Source of the DNA: an uncultured Rhodospirillales bacterium
GTDB taxonomy: Bacteria > Pseudomonadota > Alphaproteobacteria > Acetobacterales > Acetobacteraceae
Direction: 5' to 3'
NCBI GenBank assembly: GCA_903843125.1
Contig: CAIMOR010000407.1
Location: forward strand, 31,153-95,152
Length of the DNA stretch: 64,000 nucleotides
Shown: positions 1 to 64,000 of the stretch, piece by piece
Numbering within the stretch: the first letter of the stretch is position 1
Layout of the letters: the number at the start of each line of letters is the position of its first letter
Position numbers and translations under genes: made by a program
The notes under the pieces: generated by a model
The model's database searches: none
What the model was told of the DNA's origin: nothing
Seen by the model: only the letters and a program-made list of their open reading frames with translations

Positions 1-116
1 TCCAGCGAGATGCGCAGGGGCACCGGGTCTGGCGCGGATGCCTGGGTCTGAACCTGGGCCTGAGCCTGGGTGGCACCTAGGGCGAGCGCCAGCAGCGCCG
101 CGAGCAGGGTGCGCAT
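1..116 (-). CDS. Secreted protein N-terminus (partial, runs off window), probably a periplasmic substrate-binding protein
   Basis: Minus-strand ATG at 114-116 gives MRTLLAALLALALGATQAQAQVQTQASAPDPVPLRISL, a typical Sec signal peptide. Its start overlaps the stop of the next CDS (TGATG). Confidence 0.5.
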   Translation of the reverse strand, partial: MRTLLAALLALALGATQAQAQVQTQASAPDPVPLRISL

Positions 117-955
117 CAGGCTGCCATCAGCGCGGTGCGGCGCAATGTGCGGGGCTGGCTCTCGTCGAACGGCGTGCGGGCGTGCTGCAGTGTACGGTTG
201 TTCCACAGCACCAGGTCGTGCGGCTGCCAATGGTGGCGGTACAGCGCCTCGCTGGTCTCGATCCGCCGGCGCACCTCGGCCAGCAGCGGGGCGGCCGCGT
301 CCTCCGCCATGCCCACGATGCTGCGGGTCAGCTGCTTGCGGCCGATCCACAGCGCCTCGCGTCCGGTCTCCGGCTCCACCCAGATCAGCGGATGCTCGCT
401 GACCACCATGGTCTCCTCGGCGATGCTGACATTGTAGGCCGCTGCCGTCGCCGCGTCGTAATGGCGGCCGGTGCGGGCGCGCAGCGGCAGCAATTCGGCG
501 CGCAGGGACGGCGGCATTGCGGCGATGACCTGGGAGGTATCGCAGAACACCGTGTCGCCGCCCTCGGTCGGTACCTCGATGGCGTAGAGCATCAGTGCCG
601 CCAGTGGTTCGGGGTAGAACAACTGGTCCATGTGCAGGCGCAACTCGCCGCGGCCGAAGACGCCATCGGCCAGCACGTTGGAGACGTGGGAGCTGTAGCC
701 ATCCACCGGCTTCACCTTGTTGTGCTCGCGGATCTCGCTACGGCCGAAGATCTCCCCGAAGCGCTGCTGCGTCGCCGGGTCCATTGCCTGGCCACGCAGC
801 ACCAGCACCTGGTATCGGCGATAGGCGGCCAGCAGCGCCGCGGCGATACCAGGCGTTATCGGCGCCTGAATGTCGAAGCCGGTGATCTCGGCGCCGAAAT
901 GCGGGGTGAGCGGGCGGAAGCCAGGCAAGGTTTCGATGACCGAGATGACGCTCAT
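116..955 (-). CDS. TauD/TfdA family Fe(II)/2-oxoglutarate dioxygenase
   Basis: 279 aa with RGQAMDPATQQRFGEIFG, LRLHMDQLFYPEP (HxD) and LVLWNNRTLQHARTPFD, all typical of the TauD family. Confidence 0.85.
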   Translation of the reverse strand: MSVISVIETLPGFRPLTPHFGAEITGFDIQAPITPGIAAALLAAYRRYQVLVLRGQAMDPATQQRFGEIFGRSEIREHNKVKPVDGYSSHVSNVLADGVFGRGELRLHMDQLFYPEPLAALMLYAIEVPTEGGDTVFCDTSQVIAAMPPSLRAELLPLRARTGRHYDAATAAAYNVSIAEETMVVSEHPLIWVEPETGREALWIGRKQLTRSIVGMAEDAAAPLLAEVRRRIETSEALYRHHWQPHDLVLWNNRTLQHARTPFDESQPRTLRRTALMAA

Positions 956-1074
956 GGCAAGGCCTCCTGTCGCCGCAAGTCCGGATCATCAACCGGAATG
1001 CGCGGCGACGGCAACCGCCATGGCTCCAGGCTCGGCGCCGCCGATACCGCGACCCGCGCCGAGCGTGGCTGCGC

Positions 1075-2091
1075 TCAGTCCTCGGCGACGAAGCCGGTGG
1101 CGCGCACCACGTCGGCGTAGCGGGCGAAGTCCCGGCGGTAGCCGGCGTCGAATGCGGCCATGGTGGTCGGCTCCGGCTCGGCGCCCAGGCGGGCGAAAGC
1201 GGCCGCACCTGCGGCCGAGCGCAGCAGGTCCGAGACCAGCGCGTGCACTCGCTCGAGCAGCGGCGCCGGGGTGCCGGCCGGCGCCAGCACGCCCGACCAG
1301 TCCTGGAACACCACCGTGGGGTAACCGGCCTCCGCCAGGGTCGGCACGTCCGGCGTGAAGCGGCTGCGTTGCGCGCCGGTGGTGGCCAGGATGCGCAGGC
1401 CCCTGCCTTGCTGCGGCAGCACCTCCGGCAGCGGGTTCACCCCCGCCGCCAGGTGGCCGCCGACCAGGTCGGTCACTACCGGGGCGCCGCCACGATAGGG
1501 CACCAGGGTCAACTCGATGCCGGCGGCGCGGGCGAACATGGCGCCGGCGAAATGCTGGCTGGAGCCGGATGGCGCGCCGAACTGGGCCTTCTCGGGGTTG
1601 GCGCGGCACCAGGCGATGAAATCGGCGATGGTGCGCACGCCGTCCGGCACCGCCGGGCCGACGCTCAGCGCGTGCACGCCGCGGGTGGTCTGCACTACCG
1701 GCGTGAAATCGCGCAGCGCGTCGTAGCCCAGGCGGCGGTAGATGTGCGGGAAGATCATCAGCGGAAAGGCCGGCGTGTAGAGCAGCACGCTGCCATCTGC
1801 CGGGGCCTGCTTGACATGCTCGGTGCCCAGGCGCCCGCCGGCGCCGGTGCGGTTGTCGACGATGGCGTTGGCGGCGTAGCTGCCCTTCAGCGCCGCCGCC
1901 ACCAGCCGCGCCGCGCCATCCGTCGCGCCGCCGGCGGGGAAGGCGACCACGACCGTGACCTGCCGGAGCGCTTCCTCGGCGCGGGCCAGCGTCGGTAATG
2001 TCTCGGCGCGGGCCAGCGCCGGCAATGTCTCGGCGCGGGCCAGCGCCGGTAAGGCCAGGGTGGCACCCAACAGCAAGCGGCGGTGCGGCAT
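1075..2091 (-). CDS. Tripartite tricarboxylate transporter (Bug family) substrate-binding protein
   Basis: Signal peptide, VTVVVAFPAGGATDGAARLVA, IVDNRTGAGGRLGTEHVKQAPADG and VPYRGGAPVVTDLVGGH match Bug/TctC proteins. Confidence 0.88.
   Translation of the reverse strand: MPHRRLLLGATLALPALARAETLPALARAETLPTLARAEEALRQVTVVVAFPAGGATDGAARLVAAALKGSYAANAIVDNRTGAGGRLGTEHVKQAPADGSVLLYTPAFPLMIFPHIYRRLGYDALRDFTPVVQTTRGVHALSVGPAVPDGVRTIADFIAWCRANPEKAQFGAPSGSSQHFAGAMFARAAGIELTLVPYRGGAPVVTDLVGGHLAAGVNPLPEVLPQQGRGLRILATTGAQRSRFTPDVPTLAEAGYPTVVFQDWSGVLAPAGTPAPLLERVHALVSDLLRSAAGAAAFARLGAEPEPTTMAAFDAGYRRDFARYADVVRATGFVAED
1975..2055. repeat. 27-bp tandem repeat, about 3 copies, inside the signal-peptide region of the Bug protein
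   Basis: ctcggcgcgggccagcg(t/c)cgg(t/c)aatgt repeats at 1975, 2002 and 2029 (third copy diverges at its end); encodes LARAETLPA iterations. Confidence 0.9.
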
Positions 2092-2094
2092 GGC

Positions 2095-3060
2095 TCAGCC
2101 TTCCACCAGGTTATGCAGCGGCTCGCCGGCCAGCAGGCGCCGCAGGTTGCCGGCGGCGCCCTCGGCGATGCGCGCCATGCTGCGCCCGCTGCCGCTGGCG
2201 GCGAAATGCGGTGCGATGATCAGGTTCGGTGCGAACCAGAGCGGATCGCCGTCCGGCAGCGGCTCCGGGTCGGTCACATCCAGTCCGGCGCCACCGAGCT
2301 GGCCGGATTGCAGCGCGGCGATCAGCGCCGCCTGGTCCACCAGCCCGCCGCGGCCGACATTGACCAGCAGCGCGCCGCGCTTGCAGGCGGCAAAGGCGTC
2401 GCTGTTGAACAGGTGCTGCGTCGCCGGCGCCAGGTTGATCGCCACAACGATCGCGTCGGTGCGCGCCAGCACGCCGTGCAGCGCCGGCAGCGGATGCACC
2501 GCGTCCACAGCCTGCTCCGGCCTGGCGGTGCGGGTCACCGCCTCCACCCGCATGCCGAAGGCCCGGGCCCGCGGTGCCAGTTCGCGGGCGATGTGTCCCA
2601 TGCCGATGATGGCCAGGGTGGCGCCTTCCAGCGAGGTGGCGCGTGTGGTGAAGCCGCGGTCCCAATGCGCCTTGGCCTGCTGCGCGAGCACGGCGGGAAC
2701 CTGCCGGCCGAGTGCCAGCAGCAGCGCCATGGCATGTTCCGCCACCGCCGGGGCGACGGCGCCGGCAGCCCAGCTGACCGGGATGCGCCGCGGCATGCCC
2801 GCGGCTTCGAAGCCCTCTCGCCCGGCGGTGAGGATGTGCAGCCAACGCAGCCTGCTTTCCGGCGCCTCGATGGCGGCAACAATCTGGCGCGCCAGCGGCG
2901 GCGGCGCGTCGTAGGTGACCAGCGCCTCGGCGCCCGGCAGGGCGGCCAGCAGCTCCGGCAACGTGTCCACCACCGTCAGCGTCGCGCCCGGCACCGCCTG
3001 CAGCGCCGCCGTCACCTGCGGGCGGGCCAGGCCGAGCCGTGCCCAATAGACCACCTGCAT
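2095..3060 (-). CDS. D-2-hydroxyacid dehydrogenase (NAD-binding)
   Basis: LAIIGMGHIARELAPRARAFGMRV and LLVNVGRGGLVDQAALIAALQSGQLGGAGLDVTDPEPLP match the D-isomer-specific 2-hydroxyacid dehydrogenase family. Confidence 0.88.
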   Translation of the reverse strand: MQVVYWARLGLARPQVTAALQAVPGATLTVVDTLPELLAALPGAEALVTYDAPPPLARQIVAAIEAPESRLRWLHILTAGREGFEAAGMPRRIPVSWAAGAVAPAVAEHAMALLLALGRQVPAVLAQQAKAHWDRGFTTRATSLEGATLAIIGMGHIARELAPRARAFGMRVEAVTRTARPEQAVDAVHPLPALHGVLARTDAIVVAINLAPATQHLFNSDAFAACKRGALLVNVGRGGLVDQAALIAALQSGQLGGAGLDVTDPEPLPDGDPLWFAPNLIIAPHFAASGSGRSMARIAEGAAGNLRRLLAGEPLHNLVEG

Positions 3061-4250
3061 CAGCGCTTCACCTTCGGCGGATGCGCGCGCACCGCGGCTT
3101 CGTTGATCTCGGCGCCCCAGCCGGGCGCGGTGGGCACCAGCATCCGACCCTGCTCGATCCGCGGCGGCACCGTCACCAGCTCATCCTTCCAGGGTACGTC
3201 GTCCACCTCGATCTCCATGATGCGGAAGTTGGGTACCGCGGCGCAGAACTGCGCGCTCATCAGGCTGGCCAGGTGGCTGTAGAAGTTGTGCGGCGCGACG
3301 TTCACCTCGAAGGCATCGGCCAGCGTGGCGATGCGCACCGACTCCAGCAGCCCGTTCCAGGGCACGTCGATGACCGCGACATCGACAGCCTGCTGCTCGA
3401 AGTAGGGCCGGTACGCCTTCAGCCCGTGGATCGATTCCAGCGAGGCGATCGGCGTGGCGCTGGAGCGCCGGATATCGGCCAGCGCCTCGGGGTCGTGGAG
3501 GTCGATCTCCAGCCATTCCAGCTGGAATGGCTCGGCCAGCTTGGCGATGCGGCGGAAACCTTCCGGCCGCTGGTTGAAGTTGAGGTCGAACATCAGCCCC
3601 ATGCGTGGGCCGAGGCCATCGCGCACCGTGCCCAGCGTATCCTCGATGGCGCCGAGGAATTTGTGGGTGAGGTTGCGCTCCAGCAGGTCCGGCGCCATGC
3701 GGAAGCCGGGGTCGAACATGCGCAGCTTCGCCTCGTCGAAGTAGAACGGGTTCGTCTTCACCGCGGCGAAGCCGCGCGCCTTGGCTTCCGCTGCCAGCGC
3801 CTTGAGGTCGTCGCCGCGGCGGATCGGGGTGAAGCCCCAGCCTTCGAACATCTCGCCGAAGCGGATGCGGAAGCTGCCGAAATGCGACCAGTACAGTGGT
3901 AGGCTTTCCCGGTACGGCCCGCCGAACAGCGCCGCCACCGGTACGCCCAGCGCCTTGGCCTTGATGTCGAGGCAGGCATTCTCGATGGCCGCGATGGCCT
4001 GGTTGTTCAGGCCACCCGCCGCCAGCCGGGTGATGGCCTGCAGCGAGGCGCTGATGCGCCCCACCGGGCGGGGGTCCATCCCGATGACGATGGGGGTAAA
4101 TCGGCGCAGCAGGTCGGAGACGCCGCCAACACCGAAGCCTTCGGCGTATTCGGCCCAGCCGGTGATGCCTTCGTCGGTGCTGATCTTCAGGAAGTTGAAG
4201 GTTCGCCAGCCTCCATCGGCGTGCAGGTCCTCAAGTCCGGTGATGCGCAT
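3060..4250 (-). CDS. Mandelate racemase/muconate lactonizing enzyme family protein (enolase superfamily)
   Basis: 396 aa; MRITGLEDLHADGGWRTFNFLKISTDEGITGWAEY N-terminal domain, AIENACLDIKAKALGVPVAALFGG, LMFDLNFNQRPEGF. Confidence 0.85.
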   Translation of the reverse strand: MRITGLEDLHADGGWRTFNFLKISTDEGITGWAEYAEGFGVGGVSDLLRRFTPIVIGMDPRPVGRISASLQAITRLAAGGLNNQAIAAIENACLDIKAKALGVPVAALFGGPYRESLPLYWSHFGSFRIRFGEMFEGWGFTPIRRGDDLKALAAEAKARGFAAVKTNPFYFDEAKLRMFDPGFRMAPDLLERNLTHKFLGAIEDTLGTVRDGLGPRMGLMFDLNFNQRPEGFRRIAKLAEPFQLEWLEIDLHDPEALADIRRSSATPIASLESIHGLKAYRPYFEQQAVDVAVIDVPWNGLLESVRIATLADAFEVNVAPHNFYSHLASLMSAQFCAAVPNFRIMEIEVDDVPWKDELVTVPPRIEQGRMLVPTAPGWGAEINEAAVRAHPPKVKR

Positions 4251-4382
4251 GGACGTACCTCTTTGCCGTGACGCTAGGCGTGGTGCCGCACCCTGACAAG
4301 GCGGCCGGCGGCGCCCAGGGCGGCTGCGGCGAGCCCCGGCCGCTTCGGCCCTGTCGCAGGGGCGGTGCCATTGCTGCGGCGG

Positions 4383-5459
4383 TCAGGTCACCGCCAGCGC
4401 CATCACCGCACTGCAGCCCGGCGGCAGCGGCACGTCCTGCCAGGTGGCGCCCTCGTCCTGGGTGCCGAAGACCTGGCCCTTGCGCGCGGCGGCGTAGACC
4501 ACGCGGCGGTCGCTCGGGCTGGGTACCGCCGCCATCATGGTGCTTTCGGCCAGGGTCGGCCCATCGAACCGCGCCCAATTGCGGCCGAGATCCGTGCTGC
4601 GCCAGACCTGCCCGGTAGCGCCGATCGCGCTGGTCGACATGGTGGCGTACAGCGTGTTGGCGTCGTGCGGGGAGACCCGGACGTCGCGGCCATAGAAGAT
4701 CGGCGTGCGGCGACGCATCTCCAGGTCCTGCCAGTGGGCGCCATGGTCGTCGCTGCGGAACAGCCCCATGCGCAGCGCCAGCACCGGCACATCCGGCTCC
4801 GCCGGGCTGATGGCGAGGGCGTGGACGTCCAGCATGCCTTCCGCGGTATGGGTGGTGATGATGGCGCTCTTCAAGTGGTCCTGCTCGGCGAGCGCAATCA
4901 GGTGGTCGCTGCAATCGGTCCAGCTCTCACCGGCGTCGGTGCTGCGGATGACGCCGCGGACCTCGAGGGCGGCGTACATCTCCTCCGGCCGTGCCGGGTT
5001 GAAGGCGAAGCGCATGACGCGGTTGCGGAAGCCGCGCATGTCGGCGACTTCCGGCAACTCGGCGCCGCGGGCGCGATGGAAGCTACTGCCGGCATCCTCG
5101 GAGATGAACACGCCGAGCGGCGAGGTGCCGACGTAGAGCTTGCGCGGGTTATGCGGGTGTACCGCGATGGCCCAGACCTGCAGATCCGTGTGCGGGAAGT
5201 TGAGCCTTGCCCAGCTGTTGCCGCTGTCGGTCGAGACGTAGGGGCCTTCCTGCGTGCCGGCGTAGATGCGCGTGCTGTCGTGCGGGTCCACCGTCAGGCA
5301 GGGCACGTGGCAGTCGGCCGGCAGGCCGCGCGAGAGCTGCTCCCATTCGGTGCCGCCGACCGCCAGGCGGAACACGCCGCCGAGGGTGCCGGGCGGCGAG
5401 GCCAGGTTGGCGCCGCCGGGCCAGCGGACCACGCCGGCGAAGACCTGTGCTTGGCTCAT
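4383..5459 (-). CDS. BNR/Asp-box repeat beta-propeller protein (sialidase- or YCF48-like fold)
   Basis: Repeated Asp-box-like motifs: STDSGNSWARL, SEDAGSSFHRA, STDAGESWTDC, SDDHGAHWQDL, STDLGRNWARF, TQDEGATWQDV. No signal peptide. Confidence 0.8.
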   Translation of the reverse strand: MSQAQVFAGVVRWPGGANLASPPGTLGGVFRLAVGGTEWEQLSRGLPADCHVPCLTVDPHDSTRIYAGTQEGPYVSTDSGNSWARLNFPHTDLQVWAIAVHPHNPRKLYVGTSPLGVFISEDAGSSFHRARGAELPEVADMRGFRNRVMRFAFNPARPEEMYAALEVRGVIRSTDAGESWTDCSDHLIALAEQDHLKSAIITTHTAEGMLDVHALAISPAEPDVPVLALRMGLFRSDDHGAHWQDLEMRRRTPIFYGRDVRVSPHDANTLYATMSTSAIGATGQVWRSTDLGRNWARFDGPTLAESTMMAAVPSPSDRRVVYAAARKGQVFGTQDEGATWQDVPLPPGCSAVMALAVT

Positions 5460-5582
5460 GGCCGTTTCCTTCCTGCTGCTTTGCTGGAACCCTAGGCCCG
5501 GGCGGGCAACGGCGACAAGCCGAGTAGGCGCCGTCGCCCCGGCCGCCTAAGCTCGCCTGACAAACAACCGGAGCGAACGCCC

Positions 5583-6446
5583 ATGACGGCCCCCGAACGA
5601 CTGCGCGCCCTGCTGCGCGAACCCGGCCTCGTCGCCATGCCCGCGGTATGGGACGGCATCAGCGCCAAGATGACCGCCGCCGCCGGCTTCAGGACAGCCT
5701 TCCTGAGCGGCTCCTGCTGCGCGGCCAGCCGCCTCGGCGGGGCGGACCTGGATCTGATCTCCTTCGGCGAGATGTTCGACAGCTTCACCATGGTGCACCG
5801 CGCCGCGCCGGACCTGCTCATCCTCGCCGACGGCGACCATGGCTACGGCAACGCGATGAACGTGCAGCGCACGGTGCGCGCCTACGGGCAGGCCGGCGCG
5901 GCGGCGATCCTGATCGAGGACAAGATCACCCCGCGGGCGCTGACCGCCGCCGGCAAGCCCTGCCTGCCGCGGGAGGAGGCGCGCATGAAGATCCGCGCCG
6001 CCGTGGAAGCAGCCAAGGACAGCGGCATCCTGGTGCTGGCGCGGACCGATTGCCGGCCAACCCAGGGCATCGACGAGGCGGTCGCCCGGATCGAGATGTA
6101 TGTCGAGGAAGGTGCCGATATCCTGTTCCTGGACAGCCCGGCCGATGACGCCGAAATCCAGCGGGGCGTGGCGGCGGCGCAAGGGCGGCCCTCCTTCGCT
6201 GTGCTCTCCCCGGGCGGGGCGCGGGCTACGCCGAGCCAGGCCGAGGCGCTGCGGCTCGGCTTCAAGATCGGCACCTTCCCGACCGGCATGCTCTCGCCGG
6301 CGATGGCTGGCATCAAGGCCGGGCTCGCGGCGATTGCGGCCGGGGAGAGCGAGGCGGCCGGAGCGCTGCCCGCCGCCGAGTTCCGCGATACGCTAGGCTA
6401 TGGCGCCTACGACGCGGCGGCGAAGCGGTTCATCATCCCGGGCTAG
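5583..6446 (+). CDS. Isocitrate lyase/PEP mutase family protein (oxaloacetate decarboxylase-like)
   Basis: MPAVWDGISAKMTAAAGFRTAFLSGSCCAASRLG, LADGDHGYGNAMNVQRTVRAYGQAGAAAILIEDKITPR, LVLARTDCRP. Confidence 0.87.
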   Translation: MTAPERLRALLREPGLVAMPAVWDGISAKMTAAAGFRTAFLSGSCCAASRLGGADLDLISFGEMFDSFTMVHRAAPDLLILADGDHGYGNAMNVQRTVRAYGQAGAAAILIEDKITPRALTAAGKPCLPREEARMKIRAAVEAAKDSGILVLARTDCRPTQGIDEAVARIEMYVEEGADILFLDSPADDAEIQRGVAAAQGRPSFAVLSPGGARATPSQAEALRLGFKIGTFPTGMLSPAMAGIKAGLAAIAAGESEAAGALPAAEFRDTLGYGAYDAAAKRFIIPG

Positions 6447-6467
6447 TACCCGGCCACTTGGGGCGCC

Positions 6468-6929
6468 TCAGTCGCTCACCAGGCGGCGAAGGGCGGCCTC
6501 GGCGCCGCCTTCCGGCTCAGGGGGGCAGAGGTCGGGCGGCCACCGGGCCGGATCGGTCGGCGGCGGCCAGGCGTCGCGCTGGCGCCAATAGGCCTCGCGC
6601 CGTGCCGCCATGGCCCTGGCCGGCGCCCAGAACCAGTCGGGCTGCTGCGCTGACATGGCGGCGACCATCAGCCGCGCCGTCGTGGCGGCCTGCGCCCGCG
6701 GTGCGCCGGCGGCCAGCAGCGCCTGTACCGCGCGCAGCAGGGCCGTGGCGTCGCGGTGGCCCTCGCCCATCGCCTGCCGATAGGCCGTTGCGCTGGCGAC
6801 CAGCCAGGCGCGCGGCCATTGCGCCAATGGCTGATTGTGCGGCTGGAGCGTGCTGTTGCCTGGCACCGATGACCCTCCGTGAGGCGCTTCCGCCGCGGCC
6901 CGCCGGCTGCAACGCCCCCGGACCGTCAC
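6468..6929 (-). CDS. Hypothetical protein (alpha-helical, Ala/Arg/Trp-rich)
   Basis: ORF lies between two supported convergent or co-directional genes; LLRAVQALLAAGAPRAQAATTARLMVAAMSAQQPDWFWAPARAMAARREAYWRQRDAWPPP. Start uncertain (a GTG near 6866 is possible). Confidence 0.45.
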   Translation of the reverse strand: MTVRGRCSRRAAAEAPHGGSSVPGNSTLQPHNQPLAQWPRAWLVASATAYRQAMGEGHRDATALLRAVQALLAAGAPRAQAATTARLMVAAMSAQQPDWFWAPARAMAARREAYWRQRDAWPPPTDPARWPPDLCPPEPEGGAEAALRRLVSD

Positions 6930-7124
6930 CGTCCAGGGACAACCCGCAGGATGGCCGATTTTGTGCGCGCCGGCATGCAGGTTTACCAGACCGAGTTCTT
7001 GGCGCTCAACACCTCAGGCTTGGCCGGCAAGGCGACCGTGCTGCCGGACAGCACGACGCAGACGGTAACGGCGCTGATTGAGGCGGGCCGAGCGGCGGTT
7101 CGGCCACTGGGGCGCAGCGGACGG

Positions 7125-7544
7125 CTATTCCCCACGCAGCTTGGCGCGGACGTCCTCCGGCACCGGCACGGCGCGCAGGGTGCCGCTGGCGTCGGCGTGG
7201 CCCCAGATGCGCACCTGCTCGCCGGTGGCGACGCTGGCGCCGGACTTCAGGAAGCTGTGCCTGACCACGAACGACTTGCCGGCACCGAATTCGGCCGGAT
7301 GGATGCGGTGCTCAAGCACGTCACCGTACATCGCCGGCAGCCGGAAGCTGCAGGCGATATTGACCAGCGGCGAGCCACGGAAACTCGCGTCAGCCTCGAC
7401 CAGCGCGGCGAAGTCCAGCCCGCGCGCGCGGCACATCTCGTGGAAGCCCTCGTCCATCCAGCGCACATAGTGCGAATGAAAGACGATGCGCGCGGGGTCG
7501 CAGTCGTTCCAGTGCACCGGCACGCTGCGGCCGTAGTCGGACAT
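7125..7544 (-). CDS. Acyl-CoA thioesterase (4-hydroxybenzoyl-CoA thioesterase-like hotdog fold)
   Basis: VPVHWNDCDPARIVFHSHYVRWMDEGFHEMCRARGLDF is a hallmark 4HBT motif. Confidence 0.87.
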   Translation of the reverse strand: MSDYGRSVPVHWNDCDPARIVFHSHYVRWMDEGFHEMCRARGLDFAALVEADASFRGSPLVNIACSFRLPAMYGDVLEHRIHPAEFGAGKSFVVRHSFLKSGASVATGEQVRIWGHADASGTLRAVPVPEDVRAKLRGE

Positions 7545-8800
7545 CAGCAGGCCTCGACCAGGACCATCATGCCCTGGCCGCCGCCGGCGCAGGCACCCGC
7601 CATGGCGTAGCGCCCACCGCGCCGCTGCAACTCCATCAGCACCGAATAGACGCAGCGGATGCCGGTGGCGGCCAAGGGGTGCCCGAACGCGATGGCGCCG
7701 CCGTTGACGTTGAAGCGATCCTCGGCGACGCCGAGGCCACGCCGCACGCTTTCGGCCTGAGAGGAAAACGCCTCGTTCACCTCCACCAGGTCCAGGTCGC
7801 CGGCGTGCATGCCCAGCTTGGCCAGCAGCGCCAGGCCGGCCGGGACCGGCCCGATGCCCATGACCTGCGCCGGCACGCCGGCGGTGGCCACGGCAACAAC
7901 GCGACCGAGCGGCTTCGCCTGCCTGGCCAGCGCGCCATTGGTGACGACGACAGCGGCGGCGCCGTCAACAATGGCGCTGCTGTTGCCGCCGGTCTGCACG
8001 CCACCGAAGGCGGGCGAGAGCTTGGCCAGGATGTCCATTGGCGTCGGGCGGATGTGCGTGTCCTGCGCCACTTCCTTCACGCCGCGCGGCAGCTTCAGCG
8101 CGCGGGGCTTCAGGCCCTCGGCGGTAAACTCCGCATTGGTGACCGGGGCGATCTCCGCGGCGAAGCGGCCGCTCTCAACCGCGGCCAGGGCGCGGGCGAA
8201 ACTGCGGGCGGCGTAGGCGTCCGTCGTCGCACGGTCGATGCCGTAGGCCTGCGCCAGGTTCTCCGCGGTCTGGCCCATGCCGCAGCCGCCGGCGGTGTCG
8301 AACAGGGATTCCCATAGGAAATCCTTGAACTCCACCTGGCCCATGCGGAAGCCGCCGCGATGCGTGTAGGCGGCGACGGGGTTGCGCGTCATGCTCTCGG
8401 CGCCCACCGCAAGTGCCGCTTCATACTGGCCCATGGAGACGCCGCGCGCGGCCTGGGCGATCGCCTCGAACCCCGTGGTGCAGAGGCGGTTGACACCAAG
8501 TGCCGGGCGGTCATTCGCCATGCCCGCAAAAAGCCCGACGTGGCGCGGATAGAAGAAGGCGTCGAAGCTGGCCTGCGCGCAGCTGCCGGCGATGGTGGTG
8601 CCGAGGCGCTGCGGTGCCAACCCGCTGCGCGCCAGCGCGGCACGGGCGACGTGGATGCCGAGGTCGGTCGGCGACACCAGGCCGAGCGCGCCGTTGTAGT
8701 CGACGAAGGGCGTGCGGGCGCCGGCCACGATGAAGGCGTCTGCGAAGCTTTCCACCAGCGCGCCGCCGACATAGGCGGACCAGTCGGTCGAGTAGGTCAT
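7544..8800 (-). CDS. Acetyl-CoA acyltransferase / thiolase family protein
   Basis: VAGARTPFVDYNGALG, NRLCTTGFEAIAQAARGV (active-site Cys), EVNEAFSSQ, NVNGGAIAFGHPLAATGIR, GACAGGGQGMMVLVE. Confidence 0.92.
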   Translation of the reverse strand: MTYSTDWSAYVGGALVESFADAFIVAGARTPFVDYNGALGLVSPTDLGIHVARAALARSGLAPQRLGTTIAGSCAQASFDAFFYPRHVGLFAGMANDRPALGVNRLCTTGFEAIAQAARGVSMGQYEAALAVGAESMTRNPVAAYTHRGGFRMGQVEFKDFLWESLFDTAGGCGMGQTAENLAQAYGIDRATTDAYAARSFARALAAVESGRFAAEIAPVTNAEFTAEGLKPRALKLPRGVKEVAQDTHIRPTPMDILAKLSPAFGGVQTGGNSSAIVDGAAAVVVTNGALARQAKPLGRVVAVATAGVPAQVMGIGPVPAGLALLAKLGMHAGDLDLVEVNEAFSSQAESVRRGLGVAEDRFNVNGGAIAFGHPLAATGIRCVYSVLMELQRRGGRYAMAGACAGGGQGMMVLVEAC

Positions 8801-10569
8801 GGCGTGATCACCTCCTTCTCCTCATTGTCGTACAAGCGTGCCACGTCGGCGGCGCGACGCGCCAGGATGGCGCGGACATTCAGCGAACCCTTGTCGGTCA
8901 TCTCGCCGGCATCGAGCGAGAGCGGCGCGCGCAGGAACATGGCGCGGGCGATGGTGAGCGAGGAAGCGCCGCCGCCTTCCGCGTTCAATGCCCGCAGGGC
9001 GGCGCGGACCTCGCCAAGGAAGATGCTGTCGTCCAACTCCGCCAGTCGATGCGGCTGCGGGATCAGCAGCAGGCCGATATCGTCGCGGTCATGGCCGCAC
9101 ACCACCATGTCCCGCGCCACCTCGGCCAGCGCCGCCATGGCGCGCGGCTTGATGGCGCCGACATTGACCTTGGTGCCGGTCGCCAGCTTGAAATCCTCGC
9201 CCAGCCGGCCGTCGAAGCGCAGCCCCTGGTTGGGGTCGGCAAGGTCCACCCAGCGCATGGCGTCGCCGGTGCGGAAGAACCCCTCGGCGTCGAAGCTGGC
9301 GGCATTCGCTTCCGGATTGTCCAGGTAGCCGGGCGTCACCTGCGGTCCGCGGACGCGGACTTCCAGCTTGTCGCCATCCGGCAGCAGCAGCAGTTCCGCG
9401 CTGGGCAGTGGCGTGCCGATGCAGCCGGAGGGCACCTTGGGCGCATGGGTCAGTACCACCGCCGGCGCGGTTTCGGTCAGGCCCCAGCTGGCGGCCATGT
9501 GCACCGGCCGCGGTGCCTGCATGATGACGGCCTCCAGCCGGCGCCACAGTGGCGGCGCCAGCGCGGCGGCGGCGTAGAAGACGATCCGCAGACGCCCGAG
9601 GAAGGCGTCGCGGATTTTCGGCTCGTCCTCCAGGTGCGGCAACAGCAGCTCATAGCCCTTCGGCACGTTGAAACTGATGGTCGGCGAAACGTCGTGCAGG
9701 TTGCGCAGGGTGCGGCCGAAATCCTGCGGCAGCGGCCGACCGTCATCGATCCACAGCGTACCGCCGTGGCGCAGCACCATGTTGAAGTTGTGGCTGCCGC
9801 CGAAGGTGTGGGACCAGGGCAACCAGTCCAGCAGCACCGGCGGCTCGTGGTACAGAAAGGGCCAGGCGTAGGCGATCTGTTCCTGATTCACCGCCATCAT
9901 GCGGTGGGTGTTCATCACGCCCTTGGGCATGCCGGTGGAGCCGCTGGTGAACAGCAGTTTCACCACGGCGTCCGGCGGCACGGCGGCCATGGCGGCATCG
10001 GTGCGCGCTGTGGGTGCCGTGGCCAGCAGCCCGGCGAAGGCGGTGGCGCGGCCATGCGGTTCCAGCGCCACATGCTCGGCCTCCGCCGCTTCCGGAACGG
10101 CCAGCGCTCGGGCGAAGGTGGCAGCGTTGTCGGCGAAGATCAGCCCGGGCTGCGCCAGGCGAAGCACGTGGCGCAACTTCAGCAGATCCTGGCTGGCCAG
10201 GCTGTACGGCACCGAGACCGGCGTCACCGGCACGCCGACGCTCATTGCCGCCAGCGCCAGCAGCGCGTGTTCGATGCCGTTGCCGGACAGGATGGCGACG
10301 CCGCGTTCGGGTCCCAGCCCCCGCGCCAGCAGCGCGGCCGCAAGGCGGCGCACCTGGTCGGCGGCCTCGCCCCAGCTCAGGCTGCGCCAGGCAGTGCCAT
10401 CGGCGGTGCGCTGCCGCAGCAGAGGCGCGTGCGGCTGCCGCTCCGCCCAGTGGAACAGGTTGTCGGTGATCCGCGGCGGATGCTCCGGCAGCGTCGCCGC
10501 CGAGCGCACCAGCCAGCCGTCCCCATGCGGCGTGACGCGCACATCTGGCGTGCTGAAGATGGTTTCCAT
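8797..10569 (-). CDS. fcs: Feruloyl-CoA synthase (AMP-dependent acyl-CoA synthetase)
   Basis: 590 aa; KLLFTSGSTGMPKGVMNTHRMM AMP-binding motif; length and domain layout resemble Fcs-type synthetases; linked to MarR, enoyl-CoA hydratase and thiolase genes. Confidence 0.78.
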   Translation of the reverse strand: METIFSTPDVRVTPHGDGWLVRSAATLPEHPPRITDNLFHWAERQPHAPLLRQRTADGTAWRSLSWGEAADQVRRLAAALLARGLGPERGVAILSGNGIEHALLALAAMSVGVPVTPVSVPYSLASQDLLKLRHVLRLAQPGLIFADNAATFARALAVPEAAEAEHVALEPHGRATAFAGLLATAPTARTDAAMAAVPPDAVVKLLFTSGSTGMPKGVMNTHRMMAVNQEQIAYAWPFLYHEPPVLLDWLPWSHTFGGSHNFNMVLRHGGTLWIDDGRPLPQDFGRTLRNLHDVSPTISFNVPKGYELLLPHLEDEPKIRDAFLGRLRIVFYAAAALAPPLWRRLEAVIMQAPRPVHMAASWGLTETAPAVVLTHAPKVPSGCIGTPLPSAELLLLPDGDKLEVRVRGPQVTPGYLDNPEANAASFDAEGFFRTGDAMRWVDLADPNQGLRFDGRLGEDFKLATGTKVNVGAIKPRAMAALAEVARDMVVCGHDRDDIGLLLIPQPHRLAELDDSIFLGEVRAALRALNAEGGGASSLTIARAMFLRAPLSLDAGEMTDKGSLNVRAILARRAADVARLYDNEEKEVITP

Positions 10570-10591
10570 GGCTTCCTCCGTGGCGCCGCGT

Positions 10592-11074
10592 TCAGGGCGG
10601 GCTCAGCTTGGCCAGCAGCGTGACCAGCGTGGCGTATTGCCGGGGCGTCAGTCGATGCGCCACCTGCTGCTCCATCGCCAATATCGCGGGCGTCAACTCG
10701 TCGTACAGTGCGTGACCCGCAGCGGTCAGTCGCAGCAAGTTGGCGCGGCGGTTGGCGGCATCCACCCGCCGGTCGACCAGGCCCTGCGCCTCCATCTCGG
10801 CCAGCAGCACCGCCATGTTGGAGGGCTTGACGCGCAGCGCCTCGGCCAGGTGGCCCTGCTGCACGTCCGGGTTGGCCTGCAGCAGCGCCAGCACGGAATA
10901 GCGTGCTGGAGTCACGCCCGCCTGACCGAAGTGGCGATGGAATTCGTCGAATACCTGCTGCTGCGCCAGCCTCAGCAGGAAGCCGACATGGCCGGTCAAT
11001 GGCGCCATGTCCAGGCGCGCCACCGCCGGCACGCTACGGCGACGCGTGGCAGCCTCGGGCAGCGCGTCAGGCAT
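10592..11074 (-). CDS. MarR family transcriptional regulator
   Basis: HFGQAGVTPARYSVLALLQANPDVQQGHLAEALRVKPSNMAVLLAEMEAQGLVDRRVDAANRRANLLRLTAAGHALYDE is a MarR winged helix. ATG at 11074 overlaps the upstream gene's stop by 8 nt. Confidence 0.9.
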   Translation of the reverse strand: MPDALPEAATRRRSVPAVARLDMAPLTGHVGFLLRLAQQQVFDEFHRHFGQAGVTPARYSVLALLQANPDVQQGHLAEALRVKPSNMAVLLAEMEAQGLVDRRVDAANRRANLLRLTAAGHALYDELTPAILAMEQQVAHRLTPRQYATLVTLLAKLSPP

Positions 11075-12278
11075 GGACGAGGGGGCAACCGCCGGCGCTG
11101 AGCGGACGGAAGGCCTGGTCGGCCGGAACGGTGACCTCAACCTTGCAGTAGTCCCAGGGGCCATGCGATTCCGCGGGCGCCTTGACCCGCAGCAGATAGG
11201 CCGGGTGCAGCTTGCGGCCGTCGATGCGGATGCTGCCCTGGCCGAAGGCGTCATCGTCGGTCGGCATCGCCTTCATGCGCGCCACGATCGCTCGGCCGCC
11301 GCGTTCCGCCGGCATGGCGGCGACGGCCTTCAGCAGGTGCAGCGCGCCGCCATAGCTGCCGGCCTGCAGCATGGTCATGCGCACGCCGCCAACCTTGGGC
11401 GCCAGCCGGGCCGAGAGCGCCCGGGTGCGGGCGTTGAGGTCCCAGTAGAAACTCTCGGTGAAGTAGAGCCCCTGCGCCGCCTCCAGCCCGAGCGAATGGA
11501 TGTTGGTGATGACCATCACCAGCCCGACAATGCGCATGCCGCGCTGGGCGATACCGAATTCGGCCGCCTGCTTGATGGTGTTGGAGGTGTCGTTGCCGGC
11601 ATTGGCGATGCCCAGCACCTTCGCGCCGCTGGCGCCGGCCGCAACCAGCTGGCTGGAGAAATCCGTGGTGCCCGGAAACGGATGCCTGGCGCTGCCGAGG
11701 ACACGGCCACCGGCGGCGGTGATGAACTGCGTCGCGTCGCGTTCCAGCGCATGGCCGAAGGCGTAGTCGGCGGTGATGAAGTACCAGCTGTCGCCGCCGG
11801 ACTTCACCATGGCGCTGGCGGTGCAGTTCGCCAGCATCCAGGTGTCGTAGGCGTAGTGCACGGTGTTGGCGTTGCAGCGTGGGCCGGTGACGTCGGCGCT
11901 GCCGGCGCCGGTGACGATGCAGACCTTGTCCTTCTCGGCGGCCACGCCCGCCACCGCCAGCGCCACGGCGGAGCCGACGCAATCGACCACGGCATCCACG
12001 CCATCCCTGTCGAACCATTGCCGTGCGAGCGAGACGGCCAGGTCGGGCTTGTTCTGGTGGTCGCCGGTCACGACCTCCACTGCCAGGCCCTGAGCGCCGA
12101 AATCCTGCACCGCCTGCTGCACGGCGGCGACGCTGGTGGGGCCGGCGTCGTTGCGGAAGGGGCCGGACATGTCGGTCAGCACGCCGATCCTCAGCGGCTT
12201 CTGCTGCGCGCGCAGCGTGGCGTGGGGCAGGGCCAGCGCTCCGGCGGAGCCGAGCAGCAGACGGCGATGGATGGACAT
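11067..12278 (-). CDS. ABC transporter substrate-binding protein (branched-chain amino acid/aromatic acid type)
   Basis: MSIHRRLLLGSAGALALPHATLRAQQKPLRIGVLTDMSGPFRNDAGPTSVAAVQQAVQDFGAQGLAVEVVTGDHQNKPDLAVSLARQWFDRDGVDAVVD is a Peripla_BP_6-type protein with a signal sequence. Confidence 0.9.
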   Translation of the reverse strand: MSIHRRLLLGSAGALALPHATLRAQQKPLRIGVLTDMSGPFRNDAGPTSVAAVQQAVQDFGAQGLAVEVVTGDHQNKPDLAVSLARQWFDRDGVDAVVDCVGSAVALAVAGVAAEKDKVCIVTGAGSADVTGPRCNANTVHYAYDTWMLANCTASAMVKSGGDSWYFITADYAFGHALERDATQFITAAGGRVLGSARHPFPGTTDFSSQLVAAGASGAKVLGIANAGNDTSNTIKQAAEFGIAQRGMRIVGLVMVITNIHSLGLEAAQGLYFTESFYWDLNARTRALSARLAPKVGGVRMTMLQAGSYGGALHLLKAVAAMPAERGGRAIVARMKAMPTDDDAFGQGSIRIDGRKLHPAYLLRVKAPAESHGPWDYCKVEVTVPADQAFRPLSAGGCPLVHA

Positions 12279-12303
12279 GGACAGTGTCTCCCAAGGATTA
12301 TTT

Positions 12304-12322
12304 ATTATGGTCCATACATAAT
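12304..12322. promoter_or_regulatory. Palindrome ATTATG-N7-CATAAT, candidate MarR operator
   Basis: ATTATGGTCCATACATAAT: perfect 6-bp arms plus an inner TATGG-T-CCATA dyad, in an AT-rich island just upstream of the SBP-MarR-fcs-thiolase operon. Confidence 0.55.
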
Positions 12323-12347
12323 GGAGGCAGCGGCAGCGACGCAAGGG

Positions 12348-13286
12348 CTACGGCAGCTCCGCGGCTTGGGCCTTGAGCTTGAGCAGTGCGAGCAGCGTGG
12401 CGTCGCGCTGACGAACCATCTCGGCGCGGTCATGTGGCGCCAGTTCCTGCGCCACGCCGGCCGCAACCTCGGCGCCCAGCGCGGCGTCGACATGCACGGT
12501 GCCGAGGTCGCGCCACATGCCTTCCGTCGCCGCCCAGAGCGGCTTTTCGAACAAGGCACCGATGCCGCCGGCACCACCCGAGAGGTGCAGGTTGAGGAAC
12601 GGGCCGAGCAATGCCCAGCGCAGCCCCGGGCCATGCGCGATGGCGGCATCGATATCGGCGACGCTGGCGACGCCGGCCTGCACCAGGTTGAACGCTTCCT
12701 GCCACAGCGCCGCCTGCAGCCGGTTGGCGACATGGCCGCGGATTTCCCGCTTCAGGTGGATCGGGTGCTTGCCGATGCCGCGATAGAACGCCAGGGCGCC
12801 TTCGATGGCCGCCACGCTGGTCTGAGCCCCGCCGGCCACTTCCACCAGCGGTACCAGGTGCGGCGGGTTGAAGGGGTGGCCGAGCACGACGCGTTCCGGG
12901 TGGCGGGCGCAGGCGTCCTGGAACTGCGAAACCATGATGGTGCTGGTGCTGCTGGCCAGAACCGCCTCTGCCGGCGCTGCGGCGTCCATCCGGGCGAACA
13001 GCTCGCGCTTCAGGTCGACGCGCTCGGGCGCGTTCTCCTGCACGAATTCGGCGTCGCGGACGGCTTCCTCCGGCGAGGCGACGAAGCGCAGGCCGGCGGA
13101 GTCGGCGCCTTCGGCCAGGCCCATGGTCACCATGCTGGGCCAATGCTGGGCGACGGCGTCGCGCAACGCGGCCTCGGCACCGGGCGAGGGATCGGTCGCC
13201 GTGACCTGGAGGCCCCGGGCGAGGAAATAGCTGGCCCAGCTGGCGCCGATGACGCCGGTGCCGATGATGGCGACGCGGCGGATCAT
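12348..13286 (-). CDS. 3-hydroxyacyl-CoA dehydrogenase NAD-binding family protein
   Basis: MIRRVAIIGTGVIGASWASYFLARGLQVTATDPSPGAEAAL, ASSTSTIMVSQFQ, VLGHPFNPPHLVPLVEVAGG. Start overlaps the upstream stop (ATGA). Confidence 0.9.
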   Translation of the reverse strand: MIRRVAIIGTGVIGASWASYFLARGLQVTATDPSPGAEAALRDAVAQHWPSMVTMGLAEGADSAGLRFVASPEEAVRDAEFVQENAPERVDLKRELFARMDAAAPAEAVLASSTSTIMVSQFQDACARHPERVVLGHPFNPPHLVPLVEVAGGAQTSVAAIEGALAFYRGIGKHPIHLKREIRGHVANRLQAALWQEAFNLVQAGVASVADIDAAIAHGPGLRWALLGPFLNLHLSGGAGGIGALFEKPLWAATEGMWRDLGTVHVDAALGAEVAAGVAQELAPHDRAEMVRQRDATLLALLKLKAQAAELP

Positions 13287-14080
13287 GGCTGCTGCACCTT
13301 CCGGCCCCGCTTCTCGACGAAGTCCGTCAGCATGGCGACGGCCTCCGGCCCGGTCTGCGCCAGGGCGGCGGTCAGGCTTTCCACGAACAGCCCGTCGCTC
13401 TCGCTCATGTCCTGAATGCGCGGCAGCGCCTGCAGAATGGCCAGCACCGTCAGCGGCGCCATGCCGGCGATCGTCGCCGCCAACTCCCCTGCCTTTGCCA
13501 ACGCCTCTCCGGCAGGGGCGAGGTACTGTACCAGTCCGATGCGCTCTGCCATCGGCGCATCGATGACCCGCCCGGTCAGCATCATATCCGCCATGCGCGC
13601 GGCCCCGATCAGCCGGGCGACGTTCACGCTGGCGCCGCCGCCGACATAGATGCCGCGGGTCCCTTCCGGCAGCGCGAAGAAGGCCGAGGCGTCGGCCACC
13701 CGGATATGGCAGGCGGTGGCGAGCTCCAGCCCACCGCCGACAGTGGCGCCATGCAGCGCGGCGATGGCCGGCACCCGGCCGTGGCGCAGCCGCGTGAACA
13801 ACGCATGCCAATCGCGCGACAGATGGAAGACCTCGGCGGCGCTGCGCAGCCGTTGTTCGCCCAGGTCCAGTCCGGCGCAGAAGCAGGGGCCATGTCCGTG
13901 GATCACGATTGCGCGAGCTTCGCCTTGCGCCCGCGCTATGCCGCGATCCAGCTCGGCCAGCAGCGCTTCGGAAATGGCGTTGCGCTTGGCCGGGCGGTTC
14001 AACCCCAGCCAAGCGACGGGGCCTTCCAGGGTATAGCTCAGCAGGTCGGGCTCGGGCATGGTCGAGGGCGCTTCCACCAT
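13283..14080 (-). CDS. Enoyl-CoA hydratase/isomerase family protein
   Basis: VAWLGLNRPAKRNAISEALLAELDRGI, GHGPCFCAGLDLGEQ, AALHGATVGGGLELATACHIRVADASAFFALPEGTRGIYVGGGAS are crotonase-family motifs. Confidence 0.92.
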   Translation of the reverse strand: MVEAPSTMPEPDLLSYTLEGPVAWLGLNRPAKRNAISEALLAELDRGIARAQGEARAIVIHGHGPCFCAGLDLGEQRLRSAAEVFHLSRDWHALFTRLRHGRVPAIAALHGATVGGGLELATACHIRVADASAFFALPEGTRGIYVGGGASVNVARLIGAARMADMMLTGRVIDAPMAERIGLVQYLAPAGEALAKAGELAATIAGMAPLTVLAILQALPRIQDMSESDGLFVESLTAALAQTGPEAVAMLTDFVEKRGRKVQQP

Positions 14081-14093
14081 TATGTCATATAAT
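14079..14093. promoter_or_regulatory. AT-rich palindrome ATTAT-N5-ATAAT at the start of the enoyl-CoA hydratase gene
   Basis: attatgtcatataat, rare AT-rich sequence in a GC-rich region, at the head of the second catabolic transcription unit. Confidence 0.35.
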
Positions 14094-14199
14094 TATTGCC
14101 GCCAGCCTACACGCGGTGCCGGGGCGCGTGCAAGGGCTGGCTGTCACGCCGCCGGGCTTGCTCCGCCATGGCTTTGCGCGCATTAGGCAGCCCATCGAG

Positions 14200-15441
14200 A
14201 TGGTTTTCTCCGGGGTGGCGGACGTGCCTGACCAATCGCGCCCGGGCGCAGTTGCGCCGCCGATCCTCTTGCTGGCCTTCGACCGCCCGGAGCTGCTGGC
14301 GCAGGTGTTGGAAAGCCTGGCCGCGCAGCAACCCAAGCTCGACCCGGCCCGGATAAATCTGTTCCTCGACGGCGCCTACTGTCCCTACCGCGACGCGCTG
14401 GTGGCCGACCCGGTTGCGGTGGACCACGCCGCGTTGGTGTTCCGCCGCCTCTGCCCCGGCGGCCGGTTGCACCGCGCACCGCAGAACCTCGGCGTTGCGT
14501 TCAACTATGACCGCGCGGAGCGCTTCGCCTTCGTCGAGCAGGACGCGCCGGTGGCCTACTTCTTCGAGGACGACCTGGTGCTCTCGCCGTTCTACCTGGC
14601 AACGCTGGACCGGCTGGCCGCGCTGGCCGTGGCGGAGCCGCGCGTGGCCTATGTCGGCGCCTGTGGCGACCATCGGTTGGACGTGGCGGCGCAGCGCGAC
14701 CGGTTGGGCTGCCTGCAGCCAATGGAGCACATGTGGGGCTACGCCATGACGCGACGCCACTGGCTTGAACGCCAGCCGGTGTTGGCGCCGTACCTGGACC
14801 TGCTGCGCGGCTGCAACTACCGCGACCGGCCGCACCAGCAGATACTGGAGCATTGGTGGCGCCAGGGCGCCGGCGTCTCGGTCTCCTCGCAGGATGGCGC
14901 GAAGCTGGCGACCTGCCAGTTGCTGGGCAGGATGCGGTTGTCGACCGTGGCGGTGCTGGCGCGCAACATCGGCGAGGTCGGCCTGCATTTCTCGCCCGAG
15001 GGCTACCGCGCCGCCGGCTTCCACCTGACGCAATGCTACCCGGCCGAGGCGCCGCTTGCGGACATCGAACTGCCCGACGACGCCGCGCTGGAAGCGATGC
15101 TGGCGGCCGAACAGGCCCTGGCGGCCGAACGCCGCGGCGTGCCGGCGCCGCTGCGGCCGGCCTGGCCGGCGCAGCCCTTGCCGCTGGACGCTGTCGGCCT
15201 GGTGCGGCTGCTGTATCGGACGCTGCTTGAGCGGGACCCCGACGACGCCGGCCTGGCGGCCCATGCCGAGTTGCTGGAGACGGGGCAATCCGACCCGGCG
15301 CAGGTGATCCAGGGGTTCCTTGATTCCTCTGAGTTTCGCGACGTTCTTGGCAACCGGGGATGGGTCCGTGCCGAACTCAGCCGCGGCGCCGCGGCGCCGG
15401 CCAGCGTCGGCGGCGGGCAGGTCGCCGGCCAGCGCGGGTGA
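14200..15441 (+). CDS. GT2-like glycosyltransferase with C-terminal DUF4214-like domain
   Basis: PPILLLAFDRPELLAQVLESLAAQQ, VAYFFEDDLVLSPFYL, then C-terminal LVRLLYRTLLERDPDDAGLAAHAELLETGQSDPAQVIQGFLDSSEFRD resembling DUF4214. Start chosen at ATG 14200. Confidence 0.75.
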   Translation: MVFSGVADVPDQSRPGAVAPPILLLAFDRPELLAQVLESLAAQQPKLDPARINLFLDGAYCPYRDALVADPVAVDHAALVFRRLCPGGRLHRAPQNLGVAFNYDRAERFAFVEQDAPVAYFFEDDLVLSPFYLATLDRLAALAVAEPRVAYVGACGDHRLDVAAQRDRLGCLQPMEHMWGYAMTRRHWLERQPVLAPYLDLLRGCNYRDRPHQQILEHWWRQGAGVSVSSQDGAKLATCQLLGRMRLSTVAVLARNIGEVGLHFSPEGYRAAGFHLTQCYPAEAPLADIELPDDAALEAMLAAEQALAAERRGVPAPLRPAWPAQPLPLDAVGLVRLLYRTLLERDPDDAGLAAHAELLETGQSDPAQVIQGFLDSSEFRDVLGNRGWVRAELSRGAAAPASVGGGQVAGQRG

Positions 15442-15499
15442 TTCCGCGGCTTTGTGGTTTGCGCTAGAAGCACGGCAGCAGAAATCGGACCCATCCCCC

Positions 15500-16459
15500 A
15501 TGCCCGTGACGCGCGAAGATGTCGTGATGGCCTATCGCTACATCCTGGGGCGAGAGCCCGAGGGCGAGGCGACGATCGCCGGGCATGTGCAGAACACGCC
15601 GGACCTGCTGACGATGCGGATGAACTTCCTCGGCTCGGAGGAGGCGCAACGCATCGTCAATCCGGTGCAACTGCCGCCCAGCCTGCCGCTGGATGCACCG
15701 CCGCTGGAGGTGGAGACCACCGCGGACCGCGCGACGCTGACCCAACTGGTCGGCTTTACCGGGCGCTATTGGGAGGAGATCGGCCGCACCGCGCCGCACT
15801 GGTCGGTGCTGACCGACCCGAACTACAAGCCTGAGGCGATCGCGCAGCACGAGGCGGCGTTCTTCGAGACCGGGCGCGGTGATGCCGAGCTGCTGCTGGC
15901 GCTGCTGCGGCGGATCGGCAGGGCACCCGAGGAGTTTGCCTGCTGCGCTGAATACGGCTGCGGTGTCGGCCGCATCACCACCCACCTGGCGCAGCATTTT
16001 CCGCGTGTGCAGGCGCTGGACATCTCCCGCCCGCATCTGGATCTGGCGGCGGCGACGCTGCGGCGGTTCGGCCAGGGCAACATCGAATTCCACCAGGTCA
16101 CGCCGGCCGATGTGCATCCGGCACAGGGCTTCGACCTCTGGTACAGCCGCATCGTGCTGCAGCACAATCCGCCGCCGATCATCATGCACATCCTGGACCG
16201 CGTGTTCCGCCTGCTGGAGCCTGGCGGCGTCGCCGCGTTTCAGGTGCCGACGTATCGCGTCGGCTATCGCTTCAGCATCGCCGACTACCTGGCGCGCGAC
16301 CCCGGCGGCAGCATGGAGGTGCATGTGGTGCCGCAGCGCGCGGTGCTGGAACTGGCCTGGAAGCACCGGCTGCGGCTGGCCGACATCCGCGAGGATACCG
16401 CCGTGGTGGACGACAGCCCGAACTGGCTCTCGAACACCTTCGTGTTCTGCAAGGACTGA
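15500..16459 (+). CDS. Class I SAM-dependent methyltransferase with N-terminal DUF4214-like segment
   Basis: MAYRYILGREPEGEATIAGHVQNTPDLLTMRMNFLGSEEAQ then FACCAEYGCGVGRITTHLAQHFPRVQALDISRPHLDLA (Rossmann MTase motif I). Confidence 0.82.
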   Translation: MPVTREDVVMAYRYILGREPEGEATIAGHVQNTPDLLTMRMNFLGSEEAQRIVNPVQLPPSLPLDAPPLEVETTADRATLTQLVGFTGRYWEEIGRTAPHWSVLTDPNYKPEAIAQHEAAFFETGRGDAELLLALLRRIGRAPEEFACCAEYGCGVGRITTHLAQHFPRVQALDISRPHLDLAAATLRRFGQGNIEFHQVTPADVHPAQGFDLWYSRIVLQHNPPPIIMHILDRVFRLLEPGGVAAFQVPTYRVGYRFSIADYLARDPGGSMEVHVVPQRAVLELAWKHRLRLADIREDTAVVDDSPNWLSNTFVFCKD

Positions 16460-16614
16460 TACCGCGCCGCGGAAGTGGTGACTTCTGCCACCCCGCATCC
16501 GGCACGCCGGGCTCGCGTGGCGGCTGCGCGCGGCGATGCACCCATGCGGGTTGAGTCGCCCCATGGGGCAGGTGGACCTGCGGCGTCGGCATACCCGCCC
16601 GCGCTGGTCCGTCG

Positions 16615-18993
16615 CTACTCGCCGTAGATCTCCAGCCGTTGCAGCCGGCCGGTGAAATTGCTGCCGTTGAACAGCCGCACCTCCAGCTGGGTCAAGGATT
16701 GCTCGGCACCGAAGGTCAGGCTGGCGCCGCCCTGCAGCCTGGCGGCGGAAACCGGCACCTGCGCCAGCACGCGATTGCCGGTCTCCACGCTCACGTCCAT
16801 CACCGCGCGGCCATGCGCCACGTCGCCCCCGGCGAAGTGCAGGCAGGCGCGGTAGCGGCCCGGCGGCAGGTCGATGTACGGGCCGAACAGCGCGGTGCCG
16901 GACGCGGCGTTGGCGAACCGGATGCCGCCGGCGTCACGCAGGCCGCTGATGGTATGCAGGCGTGGGTCATTCGCGTCGAGGCTGGCGACCAGCGTGGTCA
17001 GCTGCGCGGCTTCGGCATCAGCCGGGCCAAGGTCGCCGGAATCCTCCACCAGGCCCAGCGCGACCCAGGGTTGGGTTTCCGAATTGCCCTCGCCGGAAAG
17101 CCGCGCGGTCAGCACCTCCAACGCGCCGCCTTCGCGCGGCACCAGGGAGCGCCGCAGCTGCTGGCGCAGCAGGGCCTCATAGATTTCCAGCTTGTGCTCA
17201 TGGCGGGCCAGGATCTCGGTGGTGGCCTGGTGGGTCGACTGGCGCAGCAGCTTGAACAGGCGGATCGTCAGCCCGGCACAGAAATTCCAGTACGCATGCG
17301 GGTTCAGGCGCTGGCCGTGCTCGTTGGTCCAATGCACCGTCAGCACGTCCTGCTTGCGCATGTCGCCGAGCTCGACCGCGGTGGTCTCGACGCGATAGGC
17401 CTCCAGGCCACGGTCGATGCTGGTGATGAAGGCCGGGTCCTCCAGCACCGGCAGCGCCCGCACCAGCGCCAGCAGGGCGGCGCTGTGGCAATCGACGAAG
17501 GGCGAGACGCAACTGCGCTGCCCCATCAGGAAGGCGCTTTCCTGGTTGCCGTCCGGGCCGGCGAAGTGCCGCTCGAAGTCGAACAGCACGCGCACGGCCT
17601 CGCGCAGGGCATCCTTGTAGGGCTGTTCGCCGGTCGCGATCGCCATGTCGATCAGGCCGTAGATGACGAAGGCCAGGGGGCGCGAGAAGATCGCCGCCGG
17701 GTCGTTGAAATGGCGCGCGAGGAACACGTCGGCGTAGACCTGATAGTAGCGGTCGAACAGCGCGCGGGCGCGGTCGCGCAGCGCCGTCACCTCGGCTGAG
17801 GCTGGCAGGCCGGCCAGCGTGCGGTAGCAGCGGGCGAAGGCGTTGATCTCGGCGCCGTAGTCGTAGGAGATGGAGATGTCGACCGGCTGCAGGCTGGGCG
17901 TCGCGGCACGGCGCTGCACCAGGCCGGCGCAATCCGCCACCTGGTCGTAGAAGCCGCCGGCGGTGAGGATCTTCCGCTCACCGGCCACGATCCGGGCGCC
18001 GCCCTGGTGCACCCCGGGGAAGCGGTGGCGCGAGGTGACGCGATGCAGGCGGCCGGCATCCTGCACCACCACGTCCAGCTCGTGCATCGCCGCGGCGGTG
18101 TCGGGCAGGGTGTGGATGGCCAGGGCAAAGCCTCGCATCTCGTGGCGCTGCGACAGCATCCAGTAGTCGGCGCCGTGGCAGTCCAGCCGGGTCTCGCCGG
18201 TCTCGGCGGCGGCAAAGGAAAGCGGCGCGGCCCCGGGGCGGCTGATGCCGATGTCGTGGTAGCTGACCGCGTTCTCGTTGTGGCTCAGCTGGTCATGGCC
18301 GAAGCCGAGGGTGACATCGGCCACGCTGATGCCGGGGTCCAGCTCCAGCGCCAACTCGGTGGCCACGAACATGCTGCGGCCACTGAAGCGGAAGCCGGCG
18401 GTCAGCCGGCCGAGGCGACGGGGGCCGGTGCCGGGGTCGAAGTGCAACTCGTGCGCGTGGCTCAGGTGCAGGTCCAGCCCATCGTGCCGGATGGCGTGCG
18501 CGGTGGCCTGGCCCTCCACCACCAGGCGGAAGGGCAGACCCTGGAAGCTGAACGCCACCTGGTGGCGGCCGAGGATCAGGTTCCGCGCGGTGCGGATATC
18601 GTGGAAGCGCATGCCGACGGTGACGCTGCCGTTCGGCAGGTCGCAGCTCAGGTGCATGAAGGTATGCGCCCAGCGGCCGGTACCGTCGCCGCGCTCGCGC
18701 TCCTCCAGCCGCGGATGCCCGGTGCGGCGCAGGATGAAGGGGCCGTCGCACAGCGTCTCGATGAACGCCAGCACCTCGCGGCAGCGGTCCGGCCAGCGTT
18801 GCCACAACGCCGGCAGGGCCAGGAACTCCAGCACCTTGGCGTTGTCGTCGGCCCAGAACCAACGGTCACCGTCCACCGCGTGCTCGGTCTCGGCGACGGC
18901 CATCGCCGGGCCACCCTCCGGCTCCACCCGTTGCATCAGGTAGCGCATGATGAACTCGGCGTAGGGAACGGGGTCGGTCGGCAGCTCGATCAT
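16615..18993 (-). CDS. Large uncharacterised protein (792 aa), putative glycan-active alpha/alpha-toroid with C-terminal beta-sandwich
   Basis: Single long ORF; no signal peptide; long helical central part rich in aromatic/His residues and C-terminal GRYRACLHFAGG...LTQLEVRLFNGSNFTGRLQRLEIYG typical of beta-sandwich/CBM-like domains. Confidence 0.7.
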   Translation of the reverse strand: MIELPTDPVPYAEFIMRYLMQRVEPEGGPAMAVAETEHAVDGDRWFWADDNAKVLEFLALPALWQRWPDRCREVLAFIETLCDGPFILRRTGHPRLEERERGDGTGRWAHTFMHLSCDLPNGSVTVGMRFHDIRTARNLILGRHQVAFSFQGLPFRLVVEGQATAHAIRHDGLDLHLSHAHELHFDPGTGPRRLGRLTAGFRFSGRSMFVATELALELDPGISVADVTLGFGHDQLSHNENAVSYHDIGISRPGAAPLSFAAAETGETRLDCHGADYWMLSQRHEMRGFALAIHTLPDTAAAMHELDVVVQDAGRLHRVTSRHRFPGVHQGGARIVAGERKILTAGGFYDQVADCAGLVQRRAATPSLQPVDISISYDYGAEINAFARCYRTLAGLPASAEVTALRDRARALFDRYYQVYADVFLARHFNDPAAIFSRPLAFVIYGLIDMAIATGEQPYKDALREAVRVLFDFERHFAGPDGNQESAFLMGQRSCVSPFVDCHSAALLALVRALPVLEDPAFITSIDRGLEAYRVETTAVELGDMRKQDVLTVHWTNEHGQRLNPHAYWNFCAGLTIRLFKLLRQSTHQATTEILARHEHKLEIYEALLRQQLRRSLVPREGGALEVLTARLSGEGNSETQPWVALGLVEDSGDLGPADAEAAQLTTLVASLDANDPRLHTISGLRDAGGIRFANAASGTALFGPYIDLPPGRYRACLHFAGGDVAHGRAVMDVSVETGNRVLAQVPVSAARLQGGASLTFGAEQSLTQLEVRLFNGSNFTGRLQRLEIYGE

Positions 18994-19068
18994 GGCGGCA
19001 TAGAGCGCAGCGGCCGGCGAGGCGTCAACCGCCGGGGGAAGGCGGCAGGCCGGGCCGGCCGGCCGAGG

Positions 19069-19656
19069 CTAGACGGCGCGACGGGAGCGGAGCGCGGCGG
19101 TCAGGGTGCCTTCGTCCAGCAGGTCCAGCGTGCCGCCCATGGGCACGCCCTGCGCCAGCCGGGTCACCGGCACCCCGGTCGGGCGCAGCCGGTCGGTCAG
19201 GTAGTGCACGGTGGTCGCGCCATCCACGGTGGCCGGCAGGGCCAGGATCACCTCCTCGATGCCGCCGGCCTCGATGCGGGCCAGCAGCGGCTGCACCGAA
19301 AGGTCCTCGGGCCCGATGCCGCCGAGCGCCGAGAGCGTGCCGCCCAGCACGTGGTAAAGCCCGCGATGCGCATTGGCGCGTTCCAGCGCCCAGAGGTCGG
19401 CAACGCCCTCGACCACGCAGACCAGGCCGCGGTCGCGGTGGCTGTCGCGGCAGATGCCGCAGGGCGTGCGGGTGTCCAGGTTGCCGCAGGTCGGGCAGGG
19501 GCGGACGGCGGCGGCGGTCTCCCGCAATGCCTCGGCCAGCGGCAGCATGGTCTGGTCCGGGTGCATCAGCATCTTCAGCACGGCGCGGCGCGCACTGCGC
19601 CGGCCGAAGCCGGGCAGTTTCGCCAGCAGGCCAACGAGATGCTCGATGGGGTCCAT
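19069..19656 (-). CDS. recR: Recombination mediator protein RecR
   Basis: IEHLVGLLAKLPGFGRRSARRAVLKML, CPTCGNLDTRTPCGIC zinc finger, VCVVEGVADLWALE Toprim domain. Confidence 0.97.
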   Translation of the reverse strand: MDPIEHLVGLLAKLPGFGRRSARRAVLKMLMHPDQTMLPLAEALRETAAAVRPCPTCGNLDTRTPCGICRDSHRDRGLVCVVEGVADLWALERANAHRGLYHVLGGTLSALGGIGPEDLSVQPLLARIEAGGIEEVILALPATVDGATTVHYLTDRLRPTGVPVTRLAQGVPMGGTLDLLDEGTLTAALRSRRAV

Positions 19657-19660
19657 CAGG

Positions 19661-20002
19661 TCAGAACGGCAGCTTCAGGCCGCCGAGACCACCGAGGCCG
19701 CCCGGGATGTTCATGCCGGCGGTGGCCTTCTGCATTTCCTCGGCCATCATCGCCTCCACCTTCTGCTTGGCATCGGCATGGGCGGCCAGCAGCAGGTCCT
19801 CCAGCACCTCGCGGTCGTCGGCCACCATCAGGCTGGGGTCGATCGAGACCGCCTTCAGGTCGCCCTTGCCGGACAGGGTGACCTTGACCATGCCGCCGCC
19901 GGCCTGGCCCTGCATGGTCGCGGCCTCCAGCGTGGCCTGCATCTCGGCCATGCGGGTCTGCATCTGCTGGGCCTGCTTCATCATGTTGGCCAAGTTCTTC
20001 AT
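19661..20002 (-). CDS. ybaB: YbaB/EbfC family nucleoid-associated protein
   Basis: [59 protein letters not shown]; dnaX-ybaB-recR order. Confidence 0.95.
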
Positions 20003-20047
20003 GGCTTTTTCCTCTGGTCAGAAATCGTTGCGGCCCATCGGCCGCGC

Positions 20048-22018
20048 CTAGAAGTCATCGAGATCGACCGGCTCGGCCTCGGGCGGCGCGAATTCCGGCA
20101 TGTCCTCAGGCAGCGTATCGGGCTCGGGTTCCGCGGCAACGACGGTCGGGGCGGCCAGGCCGTAGGCGTCGGTACCCTCGTCGCGCACCGCCTGGATGCT
20201 TGCACCGGGGAAGGCGGCCAGGATCGCCTGCACCAGCGGGTGGCTGGCGGCCAGGTCGCGGCGGGAAGCCTCGGCCAGCTTGCCCTGTTCGGCCAGGGTC
20301 GGCTCGCCATCGGCATTAGAGAGGGCGATGGTCCAGCGCTGCTCCGTCACCTCGGCCAGCAGGGCGGTCAGCTGCGCCGCCAGGTCGCGCGGCGCGGCGG
20401 CCAGCACGCGTATCTCCAGCCGGCCGGGCGCCACCTTCACGGGATGCACGTGGTAGAGCAAATGGGAGTGCAGCAGCGGCCGGCGGCCGGATGCCAGCGC
20501 CACCACCTGCTGCCAGCTCTGCGGCTGGGCGACGGCCGGGACCGCGACCGCCATGGTCATGCCGCCATTGGCCACGGCCCTGGCGCCGCCTCCCCCGCCA
20601 TTGGGGGTAGGGCGAGAGGCGCTGGCGGCGGCGGCGCCGCCTTCCAGCAGGCGCTTCACCAGGTCGCCCGGCGTCGGCATCTCCGCCACATGGGCCAGGC
20701 GGATCAGCACCATCTCGGCGGCGGCCCGGCGGTCCGGCGCCTCGTTCACCTCGCCCAGCCCCTTCAGCAGCATCTGCCAGGCGCGGCCCAGGCTGGCGAC
20801 GCTGAGCTTGTGTGCCAATGCCGCACCGCGGGTGCGCTCCACTTCGGTCAGCGCGGGGTCGTCCCGCAGCGCCGGCACGCTGACCAGGCGGGTCAGCGTA
20901 TGGGTCAGGTCGAGCAGATCGGCCAGCACCACGCCGGGGTCGGCGCCCTGTTCATGGCCGCGGTCCATCAGGCTGAGCGCGGTGGCGGTGTCGCCGGCCA
21001 TCAGCGCTTCCATCAGGTCCAGCACCAGGGAGCGATCCGCCAGGCCCAGCATGTCTCGCACCAGCAGGGCGGAAACCTGGCCGCCCGGCCCTGCCAGCGC
21101 GATAGCCTGGTCGAGCAGCGAAAGCCCGTCGCGCACGCTGCCATCCGCGGCGCGGGCGACCATGGCCAGTGCTTCCGGTTCGGCGTCCACCGCTTCCTTG
21201 GCGCAGATGCGGGCGAAGTGGTCGCGCAGCTCCGCCTGGGGCACGCGCTTCAGGTGGAAGGTCTGGCAGCGGCTGAGAATGGTCGCCGGCACCTTGCGGA
21301 TCTCGGTGGTGGCGAACAGGAACTTGACGTGCGGTGGCGGCTCCTCCAGCGTCTTCAGCAAGGCGTTGAATGCCTGGTTCGAGAGCATGTGCACTTCGTC
21401 GAGGATATAGACCTTGAACCGCGCCTGGGCCGGCCGGTAGCGCACCGCCTCCCGCAGCTCGCGCACGTTGTCCACGCCGTTGTTGCTGGCGGCGTCCAAC
21501 TCCTGCACGTCCGGGTGGCGGTCGGCGAGGATCGCCTTGCACTCGGCGCAGACGCCGCAGGGGTCGGCGGTCGGGCCGCCTGTGCCATCGGGGCCGACGC
21601 AGTTCAGCGCGCGGGCGATGATGCGCGCCGTCGTGGTCTTGCCGACGCCACGGACGCCGGTGAGCATGAAGGCGTGCGCGACGCGGCCCTGGGCGAAGGC
21701 GTTCTTCAGCGTGCGGACCAGGGCCTCCTGGCCGATCAGGTCGGCGAAGCTTGAAGGCCGATACTTGCGCGCCAGCACGCGATAGGGCGTGGCCGGCAGG
21801 GCGGCTTCCGGCATGGCGGCGGGCGCGGCAAGGACTGGCGCCGCGGTCATGGTCGCTGCCGGCGCCGGCGAGGGTTCGCCGAACAGGCCGGGGCCTTCGG
21901 GGGTGGGTGGCTGGGGCAGCGGCTCCGGCGCGCCGAACAGGCCAGGGCCATCAGGGGCGGGCGGCTCAGGCAAGGCGTCCGGGGCTTCCGGGTCCTGGCC
22001 GAACATGGTGTCGGTCAT
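20048..22018 (-). CDS. dnaX: DNA polymerase III subunit gamma/tau
   Basis: YRVLARKYRPSSFADLIGQEALVRTLKNAFAQGRVAHAFMLTGVRGVGKTTTARIIARALNC; zinc motif; DEVHMLSNQAFNALLKTLEEPP. Start chosen at MTDTMFGQDPEAP (22018), after the SRP RNA. Confidence 0.93.
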   Translation of the reverse strand: MTDTMFGQDPEAPDALPEPPAPDGPGLFGAPEPLPQPPTPEGPGLFGEPSPAPAATMTAAPVLAAPAAMPEAALPATPYRVLARKYRPSSFADLIGQEALVRTLKNAFAQGRVAHAFMLTGVRGVGKTTTARIIARALNCVGPDGTGGPTADPCGVCAECKAILADRHPDVQELDAASNNGVDNVRELREAVRYRPAQARFKVYILDEVHMLSNQAFNALLKTLEEPPPHVKFLFATTEIRKVPATILSRCQTFHLKRVPQAELRDHFARICAKEAVDAEPEALAMVARAADGSVRDGLSLLDQAIALAGPGGQVSALLVRDMLGLADRSLVLDLMEALMAGDTATALSLMDRGHEQGADPGVVLADLLDLTHTLTRLVSVPALRDDPALTEVERTRGAALAHKLSVASLGRAWQMLLKGLGEVNEAPDRRAAAEMVLIRLAHVAEMPTPGDLVKRLLEGGAAAASASRPTPNGGGGGARAVANGGMTMAVAVPAVAQPQSWQQVVALASGRRPLLHSHLLYHVHPVKVAPGRLEIRVLAAAPRDLAAQLTALLAEVTEQRWTIALSNADGEPTLAEQGKLAEASRRDLAASHPLVQAILAAFPGASIQAVRDEGTDAYGLAAPTVVAAEPEPDTLPEDMPEFAPPEAEPVDLDDF

Positions 22019-22061
22019 GGGGTGCGGCCTCGGCGCTGGGCGGCGCCAGCCGCCGGGGAGG

Positions 22062-22162
22062 GTGGAAGGCCGACAAGCGACCCGAGCGAGAACCCGTTGC
22101 GGCTGCTTCCTTCCGGACCTGACCGGGTTGGCGAGGAGCCCGTCCACCGCCGACCTTCCGGG
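22062..22162 (-). ncRNA. ffs: Signal recognition particle RNA (small bacterial 4.5S type); ends approximate
   Basis: Minus strand contains the conserved SRP core GGTCAGGTCCGGAAGGAAGCAGCC (22101-22124), flanked by pairing arms GGAAGG...CCTTCC (22154-22159 with 22064-22069). Confidence 0.88.
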
Positions 22163-22227
22163 ACGACATATGCTGCCTTCGGGCTCTCGGCGCAATGGGA
22201 GGCGACTGGCTGGTGGCACGGGCGTAC

Positions 22228-22341
22228 TTGCCGCCCAGCGGCACGGGGCAAGGTTGCCGCCCAGCGGCACGGGGCAAGGTTGCCGCCCAGCGGCACGGGG
22301 CAAGGTTGCCGCCCAGCGGCACGGGGCAAGGTTGCCGCCAG
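22228..22341. repeat. 26-bp tandem repeat, about 4 near-perfect copies
   Basis: ttgccgcccagcggcacggggcaagg starts at 22228, 22254, 22280, 22306 and 22332 (last truncated). Each unit holds a GCCGC-CCA-GCGGC hairpin. Period 26 is not a multiple of 3. Confidence 0.93.
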
Positions 22342-22369
22342 GGGGCCGCCGTGGCAACGTCCGCCGCAA

Positions 22370-23293
22370 ATGCAGCCCATCCCCGCCTCACGGCCCAATC
22401 CCTACACCGGCAGCCCGCTGGACCGCGTTGCGCACAAGCGCGACGACGCGGCCTACATCGATGCCGCCCTGCACTCTCCGGAGTCGCTGTTCGCCCCGGT
22501 GTGGCGCGCCCGCAACCTGATGAAGGGGGTGGAAGCCAAGCAGCCCGAGGGCCTGCTGCTGACCGGCGCCGCCGCCGAGGCAGTGCGCATGGCGGGCGGC
22601 CCCTGGGCCTTCCTCGGCGAATGGCAGGGCCGGCCGACCTTCGCGGTGGATTGTTCGGCCGCCGAGGACCCGCTGCCGCTGTTGCCCGAGGGCCTGGGCA
22701 CCTTCACGGACTTGCGCGCCGTGGCTGGCCTGCTGCCGCCGGACGAAGCCAGCGTGCTGGCGCATGCCCGCGGCCTGATGCACTGGCGCACCAAGCATAA
22801 CTTCTGCGGCGTCTGCGGCGCGGCCTGCCAGCCGAAGGCGGCCGGCAACGTGATGCACTGCACCGGCTGCGGCGTGGACCACTTCCCGCGGACCGACCCG
22901 GCCGTGATCATGCTGGTGGTGCGTGGCGACAAGGCGCTGCTGGGTCACTCGCCCCGCTTCGTCAACAACATGTACTCCACGCTGGCCGGCTTCGTGGAAC
23001 CTGGCGAGAGCCTGGAGGAAGCGGTGCGGCGAGAGGTGTTCGAGGAAGCCGGCGTGCAGGTCGGTGCCGTGCACTACCATTCCTCGCAGCCCTGGCCCTT
23101 CCCGGCCAGCGTGATGCTCGGCTTCCATGCCGAGGCGCTGAGCGAGGAAATCACCGTCGACACCAACGAGTTGAAGGACGCGCGCTGGTTCAGCCGGGAC
23201 CAGATGCGCAACCCAAAGGACCATGGCTTCAACCTGCCGCGCGGCGACAGCATCGCCAGCCGGCTGATCGCCGACTGGATCGCGCACGGATGA
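22370..23293 (+). CDS. nudC: NAD(+) diphosphatase (Nudix hydrolase NudC)
   Basis: Zinc ribbon FCGVCGAACQPKAAGNVMHCTGCGVDHFPRTDPAVIMLV, Nudix box GFVEPGESLEEAVRREVFEEAGV and SQPWPFPASVMLGF (NudC SQPWPFPxS motif). Confidence 0.94.
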   Translation: MQPIPASRPNPYTGSPLDRVAHKRDDAAYIDAALHSPESLFAPVWRARNLMKGVEAKQPEGLLLTGAAAEAVRMAGGPWAFLGEWQGRPTFAVDCSAAEDPLPLLPEGLGTFTDLRAVAGLLPPDEASVLAHARGLMHWRTKHNFCGVCGAACQPKAAGNVMHCTGCGVDHFPRTDPAVIMLVVRGDKALLGHSPRFVNNMYSTLAGFVEPGESLEEAVRREVFEEAGVQVGAVHYHSSQPWPFPASVMLGFHAEALSEEITVDTNELKDARWFSRDQMRNPKDHGFNLPRGDSIASRLIADWIAHG

Positions 23294-23583
23294 GGGCTGC
23301 CCTGGCATTGCTGCCGCTGCTGCTGGCCGGCTGCAGCTGGTTTTCCGGCAGCGCCGACAAGCCGGTGGCGGAGACGCGGCCGGAATACCGCGCTTGCCAG
23401 CGCGAGGCGGAGAACAACCCGGAAGTTGTGGCGCTGGGCGCGCAATCCACGCCAGACTGGGGGCTGAACATGGCGCGCATCGGGCCGCAGCGACAGGTGC
23501 TGCTGAACCGGGCCTACCGGGATTGCCTGCGTCGCCGCGGCCTTGGCCTGCCGGGCGGGGTGGAGACGATCCGGACCCGCTGA
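23290..23583 (+). CDS. Small predicted lipoprotein
   Basis: MRAALALLPLLLAGCSWFSG lipobox (LAGC); start overlaps nudC stop (ATGA). Confidence 0.75.
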   Translation: MRAALALLPLLLAGCSWFSGSADKPVAETRPEYRACQREAENNPEVVALGAQSTPDWGLNMARIGPQRQVLLNRAYRDCLRRRGLGLPGGVETIRTR

Positions 23584-23588
23584 CGGCT

Positions 23589-24437
23589 TCAGCCGCCGCG
23601 ATGTTCGCGGCGGTACGGGTGGGCTGGGTAGGTGCCGAGCACGCGCACCTGGCTGCAGAAGAACTTCAGCTCGTCCAGCGCGCGTTCCAGGTCGGCATCC
23701 TCGCGGTGGCCATCCACATCCGCCAGGAACTGCGTGGCGGTGAACTCGCCATCCACCATGTAGCTTTCCAGCTTGGTCATGTTGACCCGGTTGGTGGCGA
23801 AGCCGCCCAGCGCCTTGTACAGCGCCGCCGGGATGTTGCGGACGCGGAAGACGAAGCTGGTCACGCAGTCCGGCGTGCGCGCCGGCGGCGTCTGTGGTGC
23901 GGTGGAGCACACGTAGAACCGCGTGGTGTTGTGCGCGGCATCCTCGACATTCCGCTGCAGGATCCGCAGGCCGTAGATCTCGGCGGCCAGTTCGCTGGCG
24001 ATGGCGGCGTCCTCGGTACCGCCGCGGGCGGCGATCAGTTCGGCCGCGCCGGCGGTATCCGCCTCGATCACGGCCTGCAGGTTCAGGCGCTTGAGGATGT
24101 TGCGGACCTGCCCGAGCGCGACCGGGTGGCTGTGGGCGCGCTTCAGGCTGCCCAGCGTGGCGCCTTCCGGGGCCAGCAGGCAGTGCTCCACGCGTTCGAA
24201 ATGCTCGCCGATGACGAACAGGCCGGAATCGGGCAGCAGGCGGTGGATGTCCGGTACGCGGCCGGCCAGGCTGTTCTCGCAGGGTAGCATGGCAAGCTGC
24301 GCCTGGCCGCCGGAGACGGCATCGATGGCGGCCTCGAAGCTGGGGCAAGGCAGGGTTTGCCACTCGGGATAAGCCTTGCGGCAGGCCAGGTCCGAATAGG
24401 CGCCAGGGTAGCCCTGGAAAGCGATGACGTTGCTCAT
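23589..24437 (-). CDS. pheA: Prephenate dehydratase
   Basis: MSNVIAFQGYPGAYSDLACRKAYPEWQTLPCPSFEAAIDAV, ENSLAGRVPDIHRLL, and ACT domain ending NMTKLESYMVDGEFTATQFLADVDGH. Confidence 0.93.
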   Translation of the reverse strand: MSNVIAFQGYPGAYSDLACRKAYPEWQTLPCPSFEAAIDAVSGGQAQLAMLPCENSLAGRVPDIHRLLPDSGLFVIGEHFERVEHCLLAPEGATLGSLKRAHSHPVALGQVRNILKRLNLQAVIEADTAGAAELIAARGGTEDAAIASELAAEIYGLRILQRNVEDAAHNTTRFYVCSTAPQTPPARTPDCVTSFVFRVRNIPAALYKALGGFATNRVNMTKLESYMVDGEFTATQFLADVDGHREDADLERALDELKFFCSQVRVLGTYPAHPYRREHRGG

Positions 24438-24694
24438 GTTGTTTCCTCGGGCATGTCGGCCTTGGTTGCGGCCCGGTGGCGCGGCATCGCGGCGCTGCAT
24501 GGCGCCGCAGGACGCGGCCTGGGGCAGCGCAGCCCTGAACCGCGCCGGACAATGACGTCGCTGGTGGAATTCAACGAACCGGACCGGGTTGATGCGCGCC
24601 CGGGTGGGCACTATGGTCCGCCGGCTTCTAGTCGAGGCGGACCCGGGGTGCAAACCGGCGGGGGTCAACGCCAACATAAGGGATCGGGTTCGGG

Positions 24695-25237
24695 ATGAGC
24701 TTGGAACTCAACAAGGCATTCGCGGGCATCTTGACGGCCGGGATCGCTTTCATGGTGACCGGAATCGTTGCTGGCAATGTCGTGCATTCGCATATGCCCG
24801 AGAAGAGCGCGATTCAGATTGGTGATGTGGCTGCCCCCGCAGGCGGCGGCGCCCCGGCCCCGGCGGCAGCGCCGGCTGCGCTGGAGCCGATCGGGCCGTT
24901 GCTGGCCAATGCAAACCCGGCCAACGGCGAACGCCTGGCCAAGGCACAGTGCAGCGCCTGCCACACCTTCACCGATGGTGGCCGGGCCGGCGTCGGCCCC
25001 AACCTGCATGGCGTGGTCGGCCGGCCGCATGCGTCGGTGGAAGGGTTCGCCTATTCCGCCGCCTTGAAGGCGCATGAGGGACCGTGGACCTATGACGAGC
25101 TGAACGCCTGGCTGGTCAAGCCGGCCACCTACGCGCCGGGCACCAAGATGGCCTTCGCCGGCATCAGCAACACGCAGCAGCGGGCGGACGTCATCGCCTA
25201 CCTGCGCAGCATCACGCCGGGCGCGCCGAATCCCTGA
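24695..25237 (+). CDS. Membrane-anchored class I cytochrome c
   Basis: N-terminal TM anchor, Pro/Ala linker, CSACHTF haem motif, GPNLHGVVGRPHAS, distal Met in GTKMAFAGI. Confidence 0.92.
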   Translation: MSLELNKAFAGILTAGIAFMVTGIVAGNVVHSHMPEKSAIQIGDVAAPAGGGAPAPAAAPAALEPIGPLLANANPANGERLAKAQCSACHTFTDGGRAGVGPNLHGVVGRPHASVEGFAYSAALKAHEGPWTYDELNAWLVKPATYAPGTKMAFAGISNTQQRADVIAYLRSITPGAPNP

Positions 25238-25250
25238 GGCAGCGCCCCTG

Positions 25251-26033
25251 ATGCGGGACCTGCTGGCGGCGGCGGAAGCGGCGGCCGACCTGGCGGGCGG
25301 CGTCATCCGCCCATTGTTCCGCTCCGCCCTGCTGGTGGAAGCCAAGGGCGATTCCAGCCCGGTGACCGCTGCCGACCAGCAGGCCGAACAGGTGATCCGC
25401 GCTTTCCTGGCCGAGCGCTTTCCGGACCATGGAATTTGGGGCGAGGAATACGGCGCCGACCGGCCGGATGCCGAGTGGCTCTGGCTGCTCGACCCGATCG
25501 ATGGGACCCGCGCCTTCGTCACCGGTCGGCCGCTGTTCGGCACGCTGATTTCGCTGCTGCACAAGGGCGTGCCGGTGCTGGGGCTGATCGACCAGCCGGT
25601 GAGCGGCGAGCGATGGCTCGGCATGGCCGGCGAGCCGACGCGGTTTCGCGGCCCCCTGGGGGGCGGCACGGGCGGCGAGGCGAAGTGCCGGTCCTGCGCC
25701 GGACTGGCCCAGGCCGAGCTATCCTGCACCAGCCCGGACATGTTCCTGGAGGACCAGCGCGACGGCTTCGACCGCCTGCGCCGCGCTGCCCGCCGGGTAA
25801 CCTGGGGCGGCGACTGCTATGCCTATGGCCTGCTCGCGCTGGGGCTGGTGGACGTGATCGCCGAGGCGACGATGAAACCCTGGGACTGGGCGGCGCTGGT
25901 GCCGATCATTGAGGGCGCCGGCGGGCGGATCACCGATTGGGCAGGCCGGCCACTGACCGTGGAATCGGACGGTTCCGTGCTGGCGCTCGGCGACCCGGCG
26001 ATGCTGGCGGAGGCCACCGGCCTGTTGCGCTGA
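25251..26033 (+). CDS. Inositol monophosphatase family / histidinol-phosphatase-like
   Basis: WGEEYGADRPDAEWLWLLDPIDGTRAFVTGRPLFGTLISL and PWDWAALVPIIEGAGGRITDWAGRPL. Confidence 0.9.
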   Translation: MRDLLAAAEAAADLAGGVIRPLFRSALLVEAKGDSSPVTAADQQAEQVIRAFLAERFPDHGIWGEEYGADRPDAEWLWLLDPIDGTRAFVTGRPLFGTLISLLHKGVPVLGLIDQPVSGERWLGMAGEPTRFRGPLGGGTGGEAKCRSCAGLAQAELSCTSPDMFLEDQRDGFDRLRRAARRVTWGGDCYAYGLLALGLVDVIAEATMKPWDWAALVPIIEGAGGRITDWAGRPLTVESDGSVLALGDPAMLAEATGLLR

Positions 26034-26124
26034 GGCCGCGCGGCGCGGGCTTGTGCGGCGACGGCGGCGCGCCGTCGGAAGGTGAACGGTTGTAGGGCCG
26101 CGGCGGAACCCCCATCCTGGCGCC

Positions 26125-28002
26125 ATGCAACGTCGTACCCTCATCGCCGCCGGGCTCGGCGCGCCTCTTCTCCGCAGCTTGCCGGCCGCGGCCCAGGCGG
26201 GGGCGCCGGCCGTGGCCGCGCTGCGCACCCATGGGCTGGCGCTGCACGGCACCCCGGCGCTGCCTGCGGGGTTTCCGCACTGGCCCTGGGTGAACCCCGA
26301 TGCGCCGAAGGGCGGCGAGATCGTGCGCTGGGCGCTCGGCAGCTTCGACAGCTTCAACCCCTTCGTGCTGCGCGGCACGCCCGGCGCCGGGCTGAACCCG
26401 CTGCAGAACGGCATCCTGTGGGAAAGCCTGACCGAGCGTTCCAGCGACGAGGCCAATACCGCCTATTGCCACCTGGCCGCAGTGCTGGAAGTGGCCGGGG
26501 ACAAGACCTGGGTGGCGTTCGAGCTGAACCCCGCGGCGCGCTGGCACGACGGCAAGGCCGTGCTGGCCGAGGACGTGGCCTGGAGCTTCACCACGCTGAT
26601 GGAAAAGGGCCGCCCGCTGTACCGCGCCTATTGGGGCGACGTGGCGGAGGTGAAGGCCGAGAGCGCGCGCCGGGTGCTGTTCCGCTTCAAGAACGGCAAC
26701 AATCATGAACTGCCGAGCGTGCTCGGCGAGTTGCCGGTGCTGCCGAAGCATTGGTGGCAGGGCCGCGACTTCGCCCGGCCGACGCTGGACCTGCCGCTAG
26801 GCAGCGGGCCTTACCGGCTGGAGAAGTTCGAGCCGGGACGCAGCATCACCTGGCGCCGCGTGCCGGACTACTGGGGCGCCAACCTGGGCACGCGCCGCGG
26901 CACGCAGAATTTCGACGTGATCCGCTACGAGTATTTCCGTGACAACACCGTGGCGCTGGAGGCGTTCAAGGCCGGCCAGGTCGACCTCCGGCAGGAGAAC
27001 ATCGCCAAGGAATGGGCCACCGGCTACGACTTTCCGGCGGTGCGCCAGGGCTTGGTGAAGAAGGCGGAGCTGCCGCACCAGAACCCCACGGGCATGCAGA
27101 GCTTCACCATGAACCTGCGCCGGCCGCTGTTCGCCGATGCGCGGGTGCGGGAGGCACTGGGCCTGGTATTCGACTTCGAATGGCTGAACGCCAACCTGTT
27201 CTACGGTGGCTACAGTCGCACTGAGAGCTACTTCCAGAACAGCGAGCTGGCCAGCAGCGGCCTGCCGCAGGGCCGCGAGCTGGCGATACTGGAGAAGTAT
27301 CGCGGCCGGGTGCCGCCGGAGGTCTTCATCACGCCGTACCGGGAGCCGGTGACGGACGGCAGTGGCAACAACCGGGACAACCTGCGCCGCGCCCTGGCTC
27401 TGATGAAGCAGGCCGGCTGGGAGGTAAAGGACCGCAAGCTGGTCAATGCGCAGGGCCAGCAGTTCAGCTTCGAGATCCTGCTGGGCGAACCCAGCCTGGA
27501 GCGGCTGGCGCTGCCCTATGTGCAGTGGCTCGGCCGCATCGGCGTGGAGGCCCGGGTGCGCACCGTGGACCCGGCGCAATACCAGGTGCGCGCGGATGCC
27601 TACGACTTCGACATGACGGTTGACGTGATCGGCCAAAGCCTGTCTCCGGGCAATGAACAGCGCGAGTTCTTCAGCTGTGCCAAGGCCGCGGAACCGGGCG
27701 GACGCAACACCGCCGGCATCTGCGACCCGGTGGTCGACGAACTGGTGGAACTCGTGATCGCGGCACCGGACCGCGAGGAACTGATCCAGCGCACCCGCGC
27801 GTTGGACCGCGTGCTGCTGTGGCACCACTACGTCATCCCGATGTATCATCTGGCTGCTTATCGGTTGGCCTGGTGGGACAAGTTCGGCCAGCCGCCGCGC
27901 AACCCGAAATACGCCCTGGGCGTGGAAGCCTGGTGGTGGGACCCGCAGCGCGCGGCGGCGGTGGAAGCCGGCAAGAGCGCCGCTCCGCCGGCGGCGCGGT
28001 AG
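26125..28002 (+). CDS. yejA: Extracellular solute-binding protein, family 5 (YejA-like)
   Basis: HGLALHGTPALPAGFPHWPWVNPDAPKGGEIVRWALGSFDSFNPFVLRG is characteristic of YejA; followed by two permeases and a double ATPase. Confidence 0.88.
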   Translation: MQRRTLIAAGLGAPLLRSLPAAAQAGAPAVAALRTHGLALHGTPALPAGFPHWPWVNPDAPKGGEIVRWALGSFDSFNPFVLRGTPGAGLNPLQNGILWESLTERSSDEANTAYCHLAAVLEVAGDKTWVAFELNPAARWHDGKAVLAEDVAWSFTTLMEKGRPLYRAYWGDVAEVKAESARRVLFRFKNGNNHELPSVLGELPVLPKHWWQGRDFARPTLDLPLGSGPYRLEKFEPGRSITWRRVPDYWGANLGTRRGTQNFDVIRYEYFRDNTVALEAFKAGQVDLRQENIAKEWATGYDFPAVRQGLVKKAELPHQNPTGMQSFTMNLRRPLFADARVREALGLVFDFEWLNANLFYGGYSRTESYFQNSELASSGLPQGRELAILEKYRGRVPPEVFITPYREPVTDGSGNNRDNLRRALALMKQAGWEVKDRKLVNAQGQQFSFEILLGEPSLERLALPYVQWLGRIGVEARVRTVDPAQYQVRADAYDFDMTVDVIGQSLSPGNEQREFFSCAKAAEPGGRNTAGICDPVVDELVELVIAAPDREELIQRTRALDRVLLWHHYVIPMYHLAAYRLAWWDKFGQPPRNPKYALGVEAWWWDPQRAAAVEAGKSAAPPAAR

Positions 28003-28008
28003 CAGCAC

Positions 28009-29085
28009 TTGGGCGCCTATCTGCTGCGCCGCCTGGCGCTGATGCTGCCCACGCTGTTCGGCATCATCCTGATCAACTTCATCGTGGTGCAATTCGCCCC
28101 CGGCGGCCCAGTGGAGCAGGCGCTGTCGGAGCTGCGCGGCCGCGGCGGCAGCACGCTGGAACGCGTGACCGGCGGCGCCGGCGAGGTGCGCGCGGCCGAC
28201 CCGACGCTGCGCGGCGCACAGGGCATCGACCCTGCCGTGGTCGCCGAGATCAAGCGCGCCTTCGGCTTCGACAAGCCGGCCCCTGTGCGCTTCTGGGAGA
28301 TGCTGCAGGGCTATCTGCGCTTCGACCTGGGGCAAAGCCTGTTTCAGGGGCGGCCGGTGGCGGAGCTGATTTGGGAGAAGCTGCCGGTCTCGGTTTCGCT
28401 GGGGCTGTGGTCCACGCTGATCATCTATCTGGTCAGTATTCCCTTGGGCATCCGCAAGGCGGTGCAGGACGGCTCCTCCTTCGACCTGTGGACGTCGGCC
28501 GTGGTGCTGGTGGGGTATGCGATCCCGGGCTTTCTGTTCGCCATCCTGCTGGCGGTGCTGTTCGCCGGCGGCAGCTTCGTGCAGTGGTTCCCGCTACGGG
28601 GCCTGCTGAGCAGCGGCATGGAGCATGCCGGCTTCCCGGCACGGGCGCTGGACTATGCCTGGCACATGGTGCTGCCCACGCTGGCGCTGGTCATCGGCGG
28701 CTTTGCCAGCCTGACCATGCTGACCAAGAACAGCTTCCTCGAAGAGATCAACAAGCAGTACGTCACCACGGCCCGGGCCAAGGGCGCCGGTGAGCAGCGC
28801 GTGCTGTACGGCCACGTGTTCCGCAACGCCATGCTGCTGATCATCGCCGGCTTCCCCGCCGCCTTCATCGGCATCCTGTTCACCGGGGCGCTGCTGGTGG
28901 AGATCATCTTCTCGCTGGATGGCCTTGGGCTGCTCGGCTTCGACGCCGCCATCCGGCGCGATTATCCCGTGATGTTCGGCACGCTCTACGTCTTCACCCT
29001 GCTCGGCCTGGTGATGCAGATCGTCGGCGACTTCACCTATACCCTGGTGGACCCGCGCATCGACTTCGAGAGCCGCGGCCGATGA
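28009..29085 (+). CDS. yejB: Microcin C/oligopeptide ABC transporter permease (YejB-like)
   Basis: [35 protein letters not shown] and multi-TM BPD_transp_1 domain. Start TTG. Confidence 0.9.
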
Positions 29086-30113
29086 CGCCGCTGAACCAGC
29101 GCCGTCTGGCGAACTTCCGGGCCAACCGGCGCGGCTGGGTCAGCCTGTGGCTGTTCCTGGCGCTGTTCGGCGTGACCCTGTTCGCCGAGGTGATAGCCAA
29201 TGACCGCCCCCTGCTGGTCTGGCTGGAGGGTCGCCTGCTGGTGCCGGTGTTCAGCGACTACGCCGAGAGCGACCTGCTGCCCGACGGACTGCCGACCGAG
29301 GCCGACTGGCATGACGAGACGCTGGTGCGGGAGGTGCGCGCCCGCGGCTGGATGCTGTGGCCGCTGGTCGAATACGACTACCGCACCGTGATCCGCGACC
29401 TCGGCCGGCCCAGCCCGGCACCGCCGAGCTGGCGCAACCCGCTGGGCACCGACGACCAGGCGCGCGACGTGCTGGCGCGGGTCATCTACGGGTTGCGCCT
29501 GGCGATCCTGTTCGGCTTCTCGCTGACCTTGGCGTCCTCGGCCATCGGCATCGCCGCCGGTGCGGTGCAGGGCTTCTATGGCGGCACCACGGACCTGCTG
29601 TTCCAGCGCTTCATCGAGATCTGGTCCGGCATGCCGCAGCTTTACCTGCTGATCATCCTCGGCAGCATGATCCAGCCGGGATTCTGGGTGCTGCTGCTGT
29701 TCCTGCTGGCCTTCAGCTGGATGGCGCTGACCGGGGTGGTGCGCGCCGAGTTCCTGCGCGGCCGCAACCTGGATTACGTGCGCGCCGCCCGCGCGCTGGG
29801 CGTTTCCGATATGCGGCTGATGTGGCGCCACATCCTGCCCAACGCCATGGTGGCGACGCTGACCTTCCTGCCTTTCATCCTCTCGGGCAGCGTCACCATC
29901 CTGGCCTCGCTGGATTTTCTCGGCTTCGGCTTTCCGCCGGGCTATCCCTCGCTGGGCGAACTGCTTTCCCAGGGCAAGAGCAACCTGCAGGCGCCGTGGC
30001 TCGCCTTCACCGGGTTCCTGGTGCTGGGCAGCGTGCTGACGCTGCTGATCTTCATCGGCGAGGCGGTGCGCGACGCCTTCGACCCCCGGCGCCTGCCCGG
30101 CGGTGGGACGTGA
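29082..30113 (+). CDS. yejE: ABC transporter permease (YejE-like)
   Basis: [68 protein letters not shown]. Confidence 0.9.
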
Positions 30114-31762
30114 AGCCGGCACCGCCGATCCACCTTTCCGCGTCCGCAGCGCTCCAGCCATCGGGGGCAGAGCGCCCGTTGCTGCAGGTGACAGACCTTC
30201 GCGTCGCCTTCAACGGCCGCCAGGTTGTGCATGGTGTCTCGTTCCACGTGAACCCCGGCGAAACGGTGGCGCTGGTGGGAGAAAGCGGCTCGGGCAAATC
30301 GGTCACCGCGCTTTCGGCGCTGCGGTTGCTGCCGGCGGCCGGCGCCAACCCCACGGGCAGCATCGCGCTCGACGGCACCGAGGTGCTGGCGGCCGACGAG
30401 GACGCCCTCCACCGGCTGCGCGGCGGCGTGGCCGGCATGGTGTTCCAGGAGCCGATGACCAGCCTGAACCCGCTGCACCATATCGGCCGTCAGGTGGGAG
30501 AGGCGATCACGCTGCATCGCCCGCTGGCCGGAGAGCCGCTGCGGGCCCGCGTGCTGGACCTGTTGCACCAGGCGGGGCTTGGCAATGCGGCCGAACGCAT
30601 GGGCGCCTACCCGCACCAGCTCTCCGGCGGCCAGCGCCAGCGGGTGATGATCGCCGCCGCCCTGGCGAACGACCCGCAACTGCTGATCGCGGATGAGCCG
30701 ACCACGGCACTGGACGTGACCATCCAGGCCCAGATCCTGGAACTGCTTGCCAAGCTGAAGCGGGAACGCCGGCTGGCGCTGCTGCTGATCACGCACGACC
30801 TCGCCATCGTGCGGCGCCATGCCGACCGGGTGGTGGTGATGCAGCACGGCCTGGCGGTGGAGCAGGGCCGCACCGCGGAGGTCTTCGCCGCCCCGCGCCA
30901 CGCCTACACGAGGATGCTGCTGGCGACCCAGCCGCGAGGCCGCCCTGCGCCGGTGCCGGCGGATGCGCAACCGCTACTGCATGCCGAGAACATGCAGGTC
31001 CACTTTCCCATCCGCCGCGGACTGCTGCGCCGCCAGGTCGGCCAGGTGCGGGCGGTGGATGGCGTTTCGCTGGACCTGCGGGAGGGCGAGACGCTCGGCC
31101 TGGTGGGTGAAAGTGGCAGCGGCAAGACCACGCTGGGCCAGGCGCTGCTGCGGCTGCAGGCAAGTACCGGCGCCATCAGCTTCGAAGGCCGGCGGATCGA
31201 GGCCTTGGGGCCGCGGGCGATGCGGCCGCTGCGGGCGCGGATGCAGGTGGTGTTCCAGGACCCGTTCGGGTCGCTTTCGCCGCGGCTTTCGGCCGGCGAG
31301 ATCGTCGGCGAGGGGTTGGAAGTGCATGCGCCCGGTCTCGGTAGCTCCGCCCGGGCGGCGCGCGTGGCGGAGGCGTTGGCCGAGGTGGGGCTGGACCCCG
31401 CCGCGGTGCATCGCTATCCGCATGAGTTCAGCGGTGGCCAGCGCCAGCGCCTCGCCATCGCCCGCGCCCTGGTCCTGCAACCCCGCTTCCTGGTGCTGGA
31501 CGAGCCGACCAGTGCCCTGGACGTTTCGGTCCAGGCGCAGGTGGTGGACCTGTTGCGGGCGTTGCAGGTGAAGCACCGCCTGGCCTACCTGTTCATCAGC
31601 CATGATCTGCGCGTGGTGCGCGCGCTGGCGCACCGGATCATCGTGCTGAAGGACGGCCGGGTGGTGGAGGCCGGTGAGGCCGAGAGGCTGACGGCGGCGC
31701 CGGTTCAGCCCTATACCCGTGCCCTGATGGCTGCGGCCTTCGATCTGCGGGGTGAAGCGTGA
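30110..31762 (+). CDS. yejF: Double-ATPase ABC transporter ATP-binding protein (YejF-like)
   Basis: Two Walker A motifs ([26 protein letters not shown]) and two signature motifs ([24 protein letters not shown]). GTG start overlaps the yejE stop. Confidence 0.92.
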
Positions 31763-32178
31763 ACGAATTCGAGGCGATGAAGACCCTGCTGGCGGGGCGT
31801 GGCATGCGGCTTGGCATTGCCATCCGGCCGATGAACAGCCCTGGCAGCCCGGTCTATCACGCGGTGGAGAATGTCTGGCCGCCGGCGCTGGTGCTCGGCA
31901 GCTCGCTGCTGGCCACCTGGGCGGTGCATTACTACCTCGGCTTCGCCGTGCTGGCGGTGGGCTGCTTCTGGTGGCTCACGATGTACCAGCCGCGCATCTC
32001 CCGCGACGTGCACAACCGTACCGCGGCGCTGGTGCTGAACGACATCGGCGCCTTCGACGCGCTGTGGCGCAAGGGGGTGCTGAGCCTGATCGCCACGTTG
32101 CCGGACGGCACCCAGCAGGTGGCGACGCGGCGCGAGGACTGGCGCGCGTTCATCCGTCATTTTGCCGGGGAAAACTGA
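31759..32178 (+). CDS. Hypothetical membrane protein
   Basis: ORF overlaps the yejF stop (GTGA) and the next start (TGATG); hydrophobic stretches ALVLGSSLLATWAVHYYLGFAVLAVGCFWWL. Confidence 0.7.
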   Translation: MNEFEAMKTLLAGRGMRLGIAIRPMNSPGSPVYHAVENVWPPALVLGSSLLATWAVHYYLGFAVLAVGCFWWLTMYQPRISRDVHNRTAALVLNDIGAFDALWRKGVLSLIATLPDGTQQVATRREDWRAFIRHFAGEN

Positions 32179-33110
32179 TGGCGATCCTGCTTTCGACCAA
32201 GGCCAGCACCATGCAGCACTGGAAGCGGGCGCTGCTGGCGCTCGACCCGGCGCTGGATATCCGCCTGTTCCCGGAAGCAGGGCCGCCCGAGGCCATCGAG
32301 GCCGCGGTATGCTGGACCGCGCATGACATGGCGGAACTGCGCCGCTACCCCAACCTGAAGCTGATCGTCTCGATGGGTGCCGGTGTCGACCATCTGTTGC
32401 GCCCGCCGGGACCGCCACCGGGGGTGCCGGTAGCTCGGCTGGTGGACCGGCTGCTGACCAGCGCGATGTCCGAATGGGTGCTGCTGAATGTGCTGCGCTT
32501 CCACCGCCAGGACCTGGCTTATCGCGCCCAGCAGGCGGCGCGGCTGTGGGAGGAATTGCCCGCACCGGCCACCGAGGCGACCAGGATAGGCATTCTCGGT
32601 GTCGGCGCGCTCGGCAGCGATGCGGCGGCCAAGCTGGGGGCGCTGGGCTTCCAAGTGATGGGCTGGAGCCGGCGGCCCAAGCCTCTGCCGGGGGTGCTCG
32701 GCTTCGACGGTGCCGCCGGCCTGGACGCCATGCTGGCGCAGAGCGACTTCCTGGTCTGCCTGCTGCCGCTGACGCCGGAGACGCGTGGCATCATCAACGC
32801 CCGCACCCTGGCATTGCTGCCGCGCGGCGCCTACGTGCTGAACGCGGCACGTGGCGGCCATGTGGTCGACGCGGCCCTGTTGGCGGCGTTGGACAGCGGA
32901 CAGGTTGCCGGTGCGGCGCTGGACGTGTTCGAACCCGAACCGCTGCCGCAGGACCATGCCTACTGGCTCCATCCGAGCGTGGTGGTCACGCCACACGCGG
33001 CCAGCATCACCATCCCTGAAAGCGTCGCGCCCCAGGTCGTTGACAATATCCGCCGCGCCCGCAGCGGCCTGCCGTTGCTGAACCTGGTGGACTTCGCCGC
33101 CGGCTACTGA
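32178..33110 (+). CDS. Glyoxylate/hydroxypyruvate reductase A-like 2-hydroxyacid dehydrogenase
   Basis: LKLIVSMGAGVDHLL, RIGILGVGALGSDAAAKLGALGFQVMGWSRRPKP, NAARGGHVVDAALLAALDSGQVAGAALDVFEPEPLPQDH. Confidence 0.88.
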   Translation: MAILLSTKASTMQHWKRALLALDPALDIRLFPEAGPPEAIEAAVCWTAHDMAELRRYPNLKLIVSMGAGVDHLLRPPGPPPGVPVARLVDRLLTSAMSEWVLLNVLRFHRQDLAYRAQQAARLWEELPAPATEATRIGILGVGALGSDAAAKLGALGFQVMGWSRRPKPLPGVLGFDGAAGLDAMLAQSDFLVCLLPLTPETRGIINARTLALLPRGAYVLNAARGGHVVDAALLAALDSGQVAGAALDVFEPEPLPQDHAYWLHPSVVVTPHAASITIPESVAPQVVDNIRRARSGLPLLNLVDFAAGY

Positions 33111-33134
33111 CCCGGCGGCGGAAATCCTCGGGTC

Positions 33135-33569
33135 TCAACCGGCCTTGCGCGACCCGGCGGCAGGTTCCGCATTCGCCGCGTCGCCCGTGGCCACGGGCAT
33201 GTCGCGGGTATTCTGCTCGGCTTCCACCATGATCTGGCGCATGTCGCGCAGGAAGGCGGTGCCCTTCAGCGTGCGCTGCACCAGGATGCTGCGGCGATCC
33301 ATCGGGTCTACCTTGCGGCGGGCCAGGTCGAGTTCGCCAAGCCGATCCAGCGCGCGGGTGATGGCGGGCTTGGAAACGTTGAGCTCGGCGGCGAGGCCGC
33401 GAACGGTATGCGGGCCGTCCGTCAGATAGACCGTCAGGAATACGCCAAGCTGGCGCGCCGACAGGTCAGGGCCGTCTCGTCGGACCAGGGCGACGACGGT
33501 GTCTCGAAGAATGCCGACCAGCTGGTCGGGGTTGCTCTGCACGGCCATGGTTCCTATCCCCTTGCCCAA
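33135..33569 (-). CDS. MarR family transcriptional regulator
   Basis: ARQLGVFLTVYLTDGPHTVRGLAAELNVSKPAITRALDRLGELDLARRKVDPMDRRSILVQRTLKG winged helix-turn-helix. Confidence 0.87.
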   Translation of the reverse strand: MGKGIGTMAVQSNPDQLVGILRDTVVALVRRDGPDLSARQLGVFLTVYLTDGPHTVRGLAAELNVSKPAITRALDRLGELDLARRKVDPMDRRSILVQRTLKGTAFLRDMRQIMVEAEQNTRDMPVATGDAANAEPAAGSRKAG

Positions 33570-33704
33570 ATGGGCCCGGAATGCCCAGTCCGCCGGCGGC
33601 GAATCGATGCCTGCGCCGGAATGGGCCGATTACACACTCAGATCGTGTACTCCAGATGAAAAGAGCCCTGCGATCCGATTAGTTCCTTAGCGATCCCAAG
33701 TTCG

Positions 33705-35132
33705 TTACCCGGTTGCCCCAGCGCCTGGCTCAGGGTTGACCCCGAGGAAGCCCTGAACGGCGAGTGCCGCTGCGCGCATGGCCTGGGCTTCGCCACCCTC
33801 CGGGCGTCCCGGTCGAGTCGCATCATTCCAGGCATATAAGTCTAGATGCGCCCAGTGCAGCCCGGGTGTTACGAAACGTTGCAGAAAAAGCGCCGCGACT
33901 ACCGCTCCCGCCATCGGCTTGCTGCTGACGTTGCAGAGGTCGGCGACGTTACTGTCCAGCCACGAGTTGTACGCCGGGTGCAGCGGCAGGCGCCATACGG
34001 GCTCACAACTATTTGCACCCGCTTGCAGCACTATTTCTGCCAGGCCGTCATCGTTGGCGAACAGGGCCGGCAGGTCCGGTCCCAGGGCCACCCGGGCGGC
34101 ACCCGTCAGCGTCGCGAAATCCAGTATAAGGTCCGGGCGCTGTTCGCTGGCGAAGGTCAGCAGGTCGGCCAGCACCAGCCGCCCCTCGGCATCCGTATTG
34201 CCCACCTCCACGGTCAGACCGGCGCGGGTCTGCAGCACGTCCATCGGGCGGAAGCTGTTGCCGGCGACACTGTTCTCCACCGCGCCGACCAGCAGCAGGA
34301 CCCGCACCGGCAGGCGCCGCTGCATCAGCAACTCGGCCACGCCCAACGCGACCGCCGCACCGCCCATGTCCTTCTTCATGCGCAGCATGCCGGCCGAGGG
34401 CTTCAGGTCCAGGCCGCCGGTGTCGAAGCAGACACCCTTGCCACAGAGCGCCACCAGCGGTGCCCCTGCCGGGCCCCACTCAAGCATCGCGACCCGTGGC
34501 GCCCGCGGGCTGCCCTGACCAACCGCGGCGAGGCAGGGGAAGCCTGTGCTCAGCTCTTCGCCTTCGATCACCCGGCAGGTTGCACCGTGTTCGGCGCCGA
34601 GCGCCAGCACGGCCGCAGCCAACTCGGCCGGCCCCAGCAGATTGGCTGGCGTATTGATCAGGTCGCGCACCCGCCAGGTGGCGCGGACGGCGGCCAGGGC
34701 ATCGGCGCAGCCGGCCGGCACCGCCAGCACCGCGGGGGCGCGCTCGGCCGCCTTCAACTGCTGGTACCGATAGGCGCCGAGCCCCCAGCCCAGCACCGCA
34801 TGGTCCTGCAAAGCACTGTCACCGGCCACGCGCCAGGTGGTGCCGGCTGGCAAGGCGTAGGGCAGCGCGCCGAAACTGTGCGGAGTGGGGGGCGCCTCGC
34901 CAAGCCCGACCAGGGCACCGGCAAGCCCGGCCGACCCCGGCAGCAGCAGAACGTCCTGCGCCTTCGCACGGAAGCCGGCGGCCTGGACGAAGGCGGCGAT
35001 GGCAGCGGGAAGTTCGGCGAGCAGCGGCGCGAGCGTCGCCGGCGTGGCGCAGTACAGGGGCAGCGCAACGGGGACACTGGCCGCGTCGACAAGGCATTGC
35101 CCCACGGGGGGCGGTACGGTGCGAATCGTCAT
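33705..35132 (-). CDS. Leucyl aminopeptidase family protein (M17)
   Basis: CGKGVCFDTGGLDLKPSAGMLRMKKDMGGAA and NTDAEGRLVLADLL metal/active-site motifs. Confidence 0.93.
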   Translation of the reverse strand: MTIRTVPPPVGQCLVDAASVPVALPLYCATPATLAPLLAELPAAIAAFVQAAGFRAKAQDVLLLPGSAGLAGALVGLGEAPPTPHSFGALPYALPAGTTWRVAGDSALQDHAVLGWGLGAYRYQQLKAAERAPAVLAVPAGCADALAAVRATWRVRDLINTPANLLGPAELAAAVLALGAEHGATCRVIEGEELSTGFPCLAAVGQGSPRAPRVAMLEWGPAGAPLVALCGKGVCFDTGGLDLKPSAGMLRMKKDMGGAAVALGVAELLMQRRLPVRVLLLVGAVENSVAGNSFRPMDVLQTRAGLTVEVGNTDAEGRLVLADLLTFASEQRPDLILDFATLTGAARVALGPDLPALFANDDGLAEIVLQAGANSCEPVWRLPLHPAYNSWLDSNVADLCNVSSKPMAGAVVAALFLQRFVTPGLHWAHLDLYAWNDATRPGRPEGGEAQAMRAAALAVQGFLGVNPEPGAGATG

Positions 35133-35290
35133 CAAGGGCTTCTCAAGGACCAAGCGGATGACAGAAGTTGGTTACGCTGTCACCCATGAAAAGCATATAT
35201 TGCCAGCGCAGGAACCCAGCAGCCGGGCCTGCATTGGCCCACGGCCAACGGCCCTTCCTGGCAACAGGCGGCTGGGCTATAGGCGGCACC

Positions 35291-36142
35291 ATGTCCGCGT
35301 CCACCCCGGTTGCCGTCCAATCCCCGCCGGCCGTCACCTCCGATGCCTCCGCGCCCCGCCGCATCGGGCGAGCGCTGGACGATCTGAGCCTGGGCTTCAG
35401 CCGCTGGCGCTTGCCGGTGGCGCTGGCGCAGCTTGACATCCGCAACCGCTATCGCGGCTCCGTGCTGGGGCCGATGTGGCTGACGCTGTCCACGGCGGTG
35501 ACGTTCACGGCGCTCGGCTTCCTCTACGCCACGCTGTTCCATATGGACCTGCATGATTACTTGCCCTTCCTGGTCGTCAGCCTGATCCTGTGGAACGTGT
35601 TCTCCCAACTGATCGGCGAGGCGTGTACCTCGCTGACCGTGGCCGAGGGCATCATCCGCCAGTTGCCGCTGCCGTTCACAGTGCATGCGCTGCGCTGTCT
35701 GATGCGGAATGCCGTGATCGCCGCGCATAACTTGCCATTGATCCTCGTGGTCTTCCTGATATTCAGCATCAACCCTGGCCCCGGTGTGCTGCTGGCGATT
35801 CCGGGCATGATGCTGTTCATCCTGAACGGCTTCGCGGTGGTGATGTTCCTCGGCATGCTGTGCGCCCGGTTCCGTGACATCGGCCCGATCGTCGCCACGG
35901 TGACCCAGCTGGCCTTCTTCGTCTCGCCGGTGATCTGGAAGCCGGAACTGCTGCACGAACGCCAAGTCTGGCTGGTGCTGAACCCGGTCTACGACGTCAT
36001 GGAAGTGGTGCGCGGCCCCCTGTTGGGCCAGCCGCCCTCACTGCTGATCTGGGCGGCGGCGGCCGGCATCACCGTCCTGGTCTGCGGCCTGAGCTTCGCC
36101 TTTTTCGTGCGGTTTCGCGGCCGCATCGCGTTCTGGGTCTGA
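35291..36142 (+). CDS. wzm: ABC-2 type polysaccharide export permease (Wzm/KpsM-like)
   Basis: ALAQLDIRNRYRGSVLGPMWLTLSTAVTFTALGFLYATLF...NPVYDVMEVVRGPLLGQ is typical of polysaccharide ABC-2 permeases. Confidence 0.9.
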   Translation: MSASTPVAVQSPPAVTSDASAPRRIGRALDDLSLGFSRWRLPVALAQLDIRNRYRGSVLGPMWLTLSTAVTFTALGFLYATLFHMDLHDYLPFLVVSLILWNVFSQLIGEACTSLTVAEGIIRQLPLPFTVHALRCLMRNAVIAAHNLPLILVVFLIFSINPGPGVLLAIPGMMLFILNGFAVVMFLGMLCARFRDIGPIVATVTQLAFFVSPVIWKPELLHERQVWLVLNPVYDVMEVVRGPLLGQPPSLLIWAAAAGITVLVCGLSFAFFVRFRGRIAFWV

Positions 36143-36145
36143 ATC

Positions 36146-36877
36146 ATGCCGCATATCCTGGCCGAGCGGCTGTCCATCGCCTTTCCACTTTACCATGTCG
36201 GTGCGCGTTCGCTGAAGAAGCGGCTGATGGCCAGCACCATCCCGCGGCTGCGGACCGACAGCAGCAACCGCGTCGTCGTGGCCGCGCTGAACGACCTCAG
36301 CTTCGAGGTCCGCAGCGGTGAGCGGGTGGCGCTGGTGGGCCATAACGGCGCTGGCAAGACCACCCTGCTGCGCACCCTGGCCGGGGTCTACGAACCTGTC
36401 GGTGGTCGGCTTGACGTCGAGGGGCGCATCGGTTCACTGATCGACCCCTCGGCGGGCATGGATATCGACGCGACCGGGCGCGAGAACATCGTCTTGCGCG
36501 GCTTGTTCCGCGGCCTGGACCAGAAGCAGAGCGAGGCCATGGCCGATGAGGCCGGCGCCTTCAGCGGTCTCGGCGAGTTCCTCGACGTCCCGATGCGAAC
36601 CTATTCCGCCGGCATGCAGGTACGTCTATCCTTCGCCATCGCCACGTTGATGCAGCCTGAGGTGCTGCTGATGGATGAATGGTTTTCCGCCGGAGATGCC
36701 GACTTCATGGCCAAGGCACAGCAGCGCCTTGAGGAACTAGTCCGCAACGCCGAAATCCTTGTACTGGCCAGTCACAGCATGGCGATCGTGCGCGCCTGGT
36801 GCACTCGCGCCATCCGCCTTGAGGGCGGGCGGGTGGTGGATGACGGTCCGGTGGAGCAGGTCTTGGCGGGGATGTAG
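36146..36877 (+). CDS. wzt: Polysaccharide ABC transporter ATP-binding protein (Wzt/KpsT-like, short form)
   Basis: Walker A VGHNGAGKTTLLRTLAGVYEPVGG, GSLIDPSAGMDIDATGRENIVLRGL, LLMDEWFSAGD. Ends after the ATPase core, without a carbohydrate-binding tail. Confidence 0.9.
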   Translation: MPHILAERLSIAFPLYHVGARSLKKRLMASTIPRLRTDSSNRVVVAALNDLSFEVRSGERVALVGHNGAGKTTLLRTLAGVYEPVGGRLDVEGRIGSLIDPSAGMDIDATGRENIVLRGLFRGLDQKQSEAMADEAGAFSGLGEFLDVPMRTYSAGMQVRLSFAIATLMQPEVLLMDEWFSAGDADFMAKAQQRLEELVRNAEILVLASHSMAIVRAWCTRAIRLEGGRVVDDGPVEQVLAGM

Positions 36878-38290
36878 CTACCCCTTTGCCGCCTCGATGA
36901 TGCGGGTGCTCGAATAGCCCTCGTGGAACCGCACGGCGACCACCTGGCCGCCGCGGGCACGGACGAAATCAGCGCCGACGATGGCTTCCTTGCCGCCCGA
37001 CGCCTCGGCACTGTAGTCGCCACCCTTGGCCAGCACGTCCGGCGCCACCGCTTCGATCAGCTGGGCCGGCGTGTCCTCGGCGAAGCCGACCACGTAGTCC
37101 ACCGCGGCCAAGCCGGCACAGACCTCGGCGCGGTCGGCAAAGGTGTTGACCGGGCGGGTCGGGCCCTTCAGCCGGCGGACGCTGGCATCCTCGTTCAGCC
37201 CCAGCACCAGCACATCTCCCAGCCTGCGGCAGGCGGCGAGCATGCGGACATGGCCGGGATGCAGGATGTCGAAGCAGCCATTGGTGAAGACGATGCGCCG
37301 GCCGCGCCGCCGTTCCGCCGCCAGCAGCGGCAGCAGGGTTTCCAGCGGCAATACCTTGGAGGCAGCGCCGGCCCGGGCCCGACGCTCCGCCATGTCCCGT
37401 GCCGTGACCACATAAGTGCCGGCGTGGGAGACGGCGATGCTGGCGGCCAAGTTGGCCGAGGTGACCGCCTCCGCCACGCTGGCGCCACCGGCGATGGCGA
37501 TGGCCAGCGCGGCGATCACGGTATCGCCGGCGCCGGAGACATCGAACACCTCCTGTGCCTCGGTCGGCACCTGGGCGTCGCTGCCATCGGCGCCGGCCAG
37601 CAGCATGCCATCAGCGCCCAGCGTCACCACCAGGTTGCCGAAGCCGTGCTGGGTCAGCGCAGCGCGGGCGCGCTCGGCCATGGTGCCGGCGGTGCCGAAC
37701 AGCAACTCGAACTCCTTGCGGTTCGGCTTCAACAGGAAGGCGCCGGCGTAGCGGGCGGGGTCGGCCTGCTTCGGGTCCACCAGGCAGCGCAGCCCGGCCG
37801 CGGACGCGGCGGCGATGAAGGCGGCAGGGTCCGGCAGGCAGCCCTTGGCGTAATCCGAGAGGATGACCAGGTCGGCATCGGCCAAGGCCGCGGTAAAGGC
37901 GGCCAGCAGCGCGGCGCGTGCGCTGTCGCTGACGCTGGCATCGGTGTCGAAGCGGACGATCTGCTGAGTGCCGGCAACCAGGCGCGTCTTCTGGGTGGTG
38001 GGCTGGGCGGTGTCCGTCACCAGCGCCGCCTGCACGCCGTGCGCCGCGACCAGCCGCTCCACCTCGGCGCCGGCGGCATCGGCACCGACCACGCCGAGCA
38101 GCGTGCAGCGCCCACCCATGGCGGCGACGTTCGCGGCCACGTTGGCGGCCCCGCCGGGACGAACATCCTCCCGCACCGTGCGCAGCACCGGCACCGGGGC
38201 TTCAGGCGAGATGCGGGTGACCTCGCCGAGCAGATAGCGGTCCAGCATCACGTCGCCGACGACGAGGATGTTGGGCGCGGTGCCGGTCAC
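36878..38290 (-). CDS. hldE: Bifunctional D-glycero-beta-D-manno-heptose-7-phosphate kinase/heptose-1-phosphate adenylyltransferase
   Basis: ILVVGDVMLDRYLLGEVTRISPEAPVPVL kinase domain; VFTNGCFDILHPGHVRMLAACRRLGDVLVLGLNEDASVRRLKGPTRPVN nucleotidyltransferase domain. GTG start overlaps the upstream stop (GTGA). Confidence 0.93.
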   Translation of the reverse strand: MTGTAPNILVVGDVMLDRYLLGEVTRISPEAPVPVLRTVREDVRPGGAANVAANVAAMGGRCTLLGVVGADAAGAEVERLVAAHGVQAALVTDTAQPTTQKTRLVAGTQQIVRFDTDASVSDSARAALLAAFTAALADADLVILSDYAKGCLPDPAAFIAAASAAGLRCLVDPKQADPARYAGAFLLKPNRKEFELLFGTAGTMAERARAALTQHGFGNLVVTLGADGMLLAGADGSDAQVPTEAQEVFDVSGAGDTVIAALAIAIAGGASVAEAVTSANLAASIAVSHAGTYVVTARDMAERRARAGAASKVLPLETLLPLLAAERRRGRRIVFTNGCFDILHPGHVRMLAACRRLGDVLVLGLNEDASVRRLKGPTRPVNTFADRAEVCAGLAAVDYVVGFAEDTPAQLIEAVAPDVLAKGGDYSAEASGGKEAIVGADFVRARGGQVVAVRFHEGYSSTRIIEAAKG

Positions 38291-41200
38291 GAGCCGCTCC
38301 AGGACCACCAATGCTGCTCGTAGCGATTGTCGTTGAACAGTTCGTAGTGCGGGCGCTGCGGCAATTCGAATACCTGCTGGTGCCGTGCCGCCAGGTCGCG
38401 CTTGGCGCCCATCAGCAACCCGTAGACGTGGCGGGCATAATTGACGCCGCGGAGGCGGCTGGAGATGCGGCGCGGCAGTTGCTCCAAGCCACGCAGGATG
38501 GCCAGTGCCTCGGCGGTTGCGTGCTGTGCTTGGGCTGCCCATTCCGGCGAAACGTCCGGCCTGGTGCCAAGGTAGCGGGCGAGCGCGTCGGCCAGGTCGA
38601 AGTCGCTGCTCAGGTGCCCGCAGAAGGACTTGCGGTAGTTGAGTGCCGTGCGCAGCAGTGCAACGGCGTCCTCGGCGGGGCGGTCGGCGAAGGCGTAGCG
38701 CATGCCGGCCGGGCTGCGCCACAGGTACCAGGCGCGCAGATCCTCGATCTCGGCGCGCGGGTGTGCCGTGGTGCGCTCCTCCGGATAGTTGTTGAACACG
38801 CCGAGCATCCTCGGCACATGCACCGAGCGGATGTACGGCATCACCCGGTTCTTGAACTCGGTATCACCGGCAGCGCGATAGGTCTCGTCGTAGTAGCCGA
38901 AGCGTTCGTGGATGCTGCGCCGATACAGCCCGCCGACCCAGGAGAGGTAGCAGGTCTCCAGGTAGACCAGGTCCTGGCGGTAGCCGGTGCGGTCATAGGG
39001 CATGACGTCGCCGGCATAGACACCGGCGGCGTCGACATCCGTCACCAGGCTGTCGGCCATGGCCCAGTCGGCGCCCGGGTCGGCGTCCAGCGCAGCCGCC
39101 AACTGGCGCAGCGCGTCGGGGTGCAGTCCCTCGTCCGCGCCGAGGAAGGCAAGGTAGGGTGCCCGGGCCAGGCCGATGCCGCGGTTCCATGCCTTCTGGA
39201 TGGTCTCCCGGCCAGCCGAGCGTGCATAAACCACCGGCAGCGGCGTATGGGCCAGGAAGGCCTCCATGGCTGCGTGCTCGTCAGCCGGGGAGTTGCTGTC
39301 GACCAGCACCACTTCCAACTCGCCACGCTGGGCAATGGTCTGCTGCGCCAAGCAACCCAGCAGCGTCGGCAGCTTGTCCGCGGCATTGTACAGCGAGACG
39401 ATCACGGAGACCTTGCGCGGCGTATTGCCGCGGCGGTCGTCCACCGCCGCCAGCGGCAAGTCGGCGCGCACGAGGTTGCGCTCGCGTGCCGCCTGCATTA
39501 GCGCCAGGCAGCGCCCCTCGCTGAGGTCGGGGCGCCCGAAAAGTGCCTCGGCGGTCGCGGCCTCGTGGTGGAAGCCATTCGCTTCCAGGGTGGCGCGGAC
39601 GAAGGCAAGGTCGCCATGATTGTCGCGCCCTAGCCACCGCATGACCCGCAGCGCGTAGGTGGCGGCCACGAGGTCGTTGCCAAGTCGGCGTTCCAGTCGG
39701 CCCATCTCGCGGAACAGTGGTACCCGATTGACCAAGTGGTCGTTGATCCGGCGAGAAAGCGTCAACAGTTTCAGCCGGGCTTCGGCCTCCGTGAACTCGG
39801 GCAGCACCAGCATCTGCCGCCGCAGCAGGTCCCACCGGCGGCTGCGGTCTATCTGCAGGAAGGTGCGTGGAGAGAGACCAGCATAGCGATTGACAGCCTG
39901 GCGGATGGTTTCCTTGGCTGCCCAGTGCAGGCCGCCCCGCCGCTGGCGGTTCAGGTCTCGCATGAGGGCCGAAGCCCGGCCCCCCACCACTGCGAGCCGG
40001 CGCAGCGGCCGGCTGACGAAGCGCGGGGTTAGCGGCGCCACCAAGCCGGCGACGAAGCGGCCAGCATCGATCGGCTGCCTCACCATCTTCATCAAGCTGG
40101 ACCGCGGCGCCAACTGCGCCAGCGCGGCGAAGTGCGCGGCAAGTTCCACCACGGTCTGCCGAGCGTCCAGGTCGACGGCGCCGCTCGGGCGGTAGATGTC
40201 GTCGAATGCGGTGGGCCGTGCCCGCGGCAGCCGACGCATGGCGGCAACCAGTGCATCGCGGCGGCTGTCATAGTTGCGCAACAGGTCCGCCGTGGCACTG
40301 GCGGCGGTGCGAGCACAGTCGATATCGACCACCAACCAGTTCAGCTCAGGCAGCACGCGTAGCAACCACTGCGCCACCCCAGCGTGGCGAGACAGCAACA
40401 CCGGGCAACCGGCAGCCAGCGCCTCGAGCGCTGTAAGGTTGAACGTGTCGTGTCGCGACGGCAGCAGCAGCACGGTGCGGCCGGCTAGCAGGCGCTGCAC
40501 CTCGTCCCTCGGTATGCTGCCGAGGATCTCGGGCTGCAACTTGCGTAGCCGCGCCATGCCGGTGAGGAAACCGGCCGAGCCGATCCCAAGCCGGTTCGGC
40601 CCTTCCGGCCCCGCGATCAGCAGTCGACGGTAGAGGCTACGATCAAGGCACCAGGCAAGGTCCAGGAACAGGTCCGGGCCTTTCCACTTTTCCCGTCGGC
40701 CAATGAAGGCAAGGTCCGGTGGGCCGTCAGGCCTGATCGCGCTCTTGGCCTCGATGTTGCCGACCGCGCTCATCGGGTCGACCAGGTTGACCTTCAGGCC
40801 GAGCCTTGATTCCCATTCCGCGGCGTAGCTTGCGCTGATGGCGTAGCGAGCATCGGCGGCACGGAACTGCAGATCTTCCTTCAGCCGAAGTTCGTCCAAC
40901 TGCGCATTGCCGTCGCCGGGTGCGGGCCAGCCGGCCGCCCAAGCAGCGGAAAGCGTGCCATGCATGGCGACCACAACGCTGCCACAGGCCACTCCCTCGG
41001 CTTCCAGTGCCGAGCGGATGAAGACGCCGTGCTGGCAATAATCCGGCACGTCTACGACGTCGAACCCCTGGCCGGGCAAGTGCCGTACGATACTCTGTGC
41101 CAGGTTTCGCGCGTCGCGATAGGCCCATAGAAGGTGGCGCTGGTCCTTAGGAAGGTGTTCCGGCACGGCGCGGTATTCGGCCACGTAGGGCACCGGGAAG

Positions 41201-41403
41201 GCATTGGCCGGGCGAACTGCGCCAGGATTCTCGGCGCGCAGAAAGTAGTAAAACCGGTCCTGCGGGCGCTGCGCGATAATGCGATGATACACGGTCTGCC
41301 CGCCGCCCAGGCTGCGGAACAGGTCGAAATCGGTGATCAACACATCGCGCCCGGTGGAGCATTCGTTAGCGTAGGCGGCGGTGACGGCGGCAATTTCGTT
41401 CAT
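38287..41403 (-). CDS. Dual-domain glycosyltransferase (GT4-like plus GT2-like)
   Basis: GT4 signature LLLPSRHDTFNLTALEALAAGCPVLLSRHAG; C-terminal GT2 KVSVIVSLYNAADKLPTLLGCLAQQT...AFLGADEGLHPDAL. About 1038 aa from ATG 41403. Confidence 0.88.
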   Translation of the reverse strand: MNEIAAVTAAYANECSTGRDVLITDFDLFRSLGGGQTVYHRIIAQRPQDRFYYFLRAENPGAVRPANAFPVPYVAEYRAVPEHLPKDQRHLLWAYRDARNLAQSIVRHLPGQGFDVVDVPDYCQHGVFIRSALEAEGVACGSVVVAMHGTLSAAWAAGWPAPGDGNAQLDELRLKEDLQFRAADARYAISASYAAEWESRLGLKVNLVDPMSAVGNIEAKSAIRPDGPPDLAFIGRREKWKGPDLFLDLAWCLDRSLYRRLLIAGPEGPNRLGIGSAGFLTGMARLRKLQPEILGSIPRDEVQRLLAGRTVLLLPSRHDTFNLTALEALAAGCPVLLSRHAGVAQWLLRVLPELNWLVVDIDCARTAASATADLLRNYDSRRDALVAAMRRLPRARPTAFDDIYRPSGAVDLDARQTVVELAAHFAALAQLAPRSSLMKMVRQPIDAGRFVAGLVAPLTPRFVSRPLRRLAVVGGRASALMRDLNRQRRGGLHWAAKETIRQAVNRYAGLSPRTFLQIDRSRRWDLLRRQMLVLPEFTEAEARLKLLTLSRRINDHLVNRVPLFREMGRLERRLGNDLVAATYALRVMRWLGRDNHGDLAFVRATLEANGFHHEAATAEALFGRPDLSEGRCLALMQAARERNLVRADLPLAAVDDRRGNTPRKVSVIVSLYNAADKLPTLLGCLAQQTIAQRGELEVVLVDSNSPADEHAAMEAFLAHTPLPVVYARSAGRETIQKAWNRGIGLARAPYLAFLGADEGLHPDALRQLAAALDADPGADWAMADSLVTDVDAAGVYAGDVMPYDRTGYRQDLVYLETCYLSWVGGLYRRSIHERFGYYDETYRAAGDTEFKNRVMPYIRSVHVPRMLGVFNNYPEERTTAHPRAEIEDLRAWYLWRSPAGMRYAFADRPAEDAVALLRTALNYRKSFCGHLSSDFDLADALARYLGTRPDVSPEWAAQAQHATAEALAILRGLEQLPRRISSRLRGVNYARHVYGLLMGAKRDLAARHQQVFELPQRPHYELFNDNRYEQHWWSWSGS

Positions 41404-41407
41404 ACGC

Positions 41408-42400
41408 TCAGCCGGCCAATATGGTGGAGCCGATGGTGTCGAGCCCGATCGGGATGATGACGACATTCTGTAGGGCTTCGCGGAAACGAGCTTGGCGCTC
41501 GAGGGGCACCAGCATCATCAAAAACCCGCCGGAGCCGGCCCCGCACAACTTGCCGCCCAGCGCTCCGGAAGACCGTGCGGCTTCGTACAGCGCATCGATC
41601 TGCGGTGACGAAACCTTCGAGGAGAGCCGCTTCTTGGTCTCCCAGCCTTCATGCAGCATGGCTCCGAATTCCGTGAGCATCCGGTCGGGATCGATGCCTT
41701 CCAGCACGCCGACGGCCTGGTCGGTCAACGCCAACAGGTGCGACAGGTCGCGGTCCGAGGCGCCGGAGCGGGTCTTCTCCATCTGCTCCTCCAGCGTCGC
41801 CGAGGCGAAACGGGTGACACCGGTATACAGCAGGAACAGAGAGCCGGTCAGCGCGGCCAAGCACTGGCCAGTCATTTGGATCGGCGTCAGCCGGGTGCGG
41901 TCGCGTTCGAAGTCGAACCGGTTCAGCCCGCCAAAAGCAGCATGGTACTGATCCTGGACGCCAACGTTCTCGCTGAGCAACTCACGTTCGACGAAGACCG
42001 CCTGGTGCGCCAAGTCCAGCTTGGTCATTTGCCGCTTCTGCAGCGCCGCCACCAGGTTCAGGAAGCCGACGGTGAAGCTGCTGCTGCTGCCAAGGCCGCT
42101 CTTCGCTGGTAGGTCCGCCATGATCGAGAGATCGAGCGCCTCTTGCACTTCGTAGTGATCGATCACGCTACGGATCACCGGGTGCTGGATCTCGCTTGCC
42201 GCCGAGACGGTTTCGATGCGCGAGTAGCTGACTCGGTAGCGGTAGTCGAGAATGGAGGAGATGCGCAGCGCTGAAATGTAGACGTACTTGTCGATCGCCA
42301 TGCCGAGCACGGCGCCGCGGCTACGGTTGAAGTAGTCGGGGTAGTCGGTGCCACCGCCGAAGAAGGAGACGCGCAGCGGGGTGCGGGAGACGATCATCAT
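41408..42400 (-). CDS. hddA: GHMP kinase, D-glycero-alpha-D-manno-heptose-7-phosphate kinase-like
   Basis: MIVSRTPLRVSFFGGGTDYPDYFNRSRGAVLGMAIDKYVY, DLPAKSGLGSSSSFTVGFLNL, GGKLCGAGSGGFLMMLVP. Confidence 0.82.
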   Translation of the reverse strand: MMIVSRTPLRVSFFGGGTDYPDYFNRSRGAVLGMAIDKYVYISALRISSILDYRYRVSYSRIETVSAASEIQHPVIRSVIDHYEVQEALDLSIMADLPAKSGLGSSSSFTVGFLNLVAALQKRQMTKLDLAHQAVFVERELLSENVGVQDQYHAAFGGLNRFDFERDRTRLTPIQMTGQCLAALTGSLFLLYTGVTRFASATLEEQMEKTRSGASDRDLSHLLALTDQAVGVLEGIDPDRMLTEFGAMLHEGWETKKRLSSKVSSPQIDALYEAARSSGALGGKLCGAGSGGFLMMLVPLERQARFREALQNVVIIPIGLDTIGSTILAG

Positions 42401-43335
42401 GGTCGGAGTTCCTGCACCAGCCCGGCTGCAAGCGCGGCACGCACGCCGGCCTCGACGCCGAAGGCGGGCTGCCAGCCGGTGGCGGAGAGGAAGCGGCTGC
42501 TGTCCAGGCTTTTGTAGCCGGCGCCCTGGAAACTGCCCTCGGGCTGCACGATCTGCGCCGGCCAGTCGAGCGCCCGCAGGATCTGCTCCGCGCAACTGCC
42601 GACGGTGACGGGTTGGTTGCTGGTGACGTTGAGGATGCGGTTCTCGAAGGCCTGGTCAGCCGCGATCACGGCTTCGATCTGGTCGGTGGCATAGAGCAGG
42701 TCGCGCACCGTGCCCGGGCTGCCCCAGACCTCGAAGGTGGTGTCGCCGCGGGCACGGCCGGCGGCGGCGCGGGCGATCAGCGCGGCCATGAAGTGGCTGC
42801 GATGTGCCTCGGTATGCGCATGCGGGCCATAGACCGTGGCAAGGATGCAGTGCAGCCATTTCAGGCCGTACTGGCTGCCGAAGGTCTCGCAGCCGATGAC
42901 GAGCGTCTCCTTGGCCAGGGCATAGCCGCGCACCGAGGGATGCGGCGGGCCGGAGCGGAACGCCTCCTCGGGCAACGGCTTCGGGCTTTCCGGATAGACG
43001 CAGGAAGAGCCGAGCGAGACCAGCTTCGCCTGTGGCTGGTGGGCGCGCCAGGCGTCCAGGATATTCAGGTGTATCCGCGAATTGTCACGCAACAATTCGC
43101 CCTGCATCTCGTACTGGATGGCTCCGGTGCGCTGCTTGGTGATGGCGTGGAAGATTCGCCCCGCCTTGGGCCCTTCGCGGAACACGCGATCGACGACGGC
43201 GGCATCGGTGAAGTCGCCGGCCGCGCGGCCCACTGCGTGTACCGGCCAGCCCTTCGCGTGCCAGTGGTCGATCAGGTTGCGGCCGAGGAAGCCATCGGCG
43301 CCGAGGATGATGGTAGGCGCGTCAGCGTAGGGCAT
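42397..43335 (-). CDS. NAD-dependent epimerase/dehydratase (SDR)
   Basis: IILGADGFLGRNLIDHWHAKGW, SLGSSCVYPE, YALAKETLV (YxxxK). Confidence 0.87.
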   Translation of the reverse strand: MPYADAPTIILGADGFLGRNLIDHWHAKGWPVHAVGRAAGDFTDAAVVDRVFREGPKAGRIFHAITKQRTGAIQYEMQGELLRDNSRIHLNILDAWRAHQPQAKLVSLGSSCVYPESPKPLPEEAFRSGPPHPSVRGYALAKETLVIGCETFGSQYGLKWLHCILATVYGPHAHTEAHRSHFMAALIARAAAGRARGDTTFEVWGSPGTVRDLLYATDQIEAVIAADQAFENRILNVTSNQPVTVGSCAEQILRALDWPAQIVQPEGSFQGAGYKSLDSSRFLSATGWQPAFGVEAGVRAALAAGLVQELRP

Positions 43336-44275
43336 CGCGGTACCATTCCATCGTCAGCGCCAAGCCTGCGTCCAGGCTGCGGAACGGCGCGAGGCCGGGC
43401 ATCAACTCCCGCAGTTTCTGTGCGGTGGCGCGGCGTATCTTGACCCCGGCATTGGCACCGGGCGGCGGCGGATTGGTTGTCACCGGCCGCTCCTTTCCCG
43501 CGGCGCGCATGGCAGCATGCGCAAGCGCAATGACTTGCGTGGTTTCGCCGGCAGCGCAATTCACGGCCGCTTGAATGCCTCGGAGCTTCAACGACTCCAC
43601 AAAGGCCAGCGCGATGTCGCCGGCGAAACAGAAGTCGCGTTCCGCCGTCGGGTCGCCACGCACTTCGAACTTCGGCACATCCGACAGCGCGCGGATTATG
43701 AAGGCAGTCGCAACATGCGCCTCGGCTTCGTCCAGCGTGTCAAAGGCGCCGTAGGGGTTGGTCAGGCGCAGGCTGACGGTGCTTATGCCGGCACGGCGAT
43801 GCCAAAGCTCGGCGGTAATCTCGGCCCAGCGCTTGGACCAGGCGTAGGCGGCTTCGCCCAGGTGCGGCCAGGCATTGAGGTCGAGCGGGATGGCGTCGCT
43901 CTGCACCGCCCACTCGGCGGGGTAGACCGCGGCGCTGCTTGCGGCCCGAACTTCGCTGATGCCGCGGTCCAAAGCGAAGCCATAGACGGCGTCGGTGAGG
44001 TTGACGTTGGCCGAGAGAATCTCAGCCTGCTGCTTGCCGAAGCTGCTGGCGAAGTAGCGGAAGGCCGCCACGTTCACCACCGCTGCCTCCTTCGGCAGCG
44101 CGGGGATATCGGCCAAAGCGCTGGCTGCCACCGTCAAATCGCAGCCCGGCACGGCGCGACCAGAGGCATTGACGCCGACCAGCAGCGCCACCTCGCCGCG
44201 AAGTGCCTCGACGATGTTGCGCCCGATGAAGCCGCTGGCGCCGAACAGGACGACCGCTTCCGGAAGTGCCGCCAC
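43322..44275 (-). CDS. NAD-dependent epimerase/dehydratase (SDR)
   Basis: VVLFGASGFIGRNIVEALRGE, AASSAAVYPAEW, YAWSKRWAE. GTG start at 44275. Confidence 0.86.
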   Translation of the reverse strand: MAALPEAVVLFGASGFIGRNIVEALRGEVALLVGVNASGRAVPGCDLTVAASALADIPALPKEAAVVNVAAFRYFASSFGKQQAEILSANVNLTDAVYGFALDRGISEVRAASSAAVYPAEWAVQSDAIPLDLNAWPHLGEAAYAWSKRWAEITAELWHRRAGISTVSLRLTNPYGAFDTLDEAEAHVATAFIIRALSDVPKFEVRGDPTAERDFCFAGDIALAFVESLKLRGIQAAVNCAAGETTQVIALAHAAMRAAGKERPVTTNPPPPGANAGVKIRRATAQKLRELMPGLAPFRSLDAGLALTMEWYRDALR

Positions 44276-44276
44276 G

Positions 44277-45566
44277 CTAAACCTGCCGGGCCCCGCCGGC
44301 GCCCACCACCAGCACCTTCGGCACCGGCACGATGAACTCGCCGCCGCCGGCCATGAAGGCGATGTTGGCTGGGTTCTTCAGGAACTCGTCGATGAAGTTC
44401 CAGGCCAGCACCAGGTAGGCATCCGGCGAAACGCCGTCTTGTTCCAGGGCGATGGGAATGCGGCAGCCGGGAATGGCCAGGCCGACCTTCATCGGGTTGC
44501 GTTCGACCGCCTGCTGCACCAGGGCCGGGCCGATGCCGAAGCTGTTCAGCAGGGTCGCGCCTTTGGCCGGCGCGCCATAGGCCCAGACGGTCTTGCCGCG
44601 GGCCGCGTAGTCCTGCAGCAGCGCCACCAGCTTCTGCTGCAGCGCCAGCACGTTGCGCGCCAGCTGCTGGTAGGTGGCGATCTCACCGAAGCCCTTGGTA
44701 ACTTCATCTGCCCGCATCGCGGCAATGCTGGGCTGTACCAAGCGGCTGCCCTTGCGCGCCACATGCGCCTCGATGCTGCCGCCGTGGATCGGCTCCAGGT
44801 GCGCGTCGAACACTTCCATCCCGTGACGTTCCAGCAAGGCGGAGAGCGAGCGCAGCGTGTAGTAGCAGAGGTGTTCGTGATAGACCTGATCGAAGGCGGT
44901 GTTCTCCACCATGCCGCCTAGGTAGATGGCTTGCACGACGAAGACGCCGTCCGGGGTCAGCAGCTGCTCGATGCCGCGGACCACGCTGTGCAGTTCCTCC
45001 AGATGGAAGAACACGCCGGCGGCGGTCACCACCTTGGCATGGCCGAACTGGGCAATGACGTCCTTGGCGCAGTCCTCGTTGAAGAAGCGCGACCAGGTGC
45101 GGATGCCGGCGTCCTGCGCCAGCTTCGCCACGTTGCCGGCGGCTTCCACCCCCAGTACCTGGCAGCCGAACGGCGCGTACTGCTTCAGCCAGGTTCCGTC
45201 GTTGCTGCCGATATCCACAACCAGGTCATCGGGACCGAGGCCATAGGCATCAGCGATGCGCCGGCTGGTGGCGGCAAAATGGGCCGGCAGCGTCTTGGTT
45301 GTGCCGGAGACGTAGGGGTAGTCCGAGAACATCGATTCCTTCGGAATCGTATGGTCGATCTGCACCATGGTGCAGTCCCGGCAGAAACCGACACGCAGCG
45401 GGTAGTGCGGCTCCGTCTTCGCCGGGAGGTCGACGCGGACCAGCCGGTTGCAATGTGGCTGGTCGGTCAGGTCGATCACCAGTTCCACGTTGCGGCCGCC
45501 GCAGCAGCGGCATGCCATGTCCAGCATCTGGCCAGGCGGTGGAACCTGCAGGCGCGCCTCAGACAT
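44277..45566 (-). CDS. Class I SAM-dependent sugar C-methyltransferase (zinc-binding N-terminus, Methyltransf_13/14 type)
   Basis: CRCCGGRNVELVIDL...GFCRDCTMVQ zinc cysteines; VVDIGSNDGTWLKQY; YGAPAKGATLLNSFGI C-terminal motif. Confidence 0.87.
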   Translation of the reverse strand: MSEARLQVPPPGQMLDMACRCCGGRNVELVIDLTDQPHCNRLVRVDLPAKTEPHYPLRVGFCRDCTMVQIDHTIPKESMFSDYPYVSGTTKTLPAHFAATSRRIADAYGLGPDDLVVDIGSNDGTWLKQYAPFGCQVLGVEAAGNVAKLAQDAGIRTWSRFFNEDCAKDVIAQFGHAKVVTAAGVFFHLEELHSVVRGIEQLLTPDGVFVVQAIYLGGMVENTAFDQVYHEHLCYYTLRSLSALLERHGMEVFDAHLEPIHGGSIEAHVARKGSRLVQPSIAAMRADEVTKGFGEIATYQQLARNVLALQQKLVALLQDYAARGKTVWAYGAPAKGATLLNSFGIGPALVQQAVERNPMKVGLAIPGCRIPIALEQDGVSPDAYLVLAWNFIDEFLKNPANIAFMAGGGEFIVPVPKVLVVGAGGARQV

Positions 45567-46491
45567 TCGAGAACCGCCCGTTGCGCAGCATGCGGTAGCC
45601 CTTGATCAGCTCGACGATGCCGGCGTCGAGCCCATGGTCAGGGCGCCAGCCGGCGGCCTCCAACTTGTCGTTGGAGACGATGTAGTCGCGCTTGTCCGGA
45701 TCCTCGCCGATCGGCGCTTCCAGGTAGCAGAAGCCCGGTACGTGTTTAGCAATGCGCTCGCACAGCTGCAGTTTGGACAGGTTGGCTTCGGAGAGGCCGA
45801 CGTTGTAGGGCTCGCCGCGCATTCTCTCGTAGTTGTCGAGTGCGTGGGTGAACGCCTTCACCACGTCGCGGATATGGATGTAGTTGCGGCGAAAATGCGC
45901 CTCGAACAGCACCACGGCCTTGTCGTTGACGGCGCGCCAGGTGAAGTCGTTGACCAACAGGTCCAGCCGCATCCGCGGCGCCATGCCGAACACGGTTGCC
46001 AACCGCAGCGTTATGCCGACGCCGCTGTCCAGCACCGCCTTTTCGGCTTCCACCTTGGTGGTACCGTACAGCGAGACCGGCTTCAGAGGGCTTTCTTCGG
46101 TGCAGTAAGAATTGCCGTCGCCGACGCCATAGCCGCTGTTAGTGGTCGGGTAGACCACGCGCTGGTCCTTGGAGACCCGCTTCATCAGATCGACAACCGC
46201 ATCGCGGTTCAGGGTGTTGGCGCCGATTTTGTCGCGGGCGCACAGTGGCGCGCCGACCAGAGCGGCCAGCGGCACCACGATATCGGCCTTGGCCAACAGC
46301 GGCTCCACGACCGCCATGTCGCGGCAGTCGCCCCGCACGGGGTTGAAGTTGGGGTCGGCGCAGCATTGCGCGAGGTAGGTGTCGCCGGCGGCAAAGGTGT
46401 CCAGCACCGTCACCTGCCAGCCCCGCTGCAACAGCGTGGGCACCAGCATGGACCCGATATAGCCGGCACCGCCCGTCACCAGAACCCGCAT
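45559..46491 (-). CDS. NAD-dependent epimerase/dehydratase (SDR)
   Basis: MRVLVTGGAGYIGSMLVPTLLQRGWQVTVLDTF; YPTTNSGYG; LYGTTKVEAE. Confidence 0.9.
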   Translation of the reverse strand: MRVLVTGGAGYIGSMLVPTLLQRGWQVTVLDTFAAGDTYLAQCCADPNFNPVRGDCRDMAVVEPLLAKADIVVPLAALVGAPLCARDKIGANTLNRDAVVDLMKRVSKDQRVVYPTTNSGYGVGDGNSYCTEESPLKPVSLYGTTKVEAEKAVLDSGVGITLRLATVFGMAPRMRLDLLVNDFTWRAVNDKAVVLFEAHFRRNYIHIRDVVKAFTHALDNYERMRGEPYNVGLSEANLSKLQLCERIAKHVPGFCYLEAPIGEDPDKRDYIVSNDKLEAAGWRPDHGLDAGIVELIKGYRMLRNGRFSNV

Positions 46492-46604
46492 AAGACCTCG
46501 CCCGAAATTGCTTGTCGCCTCCGCCGGCGGCGCGGCTTCATAGGCAGAAACTTAAGCTCGTGGCAACCAAGGTGACAGCCCGCCGTTACGCAGCCATCAC
46601 GGCT

Positions 46605-47834
46605 TCAACGGAGCAGTTCGGCCAGCAAGCCGGCCGGCGAATGCCGTATTCGCCAGGCCGGTGCCGCCGTGGCGTATTGGGTCAGCAGCGCAGGCAGCCT
46701 GGGCAGTGCGTCACGCACCACCCTGGCGAATTCGGCTGGTCGGTGGAACACCAGGGAGTGATCAGGCCCGACCTCGTCAGCCATCCAGCAGCCTGCTGGC
46801 ACAACCGCAGGCACACCCATTGCCCGCGCCTCGGCCAGGATGCCGGACGAGCGCGGGCCATAGGCCGCGGAGTCGTACGGCAGCAGCAGCAGGTCGGCGG
46901 CCTGCAACAGGTTCAGGTAGTCTTCCGGCGGCAGCGGTGTCTCCAGCAGGTGCAACTGGGCGCCGGCGATGCCGCGCATCTGCCTCTGGGCACGCTGTAC
47001 GACAGGGTCCGCCGCCGTGCCGACCGGCCCGCTGTGGATGGTGAAGCGGGCCTGCCCGACCAGGGACGCGACCAGTGCCGGCAGAAGCGCATAGCCCTTT
47101 TCTGCGCGGGCGCCGCCGGCGAAGACAAGATGCGGCGGCCGGCCCGGCCCGCCAGTGCGCACTGGGGGGGCCACCACAGGCAACGGCGCGACCCGCACCG
47201 GCCGGCCGCTGGTGGCAGTCCAAAGCGCTGCCAGCGGGGCGGTATCGGCGAGCAGCCTCAGCTTCGGCCCGAACCGGTCGGCGATCCCGGCCAGGATAGC
47301 TGCAACCGGCTGCGCGCCAGCGTCGTCGCGGTCCATCTCCACCGGTGTCCGGCGCAGCACAATGGCCAGGGCGCCGAGGCACTCCGGCGGCAGCCCGGCA
47401 ACCATCCCGGCCAAGTTGGCGGCGGAGGCGCTGTGCAGCAGCAACAAATCCTGCCGGGTATCGCCGTTTGCAACCAGGGCCGTCGCCAGTTCCGCAGCCA
47501 GGGTATCCGGGGCCGGCCGGACCAATACGCGTCGCAACAGACGCAACGGCGGAGCGACGCTGGCCGCGAGGCCGCCCGGCAGCCGGGCCGCCAGACCGAA
47601 CACCGCCCGCCGCGCTGCGCCGCCGCCGCCTGCGGATTGATAGACAGCGCCAAAGGTGGGCAGGCAGGGTATGCCTGTTGGCATGGCGCCGCTGAACTGC
47701 TTCGAGGCCAGCACCAGGGGCGCAATCCCGCGCTCGCGGGCAGCTTCAGCGACTGCGAGGGTATACCCCAAGTGGTGACCGAGGGCGCTCCGCAGTCCCG
47801 GGTCGGCGATGATCAGCCGCGGCGGCAGGCTCAC
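46605..47834 (-). CDS. Glycosyltransferase (GT4-like)
   Basis: HHLGYTLAVAEAARERGIAPLVL N-terminal and LLLPYDSAAYGPRSSGILAEARAMGVPAVVPAGCWMADEVG C-terminal fold. Confidence 0.78.
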   Translation of the reverse strand: MSLPPRLIIADPGLRSALGHHLGYTLAVAEAARERGIAPLVLASKQFSGAMPTGIPCLPTFGAVYQSAGGGGAARRAVFGLAARLPGGLAASVAPPLRLLRRVLVRPAPDTLAAELATALVANGDTRQDLLLLHSASAANLAGMVAGLPPECLGALAIVLRRTPVEMDRDDAGAQPVAAILAGIADRFGPKLRLLADTAPLAALWTATSGRPVRVAPLPVVAPPVRTGGPGRPPHLVFAGGARAEKGYALLPALVASLVGQARFTIHSGPVGTAADPVVQRAQRQMRGIAGAQLHLLETPLPPEDYLNLLQAADLLLLPYDSAAYGPRSSGILAEARAMGVPAVVPAGCWMADEVGPDHSLVFHRPAEFARVVRDALPRLPALLTQYATAAPAWRIRHSPAGLLAELLR

Positions 47835-49027
47835 CGCCTGGTCGAGCGCAAGAACTCGTCGAGCGCACCGCCGGTGAAATGATACCCGGGCAGGTTGACC
47901 GCAGCAGCGGCGGCCAGGTCGGTCGGCTTGTCGCCGACCAGGAAGCTGCCTTCAGCCCGAACCGGCCAAGCGGCCATGAGATCCTCGATCATTCCGGGAT
48001 TGGGCTTGCGACGGCGGCAGTCACCGCGGAACGCTGCAACGCTGCCGTCCGGGTGGTGCGGGCAATGCTCCCAGGCATCTACATGAGCGCCCTGGGCGGC
48101 AAGGGCTGCGGCCATCCAGCGATGGAGGACGTGGACTTGTTCCGGCGGGTAATAGCCCCGCGCCACGCCGGCCTGGTTGGTCACGACGAAGACGTAATGG
48201 CCGCTGTCGTTCAGCGCCTTCACGGCCGCCGCCGCGCCCGGCGTCCACTCCGCCTGGGCCGGGTCGTGCGGGTAGCCGGTATCCTTGATCAGCACGCCGT
48301 CGCGGTCGAGGAACGCCGCCGGGCGGCGCTGCATGGCAGGGATCAGCATCTGTGCGCGCGCCAGATCCTCCGGAATGCCGATGTCGATGAACTCGGCGTC
48401 ATACAAGGTGCCGCGCAGCAGGCCGGCCTTGGCCAGGCGGGGAAAGACCTCGGCCTCCAGGCTCACAGGGCCGTCGCCGATCCAACCGACGATCCGACGA
48501 TCCAGAGCGTAGATGCCGCCGTTGATCGGCCCGCTGCGCTCCGGGCTCCGTTCCTGGAAGCCGGTCACCCGGCCGTCGGCGGCCAGGTCCACCGTTCCGT
48601 AGCGGCCGCCCGGCGCGGTGCGGCGCAACGCAAGGGTGGCCAGCGACTGCTCGGTGTGCAGCGGCAAGTCGAGCAGATTGACGCTGAACAGCGTGTCGCC
48701 ATTCAGCAATAGGAAACGCTCCTCCAGTTTGTCGGCAAACAACTTCAGCGCGCCGGCAGTGCCCAACGGCTCCGACTCCACCAGCACTTCGAGCGCTGCG
48801 TCACGCACGGTGCGACCGGCGTAGCGCTCTACGATCTGCTCGGCCTTGTAGCCGGCCAGCAGCGTGATGCGGGCGAAGCCATGGCGGGCAACTTCCTCGA
48901 TCTGCCAATCCAGAAAAGGCCGGCCGGCCACAGGAGCCAGCGGCTTCGGTATCGTCTCGGTCAATGCGCCCAGCCGGGTGCCGCGGCCGCCGACCAGCAG
49001 CGCCGCTTGGCGAATCGGTGCCGACAT
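47831..49027 (-). CDS. Fused heptose-1-phosphate nucleotidyltransferase (HddC-like) and D,D-heptose 1,7-bisphosphate phosphatase (GmhB-like)
   Basis: N-terminus LVGGRGTRLGALTETIPKPLAPVAGRPFLDWQIEEV (nucleotidyltransferase); C-terminus AAFLDRDGVLIKDTGYPHDPAQAEWTPGAAAAVKALNDSGHYVFVVTNQAGVARGYY...CPHHPDGSVAAFRGDCRRRKPNPGM (HAD/GmhB). Confidence 0.88.
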   Translation of the reverse strand: MSAPIRQAALLVGGRGTRLGALTETIPKPLAPVAGRPFLDWQIEEVARHGFARITLLAGYKAEQIVERYAGRTVRDAALEVLVESEPLGTAGALKLFADKLEERFLLLNGDTLFSVNLLDLPLHTEQSLATLALRRTAPGGRYGTVDLAADGRVTGFQERSPERSGPINGGIYALDRRIVGWIGDGPVSLEAEVFPRLAKAGLLRGTLYDAEFIDIGIPEDLARAQMLIPAMQRRPAAFLDRDGVLIKDTGYPHDPAQAEWTPGAAAAVKALNDSGHYVFVVTNQAGVARGYYPPEQVHVLHRWMAAALAAQGAHVDAWEHCPHHPDGSVAAFRGDCRRRKPNPGMIEDLMAAWPVRAEGSFLVGDKPTDLAAAAAVNLPGYHFTGGALDEFLRSTRR

Positions 49028-49593
49028 CAGGCCAGCGCTGCTTCCACTGCGGCGCAGTAGTAATGATACAGGCATAGGTGGACCTGCTGGATCGCAGGCG
49101 TGGAGGTGCTCGGCGCCGCCAGCAGATGGTCACATAGCACCGCCATCCGGCCGCCTCCCTCGCCGGTCAGCCCCAGGGTGACCATGCCGCGCGCCTTCGC
49201 CGCTTCCAGCGCCAGCACCACATTTTTGGAGTTGCCGCTGGTGGAGATGCCGAGCAGCACGCCGCCGGGCTCGGCATAGGCCTCCACCTGTCGGGAGAAC
49301 ACGGTTTCGAAGCTGTAGTCGTTGGCCCAGGCGGTCAGCACTGCCGGGTTGGAACTGAGGCAGATGGCCTTCAGCGCTCGACGCTCCTGCAAAAACCGGC
49401 CGACCATTTCCCCCACGATATGCTGTGCGTCCGCCGCGGAGCCGCCATTGCCGCAGACCAGCAGGGGGCGGCCGGCGGCCAGCGCGGCCACTGTGGCCTT
49501 GACCGCGGCGTCCATCGCGGCGTCCAGCGCCAGGGCGCGGGTCGTCGCCAGCAGGGCTTCGGCGTTGCCGAGCCATTGGTCGAGCGGGATCAT
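49027..49593 (-). CDS. gmhA: Sedoheptulose 7-phosphate isomerase (phosphoheptose isomerase)
   Basis: LVCGNGGSAADAQHIVGEMVGRFLQERRALKAICLSSNPAVLTAWANDYSFETVFSRQVEAYAEPGGVLLGISTSGNSKNV is the GmhA SIS domain. Confidence 0.95.
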   Translation of the reverse strand: MIPLDQWLGNAEALLATTRALALDAAMDAAVKATVAALAAGRPLLVCGNGGSAADAQHIVGEMVGRFLQERRALKAICLSSNPAVLTAWANDYSFETVFSRQVEAYAEPGGVLLGISTSGNSKNVVLALEAAKARGMVTLGLTGEGGGRMAVLCDHLLAAPSTSTPAIQQVHLCLYHYYCAAVEAALA

Positions 49594-49782
49594 CTTCGCC
49601 TCCACACCGGCTCCTGGCCGCGGCGTTCCTTTACGGCGACGGCCCGGAGAAGCCAAGCGCAGCGGATGCTACGGGCGAGACCTACAGCCGCTCCCGAATA
49701 GATGCTTGCGGCCGCGCTGCTTTGACCTAATCAGGCCCTGCCGAAATGCCAGGGCGATCGCCCTGCGCGATGGGGGAATGGC

Positions 49783-51975
49783 ATGGGTCGCGTTGATCGG
49801 GCGCTGCGCGGCGCCACCGAGCCGGGAAAGTCGGCACCTTGGGCTGCAATGCGCAAGGCTGCGCCGCGCCGGGCCTTCGCGCTTGCAATACTGGCTCTGG
49901 TGATTGCTACCGTGGTCGGGAGCCTTGCGTTCCTGCTGATGCAGGGGCGCCCTGACCGCCTGGAGGCGCTGCTAAGGCCTGATATCTGGGCGCTGTTCGG
50001 GGCGCCCAGCGACAATACCGTCCAGGTCCGCGCCTATGGCTGCGGGCTGCTGGCCCTGCTTGTCATGACCGGGATCGGCATCTGGCAGTGTGAGCGCTGG
50101 CCGCTACCTTCCTGGCTTGGCGTCTCGCGCGCACCCGGGCCGCCCGGGTTCGGCCCGCCGCAGCCGCTGGAGAGTTTGCTGGCGGTGCTGATGGTTGTGT
50201 CGACCTTGCTCTGGCTGCCCGGCCTCCCGGAAACTGGCGACAGCGGACAAGTGTTCTGGGGCGGCTTTTCCATGTACCCGACGCTCGGCCTGCCACAGGC
50301 CCTGCGCAGTATCCTCTTTGGCGTGATTTCGCTGGCGGCGCTGCTGCTGGTGCGGCTCCGACTACCCGCAGGCTTGTTGGGGCCACTGGCGCTCGGCTTG
50401 GCCGGGGCCGACCTGCTGGTGCTGCTGGTGCCGGGGCTGTGGCAGCCTTTGCGGTTGGAGGGGATCGGCTATGCCGATCTGCTCACCCTGGACGCGCACT
50501 ACGGCATCCTGCTCGGCGACAGGCTGCAACTGCGCGAGGGGCTACCTCTGGTGAGCGTGGTGGAGCCTCGCTACGGCTTCCTGCTGCCCGTGCTGGCCGC
50601 GATCGGGGAGCGCCTGTTTGGCGCGCTGGACGTGGGCCAGAACGTGCGCCTGGTTCAGTGGAGTCAGGTTGGTTTCCTTGGCATCTTTACCGCAGCGCTA
50701 CTGGTACAGGCGCGCGGGGCTTGGCTGGGCGTGGCGGTCGCGCTGCTGCTCGTGGCGCCGTGGCTCGGCACCCTGCACATGTCGGTTTTCCACCCGAACC
50801 AGGCTGGGTACCGCTACCTCGGCTTCGGCGTGGCCCTGCTGGCCATGGCCTGGCTGTGCCGGCAGGAGGCGGCCGGCCGGCCGCTGGCGATGGCGCCCTG
50901 GCTGCTCGGCGGCGTGGCCGGCTTGGCTATGCTGCTCAACTACGAGACTGGCGCCGTCGTCGGTTTCGGCACCGTGCTTTACCTTCTGCTGGGGCTGCCG
51001 GTGCGCGGCTGGTGGCCGGCCCTGGCGAAGGTTGCGCTACGCTATGCCGCCTGCGTACTGGCGGCGCATGCGGCGTTCTGGCTGCTGGTCCTGGTTGGCC
51101 TGGACATGCCGCCGGCGCCGCTCGCCGGACTGTTCTGGCCCTTATTTTCGCACAATGTCGAATCCATCATCGGCCGGCCGCTGCAGCAGGACCCGTGGAT
51201 CACGGTCATAGCCGGCGCCAGCGCCGTCGCCCTAGTACGGCCCGCGTTGGCCTGGCGGTGGCGTGCGCCTGGCACCGAAGCCCGGCTTCTGGCGGCGGTC
51301 GGCGGCATGTTGCTGTTGTGGCTGACTTATTGGATCAGTCGTCCACATATCTGGTCCGACTGGTCATACTTCGTACTGTTCGGCCCCTTCGTCGTGGCGC
51401 TGCTGCGCCCGTCGGTGCTGGACCGCATTCTGGCGCTCGGTCGGCGGCGGCGGTTGGCGCCGGCGGCGCTGGTGCTGGCGCTGGCGGTGTTGCCCGCGGT
51501 GTATGTTGGTCAGCGCCATAACCTGCCGCCCGCCTGGCGGGCGCTGACCCGTCGGCCGGAAGCGCTCCCTGCCGGGGCCAGGCTGATATCCGGCGTCTGG
51601 CTGTCGGCGGCGGTGGCGGACCAACTGGAGGCTAAGGCGGTGGGCATCCGGGCGACGGCAGCGCTGGGCACCGTGGTCTACATGTCGGCGCATGCATTCT
51701 CGCTGGCGGTCCTGTCTGGTCATCCGCTGCCGCTTGCTCGGCGCGAACTGCTGTTTGGCCTGAAGACTGAGCGCGATTTCGACGACTACGTGGGCGAAGT
51801 CATGCTCCTGGCGCCGGAGCGAATCCTGATCGACGACGAGGCGGCACCGGCGGCCATGCCGCTGCCGATGCGCCATACGCTGGATGCGGTGCAGCGCGCG
51901 CTGGCCGGTACCTACGCCCCGGTGGCCGGACTGCCGGGTTGGCGGGTTCTGGAACGGCAGACGGGCGTGCACTAG
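49783..51975 (+). CDS. Large polytopic membrane protein, putative GT-C-like glycosyltransferase
   Basis: 730 aa with many hydrophobic helices and a large loop EGIGYADLLTLDAHYGILLGDRLQLREGLPLVSVVEPRYGFLLP. Confidence 0.7.
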   Translation: MGRVDRALRGATEPGKSAPWAAMRKAAPRRAFALAILALVIATVVGSLAFLLMQGRPDRLEALLRPDIWALFGAPSDNTVQVRAYGCGLLALLVMTGIGIWQCERWPLPSWLGVSRAPGPPGFGPPQPLESLLAVLMVVSTLLWLPGLPETGDSGQVFWGGFSMYPTLGLPQALRSILFGVISLAALLLVRLRLPAGLLGPLALGLAGADLLVLLVPGLWQPLRLEGIGYADLLTLDAHYGILLGDRLQLREGLPLVSVVEPRYGFLLPVLAAIGERLFGALDVGQNVRLVQWSQVGFLGIFTAALLVQARGAWLGVAVALLLVAPWLGTLHMSVFHPNQAGYRYLGFGVALLAMAWLCRQEAAGRPLAMAPWLLGGVAGLAMLLNYETGAVVGFGTVLYLLLGLPVRGWWPALAKVALRYAACVLAAHAAFWLLVLVGLDMPPAPLAGLFWPLFSHNVESIIGRPLQQDPWITVIAGASAVALVRPALAWRWRAPGTEARLLAAVGGMLLLWLTYWISRPHIWSDWSYFVLFGPFVVALLRPSVLDRILALGRRRRLAPAALVLALAVLPAVYVGQRHNLPPAWRALTRRPEALPAGARLISGVWLSAAVADQLEAKAVGIRATAALGTVVYMSAHAFSLAVLSGHPLPLARRELLFGLKTERDFDDYVGEVMLLAPERILIDDEAAPAAMPLPMRHTLDAVQRALAGTYAPVAGLPGWRVLERQTGVH

Positions 51976-52004
51976 CGGCGGGTGCAACGACCGAGGGCTG
52001 GACG

Positions 52005-53075
52005 ATGCCCCGCCATGCCACTATCAGGAACGGCCCTCGCGAGAACAAATTTGAAATGAATCCGGCCATCCTCGCCCTTGCCCGCTTGTTCCCGGGCGTC
52101 CCTGCCTTGATCGCCAAGATCGAGACCATCGAGCGACGCCTCAAGGCCCTCGAATCCTGGACCGCTACAGGGCGCCTGCGCAACGACGGCCCGGATTCCT
52201 TCCCCCTGCAGGATTGGTGGGCGCGCAGCTTCTGGGAACCGACGGTGGCGCTGGCCATTCGCGACCATTGCCAGCCGGGCGACGTCGTGTTCGACGTCGG
52301 CTGCAACGCAGGCGGTATGGCGCTGATGATGTCGCGCTTGGTAGGGCCGCGCGGTATGGTGCTGGCGTTCGAGGCCAGCCCTCGCATCGTCGACAAGACG
52401 CATTACAACCTCGTAAAGGCTGGCTGCCACAATGTTACGCTGTTCCACAAGGCGGTGTGGCACACCTCGGGCGCGCTGGTGAACATGGCCCCGGGCGACC
52501 ACCTCAACGACCGGATCGAGGAAGCCACCACGGGCATGACCGTGCGTACGGTGGCGCTGGACGACCTGATGCTGGCCGGCGACTTCCGCCCAAGCTTCAT
52601 CAAGATGGACATCGAAGGCGCCGAGTTGGACGCGTTGCGCGGCAGTCGCCGGCTGCTGGCCGAAGTCCGGCCGATCCTGGTGCTGGAGCAGGCGCCCGAT
52701 GACATGCGCTGTCATGAACTGCTGACCGAGGCCGGCTATCTGGCCGTGGATCTTTCAAGCTACCGGCGCATTGTCACCGGGGCCGACTTCGGCCGTGCCG
52801 ACGGCGTAGCGAACGTGCTGTTCGTGCCGCAGGAGAAGGCGGCGGGCAGCCGTTACTTCACCGATGCCGCGCCGGTCGAGATGGCAACCTTGCCGGCCGG
52901 GCGGTTCATTCGTGCGGCGAATGGCGATATCGGCATGCCGGAGCCGGTGAACCTGGCCGCCGGCCGCTACCTGGTCCGCACCGACTTCACTGCCGAGGGG
53001 ACCGACAACTCGGTCTTGCCGGGCTTGAGGCCGATGGCGAGGTGGTGTTCCGCTACCACACCTATACCAAGCTGA
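52005..53075 (+). CDS. FkbM family methyltransferase, C-terminus apparently frameshifted
   Basis: GDVVFDVGCNAGGMALMMSRLVGPRGMVLAFEASPRIVDKTHYNL and PSFIKMDIEGAELDALRGS are FkbM motifs. Reading frame is lost near 53018; see following fragment. Confidence 0.82.
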   Translation: MPRHATIRNGPRENKFEMNPAILALARLFPGVPALIAKIETIERRLKALESWTATGRLRNDGPDSFPLQDWWARSFWEPTVALAIRDHCQPGDVVFDVGCNAGGMALMMSRLVGPRGMVLAFEASPRIVDKTHYNLVKAGCHNVTLFHKAVWHTSGALVNMAPGDHLNDRIEEATTGMTVRTVALDDLMLAGDFRPSFIKMDIEGAELDALRGSRRLLAEVRPILVLEQAPDDMRCHELLTEAGYLAVDLSSYRRIVTGADFGRADGVANVLFVPQEKAAGSRYFTDAAPVEMATLPAGRFIRAANGDIGMPEPVNLAAGRYLVRTDFTAEGTDNSVLPGLRPMARWCSATTPIPS

Positions 53076-53239
53076 TGGCCGGCAGCTACACCGACTGGGT
53101 GGTGCAGCTGGACCGCCCGGCAAAGTTGGGGCTGTACCTGCGCTTCCTGTCCGGCAGCGATAGCACGCTGCGCTGGAACGGTGCGACGATCTATCGCCTG
53201 CCGGCCTTCGATGGCGCGGTTGGCCCGGTGGTGGAGTAG
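53019..53239 (+). other. Out-of-frame C-terminal continuation of the FkbM methyltransferase
   Basis: -1 frame reads ...GLEADGEVVFRYHTYTKLMAGSYTDWVVQLDRPAKLGLYLRFLSGSDSTLRWNGATIYRLPAFDGAVGPVVE*, a natural beta-sandwich end, while frame 0 becomes GLRPMARWCSATTPIPS*. Confidence 0.75.
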
Positions 53240-53244
53240 CTCGC

Positions 53245-54204
53245 GTGCAACAGAAAATCCTGAGCTTGCTGCGTCGGGCACTCGGCACCAACCGCATTGC
53301 CGCCGATCTGGCCGACGTGAAGGTGCAGCTTTCCCGCATGCAGCAGGGCTCGCAGTACGAGACCTTGCCGGGTAACCCTTATGCGCGCGTCGCGCTGCCG
53401 ATCGAGTACCCGCCGTCACGCGACATGCAGCCGCGCTGGGGCAATACCCGTCCGCCGATCCAGCCGCTGGTGGATTGGATGGCGCCGCACGACGAGGCGT
53501 TTAGAGGCGTGCTCGGCGCCATCAGCGCCCGGGCGCCACAACTCAATCGCATCGCGCGGGACTTCGACCCCAATACGCCGGAACCAGCTTGGTGCGGTGT
53601 GCCCTATGCGCCGTTCGACGGTGCCGCGCTGTACACGCTGATCGGCGAGCACAAGCCGAAGCTGTACCTGGAGATCGGCTCCGGCGTCACCACCGCCTTC
53701 GCCCGCCGCTCCATCCGCGACCACGGGCTGGCGACGCGCATCGTCTCGATCGACCCGGAGCCGCGTGCCGCGATCGACGCGATTTGCGACCAGGTGATCC
53801 GTGCCGGGCTGGAAACCTGCGACCTGAGTGTGTTCGATACGCTGGAGGCGGGCGACATCCTGTTCCTGGATGGCTCGCACCGGGTGTTCATGAACAGCGA
53901 CGTCACGGTGTTCATGATCGACGTGCTGCCGCGGCTGAAGCCGGGCGTCATCGTGCATGTCCACGACATCCAACTGCCCTGGGACTACCCGGACATGTTC
54001 ACCAACTGGTACTGGAGCGAGGCCTATATCCTGGCGACCTACCTGATCGCGGCGCGCGACCGGGTGCGCCCGGTACTGCCGACCGCCTGGGTCTGTCGTG
54101 CCCCGCAGTTCGAGAACTGGTTCGCCAACCCACCGGTTGACCTGGGCGCGCAGAACGATGGTTGGCGCGGCGGCGGCGCAATGTGGTTCACCCACGTCGG
54201 GTGA
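53245..54204 (+). CDS. Class I SAM-dependent methyltransferase (Methyltransf_24-like)
   Basis: KLYLEIGSGVTTAFARRSIRDHGLATRIVSIDPEP, ILFLDGSHRVFMNSDVTVFMIDVLPRLKPGVIVHVHDIQLPWDYP. Start GTG. Confidence 0.82.
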   Translation: MQQKILSLLRRALGTNRIAADLADVKVQLSRMQQGSQYETLPGNPYARVALPIEYPPSRDMQPRWGNTRPPIQPLVDWMAPHDEAFRGVLGAISARAPQLNRIARDFDPNTPEPAWCGVPYAPFDGAALYTLIGEHKPKLYLEIGSGVTTAFARRSIRDHGLATRIVSIDPEPRAAIDAICDQVIRAGLETCDLSVFDTLEAGDILFLDGSHRVFMNSDVTVFMIDVLPRLKPGVIVHVHDIQLPWDYPDMFTNWYWSEAYILATYLIAARDRVRPVLPTAWVCRAPQFENWFANPPVDLGAQNDGWRGGGAMWFTHVG

Positions 54205-54214
54205 GGGTGACGTC

Positions 54215-55453
54215 TCAGCCCCGGCCGGCCGGGGCAGTCTGCGCTGGTCGGATAGCATGCCAGCGCAGCAGCCGGCTGCCGAAGTCGATTCCTGGACGTT
54301 CCACCCAGCGGAAGCAGGCGTCGGCGACCAGTGCGGATAAGCCGATCCCCAGCACCGCCTGCACCGGCCCATAGGTCCAGGGCTGCGCGACCAGTCTGAG
54401 GTCGGTGAGCCAAAGCCCGATCCACACCAACGCCAGGATCGGGAAGTGAACCAGGTACAGGCTGTAGCTGCGGTCACCGAGCCACAACATCAGTCGCCCG
54501 ACCACACTGCGGCCCACCCCATGATCTGCCATTGTGGCGGCGACCGCGACGGCCCAGCTGAAACCAACCAGCGCCGCTGGATAGCCCAGCAGTTCCAGCC
54601 AGTTATGAGGTTGCAACGGCATTTCTGGCCAAGGATGGCGGAAGCCGCTGAGTGCCAGCACGGTCCCGACCATGGCCAGCAGCAACGCCAGCCGGGCGCG
54701 GCCAAAGCCGGCACGGTACAGCCAGCCCGGTGGCACCAGCGCCAACAGCGTTCCGGCAGCCAGGAAGTCGAAGCGCATCTGGAACAGCCATGCCATGCCC
54801 GGCTGGTTGAACCCGAGCAGCATCAGCAGCCGCGCCAGCGCGTAGTAGCCGACCACGCCCAGCGCCAGCAGCCACAGCCCGCGCTCGCACTGCCGCGCAT
54901 CGCCACCGGCCCGCAGCACCGCAAAGGCCAGCAGCGCCAAGGCAGCGTAGAACTGGAACTCGACCGAAAGGCTCCACATGGCAGCGTGGACGTAGAGCCG
55001 CGGGCTGGTGTTCAGCGTCAGCGTCCCGGTCAGCACCTGCGCGCCTTGGGTGACAAAGCGCCAGTCGGACGCACCGAACAGTTGGCGCGGCAGGTCGCCC
55101 GGTGCCCAAAACGAGGTGACTCCCCAGACCAGAGCGCAGATGCCGAGGAAGAACAGCAGCGCCGGGTAGAGGCGGAACAGCCGTCGCACCACGAAGTGCC
55201 GCAGGTTCCAGCCGCCGCGCTGCAATGAACGGGTGACGACGAACCCGCTGATGACGAAGAACAGCTCCACCCCGAGATAGCCGGAGTTCGTCACCCGCCC
55301 CGGCAGCAGCCCGAGCAACTGCGTCACCAGGGAGATATGCTGTGCAAGCACCAGCAGGATCGCCCAGCCGCGCAACTGCTGAATGACCAGGTTGCGGCTG
55401 GTGGCGGTCGGCGGTACGTCGGTCAAGCTGGCATCCTGCAACGGTATCAGCAT
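54215..55453 (-). CDS. Acyltransferase family 3 protein (OafA-like)
   Basis: IQQLRGWAILLVLAQHISLV, GVELFFVISGFVVTRSL, polytopic; LWSLSVEFQFYAALALL-type motif. Confidence 0.93.
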   Translation of the reverse strand: MLIPLQDASLTDVPPTATSRNLVIQQLRGWAILLVLAQHISLVTQLLGLLPGRVTNSGYLGVELFFVISGFVVTRSLQRGGWNLRHFVVRRLFRLYPALLFFLGICALVWGVTSFWAPGDLPRQLFGASDWRFVTQGAQVLTGTLTLNTSPRLYVHAAMWSLSVEFQFYAALALLAFAVLRAGGDARQCERGLWLLALGVVGYYALARLLMLLGFNQPGMAWLFQMRFDFLAAGTLLALVPPGWLYRAGFGRARLALLLAMVGTVLALSGFRHPWPEMPLQPHNWLELLGYPAALVGFSWAVAVAATMADHGVGRSVVGRLMLWLGDRSYSLYLVHFPILALVWIGLWLTDLRLVAQPWTYGPVQAVLGIGLSALVADACFRWVERPGIDFGSRLLRWHAIRPAQTAPAGRG

Positions 55454-56607
55454 CTATCGCGAGGCGCAGACGCTGGCGCAAGCGGGGCGGCAATATCCAG
55501 TATCGCCAGCAGCGCCCGCGCCTGTGCGCCCCAGTCCCGCAACGCCACGCCGCTGTCGGCGGCGCCCGCGGCCAGGCGGGCGCGTTCAGTGGGTGGGCAG
55601 AGCCTGCCCATCGCTGCGGCCAGGGCCTCCGGCGTCGCGGCGCCGGCAATCGCGCCATCCACACCGTCCCGCACCTGCTCGGCCAGGCCGCCGAGCGGCG
55701 TCACCACCGCCGGCACGCCCAGCGCATGCGCCAGCGCAACGACGCCGCTCTGGCTGGCCTCGCGGTACGGCAGCACCACGGCGTCCGCGCCGGCGATCAG
55801 CGCGGGGATTTCCGCCTCGGCCAGCCAGCGCGCCTCTACCCGCACGCCGGGCAGGGCGGCCAGACCCGGGGCCAGCGCCTCGGGGTCGCCCTCGCCCACC
55901 ACCAGCAGCCGGGCGCCGGGGTAGCGGGCCCGCAGCAGCGGCCAGCCGTCGCGCAGCAGGTCGAGTCCTTTGTAGGCGCGCAACCGCCCGAACAGCAGGA
56001 AAAGCGGCGCTTCGCCGGCTGCCGGGCGCGCCCCGACCGGTCGGTGCAGCAGCGCTGGTGGCAGATGCGCGCCCAGCGCCAGCCGATGCACCGGCAGCGT
56101 GGGCCGGCGCTGGCGTAGCGCCTTGGCCACGGCCTCGGAGAGGGCGATGACGGCGACGGCGGCGTCGAGTTCCCAGTTCAGCCGCAGGTCCCATAGCCAA
56201 TCAGGGTCGCCGGGATGCGGCCTTGCGTCGTGGATGAAGGGCACGTAGCGCAGGCCGCTGCGGGCCAGCACCGGAGCGACCAGCGGCGTCCACAGGTGCG
56301 TCATCACCGAGACCACCGCATCCGCCCGGAAGGCGCGCGCCTGGCGCCGCAGCCGCCAGGCCAGCCAGGGCAGCCGGAGGAATCCGGTCAGGAAGCCGAC
56401 GGCGGAGGCATAGGTCGGCAGCGCTTCGGTCGGCAAGCCAAGGGCTTCGATCTCCGAGCGCAACTCGGCCTGGGCGGAGATGGCCAGCGCGACCTTGACG
56501 CCAGGCTGCCGGGCCAACGCCTCTGCCAGTGCCAGGGTCAACTGGCCGCCGGCGCCGCGCCGGCCCCAGTACCATATCAGAATGCGTCGTTCGGGCTGCG
56601 GAGGCAT
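55447..56607 (-). CDS. Glycosyltransferase family 4 protein
   Basis: PLFLLFGRLRAYKGLDLLRDGWPLL and ADAVVLPYREASQSGVVALAHALGVPAVVTPLGGLAEQV. Confidence 0.9.
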   Translation of the reverse strand: MPPQPERRILIWYWGRRGAGGQLTLALAEALARQPGVKVALAISAQAELRSEIEALGLPTEALPTYASAVGFLTGFLRLPWLAWRLRRQARAFRADAVVSVMTHLWTPLVAPVLARSGLRYVPFIHDARPHPGDPDWLWDLRLNWELDAAVAVIALSEAVAKALRQRRPTLPVHRLALGAHLPPALLHRPVGARPAAGEAPLFLLFGRLRAYKGLDLLRDGWPLLRARYPGARLLVVGEGDPEALAPGLAALPGVRVEARWLAEAEIPALIAGADAVVLPYREASQSGVVALAHALGVPAVVTPLGGLAEQVRDGVDGAIAGAATPEALAAAMGRLCPPTERARLAAGAADSGVALRDWGAQARALLAILDIAAPLAPASAPRDRC

Positions 56608-56752
56608 GGAAAGGTCCGGGCTGGCCGCCGGTTCTAGCGCCGGGTAGGGCGGTGCTGCCAGTCTGTTGCCGCCTGGTTGAGAAAGGCTTGCGTGGCCTCG
56701 CCCGTGCCATTAGGGCAGGCCCGCATGGCGCCGGGCGGCGCTTGGGGGCAGC

Positions 56753-57523
56753 ATGACCAAGGCAGTCATCCTGGCCGGTGGCCTCGGCACCCGGCTCATG
56801 GAAGAAACCGAGGCCCGGCCCAAGCCGATGGTCGAGATCGGCGGCAAGCCGATCCTCTGGCACATCATGAAGATCTACGCCGCCCATGGCATTCGGGATT
56901 TCGTGATTTGCCTGGGTTACAAGGGCTACCTGATCAAGGAATACTTCTCGAACTACTTCCTGCACATGGCGGACCTGGTCATCGACATGGCGGAGAACCG
57001 CAGCACGGTGCTGAACGCCAAGGCCGAGGATTGGCGTGTCACGCTGATCGACACCGGGCTGGAGACCATGACCGGCGGACGGCTGAAGCGCATCCGCCGC
57101 TATCTGGACGACGCGCCGTTCTGCCTGACCTACGGCGATGCGGTCGGTACGATGGATATCGGCGGGGCGCTGCGCTTCCACGCCGCGCACGGCAAGCTGG
57201 CGACCGTGACGGCTGTGCGCCCGCCCGCCCGCTTCGGCGCGCTGGACCTGGAAGGCGACATGGTCCGCGGTTTCCAGGAAAAGCCCTCGGGCGACAACCA
57301 GTGGATCAATGGCGGCTTCTTCGTGCTGTCGCCGGCTGCGCTGGACGGCATCGAGGGTGACGACACGGTGTGGGAACAGGCGCCCATGGAGCGCCTGGCC
57401 AACGCCGGGGAGTTGCGCGCCTTCCGGCACGATGGCTTCTGGCAGCCGATGGATACGCTGCGTGAGAAGCGTCTGCTGGAGGAATTATGGGCCCGGGGGC
57501 GAGCGCCGTGGCAAATCTGGTAG
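56753..57523 (+). CDS. rfbF: Glucose-1-phosphate cytidylyltransferase
   Basis: MTKAVILAGGLGTRLMEETEARPKPMVEIGGKPILWHIMKIYAAHGIRDFVICLGYKGYLIKEYFSNYFLH is highly characteristic. Confidence 0.96.
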   Translation: MTKAVILAGGLGTRLMEETEARPKPMVEIGGKPILWHIMKIYAAHGIRDFVICLGYKGYLIKEYFSNYFLHMADLVIDMAENRSTVLNAKAEDWRVTLIDTGLETMTGGRLKRIRRYLDDAPFCLTYGDAVGTMDIGGALRFHAAHGKLATVTAVRPPARFGALDLEGDMVRGFQEKPSGDNQWINGGFFVLSPAALDGIEGDDTVWEQAPMERLANAGELRAFRHDGFWQPMDTLREKRLLEELWARGRAPWQIW

Positions 57524-58635
57524 GCCCTGACCCTGCCTTCTGGCGCGGCCGTCGGGTGTTCCTGACCGGGCAGACCGGCTTCAAGGGCGCCTGGCTGGCG
57601 GTGTGGCTGCAGCGGCTGGGCGCCGAGGTGCGCGGCTTCGCATTGCCAGCGGAACCCGGCAGCCTCGCGCTGGCGGCGGGGCCGCTGGGCGAGAGCCTGG
57701 ATGGCGACATCCGCGACCCGATGGCGCTGGCGGCGGCTCTGCTGCCGTTCCGCCCCGAGGTGGTGCTGCACCTGGCGGCGCAGGCGCTGGTGCGGCGAAG
57801 CTACCGCGAGCCGGTACAGACCTTCGCCACCAACGTGATGGGCAGCATCCATCTGCTGGAAGCGGTGCGGCGCTGCCCCAGTGTGCGGGCGGTGGTCATG
57901 GTAACCACCGACAAATGCTACGCGAACCGCGAACGCCCGGAGCCCTATAGCGAACACGAGGCGCTGGGCGGCGACGACCCGTACAGCGCCAGCAAGGCGG
58001 CGACGGAGATCGCGGTGGCGGCCTGGCGCCGCAGCTTCCTTGCGCGGAAGGAAGTCGCGCCGGCGATCGCACCTGCTAAGGCCGCCGAGCCGACGGCGCA
58101 CGCCGGAGTTGCGGTGGCAACCGCGCGGGCCGGCAATGTCATCGGCGGGGGCGACGGGGCCGAGGACCGGTTGCTGCCGGATTGCATTCGCGCACTGCGG
58201 GCCGGCCGAAGCATCGAGATACGCAATCCCGCGGCAACTCGCCCCTGGCAGCATGTGCTGGAACCGCTCTGCGGCTATCTGCTGCTGGCCGAGGCGCTAT
58301 GGCGCGACGGCACTGGCATGGCTGAGGCCTGGAATTTCGGACCGGCGCTGGCCGATGTGCAACCGGTCGGCCAGGTAGTCGCGGAGGTCGTGCGTCTGTG
58401 GGGCGAAGGTGCCGCGTGGCATGTGACCGACCAGCCTGGCGCGGTGCATGAAGCTCGGCTGTTGGCGGTGGATGCCACCAAGGCGCGGGCCCGGCTGGGC
58501 TGGCAGCCGCGCCTGGCGCTGGCCGACGCGCTGGAGTGGACCGTGACCTGGCATCGGCAGAACGCCGCCGGCGCCGAGGCGCGGGCGCTGGTCGTGGCCG
58601 ACATCGACCGCTACGTCGCGCTGGGGAGTGCCTGA
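57487..58635 (+). CDS. rfbG: CDP-glucose 4,6-dehydratase
   Basis: FWRGRRVFLTGQTGFKGAWLAVWLQRLGAEVRGFAL, VVMVTTDKCYANRERPEPYSEHEALGGDDPYSASKAATE. Start uncertain (57487 or GTG 57508). Confidence 0.95.
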   Translation: MGPGASAVANLVGPDPAFWRGRRVFLTGQTGFKGAWLAVWLQRLGAEVRGFALPAEPGSLALAAGPLGESLDGDIRDPMALAAALLPFRPEVVLHLAAQALVRRSYREPVQTFATNVMGSIHLLEAVRRCPSVRAVVMVTTDKCYANRERPEPYSEHEALGGDDPYSASKAATEIAVAAWRRSFLARKEVAPAIAPAKAAEPTAHAGVAVATARAGNVIGGGDGAEDRLLPDCIRALRAGRSIEIRNPAATRPWQHVLEPLCGYLLLAEALWRDGTGMAEAWNFGPALADVQPVGQVVAEVVRLWGEGAAWHVTDQPGAVHEARLLAVDATKARARLGWQPRLALADALEWTVTWHRQNAAGAEARALVVADIDRYVALGSA

Positions 58636-59855
58636 TGCAGTGCCGCTTCTGCGCCAATCCCGTGACGCTGAGCTTTGCCGACCTCGGCATGTCGCCGCTG
58701 TCCAACGCCTTCGTTGCGCCCGAGCGCGCCGAAGCGATGGAGCCATTCTATCCGCTGCATGCGCGCGTCTGCGACGCCTGCCACCTGGTGCAACTGGCGG
58801 CCTTCGAGACGCCTGAGCACATCTTCGGCGACTATCTCTACTTTTCCTCCCACGCCGAAACCTGGCTTCGCCACGCCGAGGCGTATGCAGCCGAGATGGT
58901 CGCGCGCTTCGGCCTGGACGCCGGCAGTCAGGTGGTGGAGGTGGCCAGCAACGACGGCTACCTGCTGCAATACTTCCAGGCCCGCGGCGTGCCGGTGCTG
59001 GGCGTGGAGCCAGCGGCCAACGTGGCGGCCGTTGCGCGCGACCAGGGCATTCCGACCGAGGTCGCATTCTTCGGCGTCGCGACCGCGCAGCGCCTGAAGG
59101 CCGCGGGCGTGGCGCCGCGGTTGATGGCCGCGAACAACGTACTGGCGCATGTGCCTGACTTGAACGACTTCGTCGCCGGCTTCGCCGTGCTGCTAGCGCC
59201 CGGCGGCGTGTTGACGGTGGAGTTTCCGCACCTGCTGCGCCTGATGCGGGAAAATCAGTTCGACACGATCTACCACGAGCATTTCTCGTACTTCTCCCTG
59301 CTCACGGTGCAGCGGGTCTTCGCTGCCCATGGGCTCAGGCTGTTCGACGTGCAGCAGTTGCCGACGCATGGCGGCTCGCTGCGCGTCTACGTCACGCATG
59401 GCGCCGCGCCGCATGCGGAGACGCCGGCGGTGGCGGCACTGCTTGCCGAGGAGCGCACCGCCGGGTTGGAGGGACGCGCTGCCTATGCCGCCTTCGCCGA
59501 ACAGGTGGTGGAGACCAAGGCGGCGCTGATGACTTTCTGCGTGGAGGCGCGGCGGGCCGGCAGGCGCATCCTGGGCTACGGCGCGCCGGCCAAGGGCAAC
59601 ACGCTGCTGAACTATTGCGGCATCGGGCCGGAGTTCATCGGCTTCACGGTGGACCGCAGCCCGCACAAGCAGGGGCTGTTGCTGCCGGGCACGCGCATCC
59701 CCGTCCGCGCGCCGGAAGCGCTGCTGGAAGCGCGACCGGACTACGTGCTGATCCTGCCGTGGAACCTGCGGGACGAGATCGCCGCGCAGATGGCCGCGGT
59801 GCGCGACTGGGGCGGGCGCTTCGTCGTGCCGATCCCGACCGTGCAGGTGTTCTGA
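58635..59855 (+). CDS. Sugar C-methyltransferase (zinc-binding, TylCIII/NovU type)
   Basis: CRFCANPVTLSFADLGMSPLSNAFV...CDACHLVQLAAF; VVEVASNDGYLLQYF; NVLAHVPDLNDFV; YGAPAKGNTLLNYCGI. Confidence 0.92.
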   Translation: MQCRFCANPVTLSFADLGMSPLSNAFVAPERAEAMEPFYPLHARVCDACHLVQLAAFETPEHIFGDYLYFSSHAETWLRHAEAYAAEMVARFGLDAGSQVVEVASNDGYLLQYFQARGVPVLGVEPAANVAAVARDQGIPTEVAFFGVATAQRLKAAGVAPRLMAANNVLAHVPDLNDFVAGFAVLLAPGGVLTVEFPHLLRLMRENQFDTIYHEHFSYFSLLTVQRVFAAHGLRLFDVQQLPTHGGSLRVYVTHGAAPHAETPAVAALLAEERTAGLEGRAAYAAFAEQVVETKAALMTFCVEARRAGRRILGYGAPAKGNTLLNYCGIGPEFIGFTVDRSPHKQGLLLPGTRIPVRAPEALLEARPDYVLILPWNLRDEIAAQMAAVRDWGGRFVVPIPTVQVF

Positions 59856-60388
59856 TGCGTTTCGAGCCTACGCCGCTGGCCGGGTTGGTGGTGTTGGATA
59901 CCACGCCGGTCGCCGACGAGCGCGGCCACTTCGCCCGGACCTTCTGCACCGGCGAGTTCGCCGCCGCCGGGCTGCCGACCACTTTCGCGCAGTGCAATCT
60001 CAGTTTCAATGCCCGGGCAGGGACGTTGCGCGGGCTGCACTGGCAGGCCGAACCACACCCGGAGGGCAAGCTCGTGCGCTGCACGCGCGGCGCAGTATTT
60101 GACGTTGCGGTGGACATCCGGCCTGCAAGCGCGACCTTCCGCCGATGGTTCGGCCTTGAGTTGAGCGCCGCGACGGGCCGTGCGCTGTACATCCCGCCCG
60201 GTTTCGCGCACGGCTTCCAGGTGCTGCAGGACACCAGCGAGGTGTTCTACATGATGACCGAGAGCTACCAACCCGTGCTGGCGCGCGGCGCGGCCTGGGA
60301 TGACCCAAGCTTCGGCATCGCCTGGCCATTGGCCGCGCCGATCCTCTCCCCGCGCGACGCTGCGCTGCCGCGCTTCACCGCGCCATGA
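59855..60388 (+). CDS. rfbC: dTDP-4-dehydrorhamnose 3,5-epimerase family protein
   Basis: DERGHFARTFCTGEFAAAGLPTTFAQCNLSFNARAGTLRGLHWQAEPHPEGKLVRCTRGAVFDVAVDIR...LYIPPGFAHGFQVL. Confidence 0.95.
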   Translation: MRFEPTPLAGLVVLDTTPVADERGHFARTFCTGEFAAAGLPTTFAQCNLSFNARAGTLRGLHWQAEPHPEGKLVRCTRGAVFDVAVDIRPASATFRRWFGLELSAATGRALYIPPGFAHGFQVLQDTSEVFYMMTESYQPVLARGAAWDDPSFGIAWPLAAPILSPRDAALPRFTAP

Positions 60389-61239
60389 GCGGCCGGGTGC
60401 TGGTAACGGGCGGGGCCGGCTTCATTGGCCGCCATGCCGTGCCATTGCTGCGGGCGCGCGGCTTCGAGGTCCACGCCCCCACCCATGCCGAGGCCGATCT
60501 GCTGGCGCCTGGCGTGGCCGCGGCTCTGATGGCGCGCCTGCGACCGACGCATCTGATGCATTTGGCCTGGAACGCCAAGCCGGGGCGCTTCTGGTCCGCG
60601 CCCGACAACCTGGACTGGGTCGCCGCCAGCCTGGCGTTGCATCGGGCCTTTGCGTCGGCCGGCGGGCGCCGCGCGGTCTTCGCCGGCTCCTGCGCGGAAT
60701 ACGACTGGTCTCATGCCTTGTTGGACGAGGCCACCACACCCTGCTCCCCCGCGACGCTGTACGGCACCGCGAAGGACGCGTTGCGCCGCTTGGTGCTGGC
60801 ATCGCCAGAGGGCGCTTCGCTGGCCTGGGGGCGGATATTTTTCCTGTACGGTCCCGGCGAGCCGCCGGGCCGGCTACTGCCTGACGTGATCTCGGCGCTG
60901 CTGGCCGGGGCTGAGGCACTTTGCGGCGACTGCCTCGTGGAACGCGACTTCCTGCATGTAGCGGACGTCGCCGCGGCGCTGGTGGCGCTACTGGCATGCG
61001 ACGTGACCGGCTCGATCAACATCGCCTCGGGCTGCTGCGTGCCGCTGCGGCGCCTGGTGGACGAGGCGGCGCGTCAACTCGGCCGCCCGGACCTGCTGCG
61101 CTACGGTGCGCGGCGCGGCTTGGCGGTGGAGCCGGCGCGGCTGGCGGCGGCCACCAGGCGGCTCCGGGAAGAAGTGGGGTTCGCGCCGCGTTTCGGGCTG
61201 CAAGACGGGCTGGCCGATGTGATCGCGCGGTGGCGCTAG
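60385..61239 (+). CDS. NAD-dependent epimerase/reductase (likely 4-ketoreductase of the CDP-sugar cassette)
   Basis: MSGRVLVTGGAGFIGRHAVPLLRARGFEV, FAGSCAEYDWS, LYGTAKDALRRLV. ATGA overlap with rfbC. Confidence 0.88.
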   Translation: MSGRVLVTGGAGFIGRHAVPLLRARGFEVHAPTHAEADLLAPGVAAALMARLRPTHLMHLAWNAKPGRFWSAPDNLDWVAASLALHRAFASAGGRRAVFAGSCAEYDWSHALLDEATTPCSPATLYGTAKDALRRLVLASPEGASLAWGRIFFLYGPGEPPGRLLPDVISALLAGAEALCGDCLVERDFLHVADVAAALVALLACDVTGSINIASGCCVPLRRLVDEAARQLGRPDLLRYGARRGLAVEPARLAAATRRLREEVGFAPRFGLQDGLADVIARWR

Positions 61240-61288
61240 CAGGGCCGCTCAGGTTGCCCGCCTCGGGGGCCTCTGTTAAATCAGTGGG

Positions 61289-62299
61289 ATGGCAACTGAA
61301 GCAATCGTTGACGTTCCCGTTGCTCGGGCGCGCCGGGTCCGGCTGTCCGTGGTCACGCCGGTCTTCAACGAGGAAGCCAACCTCGACCGCTACGCCGCCG
61401 AAGTCACTGCCACGCTGTTCGCGGCGCCGGGCATCGAAGCGCGGGTGCTGTTCGTCGACGACGGCAGCCGGGATTCCAGCTGGCTGAAGCTGCAGGCGCT
61501 GTGCGCTGCCTCGCCCCGCTTCTCGGCGCTGCGGTTGTCGCGCAACTACGGGGCGCACCTGGCGCTTGCAGCCGGCTTCGACGCGGTGGGCGAGGACGCC
61601 GACGCGGTCGCGGTGCTGGCCTGCGACCTGCAGGACCCGGTGGCAACGCTGCTCGATTTCGTCGCCGCCTGGCGCCAGGGCGCCGACATCGCCTGGGGCC
61701 AGCGCCGCACGCGGGCCGATGAGGGCTGGAAGCGCAAGGCGTCCAGCCTGCTTGAGAACACGCTGCGGCGGCACGCCATGCCCAGGCATTCACGCTTCAC
61801 CACCGGCAGCTTCCTGCTGATGGATGCCCGCGTGCTGGCCTGCCTGAAGCAGTTCCGTGAGCATAGCCGCGTCACCTTCGCGCTGGTGGCCTGGACCGGC
61901 TTCAACCAGGCCGTGGTGCCGTATGACCGGCAGGCGCGGCTGGCCGGCAAATCCGGCTGGAAGTTCGGCCAGATGCTGAACACCGCCTATGACGTGCTGA
62001 TCGGCTTTTCGCCGCTGCCGGCCAAGCTGATGACGGGCATCGGCGTCGGCATGTGCGCGCTGAGCCTGGCGATGACCGCCTACCTGCTGCTGGTCTGGGC
62101 GCTCAGCCGGGTGCAGCCGGGCTGGACCGGGGTGATGGTGACCATCCTGCTGTGCTTCGGCGTGCTGTTCATGATGGTCGGCGTGATGGCGGAATATCTG
62201 CACCGCATCTTCATCGAGGCCAAGAACCGGCCGCTCTACTTCGTTGCCGATGGCGCCGGTGCCGATGCGCCGGCCGGGGCGCGCCGCGAGCATGGCTGA
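61289..62299 (+). CDS. Glycosyltransferase family 2 with C-terminal TM helices (polyprenyl-phosphate sugar transferase-like)
   Basis: RLSVVTPVFNEEANLDRYAAEVTATLFAAPGIEARVLFVDDGSRDSS; two C-terminal TM helices; EYLHRIFIEAKNRPLYFV. Confidence 0.9.
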   Translation: MATEAIVDVPVARARRVRLSVVTPVFNEEANLDRYAAEVTATLFAAPGIEARVLFVDDGSRDSSWLKLQALCAASPRFSALRLSRNYGAHLALAAGFDAVGEDADAVAVLACDLQDPVATLLDFVAAWRQGADIAWGQRRTRADEGWKRKASSLLENTLRRHAMPRHSRFTTGSFLLMDARVLACLKQFREHSRVTFALVAWTGFNQAVVPYDRQARLAGKSGWKFGQMLNTAYDVLIGFSPLPAKLMTGIGVGMCALSLAMTAYLLLVWALSRVQPGWTGVMVTILLCFGVLFMMVGVMAEYLHRIFIEAKNRPLYFVADGAGADAPAGARREHG

Positions 62300-63341
62300 T
62301 CTGGCCTTGCCGGCCTGGGCCACGGGGCTGCCGCACCATCTGCCGCCCGGGCTGCTGGCGCCAGGCGCCATGGCAGTGGCGGCAACCGAGCTGCGGATGC
62401 GCGCCGCCTTCACCGATACGCCGCCGGCATCCTCCCGCCTGCCGTTCAGCTACCAGGCCATCCCCGGGCCGTTGCGGCGCCTGTTGGCCAATGGCATCGG
62501 CAGGCTGCAGCGGCTGCGCCAGGCGCAATGGGCCCGCTATCCCGGCTGGCCGCTGGACCTCAGCGCCGATATCGCCGCCGACCTGGCCGGTTCGCCAGGC
62601 GTGACCTTCGCCCGCACGCCGGTGCTGCTGACCCACGACATCGATAGCCCGGAGGGTCTGCGCAACCTGCACCGGATGTTCCTGCCGCTGGAGGAAGCGG
62701 TCGGTGCGCGATCGGCCAACTACATCGTGCCCTGCGCCTGGCCGGTCGACGACGCCGTGGTGCAGGACCTGCTGGCACGCGGGCATGAGGTGGGGGTGCA
62801 TGGCTACGACCATGCCAACCGCACCGCCTTCGCCGAGCCAACCGAGCGCGAGGCGCGGCTGGCGGCTGGCCATGCCTTTGCCCAGCGCCATGGCGGCGCC
62901 GGCTACCGCGCTCCCTCGCTGCTGCGCACCCGCGCGCTGATCGAGGCGTTGCAGCCGCTGTATCGCTACGACAGCAGCATCCCGACCTCCGGCGGCGCCT
63001 TCCCAGTGCCGAACAATGGTTGCGCCTCGGCCCGGCCCTGGCGCTTCGGCCGCATGTGGGAGTTGCCGTTGAGCATGCCGCGCGACGGCAGCCTGCGCTT
63101 CCTCGGCCACAGCCCCACCGGGATCGGCGCACTGTGGCGGGAGGTGGCACTGCGGATCGCGGCGTCGGGCGGTATCGTCAACCTGCTGACGCATTGCGAG
63201 GCGGGGTTCTCCGGCAACCCGCCGATGCTGGCGGCGTATCGCGGGTTCCTGGAATGGGCGGCGGCCGATGCGCGGTTCGAGCTGATGCTGCCGATTGAGT
63301 TGGTGAACCGGCTGGACCGGGACTGGCCGCCGGCGGCCTGA
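62292..63341 (+). CDS. Polysaccharide deacetylase family protein
   Basis: VLLTHDIDSPEGLRNLHRMFLPLEEA, LLARGHEVGVHGYDHANR, GAGYRAPSLLRT are NodB-domain motifs. Confidence 0.87.
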   Translation: MADLALPAWATGLPHHLPPGLLAPGAMAVAATELRMRAAFTDTPPASSRLPFSYQAIPGPLRRLLANGIGRLQRLRQAQWARYPGWPLDLSADIAADLAGSPGVTFARTPVLLTHDIDSPEGLRNLHRMFLPLEEAVGARSANYIVPCAWPVDDAVVQDLLARGHEVGVHGYDHANRTAFAEPTEREARLAAGHAFAQRHGGAGYRAPSLLRTRALIEALQPLYRYDSSIPTSGGAFPVPNNGCASARPWRFGRMWELPLSMPRDGSLRFLGHSPTGIGALWREVALRIAASGGIVNLLTHCEAGFSGNPPMLAAYRGFLEWAAADARFELMLPIELVNRLDRDWPPAA

Positions 63342-63499
63342 AGCCCGGCGGCTGATGTCTTGGCTTCCGCTGCCCGGGTGCCCAGGGTCGGCGTGGCAGC
63401 TGAGCGCGAACGGGGACCCGATGCTGGTCGACAGCTTGGCCAGCCAGTATGGACCGCATGGGCGCGGCGCCGGGCTAGTCTCCCCACCGTCGCCGGCGG

Positions 63500-64000
63500 C
63501 TAAGCCCGCCGCCAGACCATCAGCCGATGCCGCGGCTTGGCCAGGCTGGGGCTGGGCCAGGGCTGGTTGCCCTGGAGCACCAGCCCGGCGGCGGCGAAGG
63601 CATCCAGTTCCGCGCGACCGAACAGCCGCGGCAGCATGCGTAGGTAGGGCAATCGGTCCGCCAGCGCCTGCCGCGGCAGCGCGGGATAGAGCCTGGCGGC
63701 CAGCGCCAATGCCAGCCGATCCGTCGCCGGCGGCGTGGCCCGATAAGCTCGGCGCAGGAGCAGCAGCGCATGATTGCGCGCCACCGCGTCCGGCACCGTC
63801 GCCACCAGCACCCCACCCGGCACCAGGTCGGCGGCCAGCCGGGCCGCCAACTGGGGCGCGGGCGCCTCGATCAGTTGCAGCACGCTGTCCGCCACCACCA
63901 GGTGGAACGGCCCACCCTGCCAGCTCAGGTAGTCAGCGCAGATGAACCGGGCGGCGCTGCCGCGTGCGGTGGCCGTGGCGATGTTCGTGGTGGAGAAGTC
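63500..64000 (-). CDS. Class I SAM-dependent methyltransferase (partial, runs off window)
   Basis: Minus frame open to window edge: DFSTTNIATATARGSAARFICADYLSWQGGPFHLVVADSVLQLIEAP...GGVLVATVPDA. Confidence 0.75.
   Translation of the reverse strand, partial: DFSTTNIATATARGSAARFICADYLSWQGGPFHLVVADSVLQLIEAPAPQLAARLAADLVPGGVLVATVPDAVARNHALLLLRRAYRATPPATDRLALALAARLYPALPRQALADRLPYLRMLPRLFGRAELDAFAAAGLVLQGNQPWPSPSLAKPRHRLMVWRRA

Follow-up and report, generated by a model that had tools for sequence, protein, structure and literature searches.

Introduction

Betafuselloviruses, archaeal viruses of hot-spring archaeal hosts, carry a virion tail spike named VP4. Virions of Sulfolobus spindle-shaped virus 19 (SSV19) hydrolyse their host's N-glycan, an activity attributed by the authors to an endo-mannanase-like domain of VP4, a protein that was not purified and could not be produced in recombinant form (PMC12042106). 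They claimed that this domain is similar to a Bacteroides endo-mannanase (PMC12042106). In the GH116 beta-glucosidase TxGH116, the GH94 and GH65 phosphorylases and GH63, a beta-supersandwich is followed by an alpha/alpha toroid. The Bacteroides enzyme likened to VP4 is presumably the GH76 endo-alpha-mannanase, which also belongs to a toroid enzyme class.

Here, we analyzed a stretch of 64,000 nucleotides from an uncultured Rhodospirillales bacterium (hereafter the window) and describe a gene whose product belongs to a new, previously unnamed family of probable glycan-active enzymes.

Results

A conserved gene adjacent to recR

The gene spans positions 16615..18993 of the minus strand (792 codons, ATG start). 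It starts 75 nt after recR (19069-19656), its upstream neighbor here and in related loci, which is itself preceded by ybaB (19661-20002) and dnaX (20048-22147 or longer), all consecutive on the minus strand. The ORF, its distance from recR and its orientation shared with dnaX-ybaB-recR had been correctly described in the original prediction, which also called the protein an orphan. Indeed, neither Pfam nor NCBIfam matched any family, and a single-sequence search of PDB returned no match up to E 10. The gene is present in five of the six genomes of the genus, where orthologues share 78-81% identity with the window protein, with dN of ~0.13-0.15 and dS of ~0.41-0.50 (dN/dS ~0.3). Comparison of these sequences, with dN far below dS, confirms that the ORF is a real, functional gene under purifying selection.

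The gene is chromosomal, and tblastn against phages and plasmids returned no match, hence no sign that it is a phage or plasmid gene. PADLOC matched no anti-phage defence model to the protein. No signal peptide was seen, and an N-terminal hydrophobic segment is absent.

A perfect 26-bp tandem repeat of 4.3 copies (TTGCCGCCCAGCGGCACGGGGCAAGG) was observed at 22228-22339, between dnaX and a divergent NUDIX-like gene. As this repeat falls inside the mechanical 773-codon dnaX ORF, the start codon of dnaX is probably located downstream of it.

A consensus promoter scan alone revealed nothing, and it was the comparison of orthologues that brought out a probable promoter (TTGACG-N18-TCTATG, 18999..19028, minus strand) ending 5 nt before the ATG. 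The distance from TTGAC to the start codon is exactly 35 or 36 nt in the window and in loci L002-L004, L006 and L007, both Belnapia genomes included. In these loci, a -10-like hexamer ends 5-7 nt before the start and much of the spacer between recR and the gene has diverged. In L005, the TTGAC element lies further upstream. Within the interval from 50 to 21 nt upstream of the start, TTGAC is present in 7 of the 24 family members where shuffling predicts 0.3; related rows are not independent in this count. The conserved spacing suggests that in the window's genus and in Belnapia the gene is probably transcribed as a leaderless mRNA from its own promoter, and probably not expressed by read-through from recR only.

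Two clades with distinct neighborhoods

Genome searches gathered a family set of 24 rows. The core of ~655 aa (~residues 1-655; 17029..18993, minus strand), which comprises an N-terminal helical hairpin, a beta-supersandwich and an alpha/alpha toroid, is present in all of them. Of 200 genomes sampled from the window's bacterial family, 20 have this core and 5 others match the C-terminal module alone; outside this bacterial family, the core occurs in Roseibium hamelinense. Protein and profile searches of a class sample (385 genomes) and of phylum samples (299-399 genomes) returned nothing beyond the window's own genome. Identity among members goes down to 24%, and phylogenetic analysis separated two deep clades of 16 and 8 rows (support 100/100). 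The larger one includes the window, Belnapia, Roseibium and others, and most of its rows sit behind recR. N-terminal extensions that make distant members up to 1033 aa long and look like fusions were, on inspection, interpreted as over-extended GC-rich frames.

In the window, the gene converges on two plus-strand genes. The nearest (15500..16459; cluster c4) encodes a SAM methyltransferase (Pfam Methyltransf_25, E 7e-14). The next (14116..15441) encodes a DUF4214-containing protein (E 4e-9) that may be a GT-A glycosyltransferase. The convergence on a glycosyltransferase/methyltransferase pair that had been noted earlier thus holds for the arrangement and for the methyltransferase; the glycosyltransferase identity comes from a GT-A-like EDD motif read by eye, Pfam detecting DUF4214 only. 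Downstream of the gene, recR-type loci carry the c4 methyltransferase, WcbI, a polysaccharide pyruvyl transferase or FkbM methyltransferases, and a polysaccharide-export protein is also among the neighbors in the close clade. The c4 gene adjoins the Roseibium gene too (26% identity), divergent rather than convergent, and its presence there in another arrangement argues for a functional link.

The Roseibium locus (L010, 6952-9971), with the gene and the divergent c4-type methyltransferase, looks like a joint transfer of the pair. We also observed that DUF4214 is attached, at either protein end, to different surface-glycan proteins beside the gene, namely the putative glycosyltransferase, WcbI and an FkbM methyltransferase (window 14116-15441, L031 10225-11277 and L034 10149-11300).

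The neighbors in the distant clade are not glycan genes, which speaks against a glycan enzyme. Its 8 rows lie beside minCDE, named here by reading the sequences, or beside genes for a DUF2272 protein and a flavin oxidoreductase. Gene order is conserved in these loci (L023-L025, also L037-L039, and L026-L030, also L040-L044), which place the gene opposite minCDE or upstream of the DUF2272/flavin oxidoreductase genes.

A predicted beta-supersandwich and split alpha/alpha toroid

AlphaFold2, run with an 11-sequence alignment, returned a model with a pLDDT of 82 for the full protein and of 88 for the core (pTM 0.89). Three helices (residues 9-19, 48-58 and 68-80) are predicted before strands that span residues 86-344, and ten after them (352-364, 379-395, 400-428, 437-454, 457-473, 503-517, 520-531, 570-585, 589-616 and 641-648). 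The strands (17962..18738, minus strand) are predicted by AlphaFold2 and Foldseek to form a beta-supersandwich of the galactose-mutarotase/YidC/GH116-like fold, and the helices of residues 352-649 (17047..17940, minus strand) an alpha/alpha toroid. The toroid-like helices of the original prediction reappear in the model, with the correction that residues 86-344 make up a large beta-supersandwich.

The top Foldseek matches in PDB were GH116, the GH94 and GH65 phosphorylases, GH63, galactose mutarotase (GalM) and the YidC periplasmic domain (E 1e-8 to 1e-6, prob ~1, identity ~10%). Against whole GH structures, the TM-score was only ~0.2 with an rmsd of 15-19 A, so that only the fold class, a beta-supersandwich plus an alpha/alpha toroid as in GH116, GH94, GH65 and GH63, is supported by the model. 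No sequence match to these four families was found with Pfam or NCBIfam. The fold search that had been proposed earlier thus recovered the expected toroid class of glycoside hydrolases; the heparinase-like lyases named with it were not the best match.

The helices that follow the beta domain form at most five inner/outer pairs, and the total would reach six with the hairpin at residues 48-80, the site of the family's best conserved motif (WFWADDNAK). Judging from this order of helices, the toroid appears to be split, its presumed first helix pair (WFWADDNAKVLE, residues 44-80; 18754..18864, minus strand) preceding the beta domain. The beta-supersandwich would pack on the toroid.

The GH94 and GH65 matches raise the question of an inverting phosphorylase, a cytoplasmic enzyme whose arginines would bind phosphate and which would recycle oligosaccharides released by surface-glycan turnover. 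The missing signal peptide and the several invariant arginines of the family fit such an enzyme. We nevertheless regard it as unlikely, as Pfam matched neither GH65 nor GH94 and GH116 hydrolases scored slightly better; furthermore, phosphorylases are not known to have a hairpin ahead of the beta domain as is presumed here.

Sequence similarity to betafusellovirus VP4

A search of all PDB sequences with the family profile returned SSV19 VP4 (7xdi) as the best and only convincing match (E 0.003). The match consists of three colinear segments: FW(A/P)DDNAK(V/F)LE, a helix pair with TG(E/N)..Y, and NSETQPW, a motif of seven identical residues (637-643 in the window protein, 1027-1033 in VP4). The FWxDDNAKxLE hairpin is located near the N-terminus, at residues 46-56. 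The VP4 of SSV6 scored 21.8 bits against the family profile, the best of 3000 shuffles reaching 2.0 bits. Scored piecewise, the three VP4 segments gave 23.4, 16.0 and 8.2 bits; the helix of D501 was not recovered in VP4 by this sequence comparison.

Other searches pointed to the same protein. In PHROGs, the sole match of the window protein was the VP4 family (phrog_28527), at the same place and far below significance. When a VP4 profile was searched against 426 locus proteins, 20 family rows outranked all others, with weak absolute bits. Profile-profile comparison of the family with VP4 gave a probability of 72% over one helix pair of 63 columns. In the viral fold library BFVD, Foldseek matched an SSV6-type betafusellovirus end-filament/spike protein (E 7.6e-5, prob 0.75), along with proteins annotated as GH95 and GH65; 7xdi was absent among the best 50 Foldseek PDB matches listed. 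Finally, among long ORFs of 2.9 million viral contigs, FWxDDNAK occurred in fusellovirus VP4 only, and a search of the viral contigs with the family profile gave no confirmed match.

The likeness might also result from convergence on generic toroid motifs, with nothing specific to the viral spike. An N-acylglucosamine 2-epimerase was weakly matched as well in the profile search of PDB (E 2), bit scores are low, and the profile-profile match covers a single helix pair. Such convergence seems improbable given the three colinear segments with their identical seven-residue motif, the reciprocal ranking, the agreement between PHROGs and the viral fold search, and the restriction of FWxDDNAK to fusellovirus VP4. 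Taken together, the PDB profile match, the shuffles, PHROGs, the reciprocal ranking, the profile-profile comparison, the viral fold library and the motif specificity make it likely that the family and betafusellovirus VP4 are homologous, a relationship that had not been foreseen.

The shared 792-aa length with SSV1 C792 is a coincidence, as the SSV19-type spike and the VP4 of SSV1 belong to different orthologue groups (PMC9608457). In the record of SSV6, Saci1002 of Sulfolobus acidocaldarius is listed as homologous to the spike.

Candidate active-site residues at the toroid mouth

Polar residues are conserved in at least 22 of the 24 members at 25 columns, 10 of which (D49, N51, K53, D378, R438, D501, C502, W569, N637 and Q641) coincide with the beginning of one of the six presumed inner helices; no such column falls near the start of any of the five outer helices. 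The permutation p-value of 0.0007 is optimistic, since the inner/outer assignment is our own, the motifs were known beforehand and related rows are not independent. D378, R438, D501, W569, R578 and E626 are invariant within the toroid, which ends close to the NSETQPW motif. A substrate would be bound at the toroid mouth, where the conserved residues open the inner helices. Two invariant carboxylates would act in general acid/base catalysis, D378 and D501 being the candidates, with D49/D50, D372, D549 and E626 as alternatives. R89, R90, R438 and R578, invariant arginines that suggest an acidic ligand or phosphate, would bind an acidic group. By eye, E626, C502 and R438 are not visibly retained in VP4; as the D501 helix was not recovered there by sequence either, the catalytic residues are candidates only.

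An epimerase or lyase of uronic-acid glycans, similar to glucuronyl C5-epimerase or heparinase, would also combine a beta domain with an alpha/alpha toroid, and the arginines would suit a uronate. Moreover, at lower ranks the Foldseek lists contain BACCELL_00875 (5no8), a polysaccharide lyase, and a lyase of family PL26. Their rank below GH116, GH94, GH65 and GH63, the lack of any Pfam lyase or epimerase match, and the finding that none of the columns conserved throughout the 24 members is a Tyr or a His, residues expected of such lyases, make this activity quite improbable.

D49 and D50 are each missing from part of the distant clade. This loss, the patchy distribution of the family and its fusion to a likely binding module could be expected of a non-catalytic scaffold with a degenerate toroid, which would bind glycan or sense its length within the polysaccharide machinery. 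We consider such a role rather doubtful because the polar residues at the pocket mouth are strongly conserved in members sharing as little as a quarter of their residues.

A mobile C-terminal module

Residues 656-792 (16618..17028, minus strand) form a module of 137 aa that, within the family, is confined to the window's genus; the contig of L008 ends in this region. A beta-sandwich is predicted at residues 700-791 with low confidence. The C-terminal beta-sandwich of the original prediction was thus upheld as a prediction and found on other proteins, and turned out to be a dispensable, genus-restricted addition to the core. In genomes elsewhere in the bacterial family, modules ~24-45% identical to it are carried by SAM methyltransferases, a GT4-type glycosyltransferase, a hydrolase-like protein and Gly_transf_sug glycosyltransferases, the last with two or three copies (L057, L058). 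Two of these methyltransferases are encoded immediately after a family member, next to a polysaccharide-export protein. In glycosyltransferases and methyltransferases, the module follows the GT or methyltransferase domain, sometimes in tandem copies. Residues 656-792 alone matched no Pfam family and no known CBM. The module probably acts in glycan binding or docking, and its presence marks enzymes of surface glycans in these bacteria. Its motif, GPYI.LPPGRYRA ... EVRLF, was observed in the window and in L051-L058, L032 and L036.

Discussion

The GH fold class predicted for the protein, its surface-glycan neighbors and the C-terminal module shared with glycosyltransferases and with methyltransferases of sugar loci support the glycan-processing role proposed originally. 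The original prediction was largely right, to which the viral link, the mobile module and the promoter are new additions. We favor, as the reading with the better chance, a cytoplasmic carbohydrate-active enzyme that would act on a glycan, perhaps acidic, or on an intermediate of a bacterial surface polysaccharide. It would be a hydrolase or a phosphorylase in surface-polysaccharide metabolism. Against a glycan enzyme stands the absence of any match to a GH Pfam domain. Furthermore, the site of action of VP4 is extracellular, in contrast to a bacterial protein in which no signal peptide was seen, and the activity of VP4 was deduced from whole virions. This orphan family has now gained a fold class, an evolutionary anchor and candidate active-site residues, which makes it testable.

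The family shares ~10% identity with GH116, GH94, GH65 and GH63, and seems to differ from them in that one hairpin of the toroid precedes the beta domain. GH76 is linked to it through VP4 only: its Pfam profile gave no match, it was not among the Foldseek matches listed, and conservation of the D49-D50 pair, the candidate for a GH76-type catalytic Asp-Asp pair, breaks down in the distant clade. The VP4 proteins of SSV19 (7xdi), SSV6 (B1232) and ASV1 (A1231) come closer. They share with the family the FWxDDNAKxLE hairpin followed by FI(K/R)R, a large beta insertion, the helix pair with TG(E/N)xxY and then NSETQPW close to the toroid end. VP4 differs by its size (~1232 aa), hydrophobic segments at both ends, extra beta insertions and its function as a virion spike encoded by a virus genome; the bacterial protein has neither the N-terminal hydrophobic segment nor the viral context of a tail spike, and instead consists of a ~655-aa core encoded in chromosomal glycan neighborhoods. 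We tentatively propose that this split-toroid carbohydrate-active family may be the cellular counterpart of the betafusellovirus spike, with a glycan-cleaving enzyme common to both. If so, the virion version would attack the coat of the host, and the bacterial version would build or edit the cell's own surface coat from inside. Catalysis by VP4 is an attribution, and the smaller, soluble bacterial proteins may offer relatives of the spike that are easier to express.
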